Shown here: piece by piece, positions 1 to 35,332 of the stretch
How positions within the stretch are numbered: position 1 is the stretch's first letter
Layout: each line of letters starts with the position of its first letter
From: Elusimicrobia bacterium HGW-Elusimicrobia-3
GTDB lineage: Bacteria; Elusimicrobiota; Elusimicrobia; Elusimicrobiales; UBA9959
NCBI GenBank assembly: GCA_002840355.1
Contig: PHAL01000026.1
Coordinates: 1-35,332, forward strand
DNA: 35,332 bases
Direction: 5' to 3'
Program-made: the position numbers and the translations under genes
Notes under the pieces: model-generated
Told to the model about the DNA's origin: nothing
What the model saw: the letters and a program-made list of their open reading frames with translations, nothing else
The model's database searches: none

Positions 1-1
1 C

Positions 2-634
2 TCGGGCTGCGACCTGGCCCGGCACCTTGGCTGCCCGCGCGACAGGGACGGCCTGCTGGCCATGCTGGCCCGCGGCCGCACGCGCCTGCTGGACGCCGGG
101 CGCCTCACCTATGCGCGGGAGGACGGCTCGCCGGGCATCCGTCATTTCATCAACATCGCGGCTTTCGGCCTGGCCGGGGACGTGGCTCATCATATAAAGG
201 AAACCGGCAAGCCGCTGGGCGGCACGCTCTCTTACGCTTACTCCTCGCTGCGCGCCATCCTCACGGCGCGCGCCCGCGGCCTGCGCCTGAAAGCCGACGG
301 CCGCGATATCTCGGGGCGCTACCATCTCGGCGTACTGGCCAACACCTCGTCGATGGGCGGCGGCATGCTGATAGCGCCCGGCACCCGCGATGACGACGGG
401 CTGATGGACCTGGTGCTGGTGGCCGACATGAGCCGTCTGGCGCTGGCGCGCAGCCTGCCCTCGCTTTACAGCGGCACGCACCTGGGCAGGCCGGGCATAA
501 CGCTGACCCGGCTGCGCCGGCTAGAGGCCGATTCGGACGAGACGGTCTACCTTAATATAGACGGCGAGGCCGACGGCCGGCTGCCTGCCGTCTTCGAGGT
601 GCTGCCCGGGGCGGTAAAGGTGGTGACGCCGTGA
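2..634 (+). CDS. Diacylglycerol/lipid kinase family protein (YegS/DgkB-like), 5' partial
   Basis: The reading frame is open from base 2, so the gene starts outside the window; the ATG at 62 is internal. The first residues in frame read SGCDLARHLG, matching the nucleotide-binding GTGNDFAR motif of the DAGK catalytic family, with Cys in place of the usual Asn. The C-terminal part has the family's NIDGE motif and the closing 'V-lPGAVKVVTP' strand. Such kinases phosphorylate diacylglycerol or related lipids with ATP at the inner membrane face, feeding phospholipid recycling. The exact lipid substrate cannot be read from the sequence. The stop overlaps the GTG start of the next gene (GTGA), so the two are probably translationally coupled. 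Confidence 0.82.
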   Translation, partial: SGCDLARHLGCPRDRDGLLAMLARGRTRLLDAGRLTYAREDGSPGIRHFINIAAFGLAGDVAHHIKETGKPLGGTLSYAYSSLRAILTARARGLRLKADGRDISGRYHLGVLANTSSMGGGMLIAPGTRDDDGLMDLVLVADMSRLALARSLPSLYSGTHLGRPGITLTRLRRLEADSDETVYLNIDGEADGRLPAVFEVLPGAVKVVTP

Positions 635-1245
635 AGACCGACGAGGTGCTCAACAGCGTCACGCATATAATCGGCGCGGCGCTGGCCCTGGCCGGGCTGG
701 TGGTGCTGGTAGTGTCGGCCGCGGAGCGCGGCGACGCCTGGCGCGTCACCAGCTTCTCGGTCTACGGCGCCACGCTGTTCCTGCTCTACCTCTCCTCCGC
801 CCTGTATCACAGCTCAGGCGGCCGCGCCAAAAAGATCTTCCGCGTGATAGACCACCAGAGCATCTACCTGCTGATAGCCGGCACCTATACGCCGTTCACG
901 CTGGTGACGCTGCGCGGGCCGTGGGGCTGGTCGCTGTTCGGCGTGATCTGGGGCCTGGCGGCCTTCGGCGTGGTGCTGGACGCGGTGCACAACAAGGGCC
1001 GGCGCATCCCGCAGCTGGTCATCTACCTGCTGATGGGCTGGCTGATCACGCTGGCGCTGGGGCCGCTGCTGCGCGCGCTGCCGCTGGGCGGCTTCCTGCT
1101 GCTCATGGCCGGCGGCGTCTTCTACACCTCGGGCGTGGCCTTCTACCTGATGGACCGGCGCTTCCCTTACTTCCATGGCATCTGGCACCTGTTCGTGCTG
1201 GCCGGCAGCGTCTGCCATTACGCGGCCGTCCTGTTCTACGTATAG
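631..1245 (+). CDS. Hemolysin III / PAQR-family membrane protein (TrhA/YqfA-like)
   Basis: A 204-residue protein with about seven hydrophobic membrane segments. It starts at GTG 631, overlapping the preceding stop by four bases, and the N-terminus DEVLNSVTHIIG fits the family's usual beginning. Family motifs are visible: SALYH (His60), IDHQSIYLLIAGTYTPF (Asp74, His75), and the C-terminal HGIWH (His182, His186), which resembles the metal-binding histidines of PAQR/hemolysin III proteins. Length is normal for the family. Proteins of this family are linked to membrane homeostasis in bacteria; the hemolysin name is historical and true haemolytic activity should not be assumed. The tight link to a lipid kinase fits a membrane-lipid role (inference). 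Confidence 0.85.
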   Translation: MKTDEVLNSVTHIIGAALALAGLVVLVVSAAERGDAWRVTSFSVYGATLFLLYLSSALYHSSGGRAKKIFRVIDHQSIYLLIAGTYTPFTLVTLRGPWGWSLFGVIWGLAAFGVVLDAVHNKGRRIPQLVIYLLMGWLITLALGPLLRALPLGGFLLLMAGGVFYTSGVAFYLMDRRFPYFHGIWHLFVLAGSVCHYAAVLFYV

Positions 1246-1277
1246 CCGGGTTGTTCCGGCCAGGGCCGGAAATGTGG

Positions 1278-1283
1278 TAAAAT
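1278..1283 (+). promoter_or_regulatory. Extended -10 element, probable tRNA-Val promoter
   Basis: TGGTAAAAT (1275-1283) is an extended -10 (TGn then TAAAAT, five of six consensus bases). Initiation would fall near 1290, about ten bases before the tRNA. No good -35 is visible at 17 bases. A 7-bp GC-rich hairpin (TTCCGGC/GCCGGAA, 1254-1271) lies just upstream. Confidence 0.4.
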
Positions 1284-1299
1284 TATAAGGTAGTTTAGC

Positions 1300-1374
1300 G
1301 GGTGGTTAGCTCAGCGGTAGAGCGCTGTCCTCACACGACAGATGTCACAGGTTCAAATCCTGTACCACCCACCA
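1300..1374 (+). tRNA. tRNA-Val (anticodon CAC), CCA encoded
   Basis: A complete cloverleaf can be folded by eye. The acceptor stem is GGGTGGT/ACCACCC, the D-stem GCTC/GAGC, the anticodon stem CTGTC/GACAG and the T-stem ACAGG/CCTGT around loop TTCAAAT. The anticodon loop CTCACAC (1330-1336) places CAC at 1332-1334, reading the valine codon GTG, which is frequent in these GC-rich genes. Discriminator A and the 3' CCA are encoded (1371-1374). It is followed at once by an intrinsic terminator. Confidence 0.95.
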
Positions 1375-1385
1375 AATTTTCAGAG

Positions 1386-1413
1386 TTGCCGCCGCTGGCG
1401 GCAATTTTGTTTT
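1386..1413 (+). terminator. Intrinsic terminator after tRNA-Val
   Basis: An 8-bp stem TTGCCGCC/GGCGGCAA with a GCT loop is followed by TTTTGTTTT. It begins 12 bases after the tRNA and ends only 10 bases before the dedA start codon, directly abutting that gene's ribosome-binding site. Confidence 0.75.
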
Positions 1414-1423
1414 AGGGTGGCCA

Positions 1424-2104
1424 ATGGAAATACTGGAACAGCTCTTCTCCTACCTCGTGCACGCCTTCAACGTGCTGCTGCATCTCGACAAGTACCTCGG
1501 GGCCGTCATACAGGATTACGGCGCCTGGACCTACCTGATACTCTTCCTGATCATCTTCTGCGAGACCGGCCTGGTGATCACCCCCATCCTGCCCGGAGAC
1601 TCGCTGCTCTTCGCCATCGGCACTTTCGCCGGCCTGGGCTACCTGGACCTCTACTGGACGCTGGCGCTGCTCTCGGCCGCTGCCATACTGGGCGACACCG
1701 TCAACTACGCCGTAGGGAATTATATCGGCCCGAAAGTGTTCCATTACGAGAATTCCCGCATCTTCAAAAAGGAATACCTGCAGAAGACGCACGCCTTCTA
1801 CGAGAAGTACGGCGGCAAGACCATCATCATCGCCCGCTTCGTGCCCATCGTGCGCACCTTCGCCCCTTTCGTGGCGGGCGTGGGCGCGATGACCTACGGC
1901 AAGTTCCTGGCCTATAACGTCGCGGGGGGCCTGCTGTGGGTGTTCTCCATCACGCTGGCCGGCTACTTCTTCGGCAATATCCCCATCGTCAAAAGCAATT
2001 TCACCGCGGTGATCCTCGCCATTATCTTCATCTCCGTCCTGCCCGGCGTGATAGAGTACGCCAGGCACAAAAGGGCCTCCCGGCCCGGCCCGGCCGTGCA
2101 ATAA
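1424..2104 (+). CDS. DedA family membrane transporter
   Basis: A 226-residue polytopic inner-membrane protein of the DedA/SNARE-associated family. The four charged residues known to be essential in E. coli YqjA/YghB (E39, D51, R130, R136) align with E47, D59, R138 and R144 here at a constant offset of eight, in the contexts [16 protein letters not shown] and RTFAPF. DedA proteins are proton-driven lipid transporters; some recycle undecaprenyl phosphate or move phosphatidylethanolamine, and others support drug and alkaline resistance. Which lipid this one moves cannot be told. The ATG at 1424 is preceded by an AGGGTGG ribosome-binding site. The gene sits just behind the tRNA terminator, so its expression needs read-through or a promoter hidden in the tRNA region. 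Confidence 0.9.
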
Positions 2105-2374
2105 AACCGCGCCTGCCGAGCGGCAGAAAGGGTGCCTTCCCGGCTTTCTGGCGGGTCACTCTGGTGAGCTGCGCACCTTTTACGGGTTGACCTGTAAACT
2201 ATTTCCCACGGCAGCCTAAATCCGCCTGAAGCTTTGCACTTACACTCACCAGCCCGGCGCTCCGCCGGGCGGAAGGAACCTGTCCGAATTAACGAAAAAC
2301 TGACCGGTTTTTAGCATTGCTCACACGTCTGCAACTTATGGAATAAGTTTGTGCCAGCATGGTGGGGGCGACCT
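2105..2374. other. Non-coding intergenic stretch downstream of dedA
   Basis: No convincing gene is visible. It contains a GC hairpin (CCCGGCG/CGCCGGG, 2252-2268), then a 21-bp motif (2278-2298) that recurs with one mismatch at 24091-24111, then a weak A/T stem (AAAAAC/GTTTTT). The AT content is higher than in the flanking genes. Confidence 0.6.
2278..2298 (+). repeat. Copy 1 of a 21-bp intergenic motif
   Basis: The core is TGTCCGAATTAACGAA. It matches 24091-24111 in the same orientation at 20 of 21 positions. In both places a GC-rich palindrome lies just before the motif and a run of five or more T follows 10-15 bases after it. No mobile-element gene is adjacent. Confidence 0.6.
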
Positions 2375-2416
2375 GGAGCCGCAAAAGCGGGCCTTCGGGC
2401 CCGCTTTTACGGCTCC
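2375..2416. terminator. Bidirectional terminator between dedA and the tail-anchored protein gene
   Basis: A 19-bp stem with a single C-A mismatch: GGAGCCG plus AAAAGCGGGCC, a TTCG tetraloop, then GGCCCGCTTTT plus CGGCTCC. A six-T run follows at 2424-2429 on the plus strand. The A-tract/T-tract symmetry lets it serve both converging genes. Confidence 0.75.
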
Positions 2417-2439
2417 TGCGCCCTTTTTTACGGGCAAGG

Positions 2440-2985
2440 TTACAGCAGTATCAGGATCAGCAGGGCTACGGTCAGTATGGTGATGCCCAAGTTGAACTTC
2501 TTCTGCGATTCGGCTTCGTCCTTGGCTTTCTTCTCTTTGTCCGCCTTCTCTTTTTCGGCCCGGGCCGCGTCCATGGCGCGGATAGACCGCATCTGGGCTT
2601 CGGCGCGCTGCGCGGCGGTCATGGTGCCGGCCGGAGGCTCGTTGACAGCGGGAGCGGCGGGGGCGGCCGCATACTGGTCGCCGGCGGCCGGAGCCGGGGC
2701 GGCGTGGTGGGCGTACGGGCAGCACTTCTCCGCGTACACGGGAGCGGCCTTTTCCGCCTTCAGGCCTCCGGAATACAGCTTGGAAAGCAGTTCCTCGGCT
2801 TTATAATTGTCCCCCGAGGCTACGGCCCCGGAGATGGCGCCGGACGCGTCCGAAAGTTCGCCGACGGCGATGTTCACCGCCACGGGGCGCGCAGCGCCGG
2901 ACTGCAGGGCGGCGCCAGGCGCCGCGTTAGCCAGGCCGGCCTGCACCGCAAGAGTTATAACCGCTATTTTTACAAGGTTTTTCAT
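2440..2985 (-). CDS. Exported Ala-rich protein with C-terminal membrane anchor, unknown function
   Basis: A 181-residue protein I do not recognise. It starts with a signal peptide (residues 1-21, cleavage likely after ANA), has an Ala/Pro-rich middle with a CC pair (about residues 87-88) and a strongly charged Lys/Glu/Ala helix (about 135-165), and ends in one hydrophobic helix (about 166-181) with no residues after it. The likely topology is a periplasmic protein anchored to the inner membrane by its C-terminus, with a coiled-coil stalk. The ATG is supported by a GGAGCT ribosome-binding site. A good -10 (TATAAA at 3067-3062) lies upstream, and a pair of palindromic operator-like sites at 3122-3159 sits further up between it and the divergent thiolase gene. 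Confidence 0.7.
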   Translation of the reverse strand: MKNLVKIAVITLAVQAGLANAAPGAALQSGAARPVAVNIAVGELSDASGAISGAVASGDNYKAEELLSKLYSGGLKAEKAAPVYAEKCCPYAHHAAPAPAAGDQYAAAPAAPAVNEPPAGTMTAAQRAEAQMRSIRAMDAARAEKEKADKEKKAKDEAESQKKFNLGITILTVALLILILL

Positions 2986-3061
2986 GTCAGCTCCTTAAGC
3001 TCCGGGCTGGCCGTACCCAACCCCCACTTTATTCACGGCCAGCATACCCAACACAGAGCAT

Positions 3062-3067
3062 TTTATA
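3062..3067 (-). promoter_or_regulatory. Candidate -10 for the tail-anchored protein gene
   Basis: On the minus strand TATAAA stands about 77 bases before the start codon. The -35 position is poor (AAGGCT), as expected for an activator-dependent promoter. The paired palindromes at 3122-3159 are centred about 64 and 84 bases upstream of this -10. Confidence 0.35.
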
Positions 3068-3121
3068 TGCCAAGCAAAAAAAACAGCCTTTTCCCAGGCA
3101 ACAGGCTGAATTCCGCGCTTA

Positions 3122-3159
3122 TATTTTCATGCGAAAACACACATTTTCGCATGAAAATA
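3122..3159. promoter_or_regulatory. Tandem 18-bp palindromic operator-like sites (pair 1)
   Basis: Two sites fit TATTYTC-N4-GAAAATA: 3122-3139 (TATTTTC ATGC GAAAACA) and 3142-3159 (CATTTTC GCAT GAAAATA). They are separated by 2 bp, so their centres are exactly 20 bp apart. The whole block is also a perfect 16-bp inverted repeat around a 6-base spacer. The same arrangement occurs at 4900-4937. The block lies between the divergent genes at 2985 (minus) and 3346 (plus). A GC hairpin (GGTCCC/GGGACC, 3165-3181) follows. The cognate regulator is not identifiable. Confidence 0.65.
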
Positions 3160-3345
3160 AGAACGGTCCCCTTGCGGGACCAGTTCGGCCTGCCTGGCGC
3201 CAGCCATGAACAGGAAGGAAAGGAGTTGAGGCGCGCCGCGCCCTCTTCCGCAGGCGTTTTCCTTGCGGGTTTAAACCGGGGCCGTTGAAGATGTAAGATA
3301 TAGTAAAGAGATTTTGCGGCCGCAGACTTTACGGAGGAAAAAATA

Positions 3346-4527
3346 ATGAAAGAAGTTTTTATCGCTGAAGGCGTGAGAACCCCCATAGGCAGCTTTTCCG
3401 GCGCGCTGGCGGATATCAGCTCGGTGGAACTGGGCAAGACCGTGGCCAAGGCGCTGCTGGACCGCTCCGGCCTGAAGCCTGAGAACGTAGACGAGGTGGT
3501 GCTGGGCAATATCTACCAGGCCGGCATGAGCCAGAACGTGGCGCGCCAGGTGGAACTGGGCGTGGGCATCCCCAAAGAGAAGACCGCGCTGACGATAAAC
3601 ATGGTGTGCGGTTCCGGCCTGCGGGCCGTGGCGCTGGCCGCGCAGCAGGTGAAATGCGGCGACGCCGAGGTGATCATTGCCGGCGGCACCGAGAGCATGA
3701 CCAACGCGCCGTACCTGCTCAAGAAAGCCCGCGCCGGCTACCGCATGGGCAACGGCGAGCTGGTGGACTCGCTGATCAACGACGGCCTGTGGGACGTTTT
3801 CAATAACTGCCACATGGGCGTCACCGCAGAGAATCTGGCGGCCAAGTACGGCCTCTCCCGCGAGGAGCAGGACAAGTTCGCGGCCGCGTCGCAGAACAAG
3901 GCCGAGGCGGCCCAGAAAGAGAACCGCTTCGCCGACGAGATCGCCCCGGTGATGATCCCGCAGCGCAAGGGCGACCCGGTGGTCTTCGCCCGGGACGAGT
4001 ATCCCAAGGCCGGCGTGACCGCGGAGGGCCTGGCCAAGCTGCGCCCCGCCTTCAAGAAGGACGGCTCCGTGACGGCGGCCAACGCCTCCGGCATCAACGA
4101 CGGCGCGGCCGCCGTGCTGGTGGTCTCCGAAGAGGCGCTGAAGAAATACAACCTCAAGCCGCTGGCGAAGATCGTCTCCTACGGCTGGGCCGGCGTGGAC
4201 CCGTCCATTATGGGCATAGGCCCGGTGGAGGCCGTGCGCCTGGCGCTCAAGCGGGCCGGCTGGTCCCTCAAGGACGTGGAGCTGATAGAGGCCAACGAGG
4301 CCTTCGCCGCGCAGGCCCTGTCGGTGGCCAAGGAGCTCGGTTTCAATATGGATATAGTCAACGTCAACGGCGGCGCGATAGCCCTGGGCCACCCGGTGGG
4401 CTCCTCCGGCGCGCGCATCCTGGTGACGCTGCTGCACGAGATGAAGCGGCGCGGCGCGAAGAAGGGCCTCGCCACGCTGTGCATCGGCGGCGGCATGGGC
4501 ATAGCGATGTGCGTGGAGCGCCAATAA
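3346..4527 (+). CDS. Acetyl-CoA C-acetyltransferase (thiolase)
   Basis: A full-length 393-residue biosynthetic-type thiolase that condenses two acetyl-CoA to acetoacetyl-CoA or runs the reverse cleavage. All catalytic features are present: nucleophile Cys88 in NMVCGSG, the GGTESM loop (113-118), NEAF (Asn317), GHP (His349) and the second catalytic Cys379 in LCIGGGMG. The ATG has an ACGGAGGA ribosome-binding site. No 3-hydroxyacyl-CoA dehydrogenase, polyhydroxyalkanoate or mevalonate gene is adjacent, so the pathway (butyrate, ketone-body, isoprenoid or fatty acid use) is open. The upstream region carries the paired palindromes at 3122-3159. It ends at a strong bidirectional terminator. Confidence 0.93.
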
Positions 4528-4537
4528 GCGCGGTCTG

Positions 4538-4582
4538 ACGATAAAAAAGAGCCCCGGCGAAACCGGGGCTCTTTTTTATCGT
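4538..4582. terminator. Strong bidirectional terminator
   Basis: A perfect 20-bp stem with A-tract and T-tract arms around a GC core (AGAGCCCCGG/CCGGGGCTCT) and a CGAAA loop. It serves the thiolase on the plus strand and the converging small gene on the minus strand. Confidence 0.92.
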
Positions 4583-4589
4583 CCGGATA

Positions 4590-4781
4590 CTAGTCTTCCC
4601 GGTCCGCCGCGGGGCGTGGGGAAAACGGATCCCGCAGCGTTTCCGGCGCGGCCCTGGCGCCTGGGGAGATCAGGATGTCGCCGCTCTCGATGAGCGTGTC
4701 TCCGGAAACCGGCGGCTGCGCGCCGGCCGTCGCTGTCAGGGCCAGGGCCGAAAATACCGTCATGAGCGTCTTTTTGATCAT
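4590..4781 (-). CDS. Small exported protein (63 aa), unknown function
   Basis: The frame is open from an ATG at 4841, but the ATG at 4781 is preferred. It is preceded by AGGGGTG and gives a proper signal peptide (MIKKTLMTVFSALALTATAGA, written as residues 1-21) with cleavage likely before QPP. The mature part is only about 42 residues, acidic and Pro-rich, and includes LRDPFSPRP; a similar RDPF turn occurs in PilP-type pilus lipoproteins, but the similarity is too short to name it. It is transcribed divergently from the gene at 4994, and the operator-like pair at 4900-4937 lies between them. Its coding status is plausible rather than certain. Confidence 0.55.
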   Translation of the reverse strand: MIKKTLMTVFSALALTATAGAQPPVSGDTLIESGDILISPGARAAPETLRDPFSPRPAADRED

Positions 4782-4899
4782 AGCTTTGTTCACCCCTATG
4801 TGATCTTGCTTAGTGACCACTACGGGAAATCTAAGTGCCAATGGACCATCCGGTGCGGACGCAGGGGCCGCTGGCGCTTTTAGCCCGCCCGCGGCGAGG

Positions 4900-4937
4900 T
4901 ATTCTCATATGAAAATAAGTATTCTCGATTGAAAATG
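4900..4937. promoter_or_regulatory. Tandem 18-bp palindromic operator-like sites (pair 2)
   Basis: Sites are 4900-4917 (TATTCTC ATAT GAAAATA) and 4920-4937 (TATTCTC GATT GAAAATG), separated by 2 bp with centres 20 bp apart. Sequence and spacing match the pair at 3122-3159. The proximal site ends 10 bases before the TTGACA -35 of the plus-strand gene, with centres near -54 and -74 from the predicted start, which suits an activator. A repressor role on the divergent small gene is also possible. Confidence 0.65.
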
Positions 4938-4947
4938 TTTCCACGGG

Positions 4948-4976
4948 TTGACATCCGTCAAGTCATGCTGTAGGCT
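4948..4976 (+). promoter_or_regulatory. Sigma-70-type promoter of the HEAT-like exported protein
   Basis: A perfect -35 TTGACA (4948-4953), a 17-base spacer and a weak -10 TAGGCT (4971-4976). The predicted start near 4983 leaves about 10 bases before the ATG at 4994, with no Shine-Dalgarno sequence, so the mRNA may be nearly leaderless. Confidence 0.5.
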
Positions 4977-4993
4977 ATATACAGATAAACACT

Positions 4994-6334
4994 ATGAGAC
5001 CGTTACTGTATCTCTTCCTCTGCTGCCTGCCGGGCCTGCCAGCCTCGGCCCAGGAGGATTTTGCCGCCGCGCTGGGCTCCATCCGCCAGGACATGGCGGC
5101 CGCGCAGGATAATACGCGCGTGCAGCGGCCGCTGCCGCCCGCGCCCCTGGCCGAGCGGGTGAACCAGCCCGGTTCGGCCGAGTACCTGTTTGAATTGTAC
5201 GGCCAGGACTTCAACCGGCACGCGGTCTGGCACATGGACCTGCTGTCCCTTTACCGCCGCGGCGGCGCCAACGGCGCCAGGCCCCCGCTGCAGGACGCGC
5301 TGGCCTCGGTACGGGCTCTGAGCGTGCTGGGCGCCGGCGCGCAGCCGCTGGTTTCCGGCGACACGCTCTACTGGCTGCCCAAGGAACTTTCTGCCGTCCT
5401 GAAGTACGCCCCCGACGCCGAGGCGCGCGGGGCCGCGGCGCTGGCGCTGGGCGTGGTGCTGGCGGCCAAGGACGCAGCCGCCGCCCGAGAGGCGCTCGAC
5501 AGCCTGGCCTCCTCCGTGCGCTACGCTTCCGAGGAATTCGAGGTGCGGCGCTTCGCCGTGATGGCGCTGGCCGGCTCCGGCCAGAAATACGCCGTGGAAA
5601 AATTAAAAGCCGCCGCGCGCGCGCTGGCGGCCTCGCACGACTTCATCGGCCGCGGCAAGTTCCGCTACGAGGAGGACGAATCCTCCTGGTCGCTGGAGGC
5701 CTCTATCATAAAGGCTTTCGAGTCCATGCTGCCCGGCCCTGCCGGCACAGAGGCGCTGGCGGCGCTCAAATATTTCGCGCACCTGTACAATTCCACCTGC
5801 GGCAATTTCACCGTCATCAAGCTGCCCGACGACGACGGCATAGACGAGACGCTGCTGGTCAACGCCCGCCTGGCGCTGGCGCAGAACGGCGGCATGACGT
5901 GGCGGCACCTGCGGTCCAACCGGGATTATCCCGAGACCGGCTCGGTGAAGTGCCTGCTGCCGGTGATAAACGACGGCGACCTCTGCGAATTGCGCAAGAC
6001 GGCCGCCACGCTGTTCCGGCAGATACACGGCGACGTGATCTACGCCACCGGCAGCTACATAGAGGGCCGCGCCGACTGCAACGAGCTGATAACCAACAAG
6101 GTGATGCTGGAGTTCTCCAAGATCTACCTGACCGGCCTGGGCACGGGCGCGCTGGTGAAGGGCGCCATCAGCGTTTCGGTCAAAGGCCTGCGGGCGGTGG
6201 CCGGCATACAGCACGCCGCCAAGGTGGCGCAGTACAAGAAGTTCATGGACATGGCCTACGGCTATTACGACCGGGCCGGCCGGATAAAGGGCTACACCGA
6301 GTACATGGCCGCCATGAAGAAGGCCTCGCGCTGA
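4994..6334 (+). CDS. Exported HEAT-repeat-like protein, unknown function
   Basis: A 446-residue protein with a signal peptide (residues 1-19, cleavage after ASA). Residues about 135-215 form Ala/Leu-rich paired helices of the HEAT/armadillo kind (for example ARGAAALALGVVLAA and EVRRFAVMALAGSG), which usually serve as protein-binding scaffolds. The C-terminal half has two spaced Cys pairs and a hydrophobic Gly-rich stretch (about residues 375-400, LTGLGTGALVKGAISVSVKG) that could insert in a membrane. I do not recognise the family. The gene has its own promoter next to the paired palindromes at 4900-4937, no visible ribosome-binding site, and a terminator directly after it, so it appears to be a single-gene unit. 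Confidence 0.8.
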   Translation: MRPLLYLFLCCLPGLPASAQEDFAAALGSIRQDMAAAQDNTRVQRPLPPAPLAERVNQPGSAEYLFELYGQDFNRHAVWHMDLLSLYRRGGANGARPPLQDALASVRALSVLGAGAQPLVSGDTLYWLPKELSAVLKYAPDAEARGAAALALGVVLAAKDAAAAREALDSLASSVRYASEEFEVRRFAVMALAGSGQKYAVEKLKAAARALAASHDFIGRGKFRYEEDESSWSLEASIIKAFESMLPGPAGTEALAALKYFAHLYNSTCGNFTVIKLPDDDGIDETLLVNARLALAQNGGMTWRHLRSNRDYPETGSVKCLLPVINDGDLCELRKTAATLFRQIHGDVIYATGSYIEGRADCNELITNKVMLEFSKIYLTGLGTGALVKGAISVSVKGLRAVAGIQHAAKVAQYKKFMDMAYGYYDRAGRIKGYTEYMAAMKKASR

Positions 6335-6344
6335 CGGCTGGCGG

Positions 6345-6385
6345 CAATAAAAAAGCCCCGGGCTCTCCCGGGGCTTTTTTTATTG
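6345..6385. terminator. Bidirectional terminator between the HEAT-like gene and rlmN
   Basis: An 18-bp stem CAATAAAAAAGCCCCGGG with CTCT loop and matching arm, with T/A tracts on both sides of a GCCCCGGG core. It separates two converging genes. Confidence 0.92.
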
Positions 6386-6394
6386 ACGCGGTTA

Positions 6395-7417
6395 TTATTT
6401 GCCGGCCAGCTGGCCGCAGGCGCCTTCGATGTCGCTGCCCAGGCTCTTGCGGATGGTCACTTCGAAGCCGTATTCCTCCATCAGCCCGGCGAACACCTGC
6501 ACCCTGTCCTTGGCGGGGGCCCGGTAGGGGCCGCCGGTGCGGTTGTAGGTGATCAGGTTGACGGTGAAATACTTGGGCGCCGCCACCGAGCGCAGCCACG
6601 AGCTGAGCCTGGCCGCCTGCGAACGGCTGCTGTTGAGGCCGTCCATCAGGACGTACTCGATGAAGACGCGCCGCTTGGTCATCGCGATGTAGTCGTTGAC
6701 CGCCTTGGCCAGCTGCGAGAGCGGGTAGGTGCGGTTGAGCGGCACCAGGTCGTTGCGCAGGTCGTCCTCGGTGGCGTGCAGCGAGAGGGCCAGATTGCAC
6801 TGCGGGAAATCCTTGGCGAAGCGCCTGATGGCCGGCACGTGGCCGGCGGTGGACACGGAGACGTGGCGCTGGCCCAGGCCGATGAGCTCCGGGTCGGTGA
6901 TGGTGCGGATGGCCTCGCCCAGCGATTCGTAGTTGTAGAAGGGCTCGCCCATGCCCATGAAGATGACGCTGGCGACCTTGTGGTTGCGCGTCTTCTTCAG
7001 GTAGGAGGCCGCGGCCAGGTACTGGTCCACGATCTCGTCGGGGGAGAGGTTGCGCTTGAGGCCCTTGCGGCCGGTGGCGCAGAAAGGGCAGCGCACCGGG
7101 CAGCCCACCTGGGTGGAGATGCAGAGGCTCCATTTCTCCGGTATCAGGTTCAGCAGCACGGTCTCTATCTTCAGGCCGTCCTTGAGCTCGAAGAGGAATT
7201 TTATCGCGTCCCCCTTCTTGCCCGCCTGGGTCTTGAGGGTGTCGAGGCTGTGGATGCGGAACTCGCCCTTGAGTTCTTCCCTGACCGCCGCGGGCAGCGC
7301 CGGGATCTCGTCCCAGGAGGCGGCGAAATTCTTGTAGACGGCGTCGCGCACCTGCTTCAGGCGGAAGGCAGGCTGGCCCTTCTCTTTTAGGAAAGCTGAA
7401 AGTTTTTTAAAGTCCAT
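6395..7417 (-). CDS. rlmN: Dual-specificity 23S rRNA/tRNA adenine-C2 methyltransferase RlmN
   Basis: A 340-residue radical-SAM methyltransferase that methylates C2 of A2503 in 23S rRNA and A37 in some tRNAs. The [4Fe-4S] motif CPVRCPFC provides Cys106, Cys110 and Cys113. The two catalytic cysteines of E. coli RlmN (118 and 355) correspond to Cys99, seven residues before the cluster, and Cys334 in EGACGQL near the C-terminus. MGMGEPFYNY and LSLHA motifs are also present. Cfr resistance methylases share the fold but act at C8; the overall sequence reads as ordinary RlmN. It is transcribed alone, with a hairpin separating it from the upstream hydrolase gene. Confidence 0.95.
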   Translation of the reverse strand: MDFKKLSAFLKEKGQPAFRLKQVRDAVYKNFAASWDEIPALPAAVREELKGEFRIHSLDTLKTQAGKKGDAIKFLFELKDGLKIETVLLNLIPEKWSLCISTQVGCPVRCPFCATGRKGLKRNLSPDEIVDQYLAAASYLKKTRNHKVASVIFMGMGEPFYNYESLGEAIRTITDPELIGLGQRHVSVSTAGHVPAIRRFAKDFPQCNLALSLHATEDDLRNDLVPLNRTYPLSQLAKAVNDYIAMTKRRVFIEYVLMDGLNSSRSQAARLSSWLRSVAAPKYFTVNLITYNRTGGPYRAPAKDRVQVFAGLMEEYGFEVTIRKSLGSDIEGACGQLAGK

Positions 7418-7452
7418 ATCTATATTATCCCAAATCTGCGGCCATAAAGAAC

Positions 7453-7477
7453 AAAGCCCGCCGGGCGGGCGGGCTTT
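7453..7477 (-). terminator. Terminator downstream of the exported hydrolase gene
   Basis: A 10-bp stem AAAGCCCGCC/GGCGGGCTTT with a 5-base loop lies 20 bases after the hydrolase stop and 36 bases before rlmN. The T-run after it is short and interrupted, so strength is uncertain. Confidence 0.6.
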
Positions 7478-7496
7478 AGCGGCGGGTCGGGCCGGG

Positions 7497-8600
7497 TCAG
7501 GGCTTGCACATATTGACCGCGGGGGTCTTGTTGCAGTCCATCACCTGCGGCGCGAGGGCCGGCCTGAAGACCTCCACCGAGATCTCTTTCTCTATGGATT
7601 TGAGCGAGGCCTGGTAGTCGAAGAAATAGGCGCTGTGCCAGGCCTTGATGTCGCGGATCTTGAACAGGTCCTTGCGGGCCTCTTTGCGCAGGGGCTTCTT
7701 GTGCAGGATGATGTCGATCAGCGTGGGCTCCACGTTCTCCACGGCCTCGTCGGCCATGTAGTTGGAGTCGGCGGCCGGGATGGCGTTGGAGTAGGCGTCG
7801 CGAACGGCCCAGAAATTGCGCCACACGCCGACGATGGCCGGCTTGCGCACCGTCTTTTCAAGGCCTTCCTTCCTGGTCTCCAGGTTCACGAACATCTTTA
7901 CCACGATATTGGCGGGCACCAGCGGCGAGCCGGCGGTGATCAGCTTTTCTATGCGCAGGTCCGGGCGGACGGCCGCCGCGCGGTGCAGGGCGGTATGGGC
8001 CAGCATTGAGCCCCAGCTGTGGGCGAGGATATAGACCGGGCGGCCGGAAGCCCTGTAGGCGTCGCAGACCTCGGTGATCCGGGCCTGCAGCTGCGGGATG
8101 ACGGACTTGCTGTCGCCGGGGTCGCGGGACCAGGCGAAAGGGATGACGATGACGTCGTGGTTCTCGTAGCCGGGGATCTCCTTGAGCTTCTGCTCCAGGT
8201 AATTATCCTCCAGGCGCACGTCGCGGACGGGGGCCACGGCGTCGGGGTCGGGAAAGAAGTAGCGCGGGCTGAATCCCACGATGCCGTTGACGATATCGGC
8301 CTCGGTGATATCCTTGTTGCGGAAGAAGAATTCGAAGACCCGCAGGATATTGCGTATCTCCAGGGAGCCCCAGCCTATTTCTCCGAACTTGAGGCCGGGC
8401 ACGGTGATGACCACCGGGTCCAGGCCGTTCTTGGGGATAATGGCGTCGGCGAAAGCCAGTTTGGGGGCCGGCGCCTGCAGGTCTGCGGTCATTTCGCGCA
8501 CGTCCGCGGCCGACAGGGAGTTCAGTTCCCGGGCCTGGACGGCGGCGTTGAGGGTTAACACGGCTAAAACGGCGAAGAGCGCGGTCTTTAACGTTTTCAT
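7497..8600 (-). CDS. Exported alpha/beta-hydrolase (lipase/esterase-like)
   Basis: A 367-residue protein with a signal peptide (residues 1-23). The nucleophile elbow is VYILAHSWGSMLAH with Ser195 in an A-H-S-W-G version of GxSxG. The preceding VVITVPGL (about 63-70) is a likely oxyanion-region strand, and IPFAWSRDPGDS and ITAGSP (222-226) match the lipase/LCAT-like core. Asp268 (FWAVRDAYS) and His322 (KAWHSAYF) are my best guesses for the rest of the triad. Two cysteines near the end (356, 365) could form a disulfide, consistent with export. It is likely a periplasmic or outer-membrane esterase; the substrate is unknown. No clear ribosome-binding site is seen. It is transcribed divergently from the PbgA-like gene. 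Confidence 0.78.
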   Translation of the reverse strand: MKTLKTALFAVLAVLTLNAAVQARELNSLSAADVREMTADLQAPAPKLAFADAIIPKNGLDPVVITVPGLKFGEIGWGSLEIRNILRVFEFFFRNKDITEADIVNGIVGFSPRYFFPDPDAVAPVRDVRLEDNYLEQKLKEIPGYENHDVIVIPFAWSRDPGDSKSVIPQLQARITEVCDAYRASGRPVYILAHSWGSMLAHTALHRAAAVRPDLRIEKLITAGSPLVPANIVVKMFVNLETRKEGLEKTVRKPAIVGVWRNFWAVRDAYSNAIPAADSNYMADEAVENVEPTLIDIILHKKPLRKEARKDLFKIRDIKAWHSAYFFDYQASLKSIEKEISVEVFRPALAPQVMDCNKTPAVNMCKP

Positions 8601-8674
8601 AAGTGGTAGAATAACACCGTACTAGTATTAAATCTAGCAGTTATCATTGATTATTGTCAACGACGAGCGTCAAC

Positions 8675-10489
8675 ATGGCCGCCAAAACCGACTTTAAAAG
8701 ATTTTCAGCCTACCTGGGGCTGAATTTCGCGCTTTCCCTGCTGATCTGCTCCTATTTCCTGCTCTTTACCGGCGGGCACCCGCTGGAGCTGGCCTTCGCG
8801 GCGGTGGCGCTGGTCTCGAACACGGCCATGCTCTACGCCGCCGCCGCCCTGCTGGCCGTGCCGCTATACCTGCTGGTCCGGGGGCCCGCGGCCGCCGGCG
8901 CCCTGCTGGCCGTCCTGCAGCTCTGGCTGGTCACCGACGCCGCCATCTTCAAACTCTTCAAGTTCCACATGAATTCCATGGTTCTCAACCTGTTCTTTAC
9001 CCCCGGCGGCCTTGAGTCGCTGGACCAGGGCTGGGGCACCAAGGCGCTTTTCCTGTTCCTGGCGGCGCTGTTCGGAGCCCTGCAATGGCTGTTCTGGCGG
9101 CTGGCCGGGCGCTGGTCCGGCCTGGTTTCCGGCCGGCGCGCGCTGCTGGCGGCGGGGCTGCTGTTCTCCTTCCTGCTGGCCGACAAAGGCCTGTACGCCT
9201 GGGGCAGCCTTTACGACCACACCTATATCACCCGCGTCTCGCGCCTGTTCCCTCTCTACCAGCCGCTGACCATAAAGAAATTCGCCGTCAAGCACCTGGG
9301 CCTGCGGGTGGATCAGGAGGTTCGGGGCGGCATAGACCTGCGCTACTCCGGCCTCGATTATCCCAAGGCGCCGCTGACGGTGGAGCCGCCGGCCAAGCCC
9401 TTGAACTTCCTCTTTATAGTGGTGGACTCGTTGCGCGCCGACATGCTGACCCCTGAGGTCATGCCCGAAACCTCGGCTTTCGGCAGGAAGGCGCGGGTCT
9501 TCGCCAACCATTACAGCGGCGGCAACGCCACCCGCTTCGGCATCTTCTCCATTCTTTACGGCCTGTACGGCAATTACTGGTTCCCCATGCTGGGAGAGCG
9601 GCGCGGCCCGCTCTTCATCGACCAGCTCAAGGCGCAGGGCTACGACCTGCGGGTGTACGCCAGCGCGGCGCTGACCTTCCCCGAGTTCGACAAGACCTGC
9701 TTCGTGGACGTGCCCCGGGCCGGCTACTATGACAGGCCCCCCGGCGCCAACGGCATCGAGCGCGACAGCGATATCTCGGAGAAATTCATCTCCTACCTGC
9801 GCGCCCGCGACGTAAAAAAGCCTTATTTCTCTTTCATCTTCTACGACGCCTCGCACGGCAACTACGACCCGCTGCCCGGCATGGAAAAATTCCAGCCGGC
9901 TTACGGCGTGAGCTACCTCGAGGTGGATAAGGATAATATAGGCGGCCTGTTCAACAGGTACAAGAACTCCATCTATTCCGACGACCACCTGGTGGGCCGC
10001 ATTCTCGGGGAAGTGACGGCCCGGGGCGGGCTGAAGGATACCGTGGTGGTGATCCTGGGCGACCATGGCGAAGCTTTCCTCGAGCGCGGACGCTACGGGC
10101 ACAACCAGGGCTTCAGCCCGGAGGAGCTGCGCGTGCCGCTGGTGCTCTACGTTCCCGGCGCCGCCCCGGCCAGGATAGACTACCCCACCAGTCATCTCGA
10201 CATCGTCCCCACGCTGCTGCCGCTGGCGGGGGTGAAAAACCCCGCCGCCGATTATGCCAGCGGGGTCAGCCTGCTCCAGGCGGAGGGCCGCCCTTACATC
10301 ACCGCGGCCTCCTGGGACACGGCCGGCCTGCTGACCGGCGAGCGCATACTGGAGATGCCGCTGGCCGCCTACAAGGGCGGCTTGCGGGTGCTCGACGCGC
10401 AATACCGGGAGCTGCCGGCTAAAGAAGCGGCGGCGCTGTCGCCGCTGATCGTAAAATTTCAGAAAGAGGCCAAGCGCTTCACCAGGTAG
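8675..10489 (+). CDS. PbgA/YejM-like inner-membrane sulfatase-fold protein
   Basis: A 604-residue protein with about five N-terminal membrane helices and a periplasmic sulfatase/alkaline-phosphatase-fold domain. The membrane part contains FKFHMNSMVLNLFF followed by TPGG, recalling the DUF3413 segment of E. coli YejM (PbgA/LapC). The C-terminal domain has FIVVDSLRADML, NATRFGIFSILYGL, SDDHLVGRIL and LGDHGEAFLERGRYGHN, typical of the YejM/LtaS group. YejM binds LPS and, with LapB and FtsH, controls LpxC stability; LtaS-type relatives instead transfer phosphoglycerol. Many metal-site residues appear kept, so an enzymatic role cannot be excluded. An in-frame TTG at 8654 would add seven residues; the ATG at 8675 is preferred, though its ribosome-binding site is weak. 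Confidence 0.8.
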   Translation: MAAKTDFKRFSAYLGLNFALSLLICSYFLLFTGGHPLELAFAAVALVSNTAMLYAAAALLAVPLYLLVRGPAAAGALLAVLQLWLVTDAAIFKLFKFHMNSMVLNLFFTPGGLESLDQGWGTKALFLFLAALFGALQWLFWRLAGRWSGLVSGRRALLAAGLLFSFLLADKGLYAWGSLYDHTYITRVSRLFPLYQPLTIKKFAVKHLGLRVDQEVRGGIDLRYSGLDYPKAPLTVEPPAKPLNFLFIVVDSLRADMLTPEVMPETSAFGRKARVFANHYSGGNATRFGIFSILYGLYGNYWFPMLGERRGPLFIDQLKAQGYDLRVYASAALTFPEFDKTCFVDVPRAGYYDRPPGANGIERDSDISEKFISYLRARDVKKPYFSFIFYDASHGNYDPLPGMEKFQPAYGVSYLEVDKDNIGGLFNRYKNSIYSDDHLVGRILGEVTARGGLKDTVVVILGDHGEAFLERGRYGHNQGFSPEELRVPLVLYVPGAAPARIDYPTSHLDIVPTLLPLAGVKNPAADYASGVSLLQAEGRPYITAASWDTAGLLTGERILEMPLAAYKGGLRVLDAQYRELPAKEAAALSPLIVKFQKEAKRFTR

Positions 10490-10508
10490 GCCGGGGCGCG
10501 CGGCTGTG

Positions 10509-10886
10509 TCAGGCAGCTGACGGGGGGACCGGGCCCGCGCCGCGCTTGCGGCCGCGGGCTTTCTTTTTGCGTATCTTCGCTATTTCCCTGAGGCGCTCCG
10601 AGGTGCCGGGGGAGATCCTTACCTCCACCTCGTCCACCAGTTCGCGCAAGGCCAGGAAGCGGTTGAGCGAGCGCTTGCGCTCGCGCTGGCATTTCACCAC
10701 CAGGCCCAGGGCAGGGTAGCGCAGCTGCACCGCGTTGGAGGTCTTGTTGATCTTCTGGCCGCCCTTACCGCTGCCGCGGGTGAACTGCTCGTCCACCAGC
10801 CGCAGGTCCAGGCCCAGGCGCGCTATGCGCTCCCTGAGGGCCTGCACCTTGGCGGGGGTGATGTCGGAGAGTTCGGGGAAATTCAA
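10509..10886 (-). CDS. GGQ-domain peptide chain release factor-like protein (ArfB/MTRFR type)
   Basis: A 125-residue protein made only of the RF-1 catalytic domain. RGSGKGGQKINKTSNAV carries the peptidyl-tRNA-hydrolysing GGQ (42-44), followed by LVVKCQRERKRSLNRFLALR. It lacks the stop-codon-recognition domains of RF1/RF2. The very basic tail (RKKKARGRKRG) resembles the ArfB tail that enters the empty mRNA channel of stalled ribosomes. The likely role is stop-codon-independent release of stalled ribosomes; the VVKCQ stretch is closer to the mitochondrial MTRFR-like group than to classical ArfB. It is the last gene of the ZIP-rel series, 10 bases after rel, and converges on the PbgA-like gene with only 19 bases between stops. 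Confidence 0.82.
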   Translation of the reverse strand: MNFPELSDITPAKVQALRERIARLGLDLRLVDEQFTRGSGKGGQKINKTSNAVQLRYPALGLVVKCQRERKRSLNRFLALRELVDEVEVRISPGTSERLREIAKIRKKKARGRKRGAGPVPPSAA

Positions 10887-10896
10887 CGGGCCCCCG

Positions 10897-12339
10897 CTAT
10901 TCCAGGGCCTGGCCGTGCTCGCGCAGGTACTTGCGGATATGGGAGCGGGCGCCGGCGGTCTTCACCGAGGTCAGCCAGTCCTTCTTCGGGACGGAGTTCC
11001 TGCGCGTAATGATCTCGCACATGTCGCCGCTCTTGAGTTCGTGGTCGAGGCGGACCATCTTGTTGTTCACCTTGGCGCCGATGCAGGTGTTGCCGATGTC
11101 GGTATGTATCGTGTAGGCGAAATCCAGCGGCGTGGCGTCCACGGGCAGCGGCTTCACGTCTCCCTTGGGCGTGAAGATGAAGATCTGGTCCAGCTCCAGG
11201 TCCGTCTTGAAGCTTTCAATGAACTCGCGCGGGCTGGACAGGTCCTGCAGCCATTCCATCCACTGCCGCAGCCAGTTCAGCTTCTCGTCGAGGTGCTTGT
11301 CCGCGCCTTTCTCGCCCAGCTTGTAGCGCCAGTGCGCGGCGATGCCGTACTCGGAGGTGCGGTGCATGTCCTCGGTGCGGATCTGTATCTCTATGATCTC
11401 GCCCGAGGCGGCCATCACGCTGGTGTGCAGGCTCTGGTAGAGGTTCATCTTGGGCACGGCGATATAGTCCGTGAACGAGCCGGCCACCGGCTTGAAGACC
11501 GAGTGCACCACGCCCAGCAGCGCGTAGCAGTTGATCACGGTGTCGGTGATCACGCGCACGCCGAGGGCGTCCTGGATCTCCTCGAACGGCTTGTCCTGCC
11601 GCAGCATCTTGCGGTAGATGGAGTAGAGGTTCTTGGCGCGGCTGAGCACGCGGTGCGGCACGTTGGCGCCGCCCAGGTGCTTCTCAAGCTCCGTCCTGAA
11701 ATCCTCCAGCAGCTTCTCGCGCATGGCGTAGCGCAGCTGCACCTTGGCCAGCAGGCTCTGGTACTCGTCGGGGTGCAGGTATTTGAAAGAGAGGTCCTCG
11801 AGCTGGCTCTTGAGCTGGAAGATGCCCAGGCGCTGCGCGAGAGGGGCGTAGAGGGAGATGGTCTCGTGGCTGATCTCCAGCTGCTTCTCGCGCGTCAGGA
11901 AGTTGAGCGTGCGCATGTTATGCAGGCGGTCGGCGAGCTTGATGACGATGACGCGGATGTCCTTGGCGGTGGCCAGGATCATCTTGCGCCAGTTCTCGGC
12001 CTGGGCCTCGTCGCGCGAGGAGAACTTGAGGGTTTCTATCTTGGTCACGCCGGAGACCAGCGTGTAGATCTCGTCTCCGAACTCCTTCTTGAAGGTCTCG
12101 TGGGGGATCTTGGTGTCCTCGAGCACGTCGTGCAGCAGGCCGGCGGCCACGGTCTCCAGGTCCATCTTGTAATCCACAAGGATCTCGGCCACGGCGGCGC
12201 AGTGGACGAAGTACTTCTCGCCGGAGGCGCGCTTCTGTTCCTGGTGCGCCTCGCAGGAGTAGTTCCAGGCGTATTCCAGCAGCGTGGTGTCCTGGGAGGA
12301 GTATTCGCGGAATTTCTTGAGCAGTTCGTCGAGTTCCAT
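10897..12339 (-). CDS. rel: RelA/SpoT-type (p)ppGpp synthetase/hydrolase, short form lacking the C-terminal regulatory half
   Basis: A 480-residue bifunctional alarmone enzyme. The HD hydrolase domain keeps His46, His70-Asp71, Glu74-Asp75 (HDVLED) and the KLADRLHNMRTL motif (Asp137, Asn141). The synthetase domain has SRAKNLYSIYRKM, DALGVRVI, YQSLHT and EIQIRTEDMHR with EYGIAAHWRYK. A TGS domain follows at about 386-446. The protein then ends after a short helix, whereas typical Rel/SpoT proteins (about 700-750 aa) continue with zinc-finger/RRM and ACT domains. The next gene starts 10 bases later and is a release factor, so no ACT fragment remains. It should make and degrade (p)ppGpp, but ribosome- or amino-acid-linked control is probably altered (inference). 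Confidence 0.93.
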   Translation of the reverse strand: MELDELLKKFREYSSQDTTLLEYAWNYSCEAHQEQKRASGEKYFVHCAAVAEILVDYKMDLETVAAGLLHDVLEDTKIPHETFKKEFGDEIYTLVSGVTKIETLKFSSRDEAQAENWRKMILATAKDIRVIVIKLADRLHNMRTLNFLTREKQLEISHETISLYAPLAQRLGIFQLKSQLEDLSFKYLHPDEYQSLLAKVQLRYAMREKLLEDFRTELEKHLGGANVPHRVLSRAKNLYSIYRKMLRQDKPFEEIQDALGVRVITDTVINCYALLGVVHSVFKPVAGSFTDYIAVPKMNLYQSLHTSVMAASGEIIEIQIRTEDMHRTSEYGIAAHWRYKLGEKGADKHLDEKLNWLRQWMEWLQDLSSPREFIESFKTDLELDQIFIFTPKGDVKPLPVDATPLDFAYTIHTDIGNTCIGAKVNNKMVRLDHELKSGDMCEIITRRNSVPKKDWLTSVKTAGARSHIRKYLREHGQALE

Positions 12340-12342
12340 TTT

Positions 12343-13062
12343 TTATTCTCCGAAATAGCGGATCAGCATCACGGTGGCGAAGCCCAGCGGGAAGATGGCC
12401 GGCGCGAGGCGGTCGTAGGCCTTGTGCAGGCGGGGCAGGATGTCGGCCATGGCGATATAGAGGAAGGAGCCGCCCGAGAGCCCCAGCGCGAAGGCCTCGG
12501 CGCCGGGCGGGATATCCTTGATGAGCGGCGCGGCGATGAAGGCGCCCGCCGGGGTGGCGGCGGCCAGCAGCAGGCTGTAGACCAGGGCCTGGCGGCGGGT
12601 CTTGCCGGCGTGCAGCAGCAGCAGCACCAGCGTGACGCCGTCGGCGAACTTGTGCAGGATCACGCCCAGCGCCACGTTGAAGCCGGCCGCGGCGCCCGGG
12701 GTGAAGCCTACCGCTATGTTGAAGCCGTCGAGCAGGGAGTGCAGCGTCATGGCCGCCAGCGCGAAGGCGCCGAGGTGGTGCACGTGGCAGTCTTCCATGA
12801 ACTCGCTGCAGGCGCTGTGGGCCGCGAAGCTCTCGAGCGTGAAGAGGGCGGCCAGCGCGGTCAGTACGCCGTAGGAGAGGGCCTCGGCGTTAAGCCCGAA
12901 GCCGGCGGGCAGGATGTCCAGGATGGCGGCCGCGGCCAGCACGCCGGCGGCGTAGGCCAGCGCCCGCGCCAGGAAGACGCGGCTGACCGAGCCGAAGCGC
13001 AGCACCGCGCCGGCCCCGGCCAGCGTGAACAGCACCGCGATAACGCTGAAAAGTGTGATCAT
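12343..13062 (-). CDS. ZIP-family divalent metal transporter
   Basis: A 239-residue polytopic protein. The metal-binding ZIP motifs are present: HSLLDGFNIA (His108, Asp112) and HKFADG (His137, Asp141). A cytoplasmic loop CSEFMEDCHVHH (about 85-96) could bind metal. ZIP proteins import Zn2+, Fe2+ or similar ions. The frame is open from further upstream, but the ATG at 13062 begins the first membrane helix and is the sensible start; a GGAG lies rather far (14 bases) upstream. It is 3 bases from rel, so the two are co-transcribed. A REP-like repeat lies between this gene and msbA. Confidence 0.87.
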   Translation of the reverse strand: MITLFSVIAVLFTLAGAGAVLRFGSVSRVFLARALAYAAGVLAAAAILDILPAGFGLNAEALSYGVLTALAALFTLESFAAHSACSEFMEDCHVHHLGAFALAAMTLHSLLDGFNIAVGFTPGAAAGFNVALGVILHKFADGVTLVLLLLHAGKTRRQALVYSLLLAAATPAGAFIAAPLIKDIPPGAEAFALGLSGGSFLYIAMADILPRLHKAYDRLAPAIFPLGFATVMLIRYFGE

Positions 13063-13120
13063 AAAATATTGGCAAACTCCACGGCGGCATCCGCCAGGAC
13101 CGGAACGCAAAACGCGCTCG

Positions 13121-13196
13121 CGCACACCGTGCGCTCGCTCATCAATCGGGCTCGGCGCTTACGCAAGCCTCGCCCTCATGAAGGTTTTGCTAACCC
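13121..13196. repeat. REP-like palindromic repeat, copy A
   Basis: The region between msbA and the ZIP gene contains CGCACACCGTG, GCGCTTACGCAAG and GGTTTTGCTAACCC in this order. The same landmarks in the same order occur at 28092-28170. The reverse complement of its left two thirds matches 28228-28290 closely, with two near-identical blocks of about 15-16 bases. It contains self-complementary segments. Confidence 0.7.
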
Positions 13197-13222
13197 GGTC
13201 CAGGCGGCTGCCGGGTCAGAAG

Positions 13223-14986
13223 TTAAGTCTGCGCTTCGTAGAGGCCCTTGTAGACGCCGCCCAGCTTCAGTAGTTCCTCGTGCGTGCCGGTCTCGGCCAG
13301 CCTGCCCTGCTTGAGCACGAAGATCTTGTCCGCGTTCCTCACGGTGGAAAGCCGGTGGGCCACCATCACCACGGTGCGGCCGCCCAGGATGCGCTCTATC
13401 GCGCCCTGCACCGCCTGCTCGCTGGCCGTATCCAGGTTGGAGGTGGCCTCGTCGAGCAGCAGGATCTTGGGCTTCTTGAGGATGGCGCGGGCGATGGCCA
13501 GGCGCTGCCGCTGGCCGCCCGAAAGCTTCACGCCGCGCTCGCCCAGCACCGTCTCGTAGCCCTGCGGCATCGCCTCTATGAAGGCGTGCGCGTCGGCCGC
13601 ACGGGCGGCTTCCACCACGTCCGCCATCGTGGCGCCCGGCGCGCCGATCGTGATGTTGCCGAGCACCGTGTCGTCGAAAAGTATCGTGTCCTGCGTCACC
13701 AGGCCCATGTGCGCGCGCAGGTCCTTGGTGTCGAGGTCCAGCATGTCGTGGCCGTCCATCTCCACGCGGCCGCTGACCGGGTCGAAGAAGCGCAGCAGCA
13801 GGTGGATGATGGTGGTCTTGCCGGAGCCGGAGGGGCCCACGAAGGCCGCCACCTCGCCGGGGTTGATGGTGAAAGAGAGGTTGTCGAGCACCTGCGTGTC
13901 GCGCGCCGGGTACTTGTAGCTGACGTCCTTGAATTCTATCTTGCCGTCCAGCTCGTCTATGTCGTTCGTGGTCTGCTTTATCACCACGGCCGGCTTCTCC
14001 TCCAGGATCTGGTAGATGCGCTCCCAGGAAGCCATGCCCAGCTGCAGCTTGGAGTTGAGGTTGCCGATGTTCTTGAGCGGCACGTAGGCCGTCACGTAGG
14101 CGGCCACGAACGAGAAGAAGTTCTCCACCGTCATCGTGCCGCTGAAGATGGCCTTGCCGCTGAGGTAGATGATGGCCAGCAGCACCATGCCGCTGATGAA
14201 CTCCATCACGGGGCCGCTCAGGGCGGTGGCGCGCAGGTAGCGCATCATCTTGCTGAAGTAGGCGTCGTTGGACACCCTGAACTTGGCGATGGCCTGCTCC
14301 TCGTAGTTGAAGGCCTTCACCACGGTGATGCCCTGCAGGCTCTCCTGGAACTTGTGCGAGATCTCGCCCACTATCACGTTGCTCTCGGAGGAGGCCTTGC
14401 GCATCTTGCGCCCCAGCACGCCCAGCAGCGCGCCTATCAGCGGCAGCACCAGCACCGCCACCAGCGCCAGCTGCCAGTTGAGGTAGAACAGCAGGGCCAC
14501 GCAGGCCACCACGGTAAGCACGTCGCGGATGCCGTAGAGGGGGATGAACTGCACCGTGCTCTGCACGTTGTTCAGGTCGTTGATGACGCGGCTCATCACG
14601 TCGGAGGAGCGCTTGCGCCAGTAGAACTCCAGCGACAGGCGGTGGATATGGTCGAACAGGTCCTCGCGGATCTTCTGCACCACGCGCTGGCCTATCCAGC
14701 TCATCAGGTAGCCGTTGACGTACTCCACCGCCATGCGCAGCACGAACAGCGCCGGCAGGCCGAGGACGATCAGCCGCAGCAGGTCCATGTTCAGGTCCAT
14801 GAACACGCCCTTGATGATGGGGCCTGAGATGTAGATCACCGCGTTCTTGATCGCGGCGAGGATGATCATGGAGACGGCCGCCTGGGCCAGGCGGGCCTTG
14901 TGCGGCTTGAGGTATTGCAGCAGCGCCCGGATCAGGACCTTGAACCTGGCCTTGTCGGACACGGCGCGCGCTTCGGCAGTTTTCAT
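13223..14986 (-). CDS. msbA: Lipid A/LPS flippase, ABC transporter MsbA
   Basis: A 587-residue half-transporter: six membrane helices in residues about 30-310, then an ATPase domain. Walker A GPSGSGKT (384-391), LSGGQ signature (489-493), Walker B ILLLDE (to Glu513) and H-loop His544 are intact. It flips the lipid A-core precursor across the inner membrane with ATP. The frame is open to 15574, but that extension overlaps lpxB out of frame; the ATG at 14986, two bases after the lpxB stop, is the true start. Coupling to lpxB supports MsbA over generic multidrug exporters of the same family. Confidence 0.92.
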   Translation of the reverse strand: MKTAEARAVSDKARFKVLIRALLQYLKPHKARLAQAAVSMIILAAIKNAVIYISGPIIKGVFMDLNMDLLRLIVLGLPALFVLRMAVEYVNGYLMSWIGQRVVQKIREDLFDHIHRLSLEFYWRKRSSDVMSRVINDLNNVQSTVQFIPLYGIRDVLTVVACVALLFYLNWQLALVAVLVLPLIGALLGVLGRKMRKASSESNVIVGEISHKFQESLQGITVVKAFNYEEQAIAKFRVSNDAYFSKMMRYLRATALSGPVMEFISGMVLLAIIYLSGKAIFSGTMTVENFFSFVAAYVTAYVPLKNIGNLNSKLQLGMASWERIYQILEEKPAVVIKQTTNDIDELDGKIEFKDVSYKYPARDTQVLDNLSFTINPGEVAAFVGPSGSGKTTIIHLLLRFFDPVSGRVEMDGHDMLDLDTKDLRAHMGLVTQDTILFDDTVLGNITIGAPGATMADVVEAARAADAHAFIEAMPQGYETVLGERGVKLSGGQRQRLAIARAILKKPKILLLDEATSNLDTASEQAVQGAIERILGGRTVVMVAHRLSTVRNADKIFVLKQGRLAETGTHEELLKLGGVYKGLYEAQT

Positions 14987-14988
14987 GG

Positions 14989-16137
14989 TCAGCTCAGGTG
15001 CGCCAGGATCCTGGCGGCGGCGCGCTCGGCGGCGCCGCGCTCGCCCAGCATCGTCCTCAGGCCTATGAGCTCCTTGCGGGCGGCCTGCATGCGCGGCGGG
15101 TTGTTGATGTAGGAGAAGGCTTCCTGCGCCAGGCCGTCCACCGTGGCGGCCTCCTGTATCAGCTCCTTGACCGCGGGCTTCTTGAGCAGGATATTGACCA
15201 GAGAAATGTACTGCACCTTGGCCACGCGCTTGGCGATGGCGTAGGTGAGCTTCTGCATCTTGTAGGCCACGGCCATGGGCACGCCCAGCAGCGCGTTCTC
15301 CAGCGTGGCGGTGCCGGAGCAGGTGAAAGCGAAGTCCATCTGGGAGCGCAGCTTGTAGTCCTTTTCGCGCACGATCTCGATGTCCTTGGACCAGTACTTC
15401 TCCACGGCCTCGAGCTCGGGGACTATCCGGTCGTCCGGGAATTCCGGCACGGCGAACAGGTAGGCGCGGGCCTTGGGATGAACCTCCTTGATGCGGTAGA
15501 AAGCCTTGAGGAACAGCGGCAGGTGGCGCGATATCTCGGTCTTGCGCGAGCCGGGCAATATGCCTATCTTCCATTCGCCGTCGGCGGGCGGGAAGTCCTT
15601 GGCGGCGGGTTCGGGCATCAGGTCCAGCAGCGGGTGCCCGACGAAAGTGGCGTTGCCTTTTACTTTCTTGTAGATGTCCGCCTCGAACGGGAAGATGACG
15701 AACATCTCCCTGGTCAGCTTGGCCAGCTTGGCGGCGCGGCCGGGGCGGCTGGCCCAGACCTGCGGGCTGATATAGTAGAACGCGGGGATCTTGCGGTGCG
15801 CGGCCAGCCCCAGCACCTGGTGGTTGAAGCCGTAAAAGTCCACGGCTATCACGCAGGCCGGGCGCTTCTCCTCCAGGTAGCGGCGCACTATCTTTATCAG
15901 CTTGAACCAGAGGAAAAAATTCTTGAACGGCTCGGCGAAGCCTACGGCTCCCACCGAGACCAGATTGTAGATGAAATGCGAGGAAACTTCCTGCATGCGC
16001 ACCCCGCCCATGGAGGTGATTGAGATCTCGGGGTCTTTAGCCTGCAGCGCCTTTATCAGGTTGGCGGCGTGCAGGTCGCCGGAGGGGTCGCCGGCTATCA
16101 CCAGAATGTTCTTGTTAGTGGGTGCTGTTTTGGCCAT
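14989..16137 (-). CDS. lpxB: Lipid-A-disaccharide synthase LpxB
   Basis: A 382-residue GT19 glycosyltransferase that joins UDP-2,3-diacylglucosamine and lipid X into the lipid A disaccharide. Characteristic motifs are AGDPSGDLHAANL (15-27), VDFYGFNHQVL, YYISPQVWASRPGRA, FVGHPLLD, LPGSRKTEI and the C-terminal CSGTATLENALLGVPM. It acts peripherally on the inner membrane after LpxI. Its stop is 2 bases before msbA. A 96-base gap with GC-rich inverted repeats separates it from the upstream oxidoreductase gene on the same strand. Confidence 0.96.
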   Translation of the reverse strand: MAKTAPTNKNILVIAGDPSGDLHAANLIKALQAKDPEISITSMGGVRMQEVSSHFIYNLVSVGAVGFAEPFKNFFLWFKLIKIVRRYLEEKRPACVIAVDFYGFNHQVLGLAAHRKIPAFYYISPQVWASRPGRAAKLAKLTREMFVIFPFEADIYKKVKGNATFVGHPLLDLMPEPAAKDFPPADGEWKIGILPGSRKTEISRHLPLFLKAFYRIKEVHPKARAYLFAVPEFPDDRIVPELEAVEKYWSKDIEIVREKDYKLRSQMDFAFTCSGTATLENALLGVPMAVAYKMQKLTYAIAKRVAKVQYISLVNILLKKPAVKELIQEAATVDGLAQEAFSYINNPPRMQAARKELIGLRTMLGERGAAERAAARILAHLS

Positions 16138-16233
16138 AAAATAGGTCGACTGAAAAACTCTGCCGTTTAGTCGCGCCGGCGGAGGCCGGCGTCCTGCGGA
16201 CCGGCTCCCGGCTTGCTCCGGGATGGCGGAAGG

Positions 16234-17304
16234 TCAATGCTTGTCTATGCCGGCGTTCTTGAGGCCTTCTTCCACCAGCATCTTGGTGGCCTTGCCGATA
16301 TCTGAGAGGGCGCCCGCCAGGGATTCGGAGGACTGCTCGGTCTTGGAGCCGGACACTTCGTAGCGGCGCATCTGGTTGGTGATGTCCAGCGCCAGGCGCA
16401 GCGCCTTCAGGCCTTTCTCTCCGCTCGGGGTCGGGGTCTTGGCCGTGCGGATGCAGTCTATGAAGTGGGCGATCTCCTCGCGGATGGGCTGCTTGGGCGC
16501 GAACTTAGGGTAGGTGATCTCTATGTCCCTGAGCGAGTTCACCACCGGGGTCTTCTTGGTGTAGATCTTCAGGCGGGAGCTGACATAGTCCACTGAGATA
16601 TAGGCGTCCTGCTGGTAGATGCGCATGCGGCGGGAGGCTTCCATGGTGGCGCGGCTGGCGGTGATGTCGGCCACGCAGCCGCTCTTGAACTTGATGCGCA
16701 CGTTGGAGATGTCCTCGTGGTTGGACAGCATGCTGGCGCCGATGGCCTCGAAGCTCTCTATCTCGGAGTCTATCATCAGCAGGATGATGTCGAGGTCGTG
16801 TATCATCAGGTCCAGCGTGACGCCGGTGGCGGCCACGCGGGGATCGTACGGTCCCAGGCGCTCTATGGTGACATAGCGCGGGTTCTTCACGTGCTTGAGG
16901 GTCTCCACCACGGCGGCGTTGAAGCGCTCGGAGTGGCCCACCTGCAGCACTACCTTGTTCTTCTCGGAGAGCTCCAGCAGCTTGCGCGCGCCCTCCTCGG
17001 AATTGGTGATCGGCTTCTCCATCAGCACGTGTACGCCGGCCTCGAGGGCCTTGATGCCCAGCTCGGCGTGGTACTCGGTGGGGGCGGCTATCACCAGCGC
17101 GTCCACCTGGGTGAGGAGCTCCTCCACGGTCTTGTAGGCCACGCAGTTATGGCGCCAGGCCAGCACCTGCGCGCGCAGCAGGTTGGGGTCGGAGACGCCC
17201 ACCAGCTCTACTTCCGGCATCATGGAAAGGGTGCGGGTGTGGAAGCCGCCGAGTTTGCCGGCGCCCACTACGCCAAAACGGAGTTTCTTTTCTTGTTCAG
17301 CCAT
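16234..17304 (-). CDS. Gfo/Idh/MocA oxidoreductase of the lipid A cluster type
   Basis: A 356-residue NAD(P)-dependent oxidoreductase. The Rossmann motif is GVVGAGKLGG (11-20) and the family EKP motif is at 96-98 (Lys97). GHSERFNAAV, LDLMIHDLDI, EDISNVRIKFKSGCVADITASRA and DAYISVDY resemble the subgroup found beside lpx genes in many diderms. One studied member of such clusters, GnnA, oxidises UDP-GlcNAc at C3 so that GnnB can add an amine, giving an amide-linked lipid A. No GnnB-type aminotransferase is visible here, so that role is a hypothesis. The ATG has an AAGGA ribosome-binding site. It is the first gene of the lpxB-msbA series. Confidence 0.85.
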   Translation of the reverse strand: MAEQEKKLRFGVVGAGKLGGFHTRTLSMMPEVELVGVSDPNLLRAQVLAWRHNCVAYKTVEELLTQVDALVIAAPTEYHAELGIKALEAGVHVLMEKPITNSEEGARKLLELSEKNKVVLQVGHSERFNAAVVETLKHVKNPRYVTIERLGPYDPRVAATGVTLDLMIHDLDIILLMIDSEIESFEAIGASMLSNHEDISNVRIKFKSGCVADITASRATMEASRRMRIYQQDAYISVDYVSSRLKIYTKKTPVVNSLRDIEITYPKFAPKQPIREEIAHFIDCIRTAKTPTPSGEKGLKALRLALDITNQMRRYEVSGSKTEQSSESLAGALSDIGKATKMLVEEGLKNAGIDKH

Positions 17305-17397
17305 ATGTAGTCCTTAAAACAGACAAAGGGGCGGGATAGTCCGCCTTAATATAGTTATTTTACTAAATATAGCGCCAAGTTTCGGGGCCGGGGGCAT

Positions 17398-17436
17398 AAA
17401 AAAAAGACACGCGCTTTTGGGGCGCGTGCCTTTTTT
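17398..17436 (-). terminator. Terminator of the M16 protease gene
   Basis: Read on the minus strand, a 9-bp GC-rich stem (GGCACGCGC/GCGCGTGTC, one G-T pair) with a 7-base loop is followed by eight T and preceded by six A. It lies about 13 bases after the protease stop. Confidence 0.85.
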
Positions 17437-17448
17437 GGGGCCGCGGGC

Positions 17449-20235
<2,787 letters not shown>

Positions 20236-20286
20236 TAGTCCTCCCGCCGTACCGCCGCCGCGCGGGGGCGCGGCGTTTAAGGATAT

Positions 20287-20316
20287 ATTATGTGATAATA
20301 AGGCCGGCACGGTAAA
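20287..20316 (-). promoter_or_regulatory. Promoter of the M16 protease gene
   Basis: On the minus strand, -35 TTTACC (20316-20311), an 18-base spacer and -10 CATAAT (20292-20287) predict a start near 20280 and a leader of about 45 bases. It lies back to back with the promoter region of the PAS gene. Confidence 0.45.
20291..20299 (+). promoter_or_regulatory. Candidate extended -10 of the PAS-domain gene
   Basis: TGTGATAAT is an extended -10 (TGn plus GATAAT). No -35 is recognisable. It overlaps the divergent M16 promoter, so the two may compete for polymerase. Confidence 0.3.
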
Positions 20317-20364
20317 GCCCCGGCGCCCGCCGAAAATTTATAGAATGGGAGCCGGAGAAAATTT

Positions 20365-21330
20365 ATGGCAAAAAAAACCCCCAAGAAACAGGCCGCCCCC
20401 GCGCAAGCCCGCCTGCTGGCCAGCATCCTGGATTATGTCGGTTCCCCGGTGTTCGCCAAGGACAAGGACCACCGCTGGATCTTCGTGAACAAGGCCTTCT
20501 GCGACTCGCTCGGCTGCGCGCCCGGGGCGCTGCTGGGCAAAAGCGACTACGAGTTCTTCCCCAAGGAGCAGGCCGACGTTTTCTGGGAACGGGACAACGA
20601 GGTCTTCCGCTCCAGGAAAGAGGATCTCAACGAGGAACAGATCTCGTGGCCCGGCGGCGAGCCCCGCACCATACTGACGCGCAAGCGCGTCTTCACCGAC
20701 GCCTCCGGCCGGGACGTGCTGGTGGGCGTGACCAGCGACATCACCGAGCTGAAAAAGGCCAACACCGAGCTGACGATCTTCCGCCGGCTGCTGGAGAGCT
20801 GCAACGACGCCATTTTCATAGTGGACCCGGTCACCGGCGGTTTTATCGACGTCAGCGAGACCGCCTGCCGCAGCCTGGGCTACCGGCGCGAGACGCTGCT
20901 GCGCATGGGCGTGGAAGACGTGCAGGAGGCCGCGGCCGGCCGCGGCGGCTGGAAAAAATTCACGGAGCGTTTCGCCGGCCGGGAAAACGCGATGATCGAG
21001 GGGCGGCACCGCAGGGCCGACGGCACCGCTTTCCCGGTGGAGGTCAGCGTCAGCCGGGCGGAGGTGGCTGGCCGGGTGTATGTGCTGGCCAACGCGCGGG
21101 ATATCACCGAGCGCAAGCGGATGGAGGCGGCCATGAAGGAAGTGGACGACCTGCGCGGCCTGATCCCCATCTGCGCCAAGTGCAAGAAGATACGCGACGA
21201 CAAGGGCTTCTGGGAAAAAGTCGAGACTTACCTGGAGAAGCGCTCGGCGGCGCGCTTTACGCACGGGCTCTGCAAGGACTGCATGAAGGACCTGTACGGC
21301 AAGGAAAACTGGTTCAAGGAAGCGAAGTAG
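20365..21330 (+). CDS. Tandem PAS-domain protein with C-terminal four-cysteine motif, no kinase domain
   Basis: A 321-residue cytoplasmic protein. PAS 1 spans about 15-130 (YVGSPVFAKDKDHRWIFVNKAF, closing GVTSDITELKKA) and PAS 2 about 135-255 (closing ANARDITERKRMEAA). The tail reads LIPICAKCKKIRDDKGFW...FTHGLCKDCMKDLY, giving Cys270, Cys273, Cys303 and Cys306. This conserved C-terminal signature is known at the end of many PAS and response-regulator proteins and looks like a metal-binding module, but its function is not established. No histidine kinase, GGDEF or methyl-accepting domain is present, so output must go through the tail. A GGAG ribosome-binding site precedes the ATG. It converges on the next gene with 3 bases between stops. 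Confidence 0.87.
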   Translation: MAKKTPKKQAAPAQARLLASILDYVGSPVFAKDKDHRWIFVNKAFCDSLGCAPGALLGKSDYEFFPKEQADVFWERDNEVFRSRKEDLNEEQISWPGGEPRTILTRKRVFTDASGRDVLVGVTSDITELKKANTELTIFRRLLESCNDAIFIVDPVTGGFIDVSETACRSLGYRRETLLRMGVEDVQEAAAGRGGWKKFTERFAGRENAMIEGRHRRADGTAFPVEVSVSRAEVAGRVYVLANARDITERKRMEAAMKEVDDLRGLIPICAKCKKIRDDKGFWEKVETYLEKRSAARFTHGLCKDCMKDLYGKENWFKEAK

Positions 21331-21333
21331 CGC

Positions 21334-23316
21334 CTACCATTTCAGGGCTTTCAGCACATTGCGCCGGTCGTCGGACCAGGGCTCCCAGCCCGCCGGCACC
21401 GGCGTTTCGGTCCAGCCCGCCGCCGTCAATTTCGAAAGATAAGGGAGATTTTCCGTCACGACCAGCCATTCCGAGCTGAGCCGGGCCGGGTCCGACGGGT
21501 CGAAAGAGACGGCCTTGTAGCGGGTCTCCAGGCCTGCCGCCCGCGCCGAGAGGGCGATGACGGGGGTTATATCTATGAAGTTGGCCGAGACGTGGAACAG
21601 CATGACGCCGCCTGGCGCCAGGCGCGATTTGTACAAGGCCAGCGCCTCCGTGGTGACCAGGTGGAAAGGCACGGCCCCGCCGGTGAAGGCGTCCAGGTAG
21701 AGCAGGTCGAAGCGCCCGGCCGGCTCCAGCTGCAGGTTCACCCTGGCGTCGCCGGTCACCACGCTCACCCGGGCCTTGCAGGTCTCCAGGAAAGTGAAAT
21801 ACTTGCGCGCTATCATCTCCACGTCGGGGTCCAGCTCGTAGAACACCCACTCCGTCCCCGGCTTCGCGTCGGCGCAGGACACGCCCACGCCCAGGCCCAC
21901 CGCGCCCACCCGCCGGGCCGGGAAGGTGTCGAGCACCTCGCTGACGGGCGACCCCGCGGCGTAGTAGACCGTGGTCCGCAGCTCCGAGCCCGCCGCCAGG
22001 TGCTGTATGCCGTGCACGGTGGCGCCGTGTATGAAGCGGCGCAGGCCGCGCTCCTTGTCGTCCTCCACCCTGTAGACGCCGTAAAAATTGCGCAGCCCGA
22101 AGACGCGGCTCTCGCCCGAGACTTTCATGCCCAGCACGAACAGCCCCGCCAGCAGCACGGCGGCGGCCGCCAGGGTGCGCGGGCCTTTTTCCTTGCCGGC
22201 GGCGTAGGCTACGGCCGCTACCAGCGCGGCGAGGGCTATGTAGAGGTCGGCGAAGCCGAAGGACAGGCGCAGCGCTCCCACCGGCGTGACCAGCGCGGTG
22301 CCGATCACGCCGCCGAGGCCCATCATCAGGTAGTAGCGCGGGGCCAGCGCCGGCGAGCGGGGCCGGGCCAGGTACAGCTCGCGGTGCACCACCAGGCAGG
22401 CGAAGAACAGCGCCCAGTTGAGCAGGGCTATCATCACCGTGGTGACAGGGCTCTGCAGCCGCCACAGCAGCAGCGCTATGACGCCCAGCAGTGAGAACAG
22501 CGCCACGCGCAGCGTGTTGACCTTGAGATCGCGGCCGGAGAAGAGCAGCGCGTAGGAGAGCAGGTAGACGGAGAGCGGCAGCATCCAGGTGAGCGGCATC
22601 GAGGCGGTGGCGGAGCTCTGGTAGCTGGTGACGGCGGCGAGCAGGGCCGAACTGCCGGCGGGCAGCAGCAGCCACAGCAGGTAGCGCGGGCGCTCGTCGG
22701 AAGGGGGCGGCACGGGGGGCGGGGCGCCGCCGGGCGGCAGCAGGCGCAGAGCGGCCAGGAAGAGCCCGGCATAGGCCAGCAAGCCCAGCCGCCAGGCCAG
22801 GGCCGCCCCGCCCAGCGACAGGCGCGGCTCTACGAGGAAGGTGTAGGCCAGCATGCCGGCCAGCGAGCCAGCGTTGGACCAGGCGAAGACGGTGAAAGCG
22901 CGGTGCTTGTCGCTCTCGGACAGCAGGCGGTGGCAGAGCGTGGTGGAGGCCGACAGGATCAGGAACGGCGCCCCGATGAAGAGCAGCAGGCGCCAGAGCA
23001 GGTCCGGCACCGGGCCGGAAAAGACCGGGGAGGGGAAGACGCCGGAGTAGAGCAGGAAGGCGGCGGCCAGGGCCGCCAGGTGCAGCCGCAGTATGGCCCG
23101 CGCGCCCAGCCGCTCGGCCAGCAGCAGTGCCCAGGCGTAGCCGGCCACCAGGACGGCCTGGTAGAAGAGCAGGCAGACGGTCCAGACATAGTAGCTGCCG
23201 CCGAAATGCGGCAGCACGGTGGCGCCGGTCATCAGCTCCAGCTGGAAAAGCAGGGCCGAGCCGAGAAAGGCCGCGCCGTTGAAAATGATCTTTGGAAAGC
23301 TGATCCGGTCCCGCAT
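21334..23316 (-). CDS. Membrane-fused spermidine-synthase-like protein
   Basis: A 660-residue fusion: about 11-13 membrane helices (residues 10-430) followed by a class I methyltransferase/spermidine-synthase-like domain (about 440-640). The nucleotide site has VGLGVG (about 474-478), YELDPD (Glu494) and VTGDAR (Asp523). The catalytic region reads YLDAFTGGAVPFHL rather than the DSTDP motif of true polyamine aminopropyltransferases, so polyamine synthesis is doubtful. The fused family is widespread but its reaction is unknown to me. The true start is the ATG at 23316, overlapping the upstream stop by one base (TGATG), so it is coupled to the acyltransferase gene. That coupling hints at an envelope-lipid role (inference). 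Confidence 0.82.
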   Translation of the reverse strand: MRDRISFPKIIFNGAAFLGSALLFQLELMTGATVLPHFGGSYYVWTVCLLFYQAVLVAGYAWALLLAERLGARAILRLHLAALAAAFLLYSGVFPSPVFSGPVPDLLWRLLLFIGAPFLILSASTTLCHRLLSESDKHRAFTVFAWSNAGSLAGMLAYTFLVEPRLSLGGAALAWRLGLLAYAGLFLAALRLLPPGGAPPPVPPPSDERPRYLLWLLLPAGSSALLAAVTSYQSSATASMPLTWMLPLSVYLLSYALLFSGRDLKVNTLRVALFSLLGVIALLLWRLQSPVTTVMIALLNWALFFACLVVHRELYLARPRSPALAPRYYLMMGLGGVIGTALVTPVGALRLSFGFADLYIALAALVAAVAYAAGKEKGPRTLAAAAVLLAGLFVLGMKVSGESRVFGLRNFYGVYRVEDDKERGLRRFIHGATVHGIQHLAAGSELRTTVYYAAGSPVSEVLDTFPARRVGAVGLGVGVSCADAKPGTEWVFYELDPDVEMIARKYFTFLETCKARVSVVTGDARVNLQLEPAGRFDLLYLDAFTGGAVPFHLVTTEALALYKSRLAPGGVMLFHVSANFIDITPVIALSARAAGLETRYKAVSFDPSDPARLSSEWLVVTENLPYLSKLTAAGWTETPVPAGWEPWSDDRRNVLKALKW

Positions 23317-23957
23317 CAGTTGCCCGCCGCGAGGAGTCTTTCCGCTTCTTCGGTGAGGGCGTTGAGGCTGTTCTCGAGCTCGAGGGCCTTGGCGGCCACG
23401 TCGTCGGCCGGGGATACGAAGATGGGGTCGCCGTACACGGCCTCTATGCGGCCGAAAGGCAGCGGGAACTGGTACTTGTCCCAGCTGCGCAGCACCAGTT
23501 TGCGCGACAGGGCGCAGGCCGCGGGGAGGATGGGGATGCCGGCCTTCTGGGCCGTGAGCACCAGGCCGGGCTGGGCCTTGAAGATGGGGCCCTTGGGGCC
23601 GTCGGGCGTGATAGCTATGGAATAGCCGTCGCGCGCCGCCTTGATCAGGCCGCGCAGGGCCATGACGCTGCCGGAGGAGGTGGAGCCGCGCACGAAAGAG
23701 AAGCCGAAGCGCAGCAGGATGCGGGCCATGTACTCGCCGTCCTTGCTCTTGCTGACCAGGCCGCAGAGGTTCATGCCCCGGTGCAGGTAGATCATCAGCA
23801 CTTCCTGCCGGTGCCACAGGGCGTAGGCGGCCGGCCCGTCGTGCTTTTTGCCTTTGATGTTGATGCGGGAAGTCCTGCCCACCAGCTGCATGTAGAGCCA
23901 GGCCAGGAAGGACAGTACCGCGTGGGCGGGGGAATTATTATAGAGCAGTTCGTTCAT
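23316..23957 (-). CDS. DUF374 lysophospholipid-acyltransferase-like protein (LpxJ type)
   Basis: A 213-residue membrane-associated acyltransferase of the DUF374 group. It shows ALWHRQEVL (His49), LVSKSKDGE (68-75), FVRGSTSSG and ITPDGPKGP (117-124), then SWDKYQFPLPFGR, the standard order for this group. LpxJ of Campylobacterota, a DUF374 protein, adds a secondary acyl chain to lipid A. With lipid A genes nearby and no LpxL/LpxM in view, this is a reasonable late-acyltransferase candidate, but a phospholipid role is equally open. It forms a coupled pair with the spermidine-synthase-like gene. Confidence 0.85.
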   Translation of the reverse strand: MNELLYNNSPAHAVLSFLAWLYMQLVGRTSRINIKGKKHDGPAAYALWHRQEVLMIYLHRGMNLCGLVSKSKDGEYMARILLRFGFSFVRGSTSSGSVMALRGLIKAARDGYSIAITPDGPKGPIFKAQPGLVLTAQKAGIPILPAACALSRKLVLRSWDKYQFPLPFGRIEAVYGDPIFVSPADDVAAKALELENSLNALTEEAERLLAAGN

Positions 23958-24090
23958 TTATTGCGCGTTGGCAGCGGAGTAATTATATACAGAATAAAGC
24001 GCCGAGGTAAACAACCGCCGCGCGGTTCGGCCGGCGAAACGCCCCTGCCGGGGAGACTTTTCCGCCAGTCCGCCCCGGCGGTTGGCGGGC

Positions 24091-24111
24091 ACCTGTCCGA
24101 ACTAACGAAAA
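24091..24111 (+). repeat. Copy 2 of the 21-bp intergenic motif
   Basis: The core is TGTCCGAACTAACGAA, with one mismatch to 2278-2298. It is preceded by a GC palindrome (CCGCCA...TGGCGG, about 24062-24089) and followed by a six-T run. It lies in the 249-base divergent region between the acyltransferase gene and the gene at 24207. Confidence 0.6.
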
Positions 24112-24206
24112 CCCGCCCTTTTTTGATAACATAAACAAAACGGGAACGGGCGATAACTGCGCTTACGTTTCTCAAAGGTTAAGCAGGGGTAAAATAAGGG
24201 GGGAGG

Positions 24207-24839
24207 ATGGTCTATCTTATATTGGGGGCTGTTGCCGCCGTAGCGGTTTTTGCGGCCGTGAAATACGCGCGCGGGCGCAGGGTCAGGGGTATGGCTGCGA
24301 TGGCCGAGGCGGCCGGGCTGCGCCTGGAGGATTTTGGACCGGATCCAAAGCTGCTGGAGGGCACCGCTCTCCCTTTTTTCCTGGATGGCCGTGCGGGCAT
24401 AGGGCGGCTGCTGCTGGACCTGCCACGGGAAGACGGCGCCAAGGCCTGGTATTTCGATTACTCCTGCCTGCTCGGCAGCGGCCAGGGGCAGCGCCGCAAA
24501 CAGGCCACCCTGGCCCTCTTTGAATTCGAAAAAAGCGCTTTCCCGGACTTTCACCTGTCGGCCGCGGGCGAGCCGGAGGAACTGAGCGGGCTCGATCCCG
24601 CCGTCATGGCGGAGCTGCCCGGCTTCCCGGAGGGGGCCAGGCTTTACGGCAGGGACCAGGCCGCGCTGAAGAAATATTTTAATCCGGAAATAGCGGCCTG
24701 TTTCTGCGCGCATCCCGGCTGGAGCGCGCAGGGCGCGGGACGCTGGCTGGTCCTCTACAGGGGCCTCGACCTGGCCAGCCCGTCCCGGTACCGGGACTTT
24801 ATGGCCGAAGCGCTTGGCCTGGCTTATAACCTGGCGTAA
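24207..24839 (+). CDS. Membrane-anchored protein of unknown function
   Basis: A 210-residue protein with one N-terminal membrane helix (residues 2-18) followed by RGRRVRG, a positive stop-transfer segment that places the rest in the cytoplasm. The domain contains AWYFDYSCLLGSGQGQRRKQATLALFEF and later FPDFHLSAAGEPEEL, a layout seen in widespread conserved hypothetical proteins whose function is unknown. A GGGGGGAGG stretch directly abuts the ATG with no spacer, so translation from this ATG is not optimal; an in-frame TTG at 24222 would remove much of the anchor and is less likely. A candidate -10 (TAAAAT, 24190-24195) is close to the start. It is followed by a terminator. Confidence 0.7.
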   Translation: MVYLILGAVAAVAVFAAVKYARGRRVRGMAAMAEAAGLRLEDFGPDPKLLEGTALPFFLDGRAGIGRLLLDLPREDGAKAWYFDYSCLLGSGQGQRRKQATLALFEFEKSAFPDFHLSAAGEPEELSGLDPAVMAELPGFPEGARLYGRDQAALKKYFNPEIAACFCAHPGWSAQGAGRWLVLYRGLDLASPSRYRDFMAEALGLAYNLA

Positions 24840-24862
24840 GCGCTCCCGCCGGGCAGAGTGAA

Positions 24863-24901
24863 AAAAGTGAAACCGCCGGGTAATCCCGGCGGTTTCCTTT
24901 T
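24863..24901. terminator. Bidirectional terminator ending the lpxI operon and the gene at 24207
   Basis: A 12-bp stem GAAACCGCCGGG/CCCGGCGGTTTC with a TAAT loop. The plus side ends in CTTTT and the minus side in ACTTTTTT. Confidence 0.88.
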
Positions 24902-24993
24902 GGCGGAAGGGGGCGGCAAAAGCTCGAGAGCGGTCGCTTGAAAACGGGCCCGGGAGCCGGGCGGCGGGCTTAAGGCGGCCGAGTTGATGCCGC

Positions 24994-25830
24994 CTAACGG
25001 CCGAACGAGGCGTCGTCGGCGCCGAGCACGGTGACGCCCGTCTCTTTGGCGGCGGCCAGGAATTCTTCCATGCCGAGTATCAGCGTCTTGCCGGCCTCGA
25101 GCACCAGCGTGGAGGCGCCGGCTTCCTTCATCACGTGCAGGGTGCGCGCGCCGGCCACCGGCAGGTCGAAGCGCATGTCCTGGCCGGGGCGGGCCACTTT
25201 CACCACGGTCAGGGCCGAGCCGCCGCGGCCGGCGGTGAGCCGCCCGGCGCGGCGTATGCACTCGTCGGTGCCTTCCATGCCCTCGGCGGCTATCACGGTC
25301 TGGTCGCGCAGCACCACGGTGAGCCCTATGTCCAGGGCCGAGATGGCCTTGGCCGCCCGCCAGCCGTAGGCGGCGGTCTTGAGCGTGTCGGCGTCCAGTT
25401 TTTTGCCTGTGACCAGGCCCGGCTTGATCAGCAGGTGGCCGAGCAGCGTGGCGGAGCTGACTATCTCGATGCCGTCCTTGGCGAGCTCCTCGGCCACGGC
25501 GGTGAAGATGGCCCCGGCCTTCTTGTCGCGCAATTTGAACAGCAGCCTGGCCGCGCGCAGGTCCGGCACTATGCCGCCGAAGATGTTGACGTGCGGGATC
25601 TGCCCCACCATCAGGGCCTTGTGCACGCCGCCGTCGCGCAGGAAGTCTATGGGGCCGCCCACATTGCCGAGGCGGAACCAGCGGGTCTGCGCGGCGTACT
25701 GCTCTATCTCTTTGGGGGTGATGTCGTGCAGGCCGACGACATAGACGTCGAGGCCGGCCTTCTTGGCCTCGGCCGCGAACAGCAGCGGGAAGCTCCCGCC
25801 GCCGGCTATCAGGCCTATTTTTTCGGCCAT
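24994..25830 (-). CDS. lpxI: UDP-2,3-diacylglucosamine pyrophosphatase LpxI
   Basis: A 278-residue DUF1009-family hydrolase that cleaves UDP-2,3-diacylglucosamine to lipid X and UMP, replacing LpxH. Signatures are IGLIAGGGSFPLLFA (5-19), VVGLHDIT, RLGNVGGPIDFLRDGGV, AAEGMEGTDECIRRAG and KVARPGQDMRFDLPVAG. The closing segment has the Glu/Gly-rich LVLEAGKTLIL strand. It starts one base inside the lpxA stop (TAATG), so translation is coupled. It is the last gene of the operon and precedes a terminator. Confidence 0.95.
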   Translation of the reverse strand: MAEKIGLIAGGGSFPLLFAAEAKKAGLDVYVVGLHDITPKEIEQYAAQTRWFRLGNVGGPIDFLRDGGVHKALMVGQIPHVNIFGGIVPDLRAARLLFKLRDKKAGAIFTAVAEELAKDGIEIVSSATLLGHLLIKPGLVTGKKLDADTLKTAAYGWRAAKAISALDIGLTVVLRDQTVIAAEGMEGTDECIRRAGRLTAGRGGSALTVVKVARPGQDMRFDLPVAGARTLHVMKEAGASTLVLEAGKTLILGMEEFLAAAKETGVTVLGADDASFGR

Positions 25831-26639
25831 TAATCGTTTACCGCGGTTTCCAGGTCGCGAGCGGTGCGGCGCGGGCGGGCTATGCCGCGCTTGGAGGCTT
25901 CCACGAAGTCCAGGATCAGCGCGGCTTCCTGCGGCAGGTTCTCTCCGCGCAGCTGCGCCACGGCGTCCTTGAGCAGCAGGCCGCGGAAGAACAGGGTCTT
26001 GAAGACGTGCTTGACGGCCTTGATCTGCTCGCGGGTATAGCCGTTGCGGCGCATGCCCACGAGGTTCAGGGCCACCGGGCGGGCGCGGTCGCCCTGCGCG
26101 GTGACGTAGGGGATGATGTCCTGGTTGGCCATGCCGCCGCCGGAGATCATGGCGAGCTTGCCGATGCGGGTGAACTGGTGGATGCCGGCCAGCCCGCTGA
26201 TGAGCGCGCGGTCGCCGATCTCCACGTGGCCGGCCGCGCTGGCGCAGTTGACCATCACCACGTTGTCGCCGACGCGGCAGTCGTGGCCGAGGTGCGAGTT
26301 GGCCATCAGCATGCAGTTCGAGCCCATCGTGGTGACGTCGGTGTGGGCGCCGCGGTGCAGGCTGACGTTCTCGCGGATGACGTTGTTGTCGCCCATGATA
26401 AAGCGCTTGTGCTCGCCCTTGTAGGACCAGTCCTGCGGGGGCATGCCCACGTAGGCCGCGCCCGTGAACAGGTTGTTCTTGCCCACGGTGCAGAACTCGA
26501 AGATGCAGTGCGGGCCTATCTTGGTGCCGGCGCCTATCTGCACGTCCTCGCCGATGACGGTGAGGGGGCCTATCTCCACGTCCTCGCCGATCTGGGCTTT
26601 GGGGTCTATGACCGCGGTGGGGTGTATCTTTGTGGGCAT
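25830..26639 (-). CDS. lpxA: Acyl-ACP--UDP-N-acetylglucosamine O-acyltransferase LpxA
   Basis: A 269-residue left-handed beta-helix acyltransferase that starts lipid A synthesis by 3-O-acylating UDP-GlcNAc. Hexapeptide repeats run through residues 5-175. The catalytic base is His119 in ANSHLGHDCRVG (E. coli His125). The residue aligned by eye with E. coli Gly173, the chain-length ruler, is Gly166 in MISGGGMANQD, which would favour a longer acyl chain (tentative). The C-terminal domain (GMRRNGYTREQIKAVKHVFKTLF) is normal. Twenty-seven bases separate it from fabZ. Confidence 0.96.
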   Translation of the reverse strand: MPTKIHPTAVIDPKAQIGEDVEIGPLTVIGEDVQIGAGTKIGPHCIFEFCTVGKNNLFTGAAYVGMPPQDWSYKGEHKRFIMGDNNVIRENVSLHRGAHTDVTTMGSNCMLMANSHLGHDCRVGDNVVMVNCASAAGHVEIGDRALISGLAGIHQFTRIGKLAMISGGGMANQDIIPYVTAQGDRARPVALNLVGMRRNGYTREQIKAVKHVFKTLFFRGLLLKDAVAQLRGENLPQEAALILDFVEASKRGIARPRRTARDLETAVND

Positions 26640-26666
26640 TTCGGTTTCCTCCGGAAAATTAAACGC

Positions 26667-27125
26667 TTAACCTAGGGCGAAGGTCAGTTCGGCTTCGGCG
26701 GCGGATTCGTCGCCCACCCAGGCCTCGGCCCTGACCTTGCCGAGGTGGCTCTTCATGCGCAGGATCTCCACGTGCATCTTCAGCACGTCGCCGGGCACTA
26801 CCTGGCGGCGGAACTTGGCCTTGCTGATGCCGGCGAAGAAGCCCAGGCGGCCCTTGGTCTCGGGCAGGGCCATCATCATCGCGGCCGCGGTCTGGGCCAT
26901 GCCCTCGAGCATCAGCACGCCGGGCATGATGGGCTTCTCGGGGAAGTGGCCGTGGAAATACAGCTCGTTGGCGCTGACGCACTTGACGCCGACGCAGTAC
27001 TTGCCTTCCTCGACGACCTCGACGCGGTCCACCATCATGAAGGGATAGCGGTGGGGAATGATCTTGAGTATTTCTTCGCAGGGGATGACGCGTACGGGCT
27101 TGTAGGGGCGCGGGGTTTCGGTCAT
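26667..27125 (-). CDS. fabZ: 3-hydroxyacyl-[ACP] dehydratase FabZ
   Basis: A 152-residue hot-dog-fold enzyme that dehydrates 3-hydroxyacyl-ACP in fatty-acid elongation. IIPHRYPFMMVDRV (22-35), FHGHFPEKPIMPGVLMLEGMAQ with catalytic His60 and Glu74, and the strand GRLGFFAGISKAKFRRQVVPGD are diagnostic. Placing fabZ between lpxC and lpxA is a common arrangement: FabZ and LpxA compete for the same 3-hydroxyacyl-ACP, so co-expression balances phospholipid and lipid A supply. Here lpxC and fabZ are separate genes, three bases apart, not fused. Confidence 0.95.
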   Translation of the reverse strand: MTETPRPYKPVRVIPCEEILKIIPHRYPFMMVDRVEVVEEGKYCVGVKCVSANELYFHGHFPEKPIMPGVLMLEGMAQTAAAMMMALPETKGRLGFFAGISKAKFRRQVVPGDVLKMHVEILRMKSHLGKVRAEAWVGDESAAEAELTFALG

Positions 27126-27128
27126 GGT

Positions 27129-27959
27129 TTAGAGGGCCTTTTCCAATAATAGTTTAGCAAAATTGACGTTGGCGGCGTGGCCGGGGCGCTCGGCCTCTAT
27201 ATAGATATCCTTGAGCGGCCGGCCGGCCAGGGCGAGGTCGCCTATGAGGTCCAGCAGCTTGTGCCGGGCGAATTCGTCGGGGTAGCGCAGGCCGCCCTTG
27301 GCCAGGATCTCTCCCTCGGCTATGACCACGGCGTTGTCCAGCGAGCCGCCCAGCCCCAGGCCGGCCTTCTTCAAGGCCTCGAGCTCGTGCGAGAAGCCGA
27401 ACGTGCGGGCCGGCGCCACGCGGACCAGGTACTCTTCCGGCGACAGCATGAATTCCACGGTCTGCCGGCCCACCAGCTTGTGCGGGTAGTCGTAGGTAAG
27501 TTTTATGAAAACGCAGTCTTTCATCGGCCTGGCGAGGAAACGGATGTCGCCCTTGGCCATCTCGAGCTGGCCGCCGATGGAAAGGGGTTTGCGCTCCTGT
27601 TCCTGTTTTTCCGTGAGACCGGCTTTGTGGAGCGCGGTCGCGAAGGGCAGGGCGGAGCCGTCGGCGGCCGGCGGTTCCTCGCCGGTGATCTCTATGTCCA
27701 GGTCGTCTATGCCCAGCCCCGCGGCGGCGGACAGCAGGTGCTCTACGGTGTAAATGTTGTTCTTGCCGTCGCTGATATTGGTGCCGCGCGCGGTGCCGGC
27801 TATGCGGTCGAGCGTGGCCGGTATCGGTTCGGCGAACAGCGGGCTGAGAAAGCGGTACCCCGTAGCCCCCGCCGCCGGCAGAAAAGTCACCCTGGCAGGC
27901 TTCCCCTTATGCAGGCCGATGCCCTCTATTGTTGTCGAAGATTTGATCGTCGTTCTCAT
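27129..27959 (-). CDS. lpxC: UDP-3-O-acyl-N-acetylglucosamine deacetylase LpxC
   Basis: A 276-residue zinc amidase for the committed step of lipid A synthesis. The zinc ligands of E. coli LpxC (His79, His238, Asp242) correspond to His74 in TVEHLLSA, His233 and Asp237 in FARHKLLDLIGD; the catalytic His265 matches His261 in GHAANV and Glu78 matches Glu73. The protein ends shortly after GHAANV and lacks the long C-terminal tail used for FtsH-mediated turnover in E. coli, so regulation by the PbgA-like protein, if any, would need another signal. No Shine-Dalgarno is visible before the ATG. The 410-base upstream gap with repeats suggests it has its own promoter. Confidence 0.96.
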   Translation of the reverse strand: MRTTIKSSTTIEGIGLHKGKPARVTFLPAAGATGYRFLSPLFAEPIPATLDRIAGTARGTNISDGKNNIYTVEHLLSAAAGLGIDDLDIEITGEEPPAADGSALPFATALHKAGLTEKQEQERKPLSIGGQLEMAKGDIRFLARPMKDCVFIKLTYDYPHKLVGRQTVEFMLSPEEYLVRVAPARTFGFSHELEALKKAGLGLGGSLDNAVVIAEGEILAKGGLRYPDEFARHKLLDLIGDLALAGRPLKDIYIEAERPGHAANVNFAKLLLEKAL

Positions 27960-28091
27960 CGTTAAATTTATTCGCTGAAAGTTTTACTGAGGCCCGCCAA
28001 GGGTACGCCCTCTCCGGGCACGCTGATTTCCCGGCCTGCCACGGTCACAGGGGCCGGCAAAAACAGGGTCACTGCAGTGGCCTACGCCACT

Positions 28092-28170
28092 CGCACACCG
28101 TGCTCGCCCTTCCCCGTCTCGGCCCTCGCGCTTACGCAAGTTCGGGCCTCCGACAGGGTTTTGCCAACCC
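28092..28170 (+). repeat. REP-like repeat, copy B1
   Basis: It shares CGCACACCGTG, CGCGCTTACGCAAG and GGTTTTGC-AACCC with copy A (13121-13196) in the same order and at similar spacing. It ends with a small hairpin GGGTTTTGCCAACCC. Confidence 0.7.
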
Positions 28171-28192
28171 CTATGCCCGCGTCAGGCTGCAA

Positions 28193-28320
28193 GGCACGGC
28201 GAGGGTATGCCTTCGGAGGGGCCTCGCGAGGGCGAGGCTTGCGAAGCGCCGAGCCCGAGTGAAAGAGCGAGGCCACGGTGTGGCCGAGCGTACCCGCAGA
28301 AGGCGTACCCTCGCCGTGCC
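28193..28320. repeat. Long inverted repeat enclosing copy B2
   Basis: Arms of 22 bases at 28193-28214 and 28299-28320 pair with a single mismatch (core GGCACGGCGAGGGTA / TACCCTCGCCGTGCC). They enclose 84 bases that contain the inverted repeat copy B2. A transcript could form a long stem. Confidence 0.75.
28228..28290 (-). repeat. REP-like repeat, copy B2, inverted relative to B1
   Basis: GAGGGCGAGGCTTGCG and AAGCGCCGAGCCCGA match the reverse complement of copy A almost without gap, followed by AGAGCGAG and CACGGTGTG. With B1 it forms an inverted pair like a bacterial interspersed mosaic element. Confidence 0.7.
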
Positions 28321-28369
28321 CGCCGCGCCCGCTCTATGAGCGAGCGGCCGGCATGTTTCCTCCTGCCGT

Positions 28370-29398
28370 CTAGATCCCCAACTGCTTCTTGATCTTGTTG
28401 AGGGCGCGGTGCATTTCGGGGAGGCGGCCGAGCAAAGCTTCTATCTTCATGGCCTGCAGGCGCGGGCGGGCGGTGTGGCCGAAGACTATCTGGTTGGGGC
28501 CCAGGCTGGACATCACGCCGGTCTTGCCCATCACCACGGTGTTCTCGCCGATGGTGAGGTGGTCGGAGACGCCGGCCTGGCCGGCGATGATGACCCCGTC
28601 GCCCACCGCGGTGGAGCCGGCCACCGCGGCCTGCGCCAGGATCAGGCAGTTCTTTCCGAGCCTGACATTGTGCGCGATGTGCACTAAATTGTCGATCTTG
28701 GTGCCGGCGCCGATCACGGTGGTCTCCAGCGCGGCGCGGTCTATGGCGGCGTTGGCTCCGATCTCCACCTTGTCTTCAATGACCACGCGGCCGAGCTGCG
28801 GTATCTTCTCGTGCGTGCCGCGGGGGGAAGTGTAGCCGAAGCCGTCGGAACCTATTACCGTGCCGGCGTGTATTATGACCTCTATCCCGATCTCGCAGGC
28901 GTCCATGATCTTGACGCCGGGGTAAAGGCGGGAGCGGGCCCCCACCCGGGCGTTGCGGCCCACGTAGCACTGCGCGCCTATCACGGCGCCGGTGCCCACC
29001 ACGGCCCCGTCCTCGACAACGGCGCAGGCGCCGATGTGGACGTCCTCGCCGATCTTGGCGGAAGCAGAAACGACGGCCGAGGGATGCGCGCCGGGCGGGG
29101 GCAGCGGGCGCATCTCTTTCTCCACCAGCCGCAGCGCCAGCATGAAAGCGTAGCGCGGGTTCTTGGTATAGACCACGACGCCGGGGAAAGCCTTGAGCGC
29201 CTCCTCGCAGCCGCGGGGCGCCAGCAGGCAGCCGGCCCTCGAGGCCAGCGCGGCGGGCGCCATGGCGGCATCGGCCAGGAAAGCCAGGTCGGCGGGGCCG
29301 GCCAGCTCCAGGGGGGCGGCGGCGAAGAGCGGGGCGGACCCGTCGCCCTGCAGGTCGCCTTCGGCGAGGCGGGCTATGTCGGCGGCGGTCAGTTTCAT
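28370..29398 (-). CDS. lpxD: UDP-3-O-acylglucosamine N-acyltransferase LpxD
   Basis: A 342-residue enzyme that N-acylates UDP-3-O-acylglucosamine, the third step of lipid A synthesis. It has the N-terminal uridine-binding domain (1-100, with VVYTKNPRYAFMLAL), the left-handed beta-helix (about 105-300) and a C-terminal helix. Catalytic His243 lies in NLVHIAHNVRLG (E. coli His239), and GSDGFGYT (183-190) is also typical. Its ATG overlaps the ompH stop (ATGA). The downstream side faces the repeat element. Confidence 0.96.
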   Translation of the reverse strand: MKLTAADIARLAEGDLQGDGSAPLFAAAPLELAGPADLAFLADAAMAPAALASRAGCLLAPRGCEEALKAFPGVVVYTKNPRYAFMLALRLVEKEMRPLPPPGAHPSAVVSASAKIGEDVHIGACAVVEDGAVVGTGAVIGAQCYVGRNARVGARSRLYPGVKIMDACEIGIEVIIHAGTVIGSDGFGYTSPRGTHEKIPQLGRVVIEDKVEIGANAAIDRAALETTVIGAGTKIDNLVHIAHNVRLGKNCLILAQAAVAGSTAVGDGVIIAGQAGVSDHLTIGENTVVMGKTGVMSSLGPNQIVFGHTARPRLQAMKIEALLGRLPEMHRALNKIKKQLGI

Positions 29399-30207
29399 AG
29401 GCCGTTCTCCTCGAGCTTCTTTAACAGTTTGCCCGTCAGGTCCACCGCGTTCTGGCCGTAAAGGATATTGCGCTTGTCCACCACCACGCTGACCTCTTCC
29501 TTGATGGCCAGCTCGCGCAGGGCCACGTAGATGCGGCCCAGCAGCAGCTCACCCTTGCGGCTCTCGTATTCCAGCAGCTCGCGCTCGGCCTGGCGCTGCG
29601 CCTGGCGCAGCTCGGCTTCGCGCGTCACCACCTCGGCCTCTTTCTTCTGCAGCGCGGCCTCTATCTCCGGCACGGAGGTGGAGACGGAAAACTTGAAGTG
29701 GGCCACCGGCACCTTGGCCACGCCCGGCATGTCTATGCCGCCCATGCCCGGCAGGGCCTGCGGCAGCGCGGCGGCGGTGGAGGGGATGATCTCCGCGCCG
29801 GCGGGGGCTTCGGTGGAGGCGGCCACGGGCTGCGTAGAGACAGCGGCAGCGGCCAGCGCGGCGGCGGCCGCCCTGGTCTCGGCGGCTGCCTGCTCCACGC
29901 TGCGCTGCGTCTCGAGCAGGGAGGGCAGCGTCAGCGCGAACTCGCGCTCCTGGCGCAGCTTGGCCATCTCGGCCTTGAGCGTGAAGATGGCGGTCTTTTT
30001 GGCGTTCAGCGCGTCTTCCTTCTTCTTGATCTCGGAGAGGAAGTCCTCGCGCGCGCCGGCGGTGCCGGAGTAGTCCTTGAAGACGCGGTCGATGTCGACG
30101 TAGCCTATGGTGCCGGACTCGCCGCGGTTCTCCTGCAGCAGCAGTTCCAGCGCCCCGGCGCCGGCGGGGACCAGCGCGAGGAGAGCCGTGAGGATTAATT
30201 TTTTCAT
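29395..30207 (-). CDS. OmpH/Skp-family periplasmic chaperone with Ala/Pro-rich insertion
   Basis: A 270-residue exported protein with a signal peptide (1-19). Family landmarks are IGYVDIDRVFKDY (34-46), a first coiled-coil arm (about 52-110), a second arm (about 180-225) and the closing strand VSVVVDKRNILYGQNAVDLTGKLLKKL. Skp holds unfolded outer-membrane proteins for the Bam complex, and the position directly after bamA fits. It is roughly 90 residues longer than typical Skp because of an Ala/Pro/Gly-rich insertion (about 108-180) at the tentacle tip, which should lie where the client is gripped. Confidence 0.88.
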   Translation of the reverse strand: MKKLILTALLALVPAGAGALELLLQENRGESGTIGYVDIDRVFKDYSGTAGAREDFLSEIKKKEDALNAKKTAIFTLKAEMAKLRQEREFALTLPSLLETQRSVEQAAAETRAAAAALAAAAVSTQPVAASTEAPAGAEIIPSTAAALPQALPGMGGIDMPGVAKVPVAHFKFSVSTSVPEIEAALQKKEAEVVTREAELRQAQRQAERELLEYESRKGELLLGRIYVALRELAIKEEVSVVVDKRNILYGQNAVDLTGKLLKKLEENGL

Positions 30208-30249
30208 GATAACCTTCCGTTGTCCCTGGCGGCCCCGGGCCGCCGTGCT

Positions 30250-32649
30250 TTAGAACAGGTTGCCGAGCGTAAAGTAAATATCCGAGCGCTGCTCGCCGGT
30301 CTTGTGGTTGAAGCCGTGGCCCCAGTCCAGCCTGATCGGGAAGGCCGGCGTGGTGAAGCGGATGCCGAAGCCCGCGCCGGTCTTGAGGTTGGTGGTGCCG
30401 GTGCCGATGCGCGTGCTGATGTCGTCGAAGCCGTCCCACGAGTTGCCGATGTCGAAGAAGAACGCCCACTGCACTATCGTGCGGCGCCGCTCGCGCGCGA
30501 GCGGGAACTTGAACTCGATGTTGGCCACGTCGTAGACGCGGCCGCCGTTGAGCGGGCCGATCTGGCCGTTGTTGGAGTAGCCGCGCACCGTCTCGGCGCC
30601 GCCGAGGAAGTAGCGCTCGTACACCGGCACCGACTTGGTGTCGCCGAAGCGCCCCACGAAGCCGAAGCGGTTGGCGAAGGACAGCACGAACGGGTAGTCT
30701 TCGATCGAGAACAGCTTGAGGTTGTAGCTGTAGGAGATGGTGGGCTTGTAGTAATTCACGTCGCCCTGCAGCGGGCCGCCGGCGTACTCGATGCCGATGG
30801 AGGACTTGCTGCCGCGCGTGGCGTCCCAGATATTGTCGCGGGTATCGCGCGAGAATTCCACGTAGACCGACGAGGTGACGCTGGTGCCCTCCTGCAGCTC
30901 GCCGAGGTAGAGCGCGTCCACCTCGCTGATGCGCACCTTCTCGTAGGTGTAGGAGGTGCTGAGGCGGTACTTGTCCTCCTGGAACCGCGGCCCGAGGGAG
31001 ATCTTGCCGCCGGTGCGGCGCTCCGTGTAGGCCGAGAGGGTGTCGCGGTAGGGCTTGTAGTGACGCGTGTTGAAGATGTCGGCGCCCAGCGAGGTCGGGT
31101 GGTTCCCGATCCAGGGCGTGGTCCAGCTCAGGTAATAGTCCTGCACCCGCTTGCCGAAGTTCCACGACAGCGAGGTGCGGTGGGCGCGGCCGAACAGGTT
31201 CATGTGGGACAGCGACAGGGTGCCCACGAGGCCGTCCGTGGAGGAGATGCCGGCGCCGGCGGTCAGCATGCCGGGCTTGCCCTCGGCCACGTCGAAGACT
31301 AGATCCACCTTGTCGGGGTCGGCGGTGGGGTTGATGACGGGGCTGACGTCGTCGATGAAGCCCAGGTTGAAGATCTTCTCCTGGCTGCGGCGGATCTTGG
31401 AGGCGCTGAACACGTCGCCCTCCTTCTGCGTGATCTCGCGCCTCAGCACGTAGGTCTTGGTGGCCCTGTTGCCCTCAACGTCGATGTGGTCTACGAAGAT
31501 CTGGTTGTTCTCGGCGATCACGTAGGTGATGTCCGTCTCGCCGGTCTTCTCGTTGAAGACCCGCTCCGGGGAGAGCGCGGCCTTCAGATAACCCTTGTCG
31601 GCGTACTTCTCCTGGATGCCGCGCACGGTCTCCTCGAAGCGCTCCTGGTTGAAGAGCTTGCCGCGGCGGTAGGCCACTACGGGCAGCAGCTCGCTGGGCA
31701 GGTAGACCGAGTTGCCGGCGAAATAGGTGGCGCCGAACTTCTGCCGCACGCCCTCGGAGACCACGATGCGCAGGGTCACGCTGGAGCGGTTCTCGTTGAA
31801 GGTGACGGACGACTCCGTGATGCTGAACTCGCCGTAGCCGTTGTTGCGGTAGAAGGCCTCCAGGGCCTTCAGGTCGGCGTCGAGGTCCTGGGGGGAATAG
31901 ATCTTCTTCGGGCGGTTCTTGAGCTTCTTGATCAGCTTCTTGTGCGGGAAGCCGGCCGCCCCTTCCAGCACCACGGCGGCCATGCGGGCCTTGCGGCCCT
32001 CGGCCACGGTGACCGTCACGCGGCAGGACGACGCGGCGGTATCGAACTGCACGTCGTACTCGGCCCGCGCGTCGATAAAGCCCTTCTCGTGGTACTTGTC
32101 GGCGATCTTGATGATGTCCTCGCGCAGCTTCAGGTCGTCGAAGAAATCCTTCTCCTTGAGGGTCATCTCGTCCTTGACGGCCGTCTTGGACATGCCCTTG
32201 GCGCCCACCACCGTGACCGCCTTGACCACCGGCTTCTCGGAAATGATGTAAGTGACGCGCACCGGCACGGAGGAGCCGGCTGCCTCGGCCAGCTTGGGCG
32301 AGACGGCGAGGCCGTGCACCGGCTCGATGTCCACCGAGACCTTCTCCACGCTGCCCAGCGCCAGGATGGACTCTATGTCCTGCGCCACGAAATCCCTGCG
32401 GTAGAGCTTGCCTTTTCTGGCCTTGCCGGCGCGCAGCAGCACCTTGGGCTTCAGGTTGACATTGCCTTTCACGGCCGCCTCGGCGACCTCCCAGGGGCCG
32501 AGGCCGGCGCCCTCCTCTTCGGCCGGGGGCGGGGCGGGGACGGCGTTGTCGGCCGGGCCGGTCATGCCGGGCAGGTCCTGCGGGGTCTGGGCCGAAAGGG
32601 ACAGGAACGGGAGCGCGGTCAAAAGGAGCAGTAACTGGATTTTTTTCAT
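30250..32649 (-). CDS. bamA: Outer membrane protein assembly factor BamA
   Basis: A 799-residue Omp85-family protein, the core of the outer-membrane beta-barrel insertion machine. It has a signal peptide (1-20), a Pro/Glu linker, about five POTRA domains (roughly 40-430; for example FFDDLKLREDIIKIADKYHEKGFIDA, given here as a location at 170-195) and a 16-stranded barrel domain to the end. VRGYSNNG (688-695) is the lid-loop motif and the C-terminus ends in Phe after DIYFTLGNLF, as expected for a barrel. No Shine-Dalgarno is visible before the ATG. It heads the ompH-lpx cluster and is divergent from phoH. Confidence 0.95.
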   Translation of the reverse strand: MKKIQLLLLLTALPFLSLSAQTPQDLPGMTGPADNAVPAPPPAEEEGAGLGPWEVAEAAVKGNVNLKPKVLLRAGKARKGKLYRRDFVAQDIESILALGSVEKVSVDIEPVHGLAVSPKLAEAAGSSVPVRVTYIISEKPVVKAVTVVGAKGMSKTAVKDEMTLKEKDFFDDLKLREDIIKIADKYHEKGFIDARAEYDVQFDTAASSCRVTVTVAEGRKARMAAVVLEGAAGFPHKKLIKKLKNRPKKIYSPQDLDADLKALEAFYRNNGYGEFSITESSVTFNENRSSVTLRIVVSEGVRQKFGATYFAGNSVYLPSELLPVVAYRRGKLFNQERFEETVRGIQEKYADKGYLKAALSPERVFNEKTGETDITYVIAENNQIFVDHIDVEGNRATKTYVLRREITQKEGDVFSASKIRRSQEKIFNLGFIDDVSPVINPTADPDKVDLVFDVAEGKPGMLTAGAGISSTDGLVGTLSLSHMNLFGRAHRTSLSWNFGKRVQDYYLSWTTPWIGNHPTSLGADIFNTRHYKPYRDTLSAYTERRTGGKISLGPRFQEDKYRLSTSYTYEKVRISEVDALYLGELQEGTSVTSSVYVEFSRDTRDNIWDATRGSKSSIGIEYAGGPLQGDVNYYKPTISYSYNLKLFSIEDYPFVLSFANRFGFVGRFGDTKSVPVYERYFLGGAETVRGYSNNGQIGPLNGGRVYDVANIEFKFPLARERRRTIVQWAFFFDIGNSWDGFDDISTRIGTGTTNLKTGAGFGIRFTTPAFPIRLDWGHGFNHKTGEQRSDIYFTLGNLF

Positions 32650-32763
32650 ATATAAATAAAGAGACGCTGCGCGAGAGGGGCGTTGCGGCCGGCGTACGCG
32701 CGCTATCCTGTATCTTACTATTTTTACCCGCGCTTATAAATCCGCCTTTTCCGGTTTTTATGC

Positions 32764-32769
32764 TAGAAT
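32764..32769 (+). promoter_or_regulatory. Extended -10 of the PhoH gene
   Basis: TGCTAGAAT (32761-32769) is an extended -10 with five of six consensus bases. The -35 position is poor. It implies a leader of about 80 bases before the ATG at 32855. Confidence 0.4.
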
Positions 32770-32854
32770 TAGCGGAGTTTAACGCGGGTAGCCGTAATAA
32801 TACGGCACAGGGGCGCCGGCGGTTGCGTCCCGACCCCGGGCCAACGGAGAAAAA

Positions 32855-34153
32855 ATGAAAAAAGTATACATCCTCGACACCAACGTGCTGATACACGATC
32901 CCCTTTCCTTCACCAAGTTCGAAGACAACACCGTGGTGGTCCCGATCTCCGTGATCGAGGAGCTGGACAACTTCAAGCATACCGCCGACGAGCGCGGCAA
33001 GAGCGCCCGCATCGTTTCGCGCAAGCTCGACGAGTTCCGCATGAAAGGCAAGCTGAACGCCGGCGTGAAGACCGAGGCCGGCGGCACGCTGATCGTGGAC
33101 CTCGACCACGTGCAGGTTCTCCCCAAGGAGTTCAAGCTCCTGGAGATGGACAACCGCATCCTCAATACCGCCTACTGGTACGAGCAGAAGAAGCACAGCG
33201 CCATCCTGGTGACCAAGGACATCAACCTGCGCCTGAAGGCCGAGGCCGTGGGCCTGACCACCGAGGATTACGAGGCCGGCAAGGTGAACGTGGACGAGCT
33301 GTACCCCGGGCTGGTGGCGCTCGACTTCTCCTCCGCCGCCGTGGACAAGTTTTACAAGGACCACGAGATCAAGAGCCCCGAGGAGCTTTCTCCCAACGAG
33401 TTCGTGGTGATCCATTCCAAAGAGGACCCCAAGAAATCCGCGCTGGGCCGCGTGGACCCTTCGGACCCGACCAAGATACGCGCGCTCAACCCGGAGCCGT
33501 CGCCGTGGGGCATCCGCCCGCTCAACAAGGAGCAGCGCTGCGCGATGGAGCTGCTGCTCGACGACTCCGTCAAGCTCGTCACGCTGCTCGGCGCCGCCGG
33601 CACCGGCAAGACGCTGATGACGCTGGTCTGCGGCCTGCAGAAAGCCGTGGAGGAGAGCGTCTACCGCAAGCTGATCATCTGCCGCCCGATCGTCCCCGTC
33701 GGCAAGGACATCGGCTTCATCCCCGGCACCAAGGAAGAGAAGCTTTCCACCTGGATGGGGGCCATCTACGACAACCTCGAGTACGTGATGGACAAGCGCC
33801 ACCAGGAGAGCGCGATAGAGAAGTTCGAGTACCTGCTGCAGAACGAGAAGATAGAGATCGCCTCGGTGACGCATATCCGCGGCCGCTCGCTGCCCAAGCA
33901 GTACATGATCGTGGACGACGCGCAGAACCTGACGCCGCACGAGATCAAGACCATTCTGTCGCGCGCCGGCGAGGGCACCAAGGTGGTCGTGACCGGGGAC
34001 CCGTACCAGATAGACAACCCCTACCTGGACATCGCCTCCAACGGCCTCACGTACATCGTCGACCGCATGCGCGGCCAGAAGATCTACGGGCACCTGACGT
34101 TCACCAAGACCGAGCGCAGCTCGCTGGCGGCGCTGGTGGCTGAACTGCTGTAA
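32855..34153 (+). CDS. PIN-PhoH fusion ATPase (PhoH2 type)
   Basis: A 432-residue fusion. The N-terminal PIN ribonuclease domain (1-140) keeps its acidic site: Asp8 (ILDTNVLIHD), Glu36 (VIEELD), Asp99 and Asp122 (TKDINLRLKA). The C-terminal PhoH helicase-like ATPase (about 220-430) has Walker A GAAGTGKT (246-253), ICRPIVPVGKDIGFIPG, Walker B YMIVDDAQNLTPHE and VVTGDPYQID. PhoH2 proteins unwind and cut RNA. Walker B reads DDAQ where DEAQ is usual, replacing the catalytic Glu355 by Asp. An ACGGAGA ribosome-binding site precedes the ATG. It is monocistronic with a strong terminator; no separate toxin-antitoxin partner gene is seen. Confidence 0.93.
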   Translation: MKKVYILDTNVLIHDPLSFTKFEDNTVVVPISVIEELDNFKHTADERGKSARIVSRKLDEFRMKGKLNAGVKTEAGGTLIVDLDHVQVLPKEFKLLEMDNRILNTAYWYEQKKHSAILVTKDINLRLKAEAVGLTTEDYEAGKVNVDELYPGLVALDFSSAAVDKFYKDHEIKSPEELSPNEFVVIHSKEDPKKSALGRVDPSDPTKIRALNPEPSPWGIRPLNKEQRCAMELLLDDSVKLVTLLGAAGTGKTLMTLVCGLQKAVEESVYRKLIICRPIVPVGKDIGFIPGTKEEKLSTWMGAIYDNLEYVMDKRHQESAIEKFEYLLQNEKIEIASVTHIRGRSLPKQYMIVDDAQNLTPHEIKTILSRAGEGTKVVVTGDPYQIDNPYLDIASNGLTYIVDRMRGQKIYGHLTFTKTERSSLAALVAELL

Positions 34154-34166
34154 GCGGGGAACCGCG

Positions 34167-34207
34167 AAAGAAAGGGCCGGCCGCGAAGCCGGCCCTTTTC
34201 TTTTTTA
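34167..34207. terminator. Bidirectional terminator between phoH and the U32-like gene
   Basis: A 10-bp core stem AAGGGCCGGC/GCCGGCCCTT with a CGCGAA loop, extended by A-rich and T-rich arms, and followed by CTTTTTT on the plus strand. Confidence 0.88.
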
Positions 34208-35041
34208 CGGCAGCGGGCTGTAGACCAGGCGGTCGATGCCCTTCTTCAGCAGCGAGGCCGCCGAAGAATAGAATTTATCGGGGAATTTCATGAAGACCGT
34301 GTTGCCGCGCACGTAGAGCCGCTCGTTGATCGCGGGGTTGTCCACCTCCAGCGCGCAGGCGCGGCACTCCCGGCGGCAGGCGATGCCTGCGGGGGAATCC
34401 TCCGGGCGCACGTCGGGCATGCCGGTCACGCAGGCGCGCCCGCTGGTCAGGTTGATGTAGGGGTAATGCAGCGTCACCGAGACGTCCCCGGGCTTCAAGC
34501 CCAGGGCTCCCGGTGAGGAAAGGTTGGAGCGCAGCGCGGAGCCGGTGGCGGACAGCTCGAAGCGCCGCAGCCCGAAGGGCGCCAGCAGCCGGACGGCTTC
34601 GCCGTTGAGCAGGTTCAGCGTGTGCCGGTCGTAGCGGAAAAAATTCCAGTGCAGCAGGCGGCCGGCCGCCAGCGGCAGGCCCAGCCCGGTCTCCGCGGCC
34701 AACTGCAGCGCGCCGAAATCGTTCACCGTCACCTCCAGGCGGCCCGCGGCCTCCGGCCGGCGGCGGCGCCAGGCGGCCAGGCGCCGGAAGACGGGGCGCA
34801 GGCGGCGCAGGCCCCGCTCGCTCAGCGGCGGGGTGAGCAGGCACACCTTGGCGCCCCGCTCCAGGAAAAAGGAGGCCTGCTCCTCGTGCCACGCCGGGCT
34901 CTCTATCAGGTTCTCGCAGAACTCGGCCCCGACGTAGAACCAGTCGAACTTGCGCAGGGCGCCGTCCAGCGAGCCGGAGCGCTCCAGCTTGGCGCGGCCG
35001 GCGCCGTCCAGGCGCAGTCCGGTCTCGAGGCGGGCCTTCAC
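34205..35041 (-). CDS. Peptidase U32-like protein with probable [4Fe-4S] site (UbiV-like)
   Basis: A 278-residue protein without signal peptide. FDWFYVGAEFCENLI, LEVTVNDFGALQLA and GRLLHWNFFRYD match the beta-alpha pattern of U32-family proteins such as UbiV/YhbV. Cys42, Cys204, Cys222 and Cys226 (plus Cys229) have an order like the four cluster ligands of UbiV (39, 180, 193, 197). UbiU/UbiV carry out O2-independent hydroxylation in ubiquinone synthesis; other U32 proteins modify rRNA or tRNA. The remote match does not allow a choice. It starts with GTG, overlapping the stop of the upstream partial gene (GTGA), and is therefore coupled to it. Confidence 0.6.
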   Translation of the reverse strand: MKARLETGLRLDGAGRAKLERSGSLDGALRKFDWFYVGAEFCENLIESPAWHEEQASFFLERGAKVCLLTPPLSERGLRRLRPVFRRLAAWRRRRPEAAGRLEVTVNDFGALQLAAETGLGLPLAAGRLLHWNFFRYDRHTLNLLNGEAVRLLAPFGLRRFELSATGSALRSNLSSPGALGLKPGDVSVTLHYPYINLTSGRACVTGMPDVRPEDSPAGIACRRECRACALEVDNPAINERLYVRGNTVFMKFPDKFYSSAASLLKKGIDRLVYSPLP

Positions 35042-35332
35042 GCGCCGCTCCAGGCGGTCATGCGCTTGATGAATTCCGCGCGCGCCGCGCCGCGGCCCAG
35101 CCGCTCCGTCAGGCCGCCGGCCAGAGAGATCATGTCGCGCAGCGCGCGCACCTTGCGCGCCTTTTCGGCGGCGGGGTCCTGGCGCACGCCGTATTTCAGC
35201 CAGCCCGCGCCCAGCGCTAAAAAATCGTAGAAAGTGGCCGCGTTATAGAGGCGCGGCGCCCCGCCGCCGGCCAGCCGGGCCCCGACGCGGCGGGCCGCCG
35301 CGGCCGCCTCCCGCGCCTTGCCCGGTTCCACG
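35038..35332 (-). CDS. Partial unknown protein upstream of the U32-like gene
   Basis: Only the C-terminal 97 or so residues are in the window; the frame is open to the edge and the GTG at 35331 is probably internal. The visible part is an Ala/Arg-rich helical segment with RLYNAATFYDFLALGAGWLKYG and ends in EFIKRMTAW. I do not recognise it. The overlapping stop/start with the U32-like gene indicates a shared operon and probably a shared pathway. Confidence 0.5.
   Translation of the reverse strand, partial: VEPGKAREAAAAARRVGARLAGGGAPRLYNAATFYDFLALGAGWLKYGVRQDPAAEKARKVRALRDMISLAGGLTERLGRGAARAEFIKRMTAWSGA

Follow-up and report, generated by a model that had tools for sequence, protein, structure and literature searches.

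A mosaic of palindromic repeats lies between lpxD and lpxC in an Elusimicrobiota draft genome

Gene setting and contents of the lpxD-lpxC gap

The DNA analysed here ("the window") comes from a draft genome of 2.88 Mb in 95 contigs (G000 below), assigned to Elusimicrobiota through named LpxD relatives. It is 35,332 nt long and carries the gene series bamA-ompH-lpxD-lpxC-fabZ-lpxA-lpxI. The identities of LpxI, LpxA, FabZ, LpxC, LpxD, OmpH and BamA are consistent with Pfam. As the original prediction held, the series is otherwise tight: by ORF coordinates, the genes at every other junction either overlap or lie 3-42 nt apart. A gap of 410 nt separates lpxD and lpxC.

This gap is a mosaic of palindromic repeats (Table 1). 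From lpxD to lpxC, it contains the remnant of a palindrome family we call 'Q', the complete element B2, the complete element B1 with a mini-hairpin nested in it, and a third copy truncated to its 3' end. A complete 'Q' palindrome occupies this junction in both the closest relative, G003 (L042), and G004 (L043). B2 belongs to type I, which has approximately 16 more full-length copies in the genome. In G004 as well, B1 and B2 lie in this tight arrangement, away from the contig with lpxD (L032 on C39; lpxD on C20).

Table 1. Features of the lpxD-lpxC gap and its flanking genes, in window coordinates
Feature	Coordinates	Strand	Basis and details
lpxD, upstream flanking gene	28370..29398	-	Stop codon ends at 28370; Pfam LpxD and hexapeptide repeats
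5' remnant of palindrome family 'Q'	28321..28356	-	By-eye comparison of gap sequences
Element B2, complete, type I	28193..28320	+	Outer arms 28193-28214 and 28299-28320; structured core and covariance-model match 28214-28298 (+)
Element B1, complete, other arm type, same core family	28034..28187	-	Core and covariance-model match 28079-28164 (-); outer arms paired, ending at 28187 and 28034
Mini-hairpin GTGGCGTAGGCCACTGCAGTG, 21 nt, nested within B1	28070..28090	-	Related inserts in other copies; filled/empty comparison L060 vs L056
Third copy, type I, truncated 3' end	27988..28024	-	Complete counterpart in G003 (L042)
lpxC, downstream flanking gene	27129..27959	-	Pfam LpxC

Because the covariance model matches B1 and B2 on opposite strands, the two are inverted copies of one repeat, as originally predicted. 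The predicted 22-bp arms around B2 are also borne out: GGCACGGCGAGGGTATGCCTTC and GAAGGCGTACCCTCGCCGTGCC form 21 Watson-Crick pairs and one G.T pair, and the wider inverted repeat (28193-28220 with 28293-28320) is 89% complementary. The interval first proposed for the palindrome, 28092-28320, is real but too short, as B1 continues beyond it, followed by the third copy, and the 'Q' remnant adjoins its other end.

Among lpxD-lpxC gaps, L056 and L060 are a near-perfect empty/filled pair for such a mini-hairpin. Mini-hairpins of about 21-25 nt (e.g., GTGGCC-GAA-GGCCAC-TGCAGTG) lie inside copies of the larger element elsewhere as well (L025, L189, L191, L194). The window contains a third copy of the core at 13107-13191 (-), between ZIP-transporter and ABC-transporter genes, and the orthologous site in G003 has a different core with a nested mini-hairpin. 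Other inverted repeats in the window are a perfect 21-bp one with a 5-nt loop at 4537-4583, directly after an ORF ending at 4527, whose stem contains T and A runs and looks like a bidirectional terminator, and a 36-bp one (4692-4727 with 5333-5368) that is 94% complementary with a separation of 605 nt.

A genus-wide repeat family

We aligned 34 cores to build a covariance model and counted as copies all matches with E<1e-4. The model finds 66 matches in this genome and 99 in G025, and a DNA search of this genome gives 68 matching stretches. Overall, the genome has approximately 65 copies, so the gap is not unique sequence. All 32 genus genomes examined contain copies. Among other genera of the taxonomic family, three have many copies and one has single copies; beyond these there are marginal matches only. 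Rfam contains no family matching the window above the gathering threshold except a tRNA elsewhere in it (a relaxed threshold gives chance matches), and the literature we searched describes no such repeat family for Elusimicrobia.

Every unit consists of a long stem that encloses a conserved core of two hairpins. The core is approximately 86 nt and the core with arms approximately 130-150 nt, with an overall range of about 100-190 nt. The core helices covary strongly: 97.1% of helix cells are paired (80.3% when shuffled) and helices hold 57 double changes (21.3 when shuffled). Related sequences can beat shuffles, but versions with the partner slid are also far lower, with covariation of at most 0.037 against 0.358. 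The ratio of G.T to A.C mismatches, which could in principle show whether the elements act as RNA or as DNA and from which strand, is 147:39 overall, driven by shared fixed wobbles, and 24:15 for the copy-specific part, which does not decide the matter.

The outer 10-20 bp of the stem, outside the conserved inner box, vary between copies and pair within each copy. Among pairs of copies with cores at least 96% identical, both arms are shared at 80% in none of 28 here and in 13 of 38 in G025, where the differences between closely related arms are paired or wobble changes.

Placement and pairing of copies

The repeat is strictly intergenic in our data, with none of 109 loci inside a gene. The median distance is 20-34 nt to the facing stop codon versus about 75-79 nt to the next start codon (both results use our own simple codon-usage gene finder). 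A location just downstream of stop codons is REP-like (Di Nocera and colleagues, PMC3733652). Copies less than 400 nt apart are always arranged minus-then-plus, i.e., 5' to 5' (10/10 here and 24/24 in G025, 34/34 together); beyond these pairs, the closest copies on a contig lie more than 1.8 kb apart. Since the orientation of paired copies is fixed, they cannot be counted as independent, and orientation relative to the upstream gene was therefore assessed in single copies. The ratio is 28:11 in this genome and weaker in others, so the bias is clear in this genome's single copies only. This modest bias could hint at an RNA function.

Intergenic location on the 3' side of genes and inverted pairs are what one would expect of REP/BIME/REPIN repeats of the standard kind, moved by a RAYT (TnpA-REP) transposase, and the genome does encode one Y1 transposase. 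However, the search for a RAYT that the original prediction proposed leads away from this explanation. The Y1 gene has no element or inverted repeats around it, and the 24 loci examined in other genomes that carry its homologues are free of the element. Y1 homologues are present in element-free genera, and none is found in G012 or G022 (91-92% complete), each with 29 or more copies of the element; in draft genomes, such an absence is weak evidence alone. The copies also lack a terminal GTAG/CGTC tag: GGTAGG or GGTATG near the 3' arm is found in 5/63 of our genome's copies, 17/40 in G025 and 10/32 others, inside the stem rather than at its end, and no CGTC end was seen by eye in the aligned copies. 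We therefore consider mobilisation by a RAYT unlikely, and we reject a link to this Y1 gene, which is neither flanked by elements nor distributed like them.

The Y1 gene itself (L151, 1417-2445) is single-copy and widespread in the taxonomic family, and it combines a Y1 (IS200-like) domain with a DnaA-like C-terminal helix-turn-helix.

Insertion, exchange and flipping between species

Orthologous sites were compared between species in two rounds, with 12 of the 16 sites prepared for one round and 9 of the 13 for the other. At L019 and L022, G003, G004 and G007 all have an empty site: the adjacent genes almost touch and the whole unit is missing, arms included. By parsimony, these are recent insertions in this lineage. 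Neither arm is present in the empty sites, so we reject copying from the target as their origin at L019 and L022. Allowing up to 2 mismatches, the assembly contains no further match to the L019 arm.

Clean empty sites such as these, together with inverted arms, a length of about 100-190 nt and a lack of coding sequence, would fit a MITE of a DDE-type transposon, with the arms as its terminal inverted repeats. However, no target-site duplication is visible at L019 or L022, and outer arms are not conserved between copies despite near-identical cores (the 0/28 pairs above). The core can also be inverted within retained arms, as described below. Taken together, these observations make a MITE unlikely.

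Exchange was tabulated at 11 sites occupied in both G000 and G003, with flanks 84-98% identical. Left out were L005/L297 and L010/L300, which have no flank match, and L188/L291, where flanks matched and cores did not. At 9 of the 11 sites, the G003 core resembles a G000 copy from another locus more closely than it resembles its ortholog (e.g., identity of 0.72 to the ortholog vs 1.00 to another copy, and 0.80 vs 0.99), a count that is measured against one relative only, from draft assemblies, and that lumps gene conversion, loss with re-insertion and independent insertion. The remaining two sites (L181, L012) are ties. The core is inverted relative to the flanks at 6 of the 11, and at L160, L173 and L191 the two species have almost identical outer arms around a core that is replaced or flipped.

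One core subtype has 7 copies here versus 1 in G003. All five of its G000 sites that were examined carry other cores in G003 (the G000 core at L152 is a one-base variant of the subtype). From these sequence comparisons, new core subtypes appear to spread mostly into sites that already hold a copy.

The lpxD-lpxC junction across the genus

The original prediction offered two readings of the gap: an attenuation or mRNA stability element separating bamA-ompH-lpxD from lpxC-lpxI, or simply an insertion. In favour of an RNA element specific to this junction, the predicted RNA fold of the gap is strong (-228.9 kcal/mol, z = -7.1, with 0/100 shuffles equally stable), the repeats lie just downstream of lpxD, and many species have some palindrome there. 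However, the same repeat occurs at more than 50 unrelated sites, there is no intrinsic terminator (GC stem and T run) within 27900-28450, and no promoter-like site was found at lpxD-lpxC.

Comparison with relatives is also against it. In the 26 genus genomes (including this one) whose locus carries both genes, gap length runs from 4 to 434 nt, and the contents are members of this family facing one way or the other, other palindrome families, remnants or, in some, nothing; some relatives have another family there or a copy in the opposite orientation, and in others the gap is just 4-37 nt. Since both length and content vary across the genus, an attenuator specific to lpxD-lpxC is, on this sequence evidence, improbable. 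The proposed comparison of this junction thus favours insertion over conserved unique sequence, in keeping with the empty L019 and L022 sites. A general effect on mRNA, as a modelled 3' hairpin, is possible.

Apart from the repeat family itself, two palindrome families occur at this junction in other species (L042, L043 and L047; L046 and L063). One of them is flipped in G012 (L047), with outer arms that have diverged yet still pair.

Proposed explanation

The reading we prefer, with a probability of roughly 0.72, is that the gap is a mosaic of lineage-specific intergenic palindromic repeats: non-autonomous or relict mobile DNA that acts like BIMEs/REPs. The comparisons show that copies insert cleanly at tight gene junctions and are found either singly or as 5'-to-5' pairs. 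At sites shared by two species, the core differs as if swapped with the cores of other loci, often in flipped orientation, with the flanks and sometimes the outer arms kept. The simplest driver of exchange and flipping would be recombination or template switching between the core's flanking inverted boxes; alternatively, a putative hairpin-acting enzyme could be responsible. We identified no mobilising enzyme for the family. At lpxD-lpxC, the insert is probably tolerated because of its position after one gene's stop codon and before the next gene's start codon. Once transcribed, the hairpin may shield mRNA segments or keep them apart, but the operon presumably does not require it.

A more specific version is tentative: the repeats may be palindromic docking sites in which the hairpin core is a cassette, replaced in place and in either orientation by cores from other loci, so that the family spreads more by swapping cores at sites it already occupies than by inserting at new ones.

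The genus provides a natural set of filled, empty, exchanged and flipped alleles, with which an old question, how REP-like repeats spread and are homogenised, can be traced site by site. There is also a practical caution: intergenic palindromes of this kind should not be taken for gene-specific regulators.

Comparison with known systems

The original description of the element as BIME-like holds for its architecture, its location, its paired inverted palindromes and its many copies. Like BIMEs and REPs (PMC3733652), these are high-copy intergenic palindromes, preferentially just 3' of stop codons and often in inverted pairs, with complementary changes in their stems. The label does not extend to a standard REP or REPIN, given the missing tag and RAYT link. 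The GTAG and CGTC super-families of REPs have units of 20-40 bp, whereas the units here are about 100-190 nt, carry neither tag at their ends, pair in a single orientation and have no RAYT neighbourhood.

REPINs (PMC3116915) are likewise replicating hairpin units with compensatory changes. However, their ends are conserved and their middle is variable, the opposite of this family, in which conservation lies in the core and variation in the outer stem. They are also tied to RAYTs, and no RAYT gene neighbours or is associated with this family.

With MITEs, the family shares short length, absence of coding sequence, inverted ends and clean empty sites. It differs from them in that no target duplication was identified (at two filled/empty sites) and in that its conserved parts are inner boxes rather than terminal inverted repeats. 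The arms are instead copy-specific, and cores are exchanged and inverted inside arms that are retained. The family is therefore distinct from both standard REPs/REPINs and MITEs, and its unusual feature is the exchange of cores in place.
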